Assembly: GCA_036872755.1 (NCBI GenBank)
Contig: JAVHNS010000015.1
Span: 682,001 to 746,000 of the forward strand
DNA length: 64,000 nt
From: Orbilia blumenaviensis
Taxonomy: Eukaryota; Ascomycota; Orbiliomycetes; Orbiliales; Orbiliaceae
Reading direction: 5' to 3'
Under the pieces are notes generated by a model. It was not told where the DNA came from and did not search any database. It saw only the letters and a program-made list of their open reading frames with translations. A program made the position numbers and the translations under genes. Every line of letters starts with the position of its first letter. Positions within the stretch are counted from its first letter, which is position 1. Of the stretch, positions 1 to 64,000 are shown piece after piece.

Positions 1-560
1 GCCTGTTAAGTTTAGTTTTTTTTTTCTTTTCTAAAGTGTAGGTATACGCATAGGATCTTGGACAAGTATTTACTTTTTTAACTAGAGCTAGGGGGAGTTC
101 TTTTAGGATGAATTACAGCGCCGCTGATGTATTAATTTGTCTGCTTTTCGCATACTACTCGGCTTAGGATGTAGTACTATTGGTTTGCTTTCGCCTTGAT
201 GCCGTAACTATGCTGTATGGCGATTTTGTGAAAACAGGGTGTGTGGGGGAACATTCCGCACCGCCGGAAGGGTGATATAAAGCTTGCATCTGTACCTATA
301 CTGTCCCTCTTTCCTTTCCCGCTCTTCAAGGAATTATAACTGCCGCCGTTCCTCTTCTTTTTTTTTTTCTTGGGCTGCAGCTTACCATCCTACCATCATC
401 TTATTCTTCTTCTTCTCTTTATTACTCTGAAATCTTTTACCGGAATTTTGTGGCCCCCTCTTTCTTTCCAGGCTGCCTCGGAATCGTCAAGCTCTTGGTT
501 TCTCAGTTGGAGTTAGTACTAGCGCCAGGTTTTTTTAGCGACTGCGACACCACCACAACT
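1..560. other. Intergenic / upstream region
   Basis: No gene is visible. From about 300 to 440 the plus strand is pyrimidine-rich with CTT and poly-T runs, which looks like the promoter and 5' untranslated region of the gene that starts at 561. Confidence 0.5.
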
Positions 561-1778
561 ATGTCATCAATCAACCCATCCGAATACGTCCTCCTGGACA
601 CCAACGCAGAAAATGCAACACTTACCCCCCTCCAAACAACCCCGTCTCTCACTCCCTCAGACTCCCCAAGTCCCGCGCTACCCCCCGTTCGCCCCACTAC
701 TTCTACTGCTACCACAAGTGCCACTACAACCATCATAAATAACACCAACTCAACAATCCACATGCAAGGCCAGCAATTGCCTACTATAAGCGGAATTCAA
801 TCATACGAATCATTCGCTCGAGAACTAGAGCTCAAACGGGCGGAATGGTATCTCGAAGCCGCTGCTGTTTCAAAATGCACGGATGATGAAGTCTCCGAGG
901 CTACTAATTCCGAGAAGGCGAGTGCGTTATTAGCGCAGTTGTACCCTTCCCCAGAACAACAAGAAGAAAACACTTCAGTGATCTTCTCGATCCGTATTTC
1001 GAGATACTTTCTAAAATACTCGAAGCCGGAATGGGCGCTCTCCTTATTATCTATTATCCCTGTATCTACGGATACAAATACACGATCACTGCCATCATCC
1101 CTTCTTCTTGAAAAGGAAGATAGGATAACATACTGGTACTACAAATCCCTCGCGACGTTGGAACTACAACACCAACAATCATCATCACCACAATCGATAA
1201 CAGCAACAAATGGTACAGAAGACCTGATCAAAAACGGAATGATCGAAGCCGTCGGCTGTATCAATGAGGATACTCGTAAGAAGTGGATTAACGTCGGGTA
1301 CTTCCTTATGGCTGTTTATTCGCTATTAAGGGGTGATGAGATCGATGCTAGGTTTTGGAAGGGACAGTTACCGGCTGGGTATACACTCCCTGAAGGGGTT
1401 TATTGCACGCATGAGGGTTTGGTCGAGGGGTTGGGAGGGCTGCAGATGCCGGTTATGAGAGGGGGAGCCCGGGGGGAGATGGGTACACCGCGACCAGCGC
1501 CAGCGCAATCTACTTCCTCTTCGGAGGGAAACAGGGATGTTATAAGTCAGCTTCAAGGGTTGACGACGGCAGATATTGCGATGAGGGATGTGGCGCGGTT
1601 GAAGAGGGATGTTAGTGATATTTATGATAGTGTGAATATGAATTATAGGGAGATGCATGAGAGGATTAAAGCCATTCATACGATTTTGGATGGTGGGAAG
1701 GGTGGGGTCTCGAGGGAGGAGGTGGATGAGTTGAAGAAGCGGTTGGGGTACTTGGAGGGGGTTGCTTTGAGGGGGTGA
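561..1778 (+). CDS. Hypothetical helical-repeat protein, paralogue 1
   Basis: Single-exon gene of 405 residues. The frame is open upstream to 450 but has no ATG there, so the ATG at 561 (MSSINPSEY) is the start. The N-terminal 75 residues are Ser/Thr/Pro-rich and probably disordered. A helical region follows, beginning with FARELELKRAEWYLEAA and ending near YFLMAVYSLLRGDEIDARFW. The C-terminus is charged and coiled-coil-like (DVARLKRDVSDIYDSV and later EEVDELKKRLGYLEG). The R-A-E-W/F-Y motif and the C-terminal helix pair recur in the genes at 4227-5348 and 6396-7358, so the three look like one family. The layout resembles TPR-type repeats of the SPO22/ZIP4 kind, but that is a weak impression. 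Function is unknown. Confidence 0.75.
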   Translation: MSSINPSEYVLLDTNAENATLTPLQTTPSLTPSDSPSPALPPVRPTTSTATTSATTTIINNTNSTIHMQGQQLPTISGIQSYESFARELELKRAEWYLEAAAVSKCTDDEVSEATNSEKASALLAQLYPSPEQQEENTSVIFSIRISRYFLKYSKPEWALSLLSIIPVSTDTNTRSLPSSLLLEKEDRITYWYYKSLATLELQHQQSSSPQSITATNGTEDLIKNGMIEAVGCINEDTRKKWINVGYFLMAVYSLLRGDEIDARFWKGQLPAGYTLPEGVYCTHEGLVEGLGGLQMPVMRGGARGEMGTPRPAPAQSTSSSEGNRDVISQLQGLTTADIAMRDVARLKRDVSDIYDSVNMNYREMHERIKAIHTILDGGKGGVSREEVDELKKRLGYLEGVALRG

Positions 1779-2345
1779 TTTCCTTTTTACGGTTCATTTT
1801 TTCATTTTTTCTCTTCTTCTGGGACTTTTTTGTGTGATAAGGGTTGTTTTTGGTAGCTATATGAGGATAATGCTGGCGTCTTTCCGTTTAACATTTCAAA
1901 ATTTCTTTGGTTTGAGAACAAAACACAAAAATTCGGTTTGCTTTCGAATGGGGTCTATTTCTTTTTTTTTTCTTTTTGACATCTTCACACACACACACAC
2001 ACAAAAAAAAGTGATTTTGGTTACTTCGTTGTGTTTTTTTTCATGCATATATTTTTAAGTTTCTAAGGCATTGATTACAATTGGGGTCTGCGGCATTGGG
2101 GCGGGCGAAAGAAGTATTATATAGCATTTCTATCGGGGGCAGCAAGATGGGGTTTGTGAGAATCGATATCTGGATATTGATATCAATTGGGTTTTTTTTA
2201 TAGTAACGGCATACGATACGATGGCGGGTGAGTTAAAACATAAAAGTTATAATCTATACATGCCTATTCGATCAGCTGGTTATTGATCGAAGGGAAGACT
2301 GTACTGGATGCAGTGTAATGTAATGCAATATTGATGGATAGTTGG
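1779..2345. other. 3' flank and spacer
   Basis: T-rich 3' flank of the preceding gene. It includes a (CA)9 dinucleotide tract at 1986-2003 followed by an A run. No gene seen. Confidence 0.5.
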
Positions 2346-3000
2346 TTTATGGTGGCCAAAATGTGTCTCAACGATATATAATTACGAAACCATATGGTGT
2401 CCCAAATATGTCAAAAGGGTATATAATACAAAACTGTACAAAATATATTACAACTTTACAAAAAATATATATATATTACAAATTAAACAAAGCATAAGTG
2501 TACAAATTTTCAAAACTGCAATTTAAACGAGGCATAAGTATGCTAATTTTTCACAATTATGTCCAACCATCAGCTTGCCCAGCTTATCAAAAGCCAGAAA
2601 AAAACCAGTTAACCAGCCAAACAACCAGACAGCCAAACAACCAGACAGCCAAACAGCCAGACAGAATTTAAAACGCATACGTTAGCACCTAGGTAACTAT
2701 AGTTATACTTATTAATAAAAGAAGTAGCCATTAAGCTTTTCGCTATTTAATTATTTAATTATCTGTCTATCTAACTGTCTGTCTGGCTAGCTGTCTGGCT
2801 GTCTGGCTGTCTGGCTGTCTGGCTGGTTAACTGGCTTTTCTCCGGCCCCTGATAAGCTGGGCGGGCTGGTGCTGTGGCTTCAGTCACAAATAAGAAATTT
2901 TTTATGCAAATAAGCAAAAAACCCCTATTAAAGTTGTAATATATATATTTTACACGGTGTTGTAATATATGGGATTCTGACACATTTTGGCCGCCATAAA
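2346..3000. mobile_element. Fold-back / MITE-like transposon, about 655 bp
   Basis: Terminal inverted repeats lie at 2346-2367 and 2979-3000 and match at 21 of 22 positions; the left one begins TTTATGGTGGCCAAAATG. The arms continue inward as a long imperfect inverted repeat. On the left are an A/T-rich part with repeated ATATATTACAA and a CAGACAGCCAAACAACC repeat block (about 2600-2665). On the right are its complement, tandem CTGTCTGG units (2763-2832) and an inverted ATATATTACAAC part. There is no transposase frame, so it is non-autonomous. A target-site duplication is not clear because the repeat ends merge with the flanks. Fold-back MITEs are common in ascomycetes. Confidence 0.7.
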
Positions 3001-3009
3001 ACCATGCGA

Positions 3010-3296
3010 AATATATATATTACAACTTCGCAAAATACATGTATATTACAATTTAAGCGAGGCATAAGTGTGTTAATTTTTCACAATTATGTTCGACTAC
3101 TAGCCTGCTATTGGCTCGCTCGCCTAGTTAGAGGCTGGAGAAAAGCCAGACAGCCAGACAACTAGACAGAGACAGCCAGACAGCCAGAGAGCTAGACAGC
3201 TAGACAGCCAGCATACTAACTCATATTTATTCCATTTTCCTGGCCATTTAACACGGTTTGTATTATATATGTTTTGTCACATTTTGGCCGCCATAG
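3010..3296. mobile_element. Partial second copy of the fold-back element
   Basis: It begins about 10 nt after the first element. It repeats the left-arm interior (ATTTAAGCGAGGCATAAG, ATTTTTCACAATTATGT and the CCAGACAG repeats) at about 3050-3215. It closes with another right terminus containing CACATTTTGGCCGCCATA at 3278-3295. It has lost its own left terminal repeat and most of the second arm. The open frame that crosses its right end (3269-3538) has no recognisable domain. Confidence 0.6.
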
Positions 3297-4226
3297 GAAT
3301 TGCTAAGCCAATCTCATTAATGCATGGTTTTAATCGATCATTTTCAATTCTGGATCGTATTACGTACCGTAGTGGGTTTGGGTACTTTTCTGGGACAGCT
3401 CCTGAATATGAAAACGGTTTAAAACGAAAAGCAAGCCGTCTTATTCTCTTTCAAATCGTTATTTATACTTTTTTAAGTTCTCTTTATTCTATAAACCGTC
3501 TTGAGAAACCAGGCAAAAACTCTTACAGTGTTAATTGACATGTTTAGCAGTACTATCTAGCAGATCTGTATAGTAAGTAAAGGCAGTAGTAGATAGGGCA
3601 GTAGCTAGGCAGGGCAGCAGGCATTTTGAATGCTAGACTATGGGCGTAACTGGTTTTCGTGCACTAACTTCCAGCGCGAAGTATCAATTAAGGCCTGGCG
3701 CAAATTCCGGTCGATTGGCTGAGAAATAGAAATAACGCAGTCTAGACACGAAATAGTCTATATATTCATGTTGCAAGATTGATCTGTACAAGTATATACA
3801 GCATTGTAAACTAGATATCAATGACATGTCACTATCATGATCAGTAAGCCCACTAAGCTTCGGCCGAGCCAGTTTGTATGTGATCTCGACCCGCAAGGGT
3901 GAATTACACATTTAGATTTTTACTTGATCATAGCACTAGTGGTAGTATGCCGTTCGCAAACTATAGGTTGTTTTTCAAGTGTTCGGAACAAATAACACGC
4001 CGTGCAGACACCAAAAGAAAGTGCAGACATATATATTCAATAGCGCCTGGCATGATTCACTAACGCTAAAGGTGTACAACTTAGCCACTTTAAATTGGAA
4101 TTTAAGCATCTAAACTTAGTAAAATTTGGGTGTCCCCGTTGGCCAGCCAGCAGCATCCTCATAGTGGTCCACTACCTACCCAATAAAGTTCCACAAGTCC
4201 TGAAAATCAAACGCCACGACCATTTT
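3297..4226. other. Spacer without recognised gene
   Basis: AT-rich spacer between the transposon copy and the 3' end of the minus-strand gene. I see only short unconvincing frames. Confidence 0.4.
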
Positions 4227-5348
4227 CTACGTAAAATAATGATTGTCTAGTACAGCGGGCGAGACAAGTGACTTATAAAATCCAGCCTCTAAAATATCCC
4301 CCTTCTTTGCCATTATTATTGCCAGAAGCCAGTGTGCGCAATTCTCGACAGCTCTCTGGCTCAATCCTAGATTTCTAGCTTTATCCTGTAGCACCGGATT
4401 ATCCTGGTCCACCAGCGTAGGCCAAGGTCGGGAGCAGATATCAAGCACCCTCCGGCTCTGGGACTCAGCTCGATCAAGTAGACCGTTAAATATCATTGGA
4501 GGGATAATAACGAGAATAAACCCGCATCTCCAAGCCGTGTCCCATGGGTGTCCAGAATTATTAGCCGAGAATAGTTCTACAGCCGACATAGCGTCATCCC
4601 AATTCTTGGTTTGGAGCTTAATCCGAATTAAATGCCCTATTGCGTCATATCTGCCCTTCCAGATCCTTGGGATCGAATTTCCCGGCCAAGAAAAGGTGAG
4701 ATCCACCCAGCGGGTAGTGCAGGTCTCCGCATTACAGTAATCACGTGCATGAAAAAACTCCAGGCCCCGACTAGAATAGTAGTCGACCTTTTTTGTCGTG
4801 AATTCTAAATCACGGGCTGATACATTTTTTGAAGATAGTTGACCGCCGTTCCCGGAGGAAGATGTGGCGTTGTATGTGGTAGCTTCTGCGGACGTCGAGG
4901 CGGAGGGTGCTTTTAACTTGGCCGGAGGAGGCTCCAAGCGCACATCAAAGGAAGCTTCGGAAGCCATATCGGAGTCGCCACCGCAGTATAGAGAATTTGT
5001 ATCGCCGATGACATTCCAAGTTGAACGTTTTAATAAGTCCCTAGCATCATTATGGCTTACAGCAACCATCGGCCGCGAGCTATCTGATTGAAGATATTAG
5101 TAGGCGCCGTATATATCTTTTAGATTTATTTTTGGCAGCAAGATCTTACGTTTGGGTATTTCCAGTTCTACGTCATGAACCAGCTTCTTAGTATTCACGT
5201 TCCGCCTCTTATTTTGTTCGTAGTAGAGGGCGATTCGCTGGTAGAATTCGGCTTTCCGGCTCGCAATTTGTTCGTGGGAGAGGGCGGCTTGCGGGGAGAA
5301 TTGGGCTCCCCGGCTTGCCGGCTTCTGCGACTTCCGGTCGGCCATCAT
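4227..5348 (-). CDS. Hypothetical helical-repeat protein, paralogue 3
   Basis: Two exons, 5150-5348 and 4227-5083, give 351 residues. The intron at 5084-5149 is 66 nt with donor GTAAGATC, a perfect TACTAAT branch point and acceptor AATCAG. Splicing keeps phase (65 full residues before the split codon) and removes the stop that would end exon 1. The N-terminus has HEQIASRKAEFYQRIALYY, matching the R-A-E-F-Y motif of the other two genes. A Ser/Ala-rich linker follows. The C-terminus has AHWLLAIIMAKKGDILEAGF then YKSL, nearly the same as SYFIMALIMARKEDRMEAAF then YKSL in the gene at 6396. Function unknown. It is divergently oriented to 6396-7358, with about 1 kb between them. Confidence 0.75.
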
Positions 5349-6395
5349 CGAGCGCTGACTGTCTTCGACTTCGTGTGCGTCTAACCCCCCGAGACCAGGC
5401 CTGCTCTTATATAGCCAGGCAGCCAGCCGCGGTACAATATATATACCAACAAGGCTGGAGGCCTAAGCGCTTGGACGTCGGGTTTCGTTGCCAGTACAAG
5501 GTATATCTCGGTCAACCCGGATTGAGTACCAGTGCTGTATGATAGGTGAACAGGATATGTATCTATGTAGCGCTGCGGTGTTTCGCTTCGGTTCCCCGAA
5601 AGCGAGCGATGAGGCTGTAATAAATACTTATTCAAATGCTAGCGCGCCTGCGTGAGGCTGATTGGTTGCGGGTATATGTGTCAAACGTTGCATTTTGGAA
5701 GCAGCCTGGCCATCGAAGCATAAAACTTGCAAGTATTTGTTACCGTAGCTATCTATAGGCATAGAGCGCCATTAGGTACCTACCAATAAACTGTGATAGA
5801 AATCCGAATGGAATGGATAAAGAAGTGATACAGCATTATTACAACGTAGTAATATGTATCAGACCGGTACTGATAGGATATTAAGGTAAAAGATTCTCAT
5901 GTATATGGGATTCCAACGGCATTAAAAAGGTATATTTTTTCTATTGTGATAAATGATATCTAGGTATATACCATCGCAACTGGTCACTAGACTACTGTCG
6001 ACTGCTTAGCTGTATTTCTGTCGTGATGTTTAATAATAGTCGTTGGTTTTATTAGACCCCATATACACTCTCTCGGCTACCACGTTTCCCCAGACCCTTC
6101 TTTACACAGCCTTAAATATCAAAACGCGCGCGCTGCCCATGGCAGGCATATTAATTTAGCTCAATTGATCAGGTTCTTCGCAGATCGCGAGATTGCAGCT
6201 GCGCAAGATGAAGTCGATCTCTTTTACCACACTCTAGGTAATTAAGAGAGGTGGGCTCGTGCCCGTCGACTCTAAACCCTAAACCATATCTAAATTACCT
6301 GAAGGCCTCCATGCCTCAAAATTCAATTCTATAGAATTTTCAAGTTTCCACACTTTGAGGTTTGGATTTTTTTATACAGTATTTCAAAAAAAAAT
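5349..6395. other. Divergent intergenic region
   Basis: 1.05 kb between two divergently transcribed family members, probably holding both promoters. An 18 nt stretch at about 6271 contains two TAAACCC-like units, too few to be telomeric. Nothing else recognised. Confidence 0.4.
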
Positions 6396-7358
6396 ATGGT
6401 CAGGGACGCCCCGAAGGCTCCGCGACCGGTAATGCTCGACCACAGTCAGTACTTTCCATCTGCCGAACAGATCGAACAATCCTTCCAACAGCAGCGCGCG
6501 GAGTTTTATCTAAACTCCATCCCCCTCGCCCACCGCAACGGCGACATCGACGCCGTGGAAACTGCATACGACCGCCTCAGCAAACTCACAGAATTCCAAG
6601 CAAAAAGCACCGACGACGGCACCACTACCTCATCATCCGACTTGGCTTCCAAACTATGTTTTTCTCGTGCAAATAAAAGACAACTGCTCGGAAAATGGCA
6701 GTCGGCGCTAGATGCACTCGACAGTGTGAACCCAGACATTTTACAAACGAATAAATACTTTGCGGTTAGCTTTTGGTGTCTTAGGGCGCTTATATACCTT
6801 GGCCTTGAGCAAACTGACAATGCAGAAGAGGCTGGTAAAAAGGCGTTAGACACCGCGGGCGAAGTAGTAGGATCAAATGGAGAAGGTAGCAGGAATACCA
6901 GTTACTTTATCATGGCCCTCATCATGGCAAGGAAAGAAGATCGTATGGAAGCCGCCTTTTATAAGTCTTTGATTAAGGAAGCGCATATCTTGGATAAAGA
7001 GATTTTAGAGAACCAGTGGGCGGCATTAGACGCTATCAACGGGACTTTTGGAGTTAAAATTAAGCCCATGCGAAGCCCAGCCGACATGAGAGGAATAGGC
7101 ACGCGCACCAGGCCCATTATGCCTCTCCCCAATGCCACCGGAAGACAGGAGAATACCGATAGAGTACCAGGCTCCACACTGCATCCAGTGCAACTTGATC
7201 AAAACTTTATGAATGGCGTTCAAGAGCCACGATATGGCTCCTCGTGGTTCAAACTGTTCAAACTTGTGATTATTCCAGTCTGTTTTTATTTATGGGTTAT
7301 ATTGGCAACGTGGGACAATCGTAGACTCGAAGCATTGTTATTCAGCATAATGATTTAG
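6396..7358 (+). CDS. Hypothetical helical-repeat protein with C-terminal membrane anchor, paralogue 2
   Basis: Single exon, 320 residues, ATG at 6396. The N-terminus carries IEQSFQQQRAEFYLNSI, and the helical region includes QALDALDSV-like and RALIYLGLEQTDNAEEAG segments that read like TPR helices. SYFIMALIMARKEDRMEAAF then YKSLIKEA is shared with the gene at 4227-5348. The C-terminus has a single hydrophobic helix (LFKLVIIPVCFYLWVILATW, about residues 288-307), suggesting a tail anchor that the other two lack. Function unknown. A relation to SPO22/ZIP4-type meiotic TPR proteins is possible but unproven. Confidence 0.75.
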   Translation: MVRDAPKAPRPVMLDHSQYFPSAEQIEQSFQQQRAEFYLNSIPLAHRNGDIDAVETAYDRLSKLTEFQAKSTDDGTTTSSSDLASKLCFSRANKRQLLGKWQSALDALDSVNPDILQTNKYFAVSFWCLRALIYLGLEQTDNAEEAGKKALDTAGEVVGSNGEGSRNTSYFIMALIMARKEDRMEAAFYKSLIKEAHILDKEILENQWAALDAINGTFGVKIKPMRSPADMRGIGTRTRPIMPLPNATGRQENTDRVPGSTLHPVQLDQNFMNGVQEPRYGSSWFKLFKLVIIPVCFYLWVILATWDNRRLEALLFSIMI

Positions 7359-10300
7359 TCTCGGATTTAGGCGCTGGGGGTAAAGGCTGAACCCAGGCTT
7401 TGTTCGCAACGGGGGATCGAGCATCACGCAACAGGTCGTAGATACGATATTACCTTGTTACAATAACAAAAGCATGTAAGTTCGCATTTACTACTAGCTT
7501 TATGCTGTACTCGGATTCAGTGTATAGCTATGCATATTGAGATCCTAGAATATCGATATTTGCAATGCAATGTATCTTGCTCGTTGTCAGTAATCAATTA
7601 GGAGATCATCTTGAGGACTAATCATGATGTATGCAGTATATTGCAACCAAAACTTAGAAGCAAAGGTGATAAAGATCACTATATCACCGCATCGGATATA
7701 AGATTGATATAATATATAATCTCCAGTGATAAAAAAATAGATCCCGCGCCGCCTATTTAAACTTCGAGATACATCCCGCTCTAAAACAAAACGTTACCTA
7801 AACATCCTTAGTCTCGAGGGCTAGCGGGCCCGAAGCCATAATCAAGTTAGAAAGACAAACTTCGCCAATCTTGGAATTGTTTGAACCTTTTTTTCCTTTA
7901 GAGCCTCCAAACCTTAAACCTTCCCTATACCCCAAAAAACCCGTCAGGGTTCAAAAATTACCGAGAACAGTTAAAACAAAATACCACACGTCTACAACAC
8001 GAAAAATGCAACAGATGAACACATATTGATATGGATTCCCACAAAGTGGAGAATTCTAGAAACCTCATCCCTGGATAGATCTCAAAAAATGGCGTGAGCA
8101 GGCGTTACATCGTCTGTCAAGACCAGCCCCACAGTGAAGTTCATTGCTACACAAAAAATTATAAATGACTTTTCCCAGACGATTAGAGTCCGAATGAGGC
8201 TTTGTTGAGGCGTCAGCCAAGAACTTTTTAAAATTGAAAATGCTCAAAACGAGCCAATCTAGTCACGTACCAAATGTCAGTGCACTAAAGGAGGCGTTCC
8301 GGGACGCTTTCCAAATAGTGTTCCATATTTCCGAGATCAGGATCGATCGAAGAAATTCATCCTGGGTTTTCTTTCTCCTGGAGCCGTAAATGGCTCTTGT
8401 CCCGTGTCTTAAAACCCAAGTGGTCAGATTTTGGGGTCATTTTCTGTGAGGAAAAAAGCGTGGGGGTTCCCTCCCCAAGGGGACCATGCGGGTATTCCTT
8501 TGGGTTCCGAAACAAAGGAACCTGGGAGTTGACACTTTCCGAACGGTTATAAAACCGGCTCCTAAAAACATCAACGCTTCGGATAGAAGGCAAGCTATTC
8601 GAAGTTGAATTCACAAATCTAACTTGGATTTCTCTGCACGGGCTACGCTCGAGCACGAAGTACCCGATATGGCAAGTCCGACTGCCCAGCCCGAATGTAA
8701 CAGCCGAGATCCGAACCCGCGCGCTCTTTGCAACACAGTAAGGTCCTTGCTAGATATGCATAGATATATTCCGTTTACCGGTGATACTCCTAACTAAAGT
8801 TGGCACGCAATCCATGATTCATTGAATTCGCGAAAGGGTTTTTTTTCTTTGTGGTCAAGGTTCACACACACACACACACACCCTGACTAACAAGCCGACA
8901 GTTCCCGGCTATTTGCCAACGTAATACTGTCTTAGTTCTGCCGCTATTAAGTTTCGTTTCAAAAAGAAATGGCTTATTTGTGATGTGATACCGAAGGGTG
9001 CTCTGAAGCGAGCTGCTGCTTGCTTGCGCTGCTTTGTTGCCAGCAATATGCATTACCCCAAACCAGGGTTGGTGAGACGGCACGAGGAAAGTGCCGGATA
9101 GTTACGCTGATTCCATTATAGAAACTTGCTTCCCGGACCGGCCGATATTGAAGGCGTTCGCAATTATTCAATTTATGGAAAAATGCAAGGGTTTTTCTTA
9201 AGATGGTTTCTGGCTTTTCTGCACATGCAGTGAACGACGCGATGCATGCGGTTTGGATGAGCTGAGGCGAGCGGAGTTCTCGTCCGTCGAGTGACTATTC
9301 GCTTATCAGTATTGAATTATACGTAAAGGTGGTCTGTAAAGAGGTTTTTTGTTTTTTAAACATGGGAAAAAAATGTGATACATCGAGAAGCTAATTGTGG
9401 AGCGGGCTGCCGCACCAACTTACTACAATAGGAGGCTGAAATGTATACCCAACGTCTTGCAAAGAGCCAGTTACTGACTCGTGTGGACTCTCCATATCGT
9501 ACGACAGGGAAGAGGTGATCGGCAGGAAAGAAACCTAAATGCGAGAAAGCCTCAAGCCTCAACCGCAAGCTAGAGAATCCGGCTAACGGGGAGATGAAAG
9601 AGACAATGGCCTGATCTTGAAGAGAAAAAAATTCGTGGAGTATATCGTTCTGGAAATCGGTGTATGCACGTGGATTCTCCACGGCCAGGCGGACCCTGGA
9701 GGGGGTGAGTAGCAGCATTCCCGTCTTACAAGCATTGTTCTGTAACGAGAGATACACAAGAGGAAGCGATTTTCGATCTAAACCGTCCCCCACAATCGTG
9801 TCAAACCTAAAGTTGGCCTGTTATTGGCCTTGTGCAGTGTGAAAGTGCGTTGTCATCCTAGAGGTCAGTGCAGCACCCCATGTGTGAAATAAGTGGTCGG
9901 TCAAGCCCTATTACATGTTAGGTGATTGACACTGCAGTATGTATGTCGTAGTGATATTTATGCGCAAGGACCATGTTTGCTGCTATAAATTTCAACATCG
10001 AAGGATCACAAAGATTGTCGTTGACATCATGAACAAAGTACCAGGATGAGAAAAACTTGACGGTGGTACATGTCCTAAAGGTATCTGAAAATACATATTT
10101 TGGTTTCAGAAAGAGAAAGAACTTGCAGGTTCGAAAGCCGGGGATCCTTGATTTGAAGGTGTATACGTGGATATCACGGTTGACCAGGGATCGCCCGCTT
10201 CTCCCATGGAACCACATTATCAGAATGTGCAAGTCTCTTAATTAAAGAAAAAAAATTTTAAACTTTCGCCGAGCTCCAGTTCATTCCGTTACTATCCACA

Positions 10301-13300
10301 CATATCCATCCGTATACGCATCTGCATTTTGTTGAGTGGGTGTGTATAGTTTTCCCGACTCTGTATTATAAACCCTTGTGACACGGACTTAGCATTATAC
10401 ATATACCTCGCGTTTTTGAGCGACGTTACAAAAAGTATTGGGCTCCCACAAAAAGCTCGTTTGCGATAAGTACCACAGGGATTGTGCTTGTAATATCGGG
10501 AAATTTTTTTCGTCTCGTCCATCCATAGGGAGTTTCAGCCAGTGCTTGAGTCAGCCCATGGGCGCCGAACAAAAAAAGTGGACCCGAATTGTCAAAGTTT
10601 TGGCCCTAAATTTGGTGTAACGTACGAAGGCGAAGGGGAAAAATGAGAGAGGATCCCAGATCAAGCTTGGCCCCTGTTAGCCTGCTATGTTTGCCCAACA
10701 TTATCGTCCTGCATGTTATATCTCGAACTCGATGCTCAAGACGTTGAAATTGTGGGTATCGTTAGGTAGGGTCTTCCTAAACAGTCTTATATTCTTCTTG
10801 TTTGGGTTAATTAAACCACGGTCTATACGGCTGCCAGACCCACTAGGCCGTTATTGCAAAGGATGGGTGTCAGAGCTCCACAAGCCATGGGTTAAGACGA
10901 CAACATCAATATTTGTCTAAAATGTGATATAAAATCAGGAATGCAATGGGGAAGATGCATTAACGATTGACGAGCGCAAAAATGACAGGAGATCCTGCAG
11001 CCAAGAGGTACCTGCCAAATAGATTAGACAAGGGACATCGGATTCTAGCCTCAACCGTGAAACATCCCTCTCTTCGCAGAGAAGCTGCTCTCTGATAGGC
11101 CGGGGAGCATAGCCGCTGGTACTAGCGCCCCTTTTTTCCACCTACACTCAAGGGCGTAAATACTTCCAACACGTTATGAGTGTGTGAAATTGGAGTTATA
11201 TGCAACACCATGGAAATTATCGCGGTCTGCAAGGAGTCCTTCGATCGCGAAAAGCTGCACGCTGCAGCGCTGCGACTGTTGTGAGACATTGGGCGTAAAT
11301 ATTGGCACATTCCAGAGATAGACCAGCTAGTGGCGAGCTGAATTATGAAGCAAGGCGCTCGTGGCCACCTCGAACTGCTATTTAGATCTAGATATTTGGC
11401 AATGTAAGTGTATGCAAATAGATACAAATAGGAAGCTCGAAATACTCAACACTATGTCTAAGGTACTTGCCACCGTTGTATCATGAACATTTGAATGTGA
11501 TGTGACAATTTGTTCGCCAGACGTGCAGACGAGCAGTTATCGGTTTACTTTTTTTTTCTTCTTCTTCTTCCTCTTTATGTTCCCTGTCGGAAATAAGTAA
11601 TTAATTAAATCCTTAATTGCGAATCCTTGGGTCGTGGATGTGTCGGGATATCGTATAGCCTAACTGCGAGAGTGGGCTTATAGTGTAGAGATGTATCCTC
11701 AAATCCCTGAAGATTGTTCCGTCCTCTGCAGCTGCATAGCTCATGTTGCTTTACCTTAGAATTACTGACTCCATGATGATGTGATTATAGGCCATGTTGA
11801 AAAAAAAAATTTAGGTCTAAGTTTATTACGATAACAACCATCGGCTGAATATATCCTTTGCTAGGAGGTCTGGCTTTGAACGAACCAAGCCTCGATCGAA
11901 GGAGACAACATCAACTTTAGGGATAGTACATACGTCCGGCGATAAGGTAAATTGCGCTAGTGAATTGCAAACAATGTTGCAACGTGATTTGATACAATGA
12001 CTGCCCGCATGAAAGATAGTTGACTAGTCGTCTTATGCAATCATGGGGGGGGTGCTAGTTAAATCTTTGATAATGATAACAGAAGCGACTTCTGCCTTGA
12101 TTTGTCACATACCAATGGGTCCACGGACCCAGACCGGTCGACCAGGACTCGAGGCATGTTTGAGGGTTCTATTTGGAGGCCGGAGGTTACACAAATCGAG
12201 ACACGGCACACAGTATTTTAAGGTCTTTGTGGGTAAAAATCCACCGGAGCGTACCTACGATCGCAGAAAAGCGAAGAGGGGCTCACCACTTGCATTTGAG
12301 ATCTGGAAGAATCCTGGAGATCGAGTATCGGATCCACTTTGTGACTTTGGGGTACATGTACATGTATTCTAGGCTGGGAGTGCACCGGGTGGCAAGTACC
12401 TCCTACCAATTTTCAAGTTACATTCTCCCGCTTTGCAACAGCGCTACTACAAGTATATGCCGATGAAAAGGAGTTTACTGCACTTCCTGTTGGTCAGAAT
12501 CCAAGCAGACGTGGAAAATTAACCGACGGCAGATGCACAGTTTTGTGATATATGACACAAAACTGCTAGAAAAATTCCTCGTCTCTTTTTTTTGTATGTA
12601 CCTATCTAAGGTGCATGCAATAAATCGGACGCGGAGGCATACTTGTCGCATCCTTGAAATATACACGTTGCACATAGTATCGTTGCACAAAAAATCATGG
12701 ATAAGAGGGAATCTCATTTTCGATAGAAGGGCGTTCGCAGATTGAAAGCTAAGCTCTGCCAAAAAAAGTATCTGATAGGCCCTTCCATCTGAAAATTTAG
12801 GAAGCTCAAAAAAAAGAAGGCTGTGTGAAATCGATCAAGTAAATCTGATCGGATACTCTCCCTTGCACATGGCAAACGCCCTGTTCCCAGGACCCTGGGA
12901 GCGAAATACCACATCGACCACACCTCTGCAATATATGCAATAGTACATAGGAATAAATGCCTAAAAAAAAAAGTTTGGCAACCATGATACTTGTGAGAAT
13001 TACATTCACCGAATACAGGGGTATAGGTACCTGTGTTGAAAATCTGTGATGATGTCGTTGATTTCAGGCAGCTTACGTAGCTTACCACACTTGCTGAAAA
13101 CCGAAATATATGTGTAGAATTAGGAACCTGCATGGCGATCCAGTTGCGAGTGCTCTCGCTGTTTCTCTTTCCCTTTTTCTCTATTCCCCCCTCTCGCCCG
13201 AACCTCAAGGTTGCGGGATATCTGCCCAATCAACCCATCTCCTTTCTCTCCGAAACGTGCGCACATCTACCACGTCCAAAAAGTGTCCGTAAGCAACACC

Positions 13301-15552
13301 CACCTGCAAGTAAAGGGGCTTTTCGATTATTGCTTTTGATATCTGGAAGCCTGCCACAGTTATGCACTTGCAGAAAGATGCAGGAAGGGAGCACGAACGT
13401 TACACTTCTTTCCCCAGTCTTCGAATTCGGTAACGCAGAATTCATGCTGATCATATGCAAATGCAATAGTTTCCATTGTTAACAACTTCAGCCTCAATCG
13501 CTAAAATGAAGATGTGGAGGACGGACCATTCATCCCGATTGCGTTTCTAACAGCTGGGTGGGAGGTCGGGTCATCGTATTAGTTTGGGTTGCTACGACGG
13601 ATGCCACCTCAATGCTCAACCACGGCGAAGGTTATGTATCAGTACATGATTCGTCGTCCGCAGGTCCCCACCTCTCTGCAGAGTAAGGCGAGACCCTTGT
13701 CAGAGGGAAGGTTATCAGGCCGGGGCTGCAGATCGAAACGGAATGGTAGTGTTGGATTGGAATGCTCAGTTGCTAGAATAGAAGCCGCGGCTCGAAGCAG
13801 CTGCATTCTGCACGCCGTGTGATAGACGGAACCATAATCCTGAAGGGGATTTGTGTCGTTATTTACCGCTACTTTGTTTGTATTCTGAGTTCATTATCGC
13901 TGAATCGAACGATTGAATATGGTAGGTCCATTTGGGAGCTTATCTGTGTTGTAGTCAGTTAGTTAGAGTGGGTAAGTGGTTGCATGGTCCCATCAGATCT
14001 CTTGCATTTCGTACCCCGGATTTCCACTAGTTCAGCCGCATCGGGGTGGTTCGCCAGTCCTGGTATCCAGGTGTAGGCGAGCAGGCTAGGCTTCGTTTTG
14101 AAGTATTGTTCTCCATTATTCTGTATTGTTGAAAATAAGTGCCTTGCAAATCCCCTCGAGGAGTCATCACGATCGTGGTGTGAAAGTCTGGGATGAAGGG
14201 GCCGTGCGTCTCCCGTTTTTTTCGCTCAGCTGCAGCGCGATCTCATCGCCCAGGCACAGCGAAGAAATGATACCTTTCTCAACCAATTGGCTGGATCGTA
14301 TTCCGTTCCAGCAGATTCGTTCGGGTGGAGACGAGTTGCCTCGTCATGCCCGTTGGATTGTCTCCCTTGCCTGAGCAAAAAAACAGGGTCCCGGTAGGGT
14401 GGTGATTGGCCGGCCTAGCAGATTCGCAGTTAATTTCTCATAGCTAATGCCGTATACGGCGGGTTTACGTCAATCCTATCCTGGCCGAAAACGTTGCGAA
14501 TAGTTCACGACTTGTGATATCGAGCAAGCATCGACGGATATGAGGCTGGTGTTCAATTCAATTGGTCATGCGAGACTACTTTCACACCCACACCTTGACA
14601 AGATTAAATTAAAATTTTTTTTTTTTTTTTTGTAAATTGAGCAAGCCGGAGTTCGTCACGATGGTCGGGTAGAAATGAGGTAAAATTTCCGGTTAGGCAT
14701 CTTTATCCCGAAAATTTTCGATCTCGGAGAGGATATTTTTCGTTTTGAGAATCGATAATATGCAATGCGATGGCTGGCCTCAACGGGATATGCCCATCAT
14801 TGGACCAGCTCTGGTGGTTTAATCCACACCGGCAGGTGTTAAGATTCTCAGCAAAAGATGGTTAAGCTGCGCAGGGCTGTCGTGTCGTGTGATTCGCTGG
14901 ACCTTAGCTCTATGTGGGGGGTTGACAGGCCAATAACCATCCATGGCCTGATCCTGCCCTCTTCGCATGCTCGGGGAAGACGGATCGATATCAGATGTGG
15001 AGCCGTCGGTAATCAACATGCCTGTCAACGAATAAGAAAAGAAGATGCTGTCGATGTCTCAAGGTTGGGCATGGGAGAAACCTTACCTGGACGTCCTGGG
15101 CGAGGAACGACAGGTTCGATAATTCATATCTGGAGGCAAAGCCGGTAGCAAACGGGCATATATTTGGTAACGTATAGATTTGAGTTAGGTTGCAAATGCA
15201 ATATTGGAGGTCCGGCATAAAATGTTGGGCTAGCGAGAGCACCATCCGCCCGTGATGGAATGTCCCCTGGTCCGCCGACCGGGCCGGACCCGTGTTTGAG
15301 CCGGAAAACCTCGTGCGAAGCTTAAGAAGTTAAATCACGACGGGAGAAATGTAGTTGACCTCGTTAACCTTGAAGCTGGCGAAGGGATTGAGTGCTCCTG
15401 TCGCACGCACGCACGCGCACTAAAACCGCGGCCGTCCCGAATCCCAAGATATGTCGATGCAGCTCAGCCAGCTTCCCGCGAAGTATAAATTAGAATATAC
15501 ACTAGCGGCATGACATTAGCATTAGCAGTAGCTTATAATAGCATCGACGGCA

Positions 15553-15587
<35 letters not shown>

Positions 15588-15588
15588 A
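15553..15588. repeat. T28A8 homopolymer tract
   Basis: 28 T immediately followed by 8 A. Similar tracts occur at 18137-18163 (T27), 23476-23505 (T30), 23632-23657 (T26) and 38733-38754 (A22). The flanks of the different tracts do not resemble each other, so I cannot call them tails of one retroelement. Confidence 0.9.
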
Positions 15589-15891
15589 CGAAGGCATCGG
15601 CCGGAGTGGCTCTGTATGGACGTACTGTGGATAATGCTCGATTCAGCTATTCCGTTTGTTACACGCGAGTGAACCATCCACGGCGTGCAGAGAGCATTGC
15701 AAGCTAATGTAGCATGGATATCGATGCATGATGGGGATTTGGGGATGGGATGGGATCAAGGCGTTCGTTGGGCAGGGACGCTTACGAAAGCCCGAAAGGA
15801 CCCCTTGCTCCGGCACCAAAAACAACCTCGCTCGTAGTTTAGCTTTCACACCATCGCCTCGACGCCTTCCCCACAGTCGATTTATTGCATT

Positions 15892-15921
15892 GCAAGCAAG
15901 CAAGCAAGCAAGCAAGCAAGC
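15892..15921. repeat. (AAGC)7 microsatellite
   Basis: Seven perfect tetranucleotide units in non-coding sequence. Confidence 0.95.
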
Positions 15922-18900
15922 CCAAGTCATCATTTCATCTCGTCTAAAGTATAGTGGAAAGGCCACACACCCTTTCGAATTCATGCGCATCATGGCTGCT
16001 GCTGCTGCTGCACCGCACTACACTAGCCAGTGCAGTCCCTCGATGATTCAATTCGAGCTCGGGATTCCGGTGTGCAGCAAACATACATGTATATGCGTCG
16101 AATACGCGGATTATACATGACGTGTTTAGGTTGGACGGCCTGTCTGTCTGTCTGCCTGCCTTCTGCAGCCCAGTCCGAATTCTAGCATCCCAATCAATGA
16201 CCCGTTATATGTTACGACTGCGACTGGTCATCGGATGCCTCATTCGCTCGCTGACACTCACATCTCGACGCTAGTTAATAGCTAGCTACACAAGTACTCT
16301 ATACATACATGCTCCCTGCAAGAAAGCAAGCTAGTTTGGATGAAATTGTTCGGCACGGAATTCGGAAAGGCCCCAAACTCAGGTTCAGATGAATTGATTC
16401 ATTCCAGCTAACTTGAGCTTAGCTTTTTTGAACGTTTGCTTGGTCCTGAGCTGGTAAATTAGCCGGATTAGCAGGTGATTTTGGTCCTCGTTTCTACCCG
16501 TCCGTCATTTAAGCGCCCAGTGCCAACATGTCCAGTGGGGGCGCTTTTGCGGGTCTGCCTTTCGAAAAAAGAAGGGCAGCCGGCGTCCGTTCCAACCGTT
16601 TGCTAAGCTGGCAAGCGGACGGACGCTGATACATACAACGAGCGAACAAGAGGTTAGCGGTGTTGTGCAGGACCCGGTTAACCTTACTGACCTGCCGGGA
16701 ACGGCATTGACAAGTCCAAAGCGAAAATGCCGTTCAAGCAAGAAATGGTCTGTCCGATACGGACTGAAACGAAGGTTGTTGGTGCCGACACTGGTATACA
16801 AATATCCAGAAATTGCAGACAGTTTTTATTACACATGGGGCTATCAAGGGAGTATTAATCTGGATCTGATATAGGGCTCCAATAAATGGCCGAACTATTG
16901 AATCCTTCTGGGACTTTGCAGGTGGCTGTGAAACACTCTGCCATTGTATGTTTCGGGCCCATGACGCAAAACCGAGTGGTCTACTAGAGGTTGTTATTGA
17001 GTGATAGAGGCCCCGGCCGTCGCGTCAGATTCACGAGACATCAGTCGTCGTCATGTCGGGAGTATCAGCACCAAGATAGGTGCAAAGAGCACTCTCTCTA
17101 TCTTCCACTCGACGATCAGAGGCTCCTCCAATTTACGGGGCCTTGAAGGACAATGGTGGCTATCTGGCTCTAGCTCATGGAACTCTCAAGGTCTAGCGAC
17201 AGATTGCTGTCACCTTGGTGCATACGGTACTTTGAGCTTTGACAACTGGGAGAAAGGAGAAAGAAAGAAAAAGCTCAACCGACATGTCATCCTCTCTTCT
17301 TGGTCTCGAGGCCAACGTTTGAGCGCCGACGAGGGGGCTCGCCGACAATTCCGAATGGGTCGCTTCAAGCAGGATCGTCCCTGGATCAAATTGGCTGTCA
17401 CCACCTTACCATTGGATCGCTAAACCAGTTTTACAGAACGAAAATCCGGGGCGGTTACACCATGTTGACAGGAAGAACCCGCCGTCAGTCTGGCTACTAC
17501 GGGCCTGAGATTGGGGTTGGTTCTTTATATGGCTTGGTCATCGGAAAGGCATACAGGATCTAACCCAGAAGGCTGTAGCCCCCCTTCGGCCACAAAGACG
17601 AATTTGAAAGTTCAGAGCGAAGATACATCCTAAGGGCGATGACACCAAATTTAGGTACCTCGTACCTGTTGCCGACGTTTCCTAGTGCTTGCATCGGATG
17701 GGTTCAATTCAAATGGCCGCATATTTTCAGAATTCGACATGTCATGATAACAAAAGTTCACTAAGGCATAGGTCTTTTGGGTAAGCCAAAGATGCCGACA
17801 GGGGCTATCCCTGGCCGAAGCAACTCGATCACTGGTTGGCACTGTCACTGGCACTAACTGTTTTCATGATCAGGTTCTGAAGCGGTGCCCAACCCAACTC
17901 ATTTTAGTCTACCGTTCAGGCGGGAGGACAAGCAGGATACGATAACAGGAGGTACCGCGATATTTGTACAAGGTACAATTGAATTTGTCCTCGTGTCAGT
18001 GGGAGGCTACGGTAGTGTGAGAATACCTTTCCAGCAGTCCCTCCGCCTCCTTTGCCAGCCTGCTGTCCTTGCATACACACCGAGCTACACCGCCAGCGGG
18101 ACCCAAGGCCTTTGGGACCCTCAGCCCGCGAATTGGTTTTTTTTTTTTTTTTTTTTTTTTTTTGTGATCGAACCATCAGAAAAGCGGTTTTTTCTTGCGA
18201 CTCCACGACGTCAAAAAAAGGACTAGCTCGGCCTCTATATCTCGACATTCTTAAATTACCATAACACCATGCCCCAGCCAGAGCACCCCAAGACCACACC
18301 CGTAAGATAATCAGCGCGGCCGGCTGGTCAGTTAACTAGCGTTTGGAAACCTGCCTGACTGGAAGAAGTCGAAGACGCATGCTTTGGTCCCTCTAGCCGG
18401 ACACTACTGCTGCCGTCCACGAAGCGGTCCTTCCTATAATATGTCCCTCTCGTCGCCCACCACGTTTAGATGATCTCCTCCTCCCAAACCCCACAAGAGA
18501 AAGACTATCACGGTTTTTCTTCCCTGACCAAGCCTTGAGCGCAGCAAGCAACCACCCACACACCGACGATCCATCAACCTCCCCTCGCACCCTCGAGCCT
18601 CTGCCCTAGCTCCCATTTACCCGCATATTCCAAGCTGGATGTTATATTTTAGTGGCCGAAAACTCTTCTGTTCCCTCTGCGACTTCCGCTAGTCGTCGTG
18701 GTCACTGGTTCTTCTTTTCTTTTTCCCGTTGATATAATTTTTCCTTTTTGATCTTCCTCGTGCAGGAGGGTCTCGCACATAACCAGTATCCCAGAGCCTA
18801 CCGGCAACCCTCATCCGTTATGCAGGAAGACGACAGTACCAACAGTTCGCCGCTTCAGTTGAAGAAGCACGATAGACAGTAGCCAAGGGGCCTCTGCATA

Positions 18901-19509
18901 GAGGTCATTAGCAAATACACAAGCACCATCCATCGATATCGCCTCAAGTTCTCAGACTCTTATAATCCTAAAGAGGGAGTCTTTTAAATTTCTCGATCCC
19001 CCAACAACACAATACCCTAGTCCATATCCCATCCCGTACATCGGTTTGAAGCTGCGTATCATCTCTTAAAATGTAAGTTTGAATTAGAAATACCGCCAAT
19101 TGGATTGATTGACAAGTTCTTGGACGGAACTAATACTTAACCTTGGCCCCCCCGCTCAAGATATAACACCCTTCCCGCCTCTCGAAGCTTTTAAACCGCA
19201 CATATCCGGCTTGTGCCCGTCTTGGTTTGATCCATCAGCCTGCCCGCCGACTCGAACCTCCAAGCAACACTTTGGTTCAACTCCCAACCCGAGGAACCAT
19301 TCATCATATAGAGCAACCAAACACTACTCAGTGCTTACTTGATAGTTATCTAATTTACCTACTCGACATTTATATCCATCAGGACAAGGGACCAACCCAC
19401 TTGCTAGTACGGCTGTTGGTCATTACGTCCAACGAATTTCATGCTTCGTTATTGACGAGCTGAATATTATCTCAGGGAAACAAGAGGATATCTTTTGGGG
19501 GGTATAGCC

Positions 19510-21519
19510 ATGTCACCGAGACCCAGTAAACCGCACGGATTGAGACTATCCATATGCTCAACAACAGGTTCTTCCAATGGGGATTACTCTGCTGGATCCG
19601 TGACTCCTTCGTCCGCAACCACATTTTCAGTATCACCTACTTCATCACTGAATGTCAACCCATCTTTCTCAAACTACACTAACTCGGCATACGCCCACTC
19701 AAACTACGCTGCATCGAGTGCCAGCTCCGTGAAGGAGGAACCCTTCACACCTGTCTTTCTAACATCTAGTGATGAAAATGAAGATAATGGAGATGTAGCT
19801 GATACCGAGGCTTCTCCTCCTCAGCAAGATATCAAGTCGGAGATAGGTGTGGAACCGAAATTTGAGCTTGACCTTAAGACTGAGGATATAACTCCAACAT
19901 CGCTCGTACCTCAACAGCCAATTAAGCGGCCTCGCGGACGGCCTCGAAAGAATCCTCCCAATCCTCCTGAGCCCAAAAGCAAAACAACAAAAGGAAGATC
20001 CAAGACGGGATGCTTGACGTGTAGAAAGCGGAAGAAGAAGTGTGATGAAGGCAAGCCAGAGTGTAAGTATACCTTCGGGCTTCTTCAACCCTTGGCGATT
20101 CCAAGCTCTAACAGACACGTTGGCAGGCAACAACTGTGGGAAGAATGGATATGTTTGTGAAGGGTATAGTCCAAAAACATACTGGAGGTCGGGAAGAGGT
20201 ATGCTGTTTGTTGTTTCCCGCCCTTTCGGCCACATCGAACTCTAACCATTCTATCCCTCCCAGACTCCACTCATCGGATTCCTTTCCAACCAACGCTGCC
20301 CGCTCTTATCGAAGGTGTTGAGTCAGACCTTGACCGGAGACTTCTCAACCACTTTGTCGTGACTGTTAGTTCAGTCTTCTCTCACCTCAGCGAAGAGGGT
20401 AGGACTTTCAAGGAAGTGCTGCTGCCTCTTGCCATAGACAACAGCGGCCTTATGCATTCTATGCTCTGCCTGGCTGCCTCCCATCTTGCAAAAACAGACC
20501 CATCCGTCAGAAATGCCCAGTATCATCACAAGGATCTGGCGATCAGGATATTAACGCAGGGCATCAACAGTTTGACGCTCCAGGAAGGATCTGTTATTGA
20601 CGACTCAACGGTCGCCACGACTATCATTTTATGTCTCGAAGCTATCGGCGAGGGTGATAATACCGGTGCCCATCAAACTCATATGGCCTACCTCAGGTCT
20701 GTGGCCGAAAAAATGGACGCAAGAGTCAAGGCGAAGGACGCCGAGCCTCATCGACTGAAGTTCGCAGACTTCTTTGTTGAGTTCTTCTCTTACCATCTTA
20801 TACTGGATGGTATGACGAATATGACAAGAAGGCCTACGTTAGACCTCAGCGGGTTTGGTCGCGCTCCCGCTGGCCCAGCACCCTTTATGCCGGAAGGGTC
20901 AACACAGGTTACCACACAAGAGCATGTTGGACACAGCAGCGAAGGTGGTACCTTAATCGGAACACTGAACCAGCTGTTCGAAAATATTTCTCGCATCACT
21001 GCTCTCCGCGATATAATTCGGAAACGTAAAGCGGATGGAGTCTACCCTACAATAGACGAAGTGATGCTTAGCAAAGCTGTCGAGATTGATGAGCAAGTTC
21101 GGACTTGGAAACCGAACCACAATCCTTCCCAGCCGCACCGGGGCTTCTACGCCACACTCTACCAGCAGGTCACATGGATATACCTCTATCGGACTGTGCA
21201 GCGTTCGGTCCCAGACCCTAAGATTAGGAACGCAGTGGATGAGGGACTAAAGTGCCTTGCTGCCCTTCCACCTGGTTTGTACAGCCATAGTGTCTTGCTC
21301 ATGCCAGTATTCCTGCTTGGTTGTGCAGCATTTGATGTTCATCAACGCCCTGAAATTAGCAAAAAGCTAGACGAAATGAAGGTTTCAGGGCTGCAGAACG
21401 CATATCATGCCCACAAGGTCGTTATGAGGGTTTGGGAACTCATGGACGCAGAGGATGAGACTAGTTGGGACTGGGAGAGGATTATTCAGGATCTTGGCTA
21501 CAATTTCCTTCTCTCTTAG
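19510..21519 (+). CDS. Zn2Cys6 fungal transcription factor
   Basis: Exons 19510-20062, 20127-20198 and 20264-21519 encode 626 residues; both introns (64 and 65 nt) have consensus sites. The binuclear zinc cluster is C168-x2-C171-x6-C178-x6-C185-x2-C188-x6-C195 and is split by intron 1 at its fourth cysteine. An AT-hook-like basic stretch (KRPRGRPRKNP) precedes it. The C-terminal half (LIEGVESDLDRRLLNHF, then FKEVLLPLAIDNSGLMHSML) matches the Fungal_trans_2 regulatory domain (PF11951). It acts as a nuclear DNA-binding regulator; target genes cannot be told. The start may lie upstream: AT at 19071-19072 before a GTAAGT donor, joined to G at 19476 after a CAG acceptor, would form a split ATG in frame and add 12 residues. 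No biosynthetic cluster lies beside it. Confidence 0.92.
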
Positions 21520-23472
21520 ATCTTTCCAGCAGCTGGGAATCTCGGGAGGTTCACCATATTCTTTCCTTCGAGCCCTATGCGAACCTGGTCCTCCCCAAGT
21601 GCGACAACCAGTGCGTCTTCACTTCCACCTGTAACATTCTTTGCGCAAGTATTCTTTTTTTAGTCTTTCACCTTGCCACTTTGTTTGTCCAGCATTGATC
21701 CCTACCCAAAATATCAGAGCAGAGGAGGCGTTTGTGGATGTTTGTGATACATTATACTCTGAGTACCCCCCTTGTGTGCGTGTTGTTTTCGACATGATAA
21801 ATGTTTACGAACTACCTGTAATACTGTTTATCTTTTATTTTGAATTTTGAATTTTGCTTTGCATCATTTTGATTGCCATTGGTTGTTCTACATCGTTGTT
21901 GAGTTTATCCTTTTTTGTCTTGCACAGTATATTAGCCCATCCATTTTCTATATCTTCTACCTTTCATTTTCAAAATATCATTCTGGAGTTGGTGGTTTGG
22001 AGCATCACATGTAGTTGTTTTTTCTATCCTAACATTTTTTGTTGCAGCATAGCCCAGCAAAGCAAATAAAAACACAATTCTGACGGCCGTCTGAATACGA
22101 ATTTCTTTCCTTTTCTTTTTTCTATCTGTTCTTTTCTATCTCCTTTGTCGAATGCCTTGGTCTCATTCATTCGTTTTATTGGATCTTTGGAGTCCGGGAA
22201 AGTGTGCTTGGAAAAGAAATTCTCATATGGGTTGGTGCTACTTGGGATTGGTGATGATTGATTTTTGTGCTCTTACTATTTTTCGACCTCTCATTCTTGA
22301 CATACATTCAGCGTTTGATCTTTTCTCTCTTTCCTTTGCTTTTTTCTCTTGCCGCTCTTTGAGGCGGTATCCTCTCGCTGGAATGTGCTTCATGAGCACC
22401 GGAATCAGCATCCTCGATCTTATTCTATGTTTTGTGCCTGCATACACTTTTTGCATCTTGTTTGGAAGACGCCAGTTGCATCGATGCATAGACGACCGGG
22501 TTCTCCACCCCGTATTATCCAGCGCATGTATACAAAGATATAAAATTCATCGAAGGTGCATGTATTAAATGTATAAAATTCTTTTTTTTTTTTTTTCCTT
22601 TCTGCTTAAAGAATCAAGAATCCCCACTGTTTATTGTGGGTCTTACACGGTTTCTCAACAGGATTTTTTTGGTCGTTTGGTCGTTTGTGTAGTCGTCCCA
22701 GCTTTGGGGAACATCCCGGTCGGATGTTGGTTCTCGGCCTATAGCCAGCCACAGGAATTTAAAGTACTAAAGAAGACTCCAACGTGGCTCTAGTAGGGCG
22801 TATGCGCGTGGAACTCGAACGATCCACTAGAACGAAGGAGAGCCCGATTTTTGTTGATTCGAACCGCAAAATTTATTGGTTCTCGTTAGGACAATTGTTT
22901 TCCCGACCTCGCATTTTTAGCAATGTGTGCGGTACAGCTGCAACCTGGCTGAGACAGTCTCGCTTGGTTGTACTGGAATCCCAGCCCAAGGCAAGTAAGT
23001 GCTGGATCATTGACAAGGTTCTCCGCACGGGTTCTCCTTCCCGCCTTGTGATGTCATTGCTCGCCCTCTTGTATCGATAGGTACTGAAGTAGGTACATTA
23101 CATTATCTAAGAGGGGTATATTTGTATTTTTATGCACGTGAAATCCCACTGGCGGTTCGACGAAGGGGTAGGAAGAGCTTTCGAATATTCTGCACTAAAT
23201 GGTAGCTGGCAGTCGCCGGAATGTGATTGCCTGCACGTGTGGTTCTTAGTCCCCACGCTGCAAGTCCAGCGAACCAGATGCTATAAATCTTATAGGTTAA
23301 TGTTCGTTGATATAATATTCGCATCCGCACAGCCGTCTTGGGTTTCTTAGAAATAGTCACCGTGTTAAGGAGCCCTTTTTTTCAAGTTTGAATCCAGGCA
23401 ATCGTGTTATGCATAGATACGAGCTTGAGGACTACTATGAATGTAAGTACCTTCAAACTGCCGGCCTCTTTT

Positions 23473-23506
<34 letters not shown>

Positions 23507-23630
23507 GCACAATTGGAGGTGTAGGTAATGGAGCGCCCTCGATTTCGCAGTTTTCATACGTACCCCACTTCTGTCATTGCTCTGTCCCGATACAATGGTG
23601 CCGCACACAATGGTATGGAGTGTAGTCTCC

Positions 23631-23661
<31 letters not shown>

Positions 23662-25760
23662 AAACTCGACACGAGTACTTGGAGTTGTCCAGGATAATGC
23701 TGGACATCGACGATAAAAATATTTTTCTCTCTGTTCCCTGAGAGCTAAAAGTTTCGACCACCCGTTTCAACGAACAGGGTCTGTCCTCGCTAGTCCTCGT
23801 CGAACAGGCCGTCTTGTCATTATGGCGTTATCAGCCCGTTTTCACATTACGTCTAGAAAATTCGCCAGTTATCTAAGTTCCACGTAAGAAGAAACCACAG
23901 AATAGGTTCTATCCGTTGTCCATTTTTCCCGTCCCTGTAATACTATATTTTTTAATTTTTTTTTTTCTTTTGGTCCTCTGAAGTTGCAAGTTGCAAGTTG
24001 TACTTTTCTTTATTCGTTATTCTTTTTTCTTCTTCCCTCACCCTAACTAGGCCCTTCCCCTATCCGTCAATTGCTTAAGTTTTTTTCTCTTTTGACCCTC
24101 AGGGATTAGTGCGGGGAAGCACAACCACTAGCCGGGAGGCGAGCTCTTCTTTTTCATTTCTTTTCCGTTTCTGCGTGGTTTTAAGCTTTGGTGTCCCGTG
24201 TGGCGGTTGTTCTGCCATCCTGATGGAGAGTTAGACCGACTAATTGATATCGCGATGCCTCTGGAATGTAGGCAGAAGAATGCAATGTTCTGCAGAGTAC
24301 ATGTACTGTACATACATGAGTCTAGTGCAGGAAAAATTCTGATCGGGGGGCCAAGTTCAATGGAATCGAAAGCTTCGCCAAATACAGACGGATTCGGGTA
24401 TCCAACTCGGGAAGGCTGAGTTATACGTCGCGTCCGTTGCCGTGCAGGTCTTTTGAGCTTGAAATGTTGAGCATTTGGCCCCCCGGCTCTTACAAGGAAA
24501 TTTGGTAGCCACAGACCTCCTCTGGTTTGAGGATAGTACGGTGTATTAAGTTGGGGGTCACAGTGGCGAGAGGCTTGGTCTGCAGCGAAATGCAATAATG
24601 GATTCAACGAGCTGTGCCAAGATCGGAGACCCTGATAAATATCGATGATGGGTACTTACAAACGGTTAATTGCGAATGCAACATGTCAATGGGTGTGTTT
24701 CGGCCTGATCGTATTCGATGATGCGACATTTATATTAGGGATTCCAATATCACATGATATATTACAACTATGATATCACGAACAATTTTTAAAAAAAATA
24801 TCGGGTCCACGATATCCGTCATTAACCTCGGGCTTCAGGTGCCAGGTGTCTCGAATTCGAAGTTGCGCAACAACAAATACAAAGTTAAACTTGTTTGAAG
24901 CTGACCCCTTCAACAGTGCCCTGACTAACCGTGAATGGCAAGTCCAGCCGTGAAGGTACGGACTACCTAAACCGCCGATAGGCGAGTACGCCTGATAGCA
25001 GATTTTCTGTCAAGGTTGCATCCACCCCGTACCCCTCTATCATGTTTTGAGTAACCATGGCCGAAGTGGCAGGTCCGTATTCCTGGTGTCAGCAAATATT
25101 GCGAATCCCGTATTCGATATTGGGATTTCAATTTTCAACGATTACGAGACCGCATGATTCCTAAGCTGCGGTCGATGTCGGCGGCCCACAAAAGGACGGT
25201 AACTACCAGTAGAGCTCTATTGAGGTAGAGCTGGGCTCCATCTGGTAGTTTAGGTCAACTCCCAAAACAGATCTTGATATCCGATGCCCCGGGACCGGAT
25301 GAAATTTTGCAGTTCTAGTATATAGCTTTCGTATAAAGTTGATGTTTTCGTCTGAACTTTTTTTTCATTGTTCCAACAATCATATGCATTACATTGTGAC
25401 CCCAACTGTCGGGCCTGCTCTTTCTTACCACTCTCAATACCTTGAGAAATATCTGTGTATCCCCGCGGTTGAAATATCTTGTTCCCGAGGATTATCGTTA
25501 ATCCGAGGATTTTTATCTACATCGATAAGTGTTTCCTGCATCATCTGTCACAGGCACAGCCTGGGAGCTGCAGAGCAGGCATCCCACTCGTCACATCACA
25601 AAACGAAAAACCTGGCCGCGCGGCACAGCCTAATCCACTGCAACCGCAAATACCGCCCTTTTAGCCAGTAAGAGGTCGAAGGTCGAAAAGTCACCCCCCT
25701 GGGCGAATAGAAATATAACCACACACCATCCTCGTTGTTGAGCTATAGCGCTATAGAAAT
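21520..25760. other. 4.2 kb intergenic region
   Basis: T-rich sequence after the regulator (21.6-22.6 kb), probably 3' untranslated and terminator region. T30 and T26 tracts lie at 23476-23505 and 23632-23657. The last few hundred bases precede the amine oxidase. No believable coding exon seen. Confidence 0.45.
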
Positions 25761-28333
25761 ATGCCAGCGTCCAATACCCTTCCTGCGCAGGTGGAGCAGG
25801 TGTTCAATATCAAGGCTGAACGGGTTCTGCACCCGTTTTCCCCGTTGACTGTTCAGGAAATCACGCAAGCTGCTGGGTTGGTCAGGAACGAGCATCCAGA
25901 TGTGGAGCTTAACTTTAAATGTGTTACTTTGCATGAGCCCGAGAAAGCGGTCATGAAAGAGTGGTTGAAGTCAGAGGAAGGTTCAAAGCCGCAGATTGAC
26001 CGTAAGGCATTTGTTGTGTATTATATTAAGAGAACGGTAAGCAGGGTCTTTTCTTGTGGACAATATATCACATCCATGGGTGATATCCATGTGCTTGCAA
26101 ACCCGGAAAAATTGGGAATTGACGTTGAGGTTATTCCGGATTATCTTTTAGCCGGATATTTTTGAAACGGTTGTCAATTTGGCAACTGAAACAACTGAGT
26201 ATAGAACGAAACTTGAGGGTCTTCATTCATGTGCAGATGGAGAAGAGGTTATGGAAATGGAGCGGGTCTGCTTGGCAGATGAGGGGGTCCAAGCAGAAAT
26301 TGCGAAGCTGCAGCTGCCGGAAGGCACTGTCGTAGTGTGGGTCTCAAACATACCCCAAATGCGTAAAGTGGCATATATACTGATACAATTTCCTTTATCT
26401 ATAGGGCTGATCCTTGGATCTACGGTATGCATTATAAATTGAAACTTGAAACTAATTTCTTGCTTATGGTCCCCTAATTCTTTTGGTCTGATTTAGGATC
26501 GGACGGTATCGATGATGAACGAAAACAATGGCAGTGCTACCTCTATTCCAGGTCGAAGGACAATGCGGATGGAAACCATTATGCCAACCCGATTCCGATT
26601 TCCCCAGTTGTCGATGTTGCCACTAGGAAGGTTGTCAGAATCGACAGGCTCCCAACCGGTATTGATAATACGATCGAGGACTACAAACCACATAATCCAA
26701 TTCCAAATGAATATACGCCTGAGCATCAAAAGCTCCGAACAGACCTCAAGCCTTTGAATATCATTCAGCCGGAGGGTGTTTCATTCCGATTCTCAAAGAA
26801 TGGCGAGGAGCTTGAGTGGCAAAAGTGGAAATTCCGGGTCGGGTTCAATCATCGTGAGGGCATGGTTATCTATAATGTCAGCTATGATGGTCGCGATGTT
26901 TTCTATAGATTGTCGCTGTCAGATATGGCGATCCCATACGCAGACCCAAGGAAGCCTTACCATAGGAAGCAGGCTTTTGATCTTGGAGACGCTGGTGCAG
27001 GGTAAGTTGCCCCCCGCGGTCTATCATTACACGTTAATGGGCAGATATTGATGAAAACATGGCGCAGATTGATGGCGAATAACCTGAAGCTTGGGTGTGA
27101 CTGCCTTGGAACCATTGCGTACCTTAGCTTCCCTATCGCGGACGACAAGGGTGATCCAATCGTAATGGAAAACTGCATCTGCGTTCACGAGCAAGACGCT
27201 GGTATCCAGTTCAAGCATCTGAACTACCGAACAGGCAACTCCGTTATATCCCGTATGCGAGAGCTAGTCCTCCAAAGCATCATCACAGTCGCGAACTACG
27301 AGTACATCTTTGCGTTCATCTTCAATACCGCTGGTGAGCTGTCTTACGAAGTTAGGGCTACCGGTATTCTATCGACTACTCCGTTGGATGCTGAGATCAA
27401 GGATTGTCCGAACTTCGGTACCATTGTTCATCCTGGAGTTTTGGCAGCACATCATCAGCATATTTTCTCGTTGAGAATCGATCCAGCAATTGATGGGTTC
27501 GGAAACAAGGTTATATATGAAGAAGCGAAAGCCATGGACCGCGATGATCCCTTCAACCCCTTTGGAACGGGTTACTATATCACTGAAACGAAGGTGGAAA
27601 GTGAAGGAGGTTTCCTCGAAGCACCAGAAAATAACCGCATTTTCAAAATTCAAAACCCCAAGCACAAAAACCCTGTCAACAACAAGCCAGTGGGTTACAA
27701 AATTCAAGCCCCACCATTCCAGAAGCTACTGGCCTCGCCAGACAGCTTCCATTACAAACGTGCAGAGTTTGCGGATAAGGCTGTTTATGTGACTAAATAT
27801 CAGGACTGGGAATATTTTGCTGCAGGTCAATATACGAACCAAAGCCGAGGCGGACATGGTATCAGGGAGTGGGTCAAGAGGGGAACGAAATTTGATACTG
27901 AAGAGGGTGATGATGTTGTCGTTTGGGTGCAGTTTGGGATCAACCATATCCCAAGAATTGAGGATTTGTAAGTGCCGTTCCATTTATTTGATACACCCCG
28001 GTTTGGGATAAGGGTAGAGGCTAATTGAGGAAAATAATACAGCCCTGTGATGCCAGTTGAGACACTCAGAGTTCATCTTAAGCCTGTCAATTTCTTCGAC
28101 AAGAACCCGGCGTTGGATTTGCCGCCTTCAACGTATGTATCCTACTTTCACAAAATGACACGTGAATTGTGCACTAATATACCGTCTCTGCTAGTCAATC
28201 TGTGAATAAGTCGGTATTGTTGAATGTAGATGGGAATAACCACCACCAGGGAGCGGTCGAGGCTGATATTGGTAGTGATGGTCAGGTTGCAGCTGTTCAT
28301 GCTTCTAACGGGAGTGGGTCGTGCTGCCAGTAA
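25761..28333 (+). CDS. Copper amine oxidase (primary-amine oxidase, TPQ type)
   Basis: Seven exons: 25761-26036, 26152-26336, 26405-26424, 26497-27001, 27068-27967, 28043-28132, 28195-28333, giving 704 residues, the usual size. It oxidises primary amines to aldehyde, ammonia and hydrogen peroxide, letting fungi use amines as a nitrogen source. The topaquinone precursor is Y406 in the N-Y-E-Y motif, the catalytic base is D322 (KQAFDLGD), and copper ligands are H458 and H460 (HHQH) with H622 (NHIPRIEDFP). Each fits the position known from Hansenula polymorpha enzyme. Exon 3 is only 20 nt (it encodes ADPWIY), and its phase makes the family motif VVVADPWIYGSDG. The C-terminus (SGSCCQ) is not an SKL-type peroxisomal signal, so location is open. 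There is no signal peptide. Confidence 0.96.
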
Positions 28334-28867
28334 TACATAATTCTCCCATTCTGACATTATTTCGACCACATGTATACTAGTATAATGTAACCTATTACAT
28401 ATTCAGCTATTGCCATTTGCATACTAAGCTCGGCACCTGTGAAGTAACTAGTAGGACGTACTTAAAATACTTAGCTATATGTGGCTAGACGGGAATGTTA
28501 AAAGTGTGTTGGCGTGTGGTAATTTCGTCGCGTGGCGTGACGTACATGTGGCTGGTAACAGTCGCCAAACGTGGCGGTGCATTATTATGTAGATGCCACA
28601 GCGACGAGTTGTGTGGAGCTACGGTGGCCCAAATTTTAGCTGCATCCAATTACCATTTCCATTCCGACTTCGTCCTTCAAATCAGCTTCTTAGCATCGCC
28701 ATTCCTTCATAGCATCTCTGCGTCCTTCATCTGGTCAGGTAAGCTTCCTTATTTCGGTGTAGCGGTTGGTACTGTTGTTCAAATACTCTTAGCTAACAGG
28801 ACCCCACTGGAGCTTCTTAGGCATTCCCTCAATTCGCCCCTCGTCAGGGCACATATTCACCATCAAA
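28334..28867. promoter_or_regulatory. Promoter / 5' leader region of Sec24
   Basis: 534 nt between two plus-strand genes. Sequence just before the start contains a possible leader intron (GTAAGCTTCC at 28739 and CAG at 28848). No other gene seen. Confidence 0.35.
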
Positions 28868-31800
28868 ATGTATAACTATTCCAATTCGCATCCTCCAAAC
28901 GATCCCAATGCCTCGAATAGACCTCCGATGCCGCCACCACCTGGCGGACAATATCACCACGGCGGGCCGCCGCCGCCGCACGGTTCGTCTCCTTACCAGC
29001 AACCTGGCGCTCCACAACAGCAGCAGCCATACGGGTTTGGCGCTGGCCAGAGTCCATACGGTCAGCCTAGCCCGCCCATGCACCCACCAGATACACCGGG
29101 TATGCTCTACGGGTCAGGTACTCCTGGTGGACACGATGTTGGGGGACTGGCAGCAGGCATGGGTGGAATGAACCTTGGAGGAGGAGGAGGCATGGAACAG
29201 CATGTTGCAGCTCACGGCAAGAAGAAGAAGGCAAGGGCCTATCATAACGTAGACTCTGCACCAGCAATGGGTGTCATGGATGTTCCTCCTGCAGCTGGAT
29301 TCGCCGCCGCGCCGCCGCCTATGTTTCCTCATGATGCTGGGTCAGGGTTCGTTACACCAGGTTTACAGCCACAGGCGTCCCCAGGATTCGGGCAGCCACA
29401 ATTCAGCGCACCTGCACCGTCTCCATATACACCGTCGGGTGGATTTCAAGCACCAACTGGTCTCAGCGCGCCTCCCGGTGGCCAATTAGGCGAATACAGC
29501 GCCGCGATTCACCCACCTACTGGTTCGGGACCAGGCGCGCAGCATAGAGTCGACCCAGATGCTATCCCATCTGTACCAGAGGCTCGTGAAAGCGCCCAGA
29601 AGTATGCGGACTCGCAAGTGTATCCAACTTTGGAGCGCCATCACCCTCCTCCTGCTACCACGGACTTCTTAGCTCACGACCAAGGCAACTCGTCACCCAA
29701 ATTCGCCCGTATGTCGCTCAACAATGTTCCTGCGACTGCTGAACTACTCGCCCAAACTGGTCTACCCCTGTCGTTAATCCTCACTCCACTTGCTCAACAG
29801 AAGCCCGAAGAAGGTCCTGTCCCTGTTCTGGATTTTGGAGATACAGGCCCACCACGTTGCCGCAGATGTAGAACATATATCAATCCGTTTATGCAATTCA
29901 CTGCGTCTGGTGCGAAATTTGTGTGCAACATGTGTCTCTTCCCTAACAACGAAGTTGCACCGGAGTACTATCAGCCAATAGATGCCCAGGGACGAAGGAT
30001 AGACCGCGATTCGAGACCCGAGTTATCGAGGGGAACGGTAGAGTTTGTAGTACCGAAGGAGTACTGGGCCAAGCCACCAACACCTTTACGCTATCTATTT
30101 CTGATCGAAACCAGCAAGGAGGCTGTAGATAAGGGGTGGACGAGTGTAGTTTCGAAATCGATCAAGGCAGCGTTGTATGAAGGTGTTGAGGAGGAAGAAG
30201 GCGAACCTGATGAACATGGGGAACCTACGACACAAATCAAGGGTAGGAAGCTACCTAAGGGGTGCAGAATTGGAATCGTAACTTTCGACAAAGATATTGG
30301 GTTTTACAATCTGAGTGTAAGAACAGATTATCCGCCTCGATTGGCTCTTGCTAACTGGAATATAGCCGAAACTGGAGACAGCACAGCTCATGGTGATGAC
30401 GGATTTGGAAGAGCCTTTTGTTCCCTTGGAAGACGGTCTTTTCGTTGATCCATACGAATCGAGGTATGTTTTTCAGGGTTCTGGTAGCTGTTGTCCGTTC
30501 TAACAATAAGAAGATCTCAAATCGAAGCTCTCCTTGACCTTCTTCCAGCTCTCCACGAGCATAGTCGTGTCCATGAAACTGCTATTCTCCCTGTTCTCAC
30601 GGCTGCGCTTTCTGCTCTCGAGGCTACTGGTGGCCGAATACTCTGCTGCATGACCACGCTTCCTACATTGAAAGTCCACGGCGGTCTGGTTATGCGTGAT
30701 GATCCGAATACACACGCTGGTGAGAAGGAACGCCAGCTGTTTAAGACGGATAATCCGACATACATTGCGCTCGCCAAGAAACTTGTTGAATGCGGTATCG
30801 GTATTGATATGATGCTCGGGCCCTCAACTTATATTGATGTTGCCACACTTGGACACCTCTCAGCGACTTCGGGTGGTGATACTTTCTTTTTCCCTAACTT
30901 TGTAGCTACTCGCGACGGACCTAAAGTCGAAAAGGAGATTGCCCATGCCATAACTCGTGAAAGCGGCTTCCAGGCGCTCATGAAAGTCAGATGCTCTAAT
31001 GGTCTGCAGGTTAACTCTTACCATGGAAACTTCCACCAGAAGACGTTCCAGGGAGATTTGGAGATGGGTGTTATTGATGCTGACAAGAGTGTATCGGTGA
31101 TGTTTACATATGATGGAAAGTTGGATCCAAAATTGGATGCACACTTCCAAAGCGCCCTGCTGTACACAACAGCTAGTGGAGAGAGGAGAGTCAGAGTCCA
31201 GAATATCGTTGCGGCTGTAACAGAGGTTGGTCGAGAGGTTCTGCGGTTTGTTGACCAGGAGGCGGTTGTTTCGATAATTGCCAAAGAAGGTATGTTCCAT
31301 TATGTGCTAAAACCTAGAGAACTCGCTAACAGAACCCTTGTATAGCGGCCAACAAGATGGTAGACCGAAACCTAAAGGATATCCGCCAGAGTATCACAGA
31401 CAAGTGCATTGATATCCTTGCTAACTACCGCAAGCATTTCTCAACTGGTACACCTCCAGGGCAGCTTGTTCTGCCGGAGGGAATGAAGGAACTTGCAATG
31501 TACATGCTCTCACTTGTAAAATGTAGAGCGTTCAGAGGTACGCCCTTAAGGTAGTTCTCAAGGTTCCAAGGGCATTGCTAACCCTACCTTTTGCAGCTGG
31601 TCCAATCTCTAGCGACATGCGAACGCACGCCATGCGCTTGATTAAACAGATGCCACCATCCGAATTGTTATCTTACCTTTACCCCAGAATTCTTCCTATT
31701 CATACCCTTCAGCCTGAGCAGGGCTTCCCAGACCCAGCGACTGGCCTCCTCTCCATACCTTCCCAGATCCGCGCCTCTTTCGCGCGGATCGAAGAAGGTG

Positions 31801-32243
31801 GGGCTTACCTCGTCGACAACGGCCAAACCTGCCTCCTATGGTTGCACGCTCACGTCTCGCCTAATCTTCTCGAAGACCTATTTGGCGAAGGCAAGCAGAC
31901 CTTACAGGCTCTCGACCCATTCGCGCCCGAAATCGTCCCCGTCCTAGAGACGCACCTCAACGCTCAAACCAGAAATCTAATCCGCTGGATGGAAGAGCGC
32001 CGAGCCGGCAGAAAGATCACAATCACACTCGCGCGACAAGGTCTGGACGGAAGTGAATTTGAATTCGCAGGTCTCCTCGTCGAGGATCGAAATAATGAAG
32101 CACAGAGTTACGTCGATTGGTTGGTTGGAATCCATAGAAATGTACAACTTGAGGTGAGTAAAGCTGCTTTGCGGGGGGAAGGGAAAGGGTTTGTGATTTT
32201 TTAATGATTGATTGCTTAGTTCAATCGTCACTTTACACTTTGA
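28868..32243 (+). CDS. sec24: COPII coat subunit Sec24
   Basis: Six exons: 28868-30316, 30366-30463, 30514-31289, 31346-31537, 31597-32153, 32220-32243, giving about 1031 residues. Sec24 pairs with Sec23 and selects cargo into COPII vesicles leaving the endoplasmic reticulum. The first 250 residues are Pro/Gly/Gln-rich and disordered as in orthologues. The zinc finger is C331-x2-C334 and C353-x2-C356. The trunk/vWA domain (YLFLIETSKEAVDKGWTSV; MVMTDLEEPFVPLEDGLFVD), beta-sandwich, helical and C-terminal gelsolin-like domains (ENGG-like EEGGAYLVDNGQTCLLWLHA) follow. Introns are 47-66 nt; the 49-nt intron at 30317 is required to keep the trunk motif in frame. Intron 2 ends in AAGAAG, two acceptors three bases apart. 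The last exon encodes only FNRHFTL. Confidence 0.95.
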
Positions 32244-33352
32244 TTTTGGACACACACACACACACACTCATACATACACACACATACACACATACACACC
32301 CTCTCGCTTTAAATTTTGTACTATGGGACGTTTTCTATACCTCTCTGTTTTTGTTTTGTGGGACGATGGATGGGTACGATAGATTATTGTGGAATGGGCT
32401 CGAGCTTTTTTCTTTTTTCTTTGTTCAACCATAGAATGTTGCATCATATATATGCGTAGCATATCGGCAAAAAGAAATGGAACACCCTTTAAACCCAAAA
32501 AAGAAGTCCACCTCTCTCCGTCCCCACTCCCACTATATGCATGTATCCACCTCGCTTATCGCAATCTCTGAACATTCTCCACGTCGAGTCTTTCATTAAT
32601 TGAAATAAACACGAAATGGCTAATATCTTTCCATCTTCACCAGGTCACCGGTCAACGTAAAAAGGACGATCACTCAGACGACATGAGCGGCTTAACAGGA
32701 CTAAGACCCGCATACTGGTAGAAACGTATCGCGGGGAATAAAAAGCCGTCCTCTTCCTCTCCCTTCTCCTCCTCCTCCTCTCTTCCTTCCTCTATTTCTT
32801 CCGGCGGTCTTGGTGTCAGTGAGCCTAAACTTCCATATTATACAACTCCTCCACCGGCACCACCCAAACTCCCTGCTTTATCTGCTGTGGACAGTGTTTA
32901 TATCCTTGCTGGGTTGTGTAAAGAGATTGTGTTCGGGATTTGGGGGGGTGGGGAGGGAATGTATGGGATTTGAGGGCGATGTTGTGGTAGTGGTTTCCGG
33001 TTCTATTTTTCCCGCTGTGTATTATTTCTGCTTTTTATGGATGGAAAGAAGAAAAGATACGATTGAGATGCTACTAACTACTATTTACTATTTTTGTATG
33101 TAAAAAGAAAGAAAAGCGGGTTGACGGCTTTATTATTATTTCTTTTTTTTATTATTATTGGGATTTTCTTTAAGTAGGGTAGCTGATATATACTGCTATC
33201 GTATGTGTAAGCTACCTCGATGGGTCAAGTATAAGTAGACCACAAGATTGACCACCTCATGATAAGTACGAATTCCCAAGCTAACTCCGTGGTCTTGTGA
33301 AGTAATAGTTGAAACATACATCTCTCTTGATTCACCAGAGCACGAACAACAT
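32244..33352. other. Convergent intergenic region with CA repeat
   Basis: Between the ends of Sec24 and the minus-strand F-box gene. A (CA)n tract interrupted by TACATA covers 32251-32299 and probably lies in the Sec24 3' untranslated region. The rest is T-rich with no gene. Confidence 0.6.
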
Positions 33353-36300
33353 TTACCAGCATTCTTCGACCTGTCCAGACCCGCCCTCACCGTTATCCGG
33401 CCCCCATCCATCCCCACCCGCCGCTCCATCGTTCCCCCCTTCAAATTCATCGCCCCAACCGGTGTGAGAAACAGGCTCTTGACGGGTACTGCTCCCCTCA
33501 CCACCACCACCAGTAGTGGTATTAGTACCAGCTGCAGCATCCACAGTTTCCAACTTACGTTTCCTAACGTTTGAAGACTGTTCCTGCGATCCGCTGGGCC
33601 GGGTTACTGTGACCCCCTGCATGACCCCGCTGTGATCATCGTCGTCATCATCATCGTCGTCGTCCTCATCATCTCCATAATCTTCATCATACTCCCCATC
33701 ATCATCCCAATCACCATCATCCGAAAATCTATTCCCTTTAAACCCTCCACCATCAGAATCATAATCATCCTCGCTGTCATCAATACCATCATCCTCATAA
33801 TCCCCATCTACATCATTATCCGTCTCCCAACTATCACTGCTATCTTCACTTTCTGACTCAAGAGCGCCCTGAACATATCGCCGGTTGAGTTTGCTTTCTA
33901 GATCCTTGGCGGCTTGTTTTCCTTCAGGTGTGGTTTCGAAGTCGAGTTTTGTACCTTGGATTAGGAGACGGATTTCGCCGCTCGGGATGAAGATTACTTT
34001 TCTGAGGAGTTCGGTTTCTTGTGGAGGGTTTGAGCGTGTGGAGGTCGGAGTGGTGATTATGTCGCGATATTGAAGCCAGATACCGTTAGCTGCGTTATCT
34101 GCTAGTTTTGAGAGGTTGTAGCCTTGTAGACCGTTTGCTGTTCGTAAAAAAAACAAAGTAGTTTAGTTAAAAGTTGATTCTTCAACCGTAGAGTTAGTTG
34201 ATGAAGAAAACTTACAATGCTCATCGAAATAATAAACCTCACCCTTCCCATCTCCCAACCACAGATCCCACACCACAAGCGTATACTTCGACGCCGCGGT
34301 CAAAAACCTTCCATCCCGACTGAGACCCAAGAAACGATCCCTCTGCCACCACCTACGTCCATTAAACCCAATAGCCAGCCTTCCAGTCGGCATGATCTTC
34401 CTCTCCTCCGGTGCCAACGAAAGATTTTGGTTCGGAAGATCCAACGGCCAGATGAATATCTCTTCTCGTCCGTATCTGTTCCTATGAGACCACGTTCTGG
34501 CGATAGAGTCATCCATTCGCTCTGCACCTTCCGAGGGGTGTATATTACCGCCGACGGTGGCCATTAGATGCGTATCCGTCATAACGAAGCTGGTCCATCC
34601 GTACCAGCTCTGGTGGAGCTCGAGAGCGCGGACTTCGTGCTCCAAATCTAGGATATTGATGGTTTGTCCCGTTTCGATCGCGATGATGTGGAATTCCATG
34701 CATGTGAGGGTTTGGCCTGAGACTTCCGGCATCATGACGCTTTCAGAGTCAAGTGTAAAAAATACCTTTTTACGGGTTGCGTAGACCACCACTTTGGAGT
34801 TTAGAGTTAAGCCGTCGTTATCTAGGAAGTATGATGGACGGGCGCTTTGGAAGTCCGGGTGTTCGTGAGAGCGGACTGCTGATTTGCTATGTCTGTCGAA
34901 GGAATATCCGCTGTGTTTTAGAGATTTCTGCCAGATTAGGTCGGAAGATGGACCGGCGGCGAGGTAGTTCCGATATGCAGCGCCTCGAAGGTAGGTTTTA
35001 GCATCGGCCGTGGATTTTTCTTTGTGATACCCGGTTTTGAAACAGCTTATAGTGCAGGGTCCGGACATGCCGACGTCGTCTGATATAATTAGATAGTCCC
35101 CACAGCTGCGGTACTCCCACTTGTGGGCTGTCTCCCATATAAGAGGCGGTTCGGCGGCATTCAGCCTGAAGCAAGTTTCGCGCGTCCACCATGGTTCATC
35201 GGGGGATCGGCTTGAAGGGTTGGGTATACCGTCGATTTTTAGCGCATCTTCCTCTTCGAGGAAGCGGATCGAGTTTAAACTCCACTTCGCGCCACCGAAG
35301 AGATTCCAAGACTGGTTGATCACGGGCATTGGTTCGGCAGAGTTACTCGGATCTCTTTTGATAGACCGATAAGGCGGTAAAGCGAGCCGGTCGACTTTTA
35401 CAGCGATGAAATCCGGGAAACTTGATCCCAGGCGCTTGTAGGATATTCTCAGATTTGGGTCCGAATGAGCTTGGCTGCACATCTCGCCGTATAATGTATT
35501 GATTATATTCTCGACGGTCTCGATAGTCCGACATTCGGGGTTTTGCTCGGGTGTGAGATTGAATGTTTTGCAGTAGGAGCCAAAGATCGTGTCGTTTGGA
35601 TCCCAGCGGCGGGCGTGAGGTAACATATTCGCTCCATCTACGGGCGCGGCCCATTTTATATGGCCTGGAGGGTGTGTGAGATCAGGGATTGTGCCTTTCC
35701 GTACGGACGGAGGTCCTCCCGGGTTGATCGTAGCTGTGGTTCTATTAGAGGTGGGTGATGTGGTCTCGCCAGCCTGAGCACCGGGACCGTTAGCTGAGGC
35801 ATTGGCCGTCGATTGGGATGCAGCAGAGGACGCATTGGATCTCGCTTTCGTAGTAAATACCTTCCAGGGCCGCTTCTTTTCACCTGAAGATGGACCACCT
35901 TTCTCATCTTCTGTGGGTTTAACGTTTTCTTCATCGTCTTCCTTCAACGCTGGTGGCCAAGCCCAGGTTCCGTCACCAAAAACACCATTCGTCCCGGCTC
36001 TGAACACACCTTTCTGCAAAGTTGCTGAACACTTCTTCGCCGGCGGCGTCTCGAATATCGTATTAGGATGGGTGTCAGGCTCCGGCCAAGCGGACAGCTG
36101 ATCTGCCATGTAAACCCATGCGGCCTCCTCGAATTCCGTCTCACCAGGACAAAGTGAATCCGTAAACGCTGGAGTTTTAGCAACCTGCAACGGCCGAGGT
36201 TGCAGCCTCATCCCTTCGATCGATGATAGTGTGAAATCGATCTTTCGGGTGACATAAGCGTCTTTAACCCCCTCGTAGTCCTTCGGTAGCTGTGAAAGCT

Positions 36301-36730
36301 CTTCCATAGATGATACCACCTGATTGATGGTGGGTCCGTAGTCCATATACACAACCCCTGGGTTGTCATTGCTCTGTTTCTTACAAAATTCATGGTAGTC
36401 GATACCGGAAATTCTGTTCAAGGAATAGATATTCCGAACCAGATCCCTATACATGTAATTCCAACGACCGCCTTCTTCATCACCAACATATCGACCAGTG
36501 ATTAAGCTTCCCTTTCCAAGCTCGTTAAACCGTTCAGGCAGGATCCGTGCGCTTGATAACTTGGTCGCCAGGTTTCGCCAGAGAACCTGGGTGTCGATAA
36601 CTGAGCGCCAACGATGACATGCCCGTTCCGCCCGACAGAGAGTCTTTGGATCATCGATGGTGGCAAAAATACGATAGAGAAGCTCGGTGGGGAGGAGATT
36701 GATAAGGCATATCTCTTCCGGAGGACCCAT
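33353..36730 (-). CDS. Large F-box protein with propeller-like middle and poly-Asp tail
   Basis: Two exons, 34216-36730 and 33353-34137, give 1099 residues; the intron at 34138-34215 has donor GTAAGT and acceptor GAACAG and keeps phase (CAT T/CA). An F-box sits at residues 8-50 (INLLPTELLYRIFATIDDPK, then VLWRNLATKL), so it is a likely SCF ubiquitin-ligase substrate receptor. A Ser/Ala-rich linker lies around 260-330. The C-terminal third has repeated beta-strand segments (SKVVVYATRKKVFFTLDSES; FLTAASKYTLVVWDLWLGDG) resembling WD40 blades. The last 150 residues contain acidic blocks, including a run of nine Asp (about 33632-33670), then a Gly/Trp-rich end. Its substrate is unknown. Confidence 0.85.
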
Positions 36731-39700
36731 CTTTTTTTTTTTTTTTGTTTGTTGATCGGATGAGATAGATGGGGGGGTTTAGAGACAGTTTTGCTAGATT
36801 GGATTGGATGTAAGAGAGCTAAGGCATTTGCGTTTTAGTTTGCGACCGACCGACTGACTGACGGGGAACTGGGATTGTAAAACTGATATCGATAGCATAG
36901 CTTAGCTTAGCTGCTTATCCTAGCTTAAGTTGCCTGTTCGTTGGTGGGGCTTGGCGTAGGCGGGTCAATTGCCAAGCAAGCACAGGATCCGGCTTAATTA
37001 ACTTCTGAATAAATTGTGTTGGTGTTGGAAAATGGAGCCACAACACAGGTTGGCCCTTTTTTCCTTGGCCTTGCCGGTTTGGATGCGGCATAGATACTTG
37101 GCGCATAATTGGTGGTTTTTTTTCTGCACTGCTACTTTATTACCAAATTACGGTTCACGGGGGGGCTCATAATTGTTTGAAGTATGTCGTTTGAGATAGA
37201 AACGTGACGATGTCCATTATCGGCTCTTATGGAGTTGAGCATGATCATATACTGATATCACCGCAAAATGGCGTTGTTTGCAGGTGACTTGATATTATAT
37301 ACAAATTTTATCGGGATGACGGTATATTACGTAGTACTTCCTGTTCCGGTTGATATATTTCCGCATGTGGATGTGAATGCTCGTTGTGCATTCGTGGGTT
37401 ATATGATTCCCCCTTATTTAGAAATTATCTTTCATTACTGCTGGGACTTTTTTTGTTTAATCCTGATGTTTTTAGGATTGTAGGTGTGGCTTGCGCTATT
37501 AATGCGTTTCATGATAGTGTGAACTAGCTATGACAAGATATATTGTTAAGGACGCTGGCGGGAGTGGCGTCCAATATGGAAGGTAAGGTTGGGATATACT
37601 GATAAGGTCTGAAACCGCGAGGCATTTGTCGGATTGGACAGTATACAGTCCGTCCTATATGTTTCAGCGTGCCAAATTATCGATTATCTATATATTCCTA
37701 GATGCTATAAACCTGGAAAATATAATACCTCATGATATTATTATGATGATGATTGTATGGGTTGATTACTGTCTTCTAGCAAGCAGCCAGCTGGCCAACA
37801 TTCCATCTTCGCGATCTACGAGACCAGTTTCCAATATTGTATTCACCCAGATGGAATGAACTGGAAACACGATATGAAGTGTCTATGATTTTTTGCAGAT
37901 CTTATAACACCCACCACGTCGTTTACAACCCATCTTTTTTTTTTGGAAACTGATAAGGCCCGGAGTGTTGCCGATGATCTAGATTTATACACCTGGCGGG
38001 CCTGTACAGGACAGTTATCACAATATCACGAGTCCACACCCCCCCCCCCCCCTCTCCCCTTTATTATAAATTATAAAACCGCATTCCCGGTGGTCGTGTG
38101 CACCCGCGATTCGACTTCTAGAAACATTCTATAGTGTATATCCAATCCAACTCCAGAAGGAAATGCAGGCTGAGTTGGCCTGCCGAACCAAAAAAAAAAA
38201 AGGCCAACCCTGCAGCATGTCACGCAGATGGAATTCAAGAAAAGAAAACACCATTATTCAGGATCTAGATTCCGAACGGCTGATGTGGCGCGCAAGCAGG
38301 CGGGCAGGCAGGTAGGCAGGCTAACTTGTCCCCCTGTTTTTCTGGATTCCACGGCTGTTAAGCTAACAACGGTTTTCATGCGTTATCTGAACCTTGATTG
38401 TAATCTACCCGCCCAACCGCTTCGACAAAATTCCATAGAATATGTAATGCGTATGCATTGTTTATGCAAGGCCAGCACGCAGCGTAACCACCGTTTAATT
38501 TATCAAATCATGCACGCGCACGCTGCATGCGCCGGGCACACGAAAAAAAAAACCCCAGACACAGTAAGAACACAGAAGGGTGGTATCCCAACATATGGAA
38601 GAAGTCACTCGTAACGATTGGCTGAAGCCTTTTAGGACCGAGGCCGGGGCCTCTTGTCGGAAGTATCCATTGCCAGCCAGTGATATTTAAAAAAAAAGTT
38701 TTTGTCAAGGATACCGCGGTTTTCACAGAAATAAAAAAAAAAAAAAAAAAAAAAGAATTCTCCCCGGAAGGGATGAGCGTATACGGGGGGCGGGGTCTTT
38801 TGACCATGGGGTATGAATGCCGGAGAGGCACCGGGACGCCAGGGGGCGTGCAGGTACCCTGCTTTTGGAAGCTTCTCATTCGTTCCTAATTCTCCTAGCT
38901 TCCGCGAATCGCATGCCGTGAACCGGTGCATGGCAATGTACTAACACTTTGGGTCCATGTAACTGCGACTTCTGTACGCTGTGCCTGCAGCGCGCAGCCA
39001 AGATGGTAATGATCCGCTAGGGGACCCTAAAATTGCGTGGGGGATCCCGGGATATATGAGTAAGGATCGAAAGCGTAGAGAATTTACACTCGAGGCCATG
39101 ATATTATATCAACATACCAAAAAGTTTTTAAAAAAAAAGATCATGTGCTTAGTCGGGATTCCGTAATTCTTGCCAGTTATCCAGCTTTCTTTCTTTTTTC
39201 ATTCTTTTCGTTCTTCTCTCCGCGCTTTCGTGAGCAGAGTCATGTTTCTTTCTCTTTTGTTAATTTGTGATACCCCCAGAGAGTCTCATTAACCATCTTC
39301 TACAAGATGCCATGGACTTGTCACATTATGAGTCTCGCGGTATATATCTACACCCAATATTTCCCGAGGGGTGGAATAGCATAGGCTCACACATATTAAA
39401 AAAAATTCGGTTGATTTCTTACTATACTTATCCAAAGTTTTAAATTTACCTACGAGGTGCAAAACGCCATGGGTAACAAGCAAATATCATATTCGCAGAA
39501 ATCTCCTAAACCATTGACATCCCTCTAAATATTAAGAAATCTTTTTTTCTTTTTACCGCCATAACGCACCACACAGATCTGCAGGCTACCTAATTAATTA
39601 CATTTTACATCTGTATCCAAGAGAGTCTCAAAATACCGCTATACTACCAATTAACCCGGCTCATAGTAGCCCTTAGCTTAGTACAAGTTGATTGACTTGA

Positions 39701-40394
39701 CTCTTTGACGAGCTTATCGGGGATATGTACATTTATATATATATATAACAACTAACCGGTTTACGTTATAATGATGAACTATAAACCAGCAGGCGGTGCT
39801 TAGTATAACTTTTGTTATTTTAACTAAACGACCAAAGATAAAAGCCGTAAACAGGGGATTACTACTCCCCATTAGCTGTCCGGATACCTTATAATAAGAA
39901 GGGAATCCATAGTCAGAAACAATCGATCGTATTTTATATCGAGCGGTACCGCGCGCGGTGGCTGATATTTAATCAGATTTTGTTAAAAAAACCAAAAAAA
40001 AAAAAAACTTTAGCACCATTAATATTTTTGACGCCACCAGAAACGTCTATCGATATATGTATAAAATATTGGATATCTCATAAAACTAGAACCCTATAAG
40101 AAAGAATATATAAACCCACTCCACCCAGGTAAATAACATTCAAAAATCCCTTGCAAAACCCAACTCAAAGGCAAAAGCCGAATCCCATGCAACCCTCCCG
40201 ATGATTGATATCCCAACCCAAGCCTCATTAAAACAAGTTAAAGAACTTGTACAACAGGAAAAAGGAGTAGAGAGTTCAAACAGGCTGAGGTGCGAGAACA
40301 ATGAAAAAGGATGAAGCGGCAAGATTACCTGAATATTATGGCCCTTCGCTTTTTTTTAAAAAAAAAAATAAATAAAAAAATCCAGTGGGGATAT
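36731..40394. other. 3.7 kb intergenic region
   Basis: Contains the F-box promoter (T-run right upstream of its ATG), GACC/GACT repeats near 36845, a C12 run at 38040-38051 and an A22 tract at 38733-38754. A/T-rich sequence covers 39.2-40.1 kb. No convincing gene on either strand. Confidence 0.45.
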
Positions 40395-41444
40395 CTACCT
40401 CCCAGGGTCCAAAGCTTTCCCGGCATCCTCGTCATCAGCGTCGTTCATAACATCATAAACATCGCCACCCATCTCCTCATCCTCTTCCTCATTCCCTAGA
40501 CGATGAGAAGCAGAAGGATGAGAACGACGCCACCACCCATGTTCCTACTCCCTTTAATCTCTTCATCCTCATTACCAAAAATCCCTCCATGAAAACACCT
40601 CCTCCTCCGCCCAGAATATGGATAAAAATACCCATACTCAACATCATCCTTACGATCCACAATATCACCAATCCCTCCCTCTTTCCTCCCTCCTCCTCCT
40701 CCTCGCAAAACTCTGGAAGTAGTAGTAGTACGAAGAGTGGGGTAATACCGTAGGTGGTAACCACAGTCCCCCATCTTCCTCTTCCTTAACCTGTCTCTCC
40801 GACCTCAAAGTCATCCCCTCAACAACCACATCCATCCTAGGAGCAGGCACCATAGTAACCAAAACCCTGGGCTCAGACGGCGGCGGCTCCACTGCCATCT
40901 CCACCTCCTCCTCGGCCGGAAACATAGGCTGCGGGAGCCGTAGTGACGATAACGGCAGATGCGGTGGATTGGGAATATTATTCAGCAGGAATGCGAGTGG
41001 TTGGGATGGGTGTAGTTGCCGAGGAACAGGATAAGGAAAAGGAGAAGTAGATGAAGCAGAAGAAGCAGGTAAAGAAGAAGAATAAGGAGCCACGGTAGAT
41101 ACACCCGGTAACTGAAAAACCGGGCGTGATGTCGTGGAAATATCGATGGGGAGCAGAACCGGAGTCGGAGGAGGGTCTAGATCCATCATACTAGAGTCAT
41201 CATAATTTGATGGATGTATTTGTTCCATGGTAATTGGGAGTTCCTGGCCGTCGTCGTCGTCGGCGGCGGCGTTTAAGCTGCTGTTTTGGAGCAGGGTGGT
41301 GAGGGGGTCGATATCGGTTGAGGGGGCACCGGTTGTAGGAGTAATAGTACTGGTAGTATTCCTGCTGTTCTTCGAATGCCTCTTGGACTTTGAAGCGATG
41401 GCTCGGGATTTTGAGGCACGCTTGTGTCTGGGGTTTTGAGGCAT
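40395..41444 (-). CDS. Hypothetical proline-rich, acidic-tailed protein
   Basis: Three exons, 40765-41444, 40549-40712 and 40395-40495, give 314 residues. The N-terminus is strongly basic (PQNPRHKRASKSRAIASKSK), consistent with a nuclear signal. The middle is Ser/Pro-rich with hydrophobic patches (PRQLHPSQPLAFLLNNIPNP). The end is acidic (NEEEDEEMGGDVYDVMNDAD). The second intron (40496-40548, 53 nt, GTAGGA...CTAG) joins EIKG to RNEEEDEE in phase. The first (40713-40764, 52 nt, GTGGTT...CCAG) is less certain; without it the frame ends at 40665 after an Arg-rich tail. No domain is recognised. Confidence 0.6.
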
Positions 41445-42478
41445 GGCTGCTTTTGTACTATTTTCTTTTAGATGGGATAAGATTAGACGGTGGATATGGT
41501 ATATTAGATGAATGGGTGGTTGGAGGCTTACGATATGCTAAACTTCTATATGTATATATATTAGAATTGCGAATCGTTTCGGGAACTCGCGGGAGTAATT
41601 GTATCGCGGGTAATATAGTATAGAAACAGTGATACTTCATGGACGCATCCGTATTTTGAATAGGATGGTAGTATAATATATTGCTGGGATGAAGTAAAGA
41701 GGTAGGTAGGTAGGTGGGCAGTATATATACACTTGACAGATGAGAAAGTAAGAACCAAGAAAGAAAGAAAGACGCCGGACTGTAAGAGCGGGGGCCCTTT
41801 TATACCCCCTTTCCTTCTCTAACTCTTCTGAAGACGATAAAGACCACATAATATCGATATCCCGTATGTATGTATATCTACAGACGATCAAGATACCAAT
41901 ATATGTATATATAAGCACCCAATACAGCATACTAAAATGCCGAGCGAATATTTGATATAGGGCTATGTGTGCTCTGCATGACGGTGTAGACATGCATCGT
42001 CAGTCTGTGGCAGCCGCAGATCGGTTCATAGAAATAAAATATGAACTAACGAAGATCGTGAATTATTAAAAGGTTCGTAAAAAGAAAAAGAGACAATCCT
42101 GATGGGTCGCTCTGATATATACATACTTGAAAGAATATAGAAAGAAAAAAGAGGAAGGGGAAGGTATGTATGTACAGCTAGCGGGCTTGAAGTGGATAAT
42201 AATTACAATGAAAGGCGGTAGTGAAGGGGATATACAGATATAATATATACGAAAGAAGAGAAGGAAGGAGAAGAAGAAGAAAGAAGAAAGAGAAGACCGC
42301 CCCCCGCTGTAAAACGCCTAATTATAGCAGCCACACGTGTATTCCATAGACAAAAAAACAGAAAACGAAAGAACCCCTCCCTCCGGAGCCTCATGGCAGG
42401 TGAACGTGCAACCGATAAGATAAAATCAAAAAATATCAAACCTGCATGGGAAAAAAAATAATAGACCGATGAAGAATG
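41445..42478. other. Intergenic region
   Basis: About 1 kb between two minus-strand genes. It has GTAG/GAAA short repeats (41700-41770) and a GAA-rich purine tract at 42250-42295. No gene seen. Confidence 0.45.
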
Positions 42479-44008
42479 TTAAGAAGGCGGGATAACCGCC
42501 CCCTCGACAACAGCACACTTCTCCGCAACCCCACCGCACCACCTCCCCTTCTCTCCAAAATCTCCCTTATTCTTCCCCCTGCACCCCTCGCAAACCCATC
42601 CGTAGCACCCCTTACAGCACCACCCTTCCTCCCACCGACAGTGGCTGCACGCCTCAACCCACCCTTCCCACTTACACCCCCCGATCACACACCTCTCCCA
42701 CCTCTTCTCGCAAATTCCCCACCACCTATCGCTAACATCCCCCAATTCATACTTAAACTTCGCATGCCCCTCCTCATTCCTACAAAACCCGACATCGATA
42801 TCAATCCCAATCCTCTCCGCGAACCTCATGGCCTTCAACATCTCCGCTCCGTTCGACCCGTCAAGTCTTCGGAACGGGATGGGGATATATGTCTCCTCGT
42901 AGGTTTTGTATCTAAACGTGCCATTCTCATCGGCCTCCTCGTCGCATGGGAAGCTTAGATAGCTTGGCACGGGAACCGGGATCGGTCTGTGATTTCTGGG
43001 TCTTGTGAATCCCAAACCGCCTCTTAACAATCTCGGACCGGCGAACCTGAACACTTCCAGCGTCCACCCCCGTTTCTTAGACCAAACTTCTTTATCAATC
43101 ACATTCCCCTTGGAATCCACGACTTGAAACCCTTCATCTCCGGTATCCGGGTTGGTGGTATTGACGAACCTCCATCCGTGCGACTTTCTAAATTCCCCGC
43201 GAATACCAACTTCCCAGTCTCTCAAATACCCTGTGATCTGTGCGATACTCAGATCCCAAAAACCACGAATCGATAGCAAACGGAGGTTATTCCACAAACA
43301 CTGGTTTGTAAAAATCCCAAACAGAAGCTCCTCAACGATCCTATGATGTGTAGATTTAAACCGATAATTATCAAGTATCAGCACTCTAGTGTGATAATAC
43401 GGTGAAACAGGCGTATTCGGTGAATGGTTATTTAGAACTTTTGAGAGATACAAAAGCGGATCGATGACGACTTTCGAACGGAATGTGAACGGTGTGTTCG
43501 GAGGGGTTACACAACGTGGATGGGAGAGGTTCAGGGTTCGCCAGAGACGGTGCTGACGGTCGATGTTCGATCGGAGAAAGCGTGAGGTTTGGCGCAAAGA
43601 GATAAGGTCGTGGGTTGTAAGGTAGGATAGGAGGATGGGTTCGGTGATCGGGTTTGTGAGAAGGTTGAAGATTGCGCTTTCCGAGTGGCCCGGTTGTTTA
43701 TTATCGTTACGGCTGTTGAGTCGGGATCTTGACGATGAGAGTGAGGATGAGAAAGATGAGGGATTGATGGGAGATATGGAGGAGGAGGAGTGCAGGCCCT
43801 GGAGACGGCTGGCTTTGAGGGAACCGAGGATGGCGATGCGGGTGCAGGCAAGGGTGGTTGGTCGCGATCGCTTGTGTGAATCGTCGGGGGATAAGTAGGG
43901 GAAGCGGGTTTCTAGCGGGAAGACACTCAGGTAGGGTATCTTCGCGAACGTGTCTATTGACGTCGTTGTTGTTGCTGTTGCTGGTGTTGTTGTTGTTGTT
44001 GAAGCCAT
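42479..44008 (-). CDS. F-box protein with cysteine-rich C-terminus
   Basis: Single exon, 509 residues. An F-box-like segment lies near residues 115-165 (LLSYLTTHDLISLRQTSRFL, then HRLWRTLNL). The middle has leucine-rich strands (RVLILDNY, LRLLSIRGFWDLSIAQ), as in the substrate part of LRR-type F-box proteins. The last 75 residues hold about fourteen cysteines, many in C-x2-C spacing (CSHCRWEEGWCCKGCYGWVC EGC), suggesting one or two zinc-binding modules. The N-terminus is a Thr/Ala repeat and then Ser-rich. It is probably an SCF ubiquitin-ligase receptor by its F-box; the substrate is unknown. Confidence 0.82.
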   Translation of the reverse strand: MASTTTTTPATATTTTSIDTFAKIPYLSVFPLETRFPYLSPDDSHKRSRPTTLACTRIAILGSLKASRLQGLHSSSSISPINPSSFSSSLSSSRSRLNSRNDNKQPGHSESAIFNLLTNPITEPILLSYLTTHDLISLRQTSRFLRSNIDRQHRLWRTLNLSHPRCVTPPNTPFTFRSKVVIDPLLYLSKVLNNHSPNTPVSPYYHTRVLILDNYRFKSTHHRIVEELLFGIFTNQCLWNNLRLLSIRGFWDLSIAQITGYLRDWEVGIRGEFRKSHGWRFVNTTNPDTGDEGFQVVDSKGNVIDKEVWSKKRGWTLEVFRFAGPRLLRGGLGFTRPRNHRPIPVPVPSYLSFPCDEEADENGTFRYKTYEETYIPIPFRRLDGSNGAEMLKAMRFAERIGIDIDVGFCRNEEGHAKFKYELGDVSDRWWGICEKRWERCVIGGCKWEGWVEACSHCRWEEGWCCKGCYGWVCEGCRGKNKGDFGEKGRWCGGVAEKCAVVEGAVIPPS

Positions 44009-46546
44009 CGTGACATTTAATTTACGTTATATACCTAGTTAGGTAGATAGATAAAGAGAAGAAGGAGGAGGGAGGGAGGGAGGGAGATGACGATGATGAT
44101 GATGATGATGGAATGAAATGGATGGAGGGATGGAGGGAGGGAGGGATGATGGAGGGATGGATTGTCCTTATCATATCAGCGACGACATATGTAAGTATGT
44201 ACACCCCGCCATAGTCATCTCATCTCTCATCTCTTCAAACCCAATCGAATCCAATCCAGAAATTAATGACTGAAACCGATGAGTCTTGCCCCGTCTTGTC
44301 AAAAAAAAAAAAGACCAATTAGCGCAAACTTCCAGAACAGAACAGAACGGAACAGAGATGACAGAAATGACAGATGCATGCTCCTACAAACCAAACCAAA
44401 CCCACCTCAATTGATCAAAAGGGGGGGCGCGTTGCATAAAGTGTCATGCAAGTGCAAGCGCCATGACCCCAAGGATCACACCAAACTAATCCGATTCCAA
44501 TCTTTCGTTAGACGTTTCGGTCTGTTCTTTTTTTTTTTCTTGTTCAGCCGGTTAGGCGACTTTGGCCTTTCCATCCGCCTTCTGAGCCGACCAATCATCG
44601 TCAACTAACTCCCTTTTCTCTCTCGGGGAAGAGAGAGGGAGAAGGAGATGTGGTATTTTGTCATCGTCAACACAACGCAACACAGCACAACACAGCATTT
44701 TATGGTATAGGTGTGGTGGGTGTTGCCAAGCCCTGTCACTAACCTCCCACTCCCCTCTTGGCGTCAAAAAACGGTAATAACATCCCCCGTCCCCCTCCCT
44801 CCTCTTCCGTTCTCATTTCCCTTTTTGAGGTCAAAGATAAAAAGGAATGTTCCACGGCCCGACGGCGGCTTTGTGAAGGATCCCGTTTTGTCATTGGCTG
44901 TTACTCACTCTTTCTTCTTTTTTGTCTTTACTTTTTCTTTTTTTTTTCTTACTGAAAGCTGTCAGATCGATGTTATGTAATGTATGTGTTTAATGAGGAA
45001 TGTATCCGCAGATCTACGGGGATAACCTTATTTTGACGTTGGAGGAGGAGGAGGAGGATCCGATGATAAGTCATGAATACTATCTAAGAAGGTTGAGACA
45101 TGTGGTGTGTCACCGCGCTAGGTTGTTGAGACAGGGCTGGTTTGGGGGATGAGTAGAATTGGCTAGCATTAAGATGGGGACTGGTTTGATAGATAGGGAT
45201 CGAGGTTTATGCGTGCAGCGGGGGTTGTATTAGATAGATATATGTATTCTTATAATAATTAGCGACATTTATTTTTACTCTTATATATATAAGGCTTGAG
45301 CCGGATAGTTAAGGGGCAACCACCCAGGTAGATGGGAGATGATGAGTGGGCGAGCATAAACTTTTTTTTTTTAGGTTGATCGTATAGTTACCGTGTTAAA
45401 AGGGAGCTAACGAGCCTTCGACGCTTGACGCGACGATACAAGTAGCTAGAAGGGTAGGTGACTACAGCCTCGTGGCTAATAACGAATGGCATACTGTTGA
45501 TTGTGATACGTGATGCATTAACTCCGTTTTTGGAATAGAATTCCTGCATAAAGAAAGGTGGAAGGGAGTCATAGTTTTTATAGTGAAGGATTTATCCGTG
45601 GGGGTGAATTGCGTGTTGTCGTGGTTGGATTTGTGGCGAAATACCAGTTACGATTGCTAATCTATAGTATACCAGTGTAGTTATGGATTTTGATAAAGGG
45701 AGGTGCATGGATGGATAAATGGAGCGTGCAGCAGAGGGGTGGATGTATAATTCCTAATTAAGGCGGTAGTCTCGAGGGGTGTCTGCTACGTAGCTGGACG
45801 TCAACGGTTGACGTTGTGTAACGCGACTTTCCAGAAAATATCAGCGACATGAAATTGCAATTGATGTATTTTGAAATCGGATTTCTCTCTGTATAAGATA
45901 GTTCCGCTGTTCGTTACACGTTAAAATAGGACGGAAAAATAATCTTGTTGTAATGGATAGAGTAGTTACTTCTTCGTGAATTTGCATGCCTGTTTGAACA
46001 CTGTTTATACGCAAACAAAGTAGAGGCCGGACGTTCTGTCTCCCATTTAGAACCTACGGATATAATTGTATACAACTGTACAATTGGTATTAGTGATAAC
46101 CGTATAAACCGTTATATCTATACTACAGTGCATAGGGCGGGAATATGTCCCAACAGTGTCGCTCTGGTCACAATATGATTTAGTGTAATCCTGGGCTGCT
46201 CTCGAGACCAGGCTGCCCCACCCATGAAGCATTATATCGGTTCCCAATGAATAGAGTAGAATAGACCTCAACAGTATAAATTTCCCCAGGCCATATAGCA
46301 ACGTAGCCCAGGCGGATGATATCCAAGCCCATTCAAGCCGCACGAGCCCCGCACGAGCCCCCTTCAAGCCCTTACCCCATAACCCCGACGCACGCTTACA
46401 AAAAAATCCACCAAAAGCTGAATATCACGAACCGTCCCCGCCTCTCCGCCTCGCCCGCTTCGCCTCTTCCATATTCTATTCAAAGATTCCGTGAACGAGA
46501 ACAATGTTCTCACGAAAAGAATCCCTCATGTGATCCGTGGTGTGGG
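44009..46546. other. 2.5 kb intergenic region
   Basis: Simple repeats lie directly upstream of the F-box gene: GGGA units (44066-44086 and 44128-44160) and GATGAT units (44087-44110). T-rich tracts and a GGA repeat near 45040 follow. No gene is supported. Confidence 0.5.
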
Positions 46547-46650
46547 GTATATAACCACCCTCTCCCCCCCTGCTTTTCTCATCCTTCTTTTCTTTCTTTC
46601 TTTCTTCTACAACAAGAACAAGCTTACGCATATCGTGGATATATAAGCTG
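46547..46650 (+). promoter_or_regulatory. TATA box and pyrimidine-rich leader of the hairpin locus
   Basis: TATATAA at 46548-46554, followed by a C/T-rich stretch with CTTT repeats (46557-46610) and CAACAAGAACAAG, lies 97 nt before the ATG at 46651. This is the usual architecture of a strongly transcribed filamentous-fungal gene. Confidence 0.65.
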
Positions 46651-49600
46651 ATGAAAGCTACAAACGTCGCTTATATCTCATCTCTCTTCTCTCTTCTCTC
46701 TCTAGTAGGATCCGCTTCTGAACGGACCTACCCACCCTCCAGCTCCTCCGAGCTTCACGACAAAGAAAACAAAAGCCACCCAACAAAAACAAAGCTACCA
46801 AATAAAGCTTGTGAAGGTATTTTATCCGTCTATCATCAAAGTTCCACCGCCCCCCTCCCGCCGAATATCCTCAATGGCAGGCCTTCGCGGCCTAGCCATC
46901 ACAAAAAGGGGTTGCTGGCTGGATAATCCTCCAGTCAGATCTGGTCGGTGCCGCCGCACTCCCATCGGTTGGGAAATCTCGGGGAGGGGCAATTGCCCCT
47001 ACCCCCACTCCACCATCAAATCCCCGGTGTGAATTCTCTCCAAAGAGACCGGCGGGCGTCCTGGGGGAATCGTCACCCCCCCACCCAAGATTCACTCCTG
47101 GGTATTCTGGACACCCGCGGGGTTCCCCCCCCCCGGCCCCGCGAGGTGTGTGTGATATCCGACAGAGCAAAAGAAGAAGAACAGAGGGAAAAAAACTGTG
47201 GCTGGCCGATGAAAGTCAGGGATTGGATCTTTGGCTGATATCTGGACTCCTGGTTTTTTTTTTTCTCTAGTTTTTTCTTCTTGCTCTTGCGGCCAAGGGG
47301 GGGGGGAGGGGGAAGAAAGGTATGGTGGCGGTGGTGGTGGATTGGTATGTTTCCTCCCAGTCTTTATATATTATATTTTTTTGGGAGTTAATGCTAACGA
47401 CTGAATTATACAGGTGCCGGGAGATAAAAAGGTCGAAACCCGCCCCCAATTGGGGGCGAGGTTTGAGGAGGGGGCGGGGGCGTTTTCCCTCTTCATCTTC
47501 AAAGGGGGCCCGCTTACATAAAAAAACCAATCGTGGTATGCGAGGCCTGGGGAATAAGGTCAGCCCCCCAAATAAATAAAACAAAAAGGTATGTCCCCTA
47601 TAACCTACTATCAAAAATGGAAACTAAGAATAGTCGCTGATGTATAAAGATATATAGGGATGACGACATCAAGCCCTTTCCAAACCCGCGGGGTGGGTGG
47701 GTGTGCCTACCAGGGGAGGTACGCTCTCCACTCCACCCCCCCCGGGCTCCCACCCCCCCTTCATACAAGAAGAAGGCCAACAAAAAGAAGAAGATCCTCT
47801 TTTTGAGGGGTAGGAGCCAAGCCCCCCCGCCCCCGGAGGAGGATTGGGGGGGGGGGGAAGAACATTCTCTGTTCTTTTCCTTTCCATGTTGTGGCTTCGG
47901 AAAGGTGTGGGATTGTGAGCTGTTGCTATGAAACTTGATGTTGGGGTACGTATCTCTTTAATCCTCTTTGTGGTTTGTTTTTATATTGTGGTTTATAGTA
48001 TACTGATATGAGTTTTGGGTTTTTTATAGGGGTGTGAGCCCGCCCCAATTGGGGCGTGGTTCTGGGGGGCTGTGGAAGGGCAGTGGGACGGGGTCGGGAG
48101 GAGGATGATGGCCCCGGTCCCACTGTCATGGGAGCTATTGACCAAGGATTTGGGTGAGGAGGAGGAATATAAAAAGAAGAAGAAGAAGAAGCGAAAGAAG
48201 GAACAAGAAAAGAAAAGATATAAAAAAAAAGAAGGATAAAAAGAAGGGGTATACGCGGGGAAAAGGAGAAAAAGAAATTAAAAAAATAAAAGAAATAAAA
48301 TAAAAAAAATAAAAAAAAAAATAAAAAATAAAGAAAAAAAAAAGTAAGAAGAAAAGGAGGAAAAAAAGGAAGGGAACAAAAAGAAGAAGAAATCAAAGAT
48401 CGACAGAACGAAGGAGCAGAGGAGGAGAAAGACGGGGCCGAGGAAGACCTTGAGCCAGACGAGCCCTCTAGCGGGGGGCGGGGCGCCTACCCCCAATCGG
48501 GGGTAAGGCAATGTTGGATCCCAGCTGAGCTCCGCTGTAAGTAATTCCTCAATCCCCCATAAACATTTATATCAAAAAAATCCATGCTAACAATATTCAT
48601 AGTTCCACGGGGAAAATATCGGCCCGCCCCCAATCGGGGGGCGAGGCCAGGAAGCAGGCCCAGCAGAACACAGGCCACAGCGGTGGTGGGCGCCTTCTCG
48701 CTCACTACCTATGCGGGCCTGCTTCCATCCCTACCCCACGGCGACGAGGAGCCTCAAAACACATGAGGTCTGCTGTAGACACGGGGTATGTTCTCTCAAA
48801 TAAAAGCTTAATTCATAATGTATAAAGAGTTTGGAAGCTAACTAACATATTTGTTATATAGAAATTCCGTGCAGACCGAGCCGGCGGCTGCCATCGTGGC
48901 CATGGCCCAAAGTGTGGGCCTGGCCAGTCATCCCCCCGCGACGCCCCATAGTGGGCTTGCGGGTGGGAGAGGAGGGGGTGGGTTAAGCATGTGGGGCACC
49001 ACCCCATGGTGGGGTCGGGGGGGGAGAATAGGCCGGGGATGGCGAAGGTATTTCGATGCCTCGACACCCAGCAACATGTGCCGCCGGGTGGACTTCCAAA
49101 GCTAGACGAGGACGAAGTTTGGAAGTGGGATAGGGATGGGGGGATGTCCGTGGTTGTCGAGCACAACCCGGGCTGGGTTGGGCTGGTTTCAGCTGGGGCC
49201 CCGGATGGTGGCGGGGCCTACGATTGGGGGGTGGGATGCGGCCGGGGCCCAAGAGGATGGGGCCTACGGCCCTCCCCCCCCTTCTATTTGTTTGGTGGGG
49301 GAGGGGGAGGGGGCATTGCCTGCAATGCGTATGAACAATAAGGCCCCCCCCCCTCCCCCCCTTCTTCCCCTCAGCGGACCATCTGAGGACACTATGGCTT
49401 GGGGATAAGAAGAAGAAGAAAAAGGACAAATAATAGGAAGAGGAGGAAGAGGAGGAAGAGGAGGAAGAATTGGAGGAGGAGGAATACATGGGGGAGGCAG
49501 GGAGGAAGAGGAATCAGAGGAGGAAGATTGGGGAAGAATGTGCCCGCTGGGGCGTACTTAAGCCCGTACGTCGGGCTTAAGATGGTCCCGCGGGCAGAAA

Positions 49601-51600
49601 GGGAGCGGGAATTAGAGTTAGGGGGGGGGGGGGGGGGGGCAACCACAGAAGCCCCCCCGCATACGCTTCCCCGTACATGGGGATAGCGGTGTGGCGCCCG
49701 CTTCCCAGGCCTAAAGTACCTCCCTTAAAGGGTTGTGTGCTGAGGGGCCTTGGGAAGCGGGCGAGATCCTTCAAGTTAATCAGAAGGATGTGGGGAGAAC
49801 ATTTTTATATGTCCCCGGCAATATGAAGGCTTGTTTCCCAGACAAGCGATGCAGCGCCCCGGCTTCAACTCCCTCATTTCGAAGACGGGTGATTCTCCTC
49901 GGTCCGCAGACAGGATATCGTCGCTGCGAAGCTTTCGAAGTATCTGTCCTAATACCCCAATTGGGGTGGACAGCCCGCCCAGCATGGACCAAAGTGTCCT
50001 TCGCCCCCGTGGCAGTTTCCCCTGCCCGGGGGCATTATCAAACGGTCAGATGGTGCCGTTGGGAAAACTTCGGAGCTAGGATGGGGTAAGGGTCATAAAA
50101 CCAAGCCGAACCCTCGGACTATGACCCCATCCTAGCTCCGATGCACCCCATTCGTCTGGTGGCGGCGGCGGCGTGTATCGTCGTCGTAATGTGGCCCCCC
50201 CGTTGCGGCGGGGAGGGCTGGGGGATCCGGAGTTGGGGGCGCAGAGCCAAACCGAGCCCTCAGGCTCTGGGCCCCCCTCCGGTCCCCCATTGCGGTTCCT
50301 TATGGGGGGCTGGCTCGAGTAGCCAAAGCTTCAATGTGGCTGGAAGGACTGCCTCTTTTAAGGTCAGTGGTTTTTCTGGGGTATACATTGGTATTATGAG
50401 GGAATATCATGCCCCGAGCGAGAAGTTGGTGCTATGGCCGATGCAAGCCTCTCGCAGAATGTTTTTCTGTATACATATCTATCGAGGCCGGCAGTAGCAC
50501 ATTATTACGTATATACGACATGGCGCGCCGTGAGTGCCACGGGTGCCAATATTTGCAAATCCTCCTCAGGTTTGTAATGCTGGGGCGGTGTCTACTACAC
50601 CAATTCGATATTCATGATCATCGGTATCATGATCTATCCAAATAAAATTATGTATACAGTCCCATGACTATGGGATGCCCAAAGAATATGTGCGGCGTGT
50701 CCCCCTCCTCCTCCTCAAATCCTCAAAGTACAAAAAAACCACGAAAGGAGACGTTGCAACCCCAGCAAAACTTCTTTACTAATCCCCACGGATAGTAATA
50801 TCCGGGGGATACTATGGCCGCGGCTCGGCCTTTCCTGTCCGATGTTGGGGGGAGTTTCACCCGTCGCACAATGTGCGCGGGTGGGGGGAGGCCATAGCGG
50901 GCTACAACCAGCCCACACGCTATGTGCGGGTCGCGTCGAGGACAACGATCTTTTCAGTTGTCGCACGGCGGTCTGGGAGTTTTTATACCAGTTCCATAAT
51001 CTTGGGGGGGTTCGACATCCAAAACCCACCTCTGCGCCATGTGCGTGGTTGGGAGTATAGCGAATTAGAGGCGGATTCAAGGATCCGGCCGAATCCATTC
51101 GGCCGGGCCATTGGCGTCTGCACCGCCTCGTGGGAGAGGGGTGCCTAACCGCACAGAGAGGGTTGGCCCCGCGGGGTATCTACGTGATACCCCGACGGGG
51201 GGGAGGCGTGAGGGGGGGCCTCCACCACTACCACGACAGATGGTGGTAGTGGTCAGCCAATGCCATCCCCGCAAAAGGGGGGGTGGGGGGCGCCTGGCCG
51301 TGGGACAGGCGAATGGGTCGCCTGTCACTTGGCCGGCGCCAGTCGATTTGGGGGGGGTTGGTGGATGGCGAATTCATTTGGTCCACTGATGGCGGTGGTG
51401 GGGATGATATACCACAAGGACATCCGCGCTGACATAAATGCAGGTATTCATGTCATGTGGGGGGGTCCATAGAGACCATGTGGCTCTGCGGTGGTACTCA
51501 AGGTACCGGGGCGGGGGTATGCGGCGTTCGCTGAGAGGCGACGCCGCCAACCCATGCGGGGGCTGTTTCTTTTGTTCTGATTTTTGCGTGGCAGAGTAGG
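46651..51600 (+). CDS. Candidate multi-exon secreted-protein gene with hairpin-packed exons
   Basis: Exon 1 (46651 to about 46816) encodes a good signal peptide (MKATNVAYISSLFSLLSLVG, then SAS) and a Ser/Lys-rich stretch. AT-rich introns with full consensus follow: 47345-47413, 47589-47657, 47946-48029, 48537-48602, 48786-48861 (66-84 nt, GTATGT/GTACGT/GTAAGT donors, GCTAAC or CTGAT branch points). The segments between them are G/C-rich, full of homopolymers and perfect palindromes. One join is convincing: exon 48030-48536 ends YPQSGVRQCWIPAELR and continues in phase into exon 48603-48785 (FPRGKYRPAPNRGARPG). Elsewhere frames change or stop 9-20 nt before donors, and low stop frequency in GC-rich DNA makes open frames weak evidence. 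The end is not placed; 51600 is where the GC-rich character stops. It could instead be a pseudogene or structured RNA. Confidence 0.45.
46986..46999. repeat. Palindrome GGGGCAATTGCCCC
   Basis: Perfect 14-nt palindrome, flanked by GGGGA and TACCCC that extend it imperfectly. It is the first member of the G4-AATT-C4-like series in this locus, with the reverse arrangement of G and C arms. Confidence 0.95.
47116..47143. repeat. Hairpin CGCGGGG / CCCCGCG
   Basis: Perfect 7-bp stem around a loop made largely of a C-run (47125-47134). Confidence 0.9.
47441..47458. repeat. Palindrome CGCCCCCAATTGGGGGCG
   Basis: Perfect 18-nt palindrome beginning 27 nt after the intron acceptor at 47413. Confidence 0.97.
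48041..48056. repeat. Palindrome CGCCCCAATTGGGGCG
   Basis: Perfect 16-nt palindrome beginning 11 nt after the intron acceptor at 48029. It shares its core with 47441-47458 and 49954-49967. Confidence 0.97.
48488..48505. repeat. Hairpin TACCCCC-AATC-GGGGGTA
   Basis: Perfect 7-bp stem with a 4-nt loop; the stem extends to GCCT/AAGGC with one extra base. Confidence 0.95.
48622..48648. repeat. Hairpin with core CCCCCAATCGGGGG
   Basis: CGCCCCC at 48625-48631 pairs with GGGGGCG at 48637-48643, extended by GGCC on the left and GGCC on the right. It lies 20 nt after the acceptor at 48602. Confidence 0.95.
48897..48926. repeat. Hairpin TGGCCA..GGCCC / GGGCC..TGGCCA
   Basis: An 11-bp stem with a single bulged T and a short loop, in the segment after the intron ending at 48861. 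Confidence 0.9.
49541..49596. repeat. Nested hairpin, 10-bp inner stem
   Basis: Inner arms CTTAAGCCCG (49557-49566) and CGGGCTTAAG (49572-49581) with a 5-nt loop. Outer arms TGCCCGC (49541-49547) and GCGGGCA (49590-49596). Confidence 0.96.
49621..49639. repeat. G19 homopolymer
   Basis: Run of about 19 G, the longest of many G and C runs in the locus. Run lengths like this are prone to slippage and sequencing error. Confidence 0.85.
49695..49763. repeat. Long inverted repeat, 13-bp perfect stem
   Basis: CGCCCGCTTCCCA (49695-49707) pairs with TGGGAAGCGGGCG (49751-49763), extended inward by GGCC (49708-49711) and GGCC (49746-49749). The loop itself contains CCCTTAAAGGG. Confidence 0.96.
49829..49847. 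repeat. Hairpin GCTTGT / ACAAGC
   Basis: Perfect 6-bp stem, 7-nt loop. Confidence 0.85.
49954..49967. repeat. Palindrome ACCCCAATTGGGGT
   Basis: Perfect 14-nt palindrome with the same CCCCAATTGGGG core seen at 47441 and 48041. Confidence 0.97.
50003..50033. repeat. Hairpin GCCCCCG.GGCAG / CTGCC.CGGGGGC
   Basis: A 12-bp stem with a single bulged T and a 6-nt loop. Confidence 0.95.
50071..50140. repeat. 17-bp perfect inverted repeat
   Basis: CGGAGCTAGGATGGGGT (50071-50087) and ACCCCATCCTAGCTCCG (50124-50140) match perfectly around a 36-nt centre. This is the longest uninterrupted stem in the locus. Confidence 0.97.
50235..50276. repeat. Hairpin GGGGGC.CAGAGCC / GGCTCTG.GCCCCC
   Basis: 13 paired bases with one mismatch. 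The loop contains GAGCC at 50254-50258, which can also pair with GGCTC, giving an alternative inner hairpin. Confidence 0.95.
50284..50308. repeat. Hairpin CCCCCAT / ATGGGGG
   Basis: Perfect 7-bp stem, 11-nt loop; starts eight bases after the previous hairpin. Confidence 0.92.
50661..50674. repeat. Hairpin CCCAT / ATGGG
   Basis: Perfect 5-bp stem, 4-nt loop. It lies just after a TATACAG acceptor-like site at 50658. Confidence 0.75.
50782..50810. repeat. Hairpin ATCCCC.CGGATA / TATCCG.GGGGAT
   Basis: 12 paired bases with one bulged A and a 4-nt loop (GTAA). Confidence 0.96.
50858..50883. repeat. Hairpin CACCCG.CGCAC / GTGCG.CGGGTG
   Basis: 11-bp stem with one bulged T and a 3-nt loop. Confidence 0.96.
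50893..50924. repeat. Hairpin CATAGCGGGCT / AGCCC.CGCTATG
   Basis: Stem of about 11 bp with a 3-nt bulge; separated from the previous hairpin by nine bases. Confidence 0.93.
51085..51106. repeat. Near-perfect palindrome CCGGCCGAAT / ATTCGGCCGG
   Basis: Two perfect 10-nt arms separated by CC. Confidence 0.97.
51167..51200. repeat. Hairpin GGGGTATC / GATACCCC
   Basis: Perfect 8-bp stem (51173-51180 with 51186-51193) and loop TACGT, enclosed by CCCC (51167-51170) and GGGG (51197-51200). Confidence 0.96.
51225..51252. repeat. Hairpin CCACTACCAC / GTGGTAGTGG
   Basis: Perfect 10-bp stem, 8-nt loop. Confidence 0.97.
51289..51340. repeat. Nested hairpin, 10-bp outer and 9-bp inner stems
   Basis: Outer arms GGCGCC(T)GGCC (51289-51299) and GGCCGGCGCC (51331-51340). 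Inner arms GACAGGCGA (51304-51312) and TCGCCTGTC (51318-51326) with a 5-nt loop. Confidence 0.97.
51521..51547. repeat. Hairpin GCGGCG.TCGC / GCGA.CGCCGC
   Basis: 10-bp stem with one bulged T and a 6-nt loop; the last of the dense series. Confidence 0.95.
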
Positions 51601-51670
51601 GCCGTAAGGGACTATAATGTCTTGAAGGGTCAATTTGAAAATGCCTTGTATTATAGAATTAGTAGATAGA

Positions 51671-52018
51671 TTATATTATAAATGATTGTTTTATTATAAA
51701 ATTTCTAGATGTGTCTATGATTATGTGTGATATGCCATTAACTCGGAGGTAGAAGCTTGTGGTATCTTGTAGATCTTGTGTTTGGTTTTGAGACTCTTGT
51801 AGTAGTATTAATAGCTGCTCTGTCGAGCTCTTAAGTCGTAAATACTTAGTCTTACAATGTAATAGTATATACAAACTCAAAACGACAACTAGGCTGTACA
51901 GTATTACCATCCACAGGCTTGAAGTAAAGATCGTGATATCTGTTAGCCAAAATGCCGTATCTTCCTGGAATACTATTTGATATGGAGGGGAATCTACTTG
52001 ATAATCAGGTAAGATCAT
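51671..52018 (-). CDS. Possible small membrane protein, alternative to the plus-strand exon
   Basis: Open frame of 115 residues with a real ATG at 52018. It has one clear transmembrane stretch (SLWMVILYSLVVVLSLYILL) followed by a Gln/Leu-rich helical part (STEQLLILLQESQNQTQDLQ). It overlaps, in antisense, the first exon proposed for the gene at 51952-52836. Composition looks protein-like but I recognise no family. Only one of the two overlapping models may be real. Confidence 0.3.
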   Translation of the reverse strand: MILPDYQVDSPPYQIVFQEDTAFWLTDITIFTSSLWMVILYSLVVVLSLYILLHCKTKYLRLKSSTEQLLILLQESQNQTQDLQDTTSFYLRVNGISHIIIDTSRNFIIKQSFII

Positions 52019-52836
52019 TTGTCACATACGTTCGTTACATACGTTATCTTCGCAAGAGAATAACCAGTCGTTGACTTGCGGAAAAATATTATGATTAGGA
52101 TAACCTCATTCACAAATGTTACAATGCACTGAGAGAAGATATTGTTGTTTTTCCAAAAATCGAGCTCTCGCCTGCAGTGGATCCTCTAGCTGGGTTATTA
52201 ACACCAATCCCGAGTGACGCTAGCTGTGCAGTTAAAGCGGAATCAGACCTACAACTGGAACCTACTCACGGCGAACAGGAAGAAATAAAACTGGAGGATA
52301 TCCCAAATATTTTACCCAAGGATACTGAGTTAAGTGATGTTAAAGATAGCCCACAAGAGTCCACAACTCCAAATGACACAGCAGAGAAAAATTTAAAACC
52401 TGAAGCCTTAAATGATTCCGAGGATTGCATCGTTGTCCATGTTCAGAAAAAGCTACTCAGACCTCTTAACTGGGACAAAGGTCAAGCACCTAAGGAGCTG
52501 AGAGTCAAAAAGATTCTGCCTAGCGAAATCGTGTCAACGATCCAACAACTAAAGCAAACCATCCAACTCCCGGACTATTCTTGCGTATCATACTTCCGCG
52601 ACCTCTCAGGCTTATTCAAGATTATTCCTAGAGACGATGAGCGAATGGAAGATTTAAAACACTTGATATGTAGGGCTTTTCTAGTCTTCCGGATATCAGA
52701 CATCAAGGAACAAGTTATTTTAAGGTTACCGCGCGAAGACCCTGATTTGTTGGTTATGTACAATATCTTGATGCTTTGTCTTTTGAAAGGGAAAAGTGGG
52801 GTTAGAGAGGTTTTGGGGTTTTTAGAGATAGACTGA
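51952..52836 (+). CDS. Hypothetical acidic protein
   Basis: Two exons, 51952-52008 and 52099-52836, give 264 residues. Exon 1 reads MPYLPGILFDMEGNLLDNQ and joins in phase to DNLIHKCYNALREDIVVFPK. The 90-nt intron has donor GTAAGA and acceptor ATTAG. Residues 50-115 are acidic and Ser/Pro-rich (HGEQEEIKLEDIPNILPKDT). The C-terminal half looks folded and helical (LPSEIVSTIQQLKQTIQLPD; YNILMLCLLKGKSGVREVLG). No family is recognised. Exon 1 is the uncertain part, because an antisense frame covers it; exon 2 is open from 52099. Confidence 0.6.
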
Positions 52837-52972
52837 TAGGTTCGCTCGCCATATTTTTCTCTGATGCTTGGTGTATCTTCTGTCTATAAATACCTGTTGA
52901 ACTATTACTCCGTGGGCTTAGTTCAGTTTATAGCCATACCATTAACTGGTTTAATCAATCTCAAAAATAAAT

Positions 52973-55260
52973 TTAGTCTAAACTACCCATAGCATTCCTT
53001 TTCGCAGTCCAAGCCCTTGCCCGCTTTCCATATCTATACATAGGAACCGTCGATAACAAACAAACAAGATGTATACTCCCCAAAATCAGAAAACAAGCCC
53101 TAGGATTCGATGCATCCAGCCAATAGTTCCAAAATAGCGAGAATGTAATCACAAGAATACCTATTCCATTATAGAATTTTTGGTTAACAACGTTGCAACT
53201 AACAGCGATGCTGGGATTTGTGGGAAAATGCTCACTTTTGCTGAAATTCATGATGACTAAGGCTTCCATCGCATGTTCTTTGTACGAATCTACTGCAAAG
53301 GTGATGGCTGTAGAGGTGCCGAGGGAGCATCCGAAGCCTATGATGCCGAAGAATAGTGTTGGCACGATCCAACTATCGCCTTCATATGAGGACCAGCCGA
53401 ATCTAACTCAGTCGTCAGTACGATTTTCCTCAAACAATTATACAGTTATTCTCACCCCATTAGCCCTAGCGAGCTAGAAATAGCTACAACAACCGCCATA
53501 ACAAGTCGAAACTCCCTGGAAATAAAACACATAAGTAGCCTTTCAGCACATCGCCGACTAGGAAACATACGGCTCGTAGACTCCACCATTCTTCTCCGCC
53601 ATATATCTCACAATAAGGTCCGATATTTTCCCGGCAGGAGCGGAGCCCAGTATGCCCCCTACGAAAGGCGCTGTATAAACCAGACCGGTTTGTAGTCGAG
53701 TAAAATGGTATGGGCGATGCTAAAGACTATGTCAGCCCTTCCTCCTATTATATTTCGGAGATAGTAATCTGACCTGATAGATATGAGCCACCGACTCGGA
53801 CATAATAATCAACCATAGAACGCTAAGCGCATATACGACGGTTGACCACAGTATTGCCGGATAGGTGAGTAGTATCATAGGCCTGGCAAGCGCTCTGATA
53901 TAACTTCCCTGCTGTATCCGGCCACTGTAAATGGAAAGCTGGGATTTGAACGATGTTTGTGGTCCATGTTGGGTATATTTCAAGATGAAAAGCTGTGGGG
54001 GTGATCTTTGGACCAGACTTGGAGTTGTCGTGGTGGCCTTTTCGTTTTCTGTGGGAGTAGCAGGGTCCTTTTCTTCTGATATTCCGGTGTCGCTGCCGTT
54101 ACTACCTTCGTAGACGAGGATATGTGGTTTCGGGTTATCGAGTTCTGACAGTTCTGAAGGAGCTGGTATACTATGTAAAAGCTTAACACCTCTAAACCAG
54201 CACGCCTCCGGAACAAATAGCAAAACTAAAAACACCAAAGCGCCAGATAAAGCAGTCATAATCCAAAACACCCATCTCCAACCCAAACCCTGTATTATCG
54301 CTCCACTCAAAAGGCTATACACCCATTCATTAGAACCCCTCTTTTGTAATACCCAGGAAAATGAGAACTCACGGCACCAAATTCTTCCCACCAAGTAGTA
54401 GCAGCGTATATATCCCAAGTCTAAACCCTCTTTCATGCAAAAAGAATATTTCAGCAAGATATGCACTTGCAAGGCACTCGCATGGACTAACGCCTATTCC
54501 CATAACAACTCTAGCAACCGTAAGACTCGCATATGACGGCGATGCAGCTGCCCAAGCAGATGATGCACAGAATATCACAGCCCCGGCGAGGAAAAGTGGT
54601 CGTTTGCCGTACATAGAAGCAAATGGGGAGATGGTGATGACACCAATGGCCAGTCCTGCGACGAATGCCCTATTCGGTGTTAGCTAGTATGCTAGATAAT
54701 GGGGGTTGTGTCCATGGGTATAAATACGCGGTGGTAAACGCTACTTCTGAGCTTGTGATGCGGTATGTTTGTGCGACGTTGGGGAAGCCGGCGGCTAATA
54801 TAGGCGCCTGTCCGCCTCCGAGTAAACTATAAAAACCGACCGCTAAAAGGGCGCATTCACGCCGCCATGTCGGCCAGTTCAGGCTAAGCGAGTTTTCGTT
54901 AGTTTGGCCGGGTTATTATACCTGTTTTCCGGGTGTAACTAATGGATAATTGACTTACGGGTCGCTCCTAGTGTCGTCTACAATACAGTTAGCATTGCTA
55001 TATTCCTGCTGATATAAACGTTAGTAGAACATACCTGGCTGGGGATCCAAAATGACCCCATCCTGTCCTTTGGACTTCTTAAGTCCGTCTTGTTGCGTTA
55101 TCTCGGTATCCGGGCATATTAGCAAAATTGATCCTAGTGTTAACTATTAATAAGGTGGGTTAAAGCTTGCGTGCTACGGAGGTATAACAGCATATATACC
55201 TGGAACATGCACACATCCTCCTTTGTCGCCGAGTATTCCCAACGACGAGCCTTTCGTCAT
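52973..55260 (-). CDS. MFS transporter (DHA1-like, 12 transmembrane segments)
   Basis: Ten exons in transcription order: 55200-55260, 55035-55133, 54959-54977, 54728-54883, 54373-54669, 53774-54314, 53571-53719, 53456-53515, 53236-53402, 52973-53160; phase holds throughout, giving 578 residues. It begins with a soluble part containing LDPQPDDTRSDPLNWPTWRR, the entry motif of fungal drug:H+ antiporter-type carriers. Then come transmembrane helices with the loop-2 A-like motif SMYGKRPLFL and a long cytoplasmic loop after helix 6 (EGSNGSDTGISEEKDPATPT). The C-terminus ends in YRYGKRARAWTAKRN. Introns are 52-75 nt; one exon is only 19 nt. Substrate cannot be told. The ATG at 55260 is the best start; a more upstream ATG near 55434 does not splice in phase. 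Confidence 0.9.
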
Positions 55261-56492
55261 TATGTGGTCTGTTGTATTTTGCAACGGAATGCGTTGGCCC
55301 TGAGAAGGGGCTTTCAGCCCGCCTTCCGGGTTGATAAAACTATCGGCGAAACTGGCCGGAATATGGTTTGAAGAGGTGAAATAATCTCGATGAAAGGTCC
55401 TTAATGACTAATCTCACCTTCCTGGGTGAAATGCATGCGGTTATAAACAACCAAAGATGAACCCCCAGCGAACCGTGCCTGTCACACCGCCACATCCCAT
55501 TTTCAAATTCCCGATCACATTTTTCCCATTATCTTTTTTTTTTTTTTCAGCCCAGAAAATGGGATTTTGTGCATTAAGCCTAGGCTGAATTCGGCCACCG
55601 GACTGCTTCGCGATTGGAGGATCTCCATATGGATCGCGCTAGAGCAAGTGCGGGGGTTTTGATGGGATGGTGCACTGACCTTTTATATTTTACTTTTTAA
55701 AGGCTTAACCTAGAAATCCATGGACAGGCCTGGAATCTTTTTGTGGCTTTTGCATAGGCACAAGGATTTAAAGTTAAAGGGGTCATAGCACGTGGGCTTT
55801 ACTAGTAATATTTTTTTTGAAAGTGTTCACGATGGGTCCGTTGCGTTTTGCGTCTCGACCTGGTGCACATGGTCACGTTTGGAGTTGATGTAATGGTTAT
55901 GCGCTAGACTTTACGCGTATCTATGATCTCCTGAACTAGTTATGATGTAGCGTAGGCGGATCAGGTTCGGACCGTCTGATCGAGAAACACGTGAAATCCT
56001 TGTGCTCGAAAGCGGAAAATGTTTGAAGCGGCGCAGGAGAAGCCGTCAGAGCGATGCCGATGCTATATATTCGCATTAGCTTTCAGGACTCGGGTACCTG
56101 CAGCTAGGCGTGCTGCCGACTAAGAGCTATGACCAAATTCGGATACCTATTGATCGATATCGATCAATTATTAGATGAAGCTTTGGACAAAACAATACCT
56201 CTTTAGTCTACCCTACCCTAGCCATAGCGGATGTTCCATTGGGATACACGGATGGAACGGAGCGGAGAGGAATATAACCCAAAAGATAAAAATCCATATT
56301 GTTTCCCCTTTTGTTTCTGAAGAAAGATACAAAAAAAAAACCCCGAAAGAAAACCCATAGAAGAAAGATGATTTCGTTCCAAGCATGCATAACAAAACCA
56401 TGCTATGCATGTATGCGGACTGAAATAATAATAAAAAAAGCCGCTCGCCGTATGCATATTAGGCCGGTATAACCAAGCCGGTATAACAACGA
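55261..56492. other. Intergenic region
   Basis: 1.2 kb between the transporter start and the 3' end of the next minus-strand gene. It has a T15 run at about 55532-55547 and inverted ATCGAT-type sequence near 56152-56168. No gene seen. Confidence 0.45.
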
Positions 56493-57300
56493 TTATTTTC
56501 CGTCAAGAGGTTCGCCACACATGCAACAACAATTATCTCGAGTTTCGTATCCAAGAGAACAACTGTTGCAAAACAAACCGCTAATATCCCGGAAAGCGAG
56601 CCCGGCGAGACGACGGTAAAAACTCGGATCATTGTCCTTCTTGATACCGTAAAACCAGCGACCGACAGGGATGGCTCTGAGAGCAGCATTTATGGTATCA
56701 GAGACATCATCCTGATCGTTCTTCGATGCAACAGCGTAGATACCAGACATCATTTCAATAAAAAGTCTGACATCTCCAATGTTCCTCTTTTTGACCTTGT
56801 TCCTGACAATGTCCAGGATCTCTTTTTTGAGAGGGGTCAAACCCCAGGTGGCGGCTGCTTCGAACATGGTAAGCATTCGGAACTCGGTGGATGTACGAAC
56901 GCAATCTTCAACGCATTCGATGGCATCTCTACCATCAATCCAGTTCAGAACTTGGACTCCACCGTCAGGATGAACTTCCTCGAACGTCAAACAGATTTGT
57001 GTTCGCTCAGGATGGTTCGCGCGAGCCGTGCGGATAAGTTCACGAAAGACGGACCAGCGGAGGAGGTGTCCCTCTGCACGGCGGGATCTATACTTTCGAG
57101 ATCCGGTGCCCATGGCGATATCGATATGATCCTCTTCGAAATGAGGGCTATAACCTGGTGTCAGAAATCTTGAATACGGAATTGTAGTGTGGTGTAGCTT
57201 ACGGTGGAGTTGGAGATCGCTTGCGAACGGATTTGTTATGACTGGAATCGAATTTGACGCGGGACCTGCGTTTTGGAGCGGTGCCCCAGCCTTCACTCAT
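56493..57300 (-). CDS. BTB-like protein with C-terminal zinc-binding tail
   Basis: Two exons, 57203-57300 and 56493-57147, give 250 residues. The 55-nt intron (GTAAGC, CTGAC branch point, TATAG) restores frame from a basic start (MSEGWGTAPKRRSRVKFDSS) to PHFEEDHIDIAMGTG. The order of strands and helices (LTFEEVHPDGGVQVLNWIDG, then MLTMFEAAATWGLTPLKKEI) resembles the helical part of the other BTB genes here: an AADFLDM-like helix, then KRAL-like. The end FCNSCSLGYETRDNCCCMCG carries two C-x2-C pairs that probably bind zinc. The BTB assignment is by layout and neighbourhood, not by strong motif. Confidence 0.65.
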
Positions 57301-58343
57301 GGTCGCTACCCATAGTAAACAGTATCAGCCAACAAGAATGGTCACCAATCGCCGGAATACAGCAAAAAGAGAGGTAATTACCGGTATTGAATCTGCTGAA
57401 GAGAACCAGAGATGCAGTAAATTTGAAAAACTCGAGGAGGTGATAGCAATTGTGTGTGAAGAATGGAGGTGACTGCTAGACGAAAAATAACACTTATGTC
57501 GCCAAGAAATACCGGCTGGATACTACGACATCATAGGACCGGCCCAGGTGCGAGGGGTAAGAATACTTTCAAAGGTAAATTTATTACCACTTCACTAGAG
57601 TAAAGATTGGCACAGTCGCTCTAAGACCTTTCATTCCTTCTTCCTCTACAAGCGATGGACTGAACCTATAACAAACCCTACCATCTAAAAAAATGAAGCT
57701 AGATGCCCAGGTGTTTTTAAGCCTTCTAACATGGTAGTACGGGTATCAAGTGATGAGCGTAGCTCTATTATCAAGATAGCTCTTGATTGATACTTGGTAT
57801 GTAGGAACTGCAGACCCTATCCTTTGCTTTATGGCTACGGCCTTATTTCAACCCAACTCGCTGTGACTCTACTGTTAGCATATATTTAGATGAAGTGGTA
57901 CAGCAGACCAGTAATAAAAATACGGAGCAGAACTCCAAGGTAACTATTGGGATCTAGGGAGGTGGCGAGTACTTTGGTTAAAAGTAATGAGTAACTACGA
58001 AAATGAAGTGTTTAAAAAACCGTCCCTGTTTTGTGTATTTCGCTGCAACGCTACTAAAATATCTAGCTAACTCTATCGTACAATCACCGGTCATGGCAAA
58101 GTCAGCTCCATGAGCTTTCCTTTGCGAGGTTTCCGGGCCATGAGTTGAGGATTAAAAGCTAAAATATTGGGCTGCAGCTTGCGTTAAAGCTTTATGTCTT
58201 CTGCTTCCCAAAACTCCTTCAAAGGATTGATCTATAGGTTTAATGTAGGCCTGTAGTTTTCCTCTCAGAGGCCCCAACCCCTCGAAGGAATGCTAGTTAT
58301 TAATACTTTCGGATATCGATAATTGGGGGAATGGAGGATTTCC
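57301..58343. other. Intergenic region
   Basis: 1 kb between two BTB-type genes on the same strand; AT-rich with no supported exon. Confidence 0.4.
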
Positions 58344-59295
58344 CTAGGCTGTTTTAGTGCCGTTGGGGGCATCGACCTTGGGCTCATCGACCTTGGGCTC
58401 ATCGACCTTGGGCTCACCTACCTCCCTCTTGGTGCTAACCGGTCCGTGTGACATGCATAGGTCCATTGTGCATACATTAGAGCTGCGAAGCCTCTGCAAC
58501 GCTGCGATCATCACCGCAAGGAATACCCGGCTCGAATAGCCCTCAAGTACATCGTCCACAAGCTCCATAGGGTCTAGATGGAAGTGCAAAGAGAGTTGCC
58601 AGGCACAGTCCGTGAGTACTGGGTAGTGCGTTTCGGTGCAGAAGGTGCATATTTCGAGGAAATTGTCGTAGACTACCCTTTTGAGGGGGGCTTCTAGTTT
58701 GCAGAATGTATCGACAAGAAAGAAATACAGCGTGGTCAGAAGTGCTCGTTTAAAATCGGGCATATCGAGAAAATCTGCCGCTCTCCAGATCAACATGGCT
58801 TCAGGCCCCAAATCGGGGAGGTACTCCAGTCCGGTGGAGTATTGCCAATGTAGGACCCTCTCTATAATCAGCGCACGCACTTCAGGAACGTATATTTCTC
58901 TCTTTTGACCTTCTTCCAATTTGGTGGAACAGGCCTCTCGGTAGTAGCCGGAGGACACGCAAATGACCTCTTCGTGTACTTTGAACGGCTTCTTATCGCG
59001 CCCGGCGAAGATGATGGCATCGTATGTTTCGGGGTCATCCAGAATTTTAAGACTAAATGCTCCAGTGTTAGGCTTCTATCACACAGTAATGTACAAGTAG
59101 GGAGGAGGAAGCTAGGGTCGGAACTTTCACGTACTTATTAGGCTCATATTCCACTTTTTTCGGCTTCGGAACGTACGCGGCTGCCCTAAGCTTGGCAATT
59201 TTCTCGCTGACCTCTTTCTTGATCTTTTCATTGGCTTCGTTACTTTTATTTTTCTTCCCTGGGCCAGTAAAGTCCGAAAATCTGATACCAGGCAT
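58344..59295 (-). CDS. BTB/POZ domain protein with KVDEP repeat tail
   Basis: Two exons, 59131-59295 and 58344-59075, give 298 residues. The intron is 55 nt (GTGAAA...GATAG). A lysine-rich leader (KIKKEVSEKIAKLRAAAYVP) is followed by a BTB domain: YDAIIFAGRDKKPFKVHEEV, then ICVSSGYYREACST, REIYVPEVRALIIERVLHWQ and the LIWRAADFLDMPDFKRAL helix. BTB domains dimerise and often link substrates to Cullin-3. The tail has a tandem 15-nt repeat encoding KVDEP (about 58370-58420). It is one of four similar genes in a row. Confidence 0.85.
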
Positions 59296-61200
59296 GATGA
59301 AGGCCCTGATTTGATACCAAATGTTCTGAGATATGATAAGGCAACCTAGTGACCTATGACCTATAATAGATGAATTTTGGTACCAGCAGTTAGACATGAA
59401 GACGAAATGGCTATTTTCAATTTTACTCACAGTCACGAAACTTCGTCAGTTAGACACAAATGGCGTGGTGCGACCGTAGCTGAGCGTGGTGATACTGCGG
59501 AGGCGGTATCTTAGTGAGGTGAAAGGATGGTTATATACCTATATATAACACTGAAGTTCAGGTGCATATGGGGTGCTGAAGATGGGAATGTGTATGTGAG
59601 TGCTGGTGGTTTGTGTGAGAACTATTACTTTGACTTGGAGCTCATTTAGGGTGGCGTGCGGGCGAGAAGAGCTTTAAATACCATTTCAAACCAATTATAT
59701 GAGAATATTTGACTTAATGGTCACCGTGCCAATGCGCGGATAATGATATCGAAATATAAAAACCCCGATCGACACTGTAAGACAGTAAAAATGCACCAAT
59801 TTTCAATTTTAACTACCCCTCCGTAGGTTCCTGGTAGGGTTTACAAGTCTCTACTTTCGAGGACGGGGTTGCTAGAGGAACAGACGAAGATGGAGCTGGC
59901 TTCTTGGTTGTCTCCGAGATCGTTGCCGCATCAGCCAACCGGTTAGCAATTTACGACCGTATAGATGATATGAGATCCCATATTAATATTATTATTATTA
60001 TTACTTTTATTCTAAAGTCGCGAGGCAATGGGCTTACGTTGAGGCAAAACGACGAGAAGTAGGTAGGTAATTTGAAAGGGCTTTCTGCCGCATTATGGAG
60101 CGCTGGCCACCGGGTTGATCTACTAGTAAATCTCTCATAAGTCGATGTATCTGAATATTCTATTGGCTTACAGCGATACCAGCTAACGAGGCTTTGTAGA
60201 TCCATTATGATATCTACCTACGATAGGCCTTATGGCTCGGTATAGCGATTAGAGAGTTCAAAAACTCTCTACACCGGTGCACATGATGATGATTGTGAAA
60301 GAGGTGTTTGTTCCGCCTATCAGGCTCGGTAACCGGCCCGACTCCCTTGCTTCTGTGCTACCATGGTTCCAGAAATGGCATTTGCCAGATTAGGAAAATT
60401 CACAGAATCCCGTGTTGCATTTTTTGCGTTGTCAGGGCAAAGCCTTGGTTTCACGAAGGGTTAGTACTCGAATGGTGTCAAATCAGGTACTTCGACAACC
60501 TGGCTTGAGGGATACCTGTTTCTTATGAGTTGCTTTGGTTTTCAGGAAATGTCAGCGAGGTTTGAGAAGAAAGAAAACATCGTTATAGTTATTAGGCGGA
60601 AGTCCTTTTATGCACACCAGGGATAGACAAATTTAAGGTGTGTTTGGAAATGTTTGTTGTCTAGATACCTGAATAGAAAGTCATGGATATCTTTTATGTC
60701 TTTATATATTGCTGGAAATAGCAGATATTAAAACATACTGAGTAAGAATCACGCTTATGTTCATCCTAGCCTGGGCACTGGGTGAGTCTGGCTTTACCCG
60801 AAAGGAGGCAAAGTCTAAGGTAAAGTAAATTCAAAAGGTAAAGTTTTGAAGAACTAGCGCTGCCAAATTTGAACGGAAGTGGAAACATATAAAACATTTT
60901 TCTGTGGTCCAACAGTATTTAAAGTAAACAAACATCTAAGCTTATAAGAATATTTATAAAAGTAGCGTCGCCTCGGTTTAGAACGGTAGTAGTAATGTTA
61001 GGTATTGATAAGTCCCTCCACTGCCGCCTGCAGCCTTTGAAATACTCTTTGTCTACACTGGCGCTGCAACTCCTCTCTAGCTCAGCCAATCTTCACCCAA
61101 GCACCAATTCATAGCTTTTTTTTGATACTTATGTCCACTATAGCAGTGCTGAAACCTATTAGAGGTCTAAAACCTGGTTAATGTATCAGAATTCTTCATA
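59296..61200. other. Spacer with a possible gene remnant
   Basis: 1.9 kb between BTB genes. Apart from the short minus-strand frame listed separately at 59813-59944 I see AT-rich sequence, an (ATT)n stretch near 59985-60000, and no complete gene. Confidence 0.4.
59813..59944 (-). pseudogene. Possible C-terminal remnant of a BTB paralogue
   Basis: A 43-codon frame reading NRLADAATISETTKKPAPSS and ending EPTEG then stop. Its Lys/Pro/Ser character resembles the disordered tails of the neighbouring BTB proteins. No upstream exon or acceptor could be joined to it. It could also be chance. Confidence 0.2.
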
Positions 61201-62270
61201 TTAAGAGATGGATATCCTGTAAAACTCTACAGAGAGTCCGGAGAGGATACTCACATCAAAGGTGGGTTCGAAAAATTCAGTTATATTGAAATTCCCACGA
61301 CCGTTTGAAGAGGTAGAGTCCCTACCAATATGCTCTTGGATTGCTTGCTCTTGGCGTTCGCCGATATTGACGTCAAATTTGGGCGCGAATTCTCCAATGG
61401 TTTCTTTACGCACAAACTCGTTGGTAGTAAGGGTGACACTTCGATGCTGGAAGCAACTCGTATCATAGCGGTCACAGTTTCCCGGGACAGGGAAAGTGTC
61501 TGGCGGAAGCTGTTGACACGCACGACAAAGCCAAAAATCGAAAATTCTCTGCTGTCTTTCAAGCAGAAGCATCGCGAGAAACGCTGTGCCACATTCTTTT
61601 GCAAATTCTACGACCCATGCAGGAGTAGAAGGCAAGCTTGGGGCCATTTTTGTGACAGCTTGGTTCACGTTCGCAAAATAGAAGCTCTGGGTCCAGTTAG
61701 AGAGGCCCCTGATGACTCTCCAATACTCCGGGTCCTGGTCGAACCTAGCTTTGTGGCTGTCAAGCTCGGGTAGGCCATAACTTAATCTGGAGAAAGCGCC
61801 AACTCCTAGTTTATCTAGTCCGAGACTAGAAGCTACAACAGCGACATTGGTTGCCAGTTCGCGTCCCACCAAGTTGTCAAGGTGTCGCTCACCATACATC
61901 CAACGGAGAGCGATGCCAACTGCCTGAGGCTCAAGCTCTCGAAGGATGATGAGCTTTTTATCCTCCTCCACAGCATCAGTTTGGCAAAGGTGGTTTAACC
62001 GATCAGATGCCATGCGGATAACTGCCTGATGAGCATAAAACTTTGCTCCCTCGCTACCTGCTTTTATGATCACATCCGCGTAATCAGGATTATTGAACGC
62101 CCTATTAACATTTTAGCTCGCTAAACCACTGCCCACCATATGTAGTCATCTGACTCTGCCCCTGGTGCAGGGCGGTAAAGAATCAATTGTTTATGGTTGT
62201 AGCTGGGTCTTCTAACTTACTTTAGGAAACCTTCATTCTTCCAACAATTTTCTTCCGTATCAAAACTCAT
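61201..62270 (-). CDS. BTB/POZ domain protein
   Basis: Two exons, 62221-62270 and 61201-62101, give about 316 residues. The first exon MSFDTEENCWKNEGFL joins through a 119-nt intron (GTAAGT...AATAG) to KAFNNPDYADVIIKAGSEGA, the start of a BTB fold: FYAHQAVIRMASDRLNHLC, LRELEPQAVGIALRWMYGER and an ALR-type helix near LGLDKLGVGAFSRL. The C-terminal part contains FDFWLCRACQQLPPDTF, a single C-x2-C. A GTGAGT right after FEPTFD may be another donor, so the last 18 residues are uncertain. Confidence 0.82.
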
Positions 62271-63618
62271 TTTACTGCTGTTTATATCTTGCTAAGTTGG
62301 CTACTATTATCTAAAAACACTATTGGGTGTGAGTGTTAGTTGAAATTTCAGGGAATAATCAGAACTTTACCCACAAGTGCGGACTCTCAAATTAGTTCTA
62401 GGGGTTATATTTATTTGGCGTTCAGTGTTAATTAAAACCGCCTAAATATGGTATTTCTAGGATTGTAACTTATATGGAGAGTGCGTGTAAGGTCTAAGTC
62501 CTGGATCGATATTTATGGTGTCCATATTTTCGAAGATTATTCTTCTAATTGAAATATTCTACTACTCCGCGGCCCTAGAAAAATTCCCCATTTTCAAGCA
62601 TTCGAAGGTATACCGGTAGATAAACGTACCCTCCAGAACCATATGGAAATGAGCCATTGGATTCCAATTACCACAATATAGAGAGTACCATCTGAATAAC
62701 TAGATGTTTAAACCGTCGTTGAGAAAGTTCAAGAAGCAATATAAGCATCAGCGTAAGAACTTATATATTCTGCGCATGAATTTTTCACTCTATAGGCTTA
62801 TAAGCTTAGCCAATGTAAAGAGGTTGTTTCCTGAGTATTCGTGTTGCCTAAGGGCCTCTATATACATGTCTAGTGTAGGGATGTCCCTAGTGCAGTGTCT
62901 TGCGCAATACAAAGGAAGCTGTTGGAACCTTTTATGAGTAGTTATAGATATAATGTCACCTTGTATATTTGGAGGTAGTATAGCTCGAGGAATATCTGTA
63001 TTCGATCGCATTTTATGTGGGTTGTATCGGTGTCGCGGTGTCGACGTCACGGTGGCTACGGTCGTCACCTGGCCCGCCTCAATGTCGGATTTTGTACTGA
63101 GGCTGCGTTGTTTTCCCCCAATCACTTACGTCGGAAAAAATATTTTTACACACTATACAAGCGGCGACAGCCGCGATCTGATTACCATTCCGGATGGGTT
63201 AAGGAGGGTCGAGATTTAACTGGCACGTGTAATGCGAGGTTGATACTTCCTAGACAAAATTTACGAAGGTAGATTCTTTTGCTACTGATGCGATTATTTG
63301 GAGTAATTTGATTTTTAGCGTAAAAGCTATACACGATAGTTCGACGAATTAGGCAAGGAGTATGGTATTGAACTAATAATCACATGCGTGATTCTGGTGA
63401 CCTGGAAGCGTTTCCCGTGAACCTATTCAAGGGTTGAATCTACCTTCGGTGCTCGGGGAGAAACGTTATCAGGTTCGCCCAGCATTTCCTTCTCTCATTT
63501 CTAGAATTTCAGTCGATACCACATTTGATTTCAGCCTGGCTACATGAAATAAAGTGCTTTTAAATAATTGTACTTCAACCAGGAGAGGATATTCCGGATT
63601 TAACTCCACGTAGGCAAA
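62271..63618. other. Intergenic region
   Basis: 1.3 kb between two BTB-type genes. Several short frames on both strands; none has a recognisable domain. Confidence 0.4.
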
Positions 63619-64000
63619 TTAATTGCGAGGCGGAAGATCATTGGCATAGATATCTCGGGGTAGCGCCGGCTTTTGAGCGCCTAAGAAAGCCGCAACGAAC
63701 GTATTTCCATATTTACCCTCTAAAAGCCCATCATATATCTCTTCGCGCGTTACCTTCCAATGCGGGATTATAGTCCTTGCGCATGACTCCAAATCCTCCA
63801 AATCGCTTTTGTTGCAAAACTCGCAAACTTTAGCAAAGTTGGAAACATATTGTTCAAGAAACTCCTTAGACGCGGAAGCCATGATCTGCTGAGGACTAGC
63901 AGCGATCGCGTTCAAAATAGCCTTTCTCATATTTTGAAGTTGGAGGAAGTTTGCGACTTCGAAAGCGGGGACGTCCCATCCGTTATGGCTGTCGAACCAA
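63619..64000 (-). CDS. BTB/POZ-type protein, 5' end beyond the window
   Basis: The frame is open from the right edge (WFDSHNGWDVPAFEVANFLQ) through LQNMRKAILNAIAASPQQIM to a stop at 63619; the ATG at 63930 is internal. VANFLQLQNMRKAIL corresponds to AADFLDMPDFKRALL in the gene at 58344, and ESCARTIIPHWKVTREEIYD to the later helices. The N-terminal BTB core lies outside the window. Confidence 0.7.
   Translation of the reverse strand, partial: WFDSHNGWDVPAFEVANFLQLQNMRKAILNAIAASPQQIMASASKEFLEQYVSNFAKVCEFCNKSDLEDLESCARTIIPHWKVTREEIYDGLLEGKYGNTFVAAFLGAQKPALPRDIYANDLPPRN

Follow-up and report, generated by a model that had tools for sequence, protein, structure and literature searches.

The window, by which the whole analysed stretch of 64,000 nucleotides is meant, contains a locus of about 5 kb that lies between the genes TWF730_003623 on the left (F-box; 100% match, the nematode-trapping fungus Orbilia blumenaviensis TWF730) and TWF730_003624 on the right. 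The F-box gene has relatives in A. megalospora, A. musiformis and O. oligospora. The consecutive numbers of the flanking genes suggest, though they do not prove, that the interval contains no annotated protein gene, and the locus seems to be unannotated. In agreement with the original prediction, a TATA box (TATATAA) can be read by eye on the forward strand at positions 46548-46554, where it is followed by a pyrimidine-rich leader. The whole predicted transcription unit on this strand comprises six exons and five introns and would extend from 46580 to 51600, both ends being approximate and placed from the introns and the zone of hairpins. The claim that at least five introns are present, all of them short, rich in A and T and complete in their consensus, was also borne out by five introns on the forward strand, which are located at 47345-47413 (consensus score 12.2), 47589-47657 (11.3), 47946-48029 (11.4), 48537-48602 (12.4) and 48786-48861 (12.9). 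One exon contains a purine-rich tract at 48160-48440, and similar tracts occur elsewhere, several of them near contig ends (C10, C17 and the first 2.4 kb of C6).

The genome contains sister loci, which the original prediction had missed. The pattern CCCCRATYGGGG is present at 14 sites in 42.5 Mb (reversed control, 1), of which five belong to the window locus, three to a locus on C3 (L016, minus strand) and one each to two loci on C18, namely C18a (L021/L039) and C18b (L022). The four remaining sites are single; three of them (L017, L018 and L020), read in part, look like ordinary genes by eye, and L019 was scored for hairpins only. The features common to the four loci are a TATA-like promoter (by eye), introns on the sense strand, GC-rich hairpins and the lack of a coding signal; at the other three loci, too, the TATA box stands near runs of G or C (by eye). 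The four loci are distributed over three contigs and are a lower bound, with at least three (one C3, two C18) besides the window locus. Searches for further members with palindrome patterns revealed no further cluster among the matches listed, and no description of such loci was found in the open-access literature that was searched. Some neighbouring elements can be mentioned here. A minisatellite with units of about 33 bp and AACCCA/TGGGTT hairpins lies inside the C3 locus (L016, about 3100-3560, minus strand), and a divergent gene that by eye looks like one for a secreted CAP-type protein lies beside the C18a locus (L021, 3000-3510). Moreover, a MITE-like short inverted-repeat element follows both the C3 and the C18a locus on the downstream side and is present elsewhere as well (L016, 837-1230; L039, 2965-3420; window, 2348-3519; L018, 3116-3281); it is probably unrelated.

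When the whole window, C3 or C18a locus was used as a DNA query, very common words being skipped, no link between the loci emerged. The window locus retrieved itself, many purine tracts, a 23-bp match of the pyrimidine-rich leader and one 34-bp match on C5, and the C18a and C3 loci matched nothing beyond themselves and the inverted arms within them. The C5 match connects window positions 50966-50999 (query 4407-4440) with C5:123578-123611 on the minus strand (34 bp, 97%, E = 6.9e-7) and does not look like a simple repeat by eye. These searches bear on the idea that the locus was invaded by mobile GC-rich hairpins or is an organelle insertion or an assembly artefact. GC-rich hairpins do recall the double-hairpin elements of fungal mitochondrial genomes, which are mobile and have recurring sequence, and this comparison had been drawn originally. 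However, the likeness proved superficial: the hairpins described here are nuclear and exonic, and no dispersed hairpin unit or same-sequence copies were found with the three of the four loci that were searched (window, C3 and C18a), the 34-bp C5 match being left unexplained. The spliceosomal introns and the presence of four separate loci on three contigs also speak against this explanation. A mobile hairpin element is not supported by the searches with these three loci, and the probability of invasion, insertion or artefact is very small.

When the four loci are pooled, 11 introns with a score of at least 11 are found on the sense strand and none on the antisense strand (mean of the shuffles, 0.0). 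Judged by consensus score, spliceosomal introns are present on one strand only, as is characteristic of a spliced long non-coding RNA. The original prediction had also considered a hypervariable secreted-protein gene that is diversified via hairpins, for which a frame of 91 codons past the TATA box with a signal-peptide-like start can be cited (46651-46926, forward strand). However, the frame that had been taken for a signal-peptide exon meets a stop within the same exon, and the three frames of the spliced exons are interrupted by 31, 43 and 30 stops. A homologue search with the 91-codon peptide yielded four candidates of similar length, none at an E value of 10 or better, and at the C3 sister locus the frame that starts from the first ATG past the TATA box is only seven codons long (by eye). 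Furthermore, the codon score is 0.037 at the window locus versus 0.13-0.21 in four coding controls; the mean best-frame score ranges from 0.005 to 0.039 in the four loci and from -0.06 to 0.01 in four non-coding controls. The signal peptide at 46651 is thus probably a chance reading frame and not a product. Given the stops in the spliced frames and the absent codon signal, a protein-coding gene for a secreted product was rejected, and we regard this explanation as extremely improbable.

The abundance of inverted repeats that had been noticed at the locus is real, as the density of strong helices lies far above chance (4.0 per kb at the window locus; local shuffles give 0.73, and eight control stretches lie between 0.08 and 0.4). 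Runs of at least six G or C occur 6.6 times per kb at the window locus and 0.08-1.2 times in the same controls. The statement that the rest of the 64 kb has nothing comparable is correct as regards the combination of features and the density over several kilobases, but not as regards short palindrome centres, of which single kilobases at 25-26 and 36-37 kb contain four and five, as many as parts of the locus. The excess is also visible in predicted folding, where 97 of the 304 fold windows in the four loci have a two-strand mean z below -2, compared with 5.3% of 245 control windows; the mean sense fold z is -1.3 to -1.75 across the four loci and -0.05 to 0.20 in three controls. A long hairpin on the forward strand at 50070-50141, with 25-nt arms that are 88% complementary and a fold z of -7.2, is not of the single-bulge kind described below.

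AATT is favoured as the centre of hairpins. In the four loci, 20 of the 77 AATT sites are palindrome centres with at least three flanking pairs (1.2 expected), any of the other 15 palindromic 4-mers is a hairpin centre in at most 6%, and in control DNA AATT is a palindrome centre at 16 of 572 sites (8.9 expected). The arms of these hairpins are diverse, as illustrated by AGGGGC, CGCCCCC, GGAGC and CGCGC, and only two of the 20 have AT-only arms. Alignment of the other 18 revealed that the fourth pair, which is outside the selection, is formed in 16. The palindrome scan also detected an extra AATT-centred hairpin at 49952-49969 on the forward strand that has no single-bulge outer stem. The orientation of recurrent loops showed no clear bias (28 in the same orientation, 24 in the reverse one); AATT is the source of many of the 5-nt pairs listed. 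In L022 (5918-7227), five hairpins have the loop AGAGGAGGA in common, and their stems differ and even shift in register. Genome-wide, the pattern SSCCAATTGGSS has 75 sites versus 25 for the reversed pattern, and such palindromes seem to be enriched beyond the four loci.

The hairpins share one dominant architecture, which the original prediction had likewise missed. The module common to all four loci consists of an outer stem of 4-7 bp, one bulged nucleotide, an inner stem of 4-9 bp and a loop of 3-10 nt. Since stems of at least 4 + 4 bp, a total of at least 9 bp and a loop of 3-10 nt were demanded, the minima of these ranges and the maximum loop size reflect the search settings, whereas the maximum stem lengths do not. 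With one G-U pair allowed, the window locus contains 20 modules, C3 23, C18a 25 and C18b, the least typical of the four loci, only 8, giving a total of 76. Their density is 3.0-4.9 per kb in the four loci and 0.13 per kb per strand in control DNA, where 257.8 kb of strand yielded 34 modules. The total pairing amounts to 9-14 bp, mostly 9-12 bp, the bulged base is A or U in 58 of the 76 modules and C in 9, and the commonest loop is AAUU (9/76).

In the window, the module scan placed all modules on the forward strand. Numbered from the left, and with the side and identity of the bulged base in brackets, they are module 1 at 46705-46731 (5' A), module 2 at 46874-46899 (3' A), module 3 at 46981-47005 (3' A, AATT loop), module 4 at 47436-47464 (3' A, AATT loop), module 5 at 48036-48062 (3' U, AATT loop, one G-U), module 6 at 48621-48648 (3' A, AATCG loop), module 7 at 48897-48926 (5' U), module 8 at 48935-48963 (5' C, one G-U), module 9 at 49146-49173 (5' U, one G-U), module 10 at 49240-49271 (3' A, one G-U), module 11 at 49664-49688 (3' U), module 12 at 50003-50033 (5' U), module 13 at 50194-50218 (3' A), module 14 at 50521-50548 (5' G, one G-U), module 15 at 50782-50810 (5' A), module 16 at 50858-50883 (5' U), module 17 at 51004-51032 (3' A, one G-U), module 18 at 51120-51144 (5' G), module 19 at 51167-51200 (3' A) and module 20 at 51521-51547 (5' U).

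The dominance of the single bulge emerges when other irregularities are admitted. Two-stem Watson-Crick composites with one irregularity number 93, and 52 of them have a single-nucleotide bulge, more often on the 5' side (34) than on the 3' side (18; shuffles, 0.9 each); the other irregularity types among the 14 listed account for at most four composites each. Scanned alone, other irregularities retain an excess of lesser size: the 1x1 irregularity is found at 8 separate sites (shuffled total, 1.7), the 5' 2-nt bulge at 7 (2.8) and the 5' 3-nt bulge at 10 (3.2), and 36 of the 38 sites with a 2+1 irregularity overlap single-bulge modules. Beyond the outer stem, six extensions of at least four pairs were obtained with all types tried. 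For the outer stems of 20 AATT/AATC hairpins, the ratio of 3' to 5' single bulges is 6:1 at three pairs (p = 0.125) and 9:1 at two. The identity of the bulged base is linked to its side (3' A or 5' T, 32; 3' T or 5' A, 12), for which a simple RNA-binding model offers no explanation.

Measured against the 11 introns, all 76 modules fall within exons, and no module extends over an exon-intron boundary. The introns had been described as free of hairpins, and indeed there are none in 738 nt of intron. However, the contrast is weaker than originally stated, as the introns are short and AT-rich and only about 1.9 hairpins are expected in them after correction for composition. For the single-bulge modules, the corresponding numbers are 0 in 756 nt and 3.15 expected (P = 0.043). 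No significant excess of pairing across splice junctions was detected.

The mismatches that are tolerated within the modules allow the two strands to be told apart, as an A-C mismatch on the sense strand corresponds to a G-U pair on the opposite strand. With one G-U permitted on the strand of the introns, 25 modules are gained (3.3 and 3.0 expected from two shuffle sets), whereas one A-C brings two (4.4 and 2.5). The direction is the same in each locus (6:1, 8:0, 6:0 and 5:1), and the ratio of 25:2 persists after removal of the C3 minisatellite. The module was isolated by exploration and the thresholds were varied afterwards; with minimum totals of 8, 9, 10 and 11, the G-U gains are 28, 25, 17 and 9 versus A-C gains of 6, 2, 2 and 2. 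Moreover, the A-G mismatch, which is tolerable in RNA, adds 12 modules versus four for its mirror C-T (shuffles, 3.7 and 3.2). The tolerance is wider than G-U, as A-A and T-T mismatches add 10 modules (shuffles, 1.9); G-G and C-C mismatches add nine (shuffles, 5.7). Since G-U is tolerated on the sense strand only, the strand that keeps the structure appears to be the one that carries the introns.

Other tests gave no such signal. In 97 structured windows, whole-locus folding showed no strand preference (z of -3.16 for sense and -3.28 for antisense). Among 222 hairpins, the first mismatched position outside the stem is G-T in 45 and A-C in 45 (42.4 and 32.9 expected), and the ratio of G-T to A-C in all long helices is 126:85 (p = 0.10 versus shuffles). 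Thus, the RNA signal is confined to the single-bulge modules.

Similar modules also differ by compensatory changes. In four pairs, which were chosen among paired modules and consist of two rows each, seven double compensatory changes, four changes via G-U and no broken pair were found; with two rows each the shuffle control is weak, the observed values being attained in 105 to 237 of 500 shuffles. Pair comparison uncovered two double changes and one A-U/G-U change between module 3 (46981-47005) and a C3 module, two double changes between module 16 (50858-50883) and a C18a module, one double change and two changes via G-U between a C3 and a C18b module, and two double changes and one via G-U between two C3 modules. 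Genome patterns for the pairs of modules 3 and 16 matched exactly only at the two known places, in each case on the sense strand. Three of the four pairs are cross-locus, out of 43 comparable cross-locus pairs in all; the third-best cross-locus identity of 0.75 was reached in 0 of 200 pairing-preserving shuffles and the best, 0.80, in 0.5%. The G-U tolerance of the modules on the intron strand and, with the reservations given, these changes support the structured RNA that the original prediction had named among its possibilities.

The same hairpins could also have a purely mutational origin, in which template switching of DNA writes inverted repeats into the unconstrained exons of a locus that is transcribed, the RNA is functionless and the introns are kept by selection for splicing. 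The equal excess of folding on both strands and the many perfect arms are in line with this proposal, and template switching is known to yield perfect hairpins in a single step (PMC8794818; PMC8604942). However, it predicts neither the dominance of the single bulge (52/93 composites) nor the AATT centre nor the 25 G-U versus 2 A-C modules on the intron strand. A decay of C to T could mimic the G-U excess but should leave more T than A, and the T-A skew over the loci (-0.10, 0.07, -0.01 and -0.11) makes no C-to-T bias on the sense strand visible. A functionless mutational array is therefore unlikely. Template switching may nevertheless be how new modules are born. Hairpins of this origin (PMC8794818) would explain both perfect stems and multi-base compensatory changes by a single event; as described there, they show no link to a class of genes, to one bulged base or to AATT as the centre.

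It is also conceivable that the transcripts are small-RNA precursors, with Dicer releasing milRNAs or siRNAs from the hairpins to act in the fungus or in its nematode prey. This possibility is suggested by longer hairpins of 45-54 bp in the C18b (901-1039 and 1570-1678) and C18a (4364-4507) loci with z values of -4.4 to -8.5. Since these hairpins were picked on the sense fold, the lower energy of that strand says nothing about strandedness. However, the common module has 9-14 bp and is short for the usual Dicer products. Furthermore, none of 4227 Rfam families reached the gathering score in the window, and none did so in L016, L021, L022 and L039; most of the sub-threshold miRNA matches lie on a single hairpin made of a G-run and a C-run, and both strands are hit. 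A small-RNA role, for which the longer C18a and C18b hairpins would be the basis, is improbable.

Taken together, we estimate with a probability of about 0.68 that the locus belongs to a dispersed family, with at least four members, of spliced genes of the polymerase II type for non-coding RNA, the exons of which would form strings of bulged hairpins and the transcription of which is predicted. From the sequences, we conclude that the four-locus family would comprise rapidly evolving spliced structured non-coding RNAs, in which the geometry of the module appears to be conserved and its letters free. The predicted transcript would be spliced, and each hairpin along the folded exons would measure about 22-35 nt and have the order outer stem, one unpaired nucleotide, inner stem and small loop. 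The combination of free letters and fixed geometry suggests a shape-reading partner. The modules could be repeated docking sites for such a protein, each offering about one helical turn and a bulge, and the RNA would be a multivalent scaffold or sponge, able to withstand a very rapid turnover of its sequence. This is the most likely role among those considered; provided that the RNA is functional, it is a tentative assignment, possible rather than probable.

Some known RNAs resemble the proposed one. The roX RNAs and the A-repeats of Xist are spliced, non-coding and fast-evolving, and their repeated stem-loops are docking sites for proteins. The likeness lies in a long spliced RNA with repeated stem-loops, which is here deduced from sequence. 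However, the repeats of roX and Xist keep sequence boxes, whereas here the stems vary and mainly the one-bulge geometry recurs; a role in dosage is not implied. The iron-responsive element has a bulged C, an upper stem of 5 bp and a CAGUGN loop, and the operators of the MS2 and PP7 coat proteins have a bulged A on the 5' side. With these elements the modules share a lower stem, one bulged base, a short upper stem and a small loop, but the bulge is mostly A or U and lies on either side, and the loops vary. The iron-responsive element itself was rejected, as the bulge is C in only 9 of 76 modules, CAGUGN is absent from the recurrent loops and there is no Rfam match. By analogy, the locus may work in a manner similar to RNAs with repeated stem-loops and be shaped like the iron-responsive element or the MS2 operator, a similarity that falls short of membership in any of these groups.

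Long non-coding RNAs usually lose detectable homology fast, and it is a standing question whether structure is kept when their sequence is lost; the four loci share geometry and little sequence. At somewhat less than even odds, the family represents a new class of eukaryotic RNA genes in which geometry is the conserved unit. A spliced nuclear transcript would then carry tens of hairpins, each of one turn and with one bulged A or U, and its letters could be replaced almost completely from paralogue to paralogue as long as a shape-reading protein or a nuclease still recognises each hairpin. If this reading is true, searches for sequence homology would miss such genes in other genomes as well. 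The agreement between the strand that tolerates G-U and the strand that carries the introns makes the question testable in a culturable fungus, and provides a geometry-based way to find such genes.
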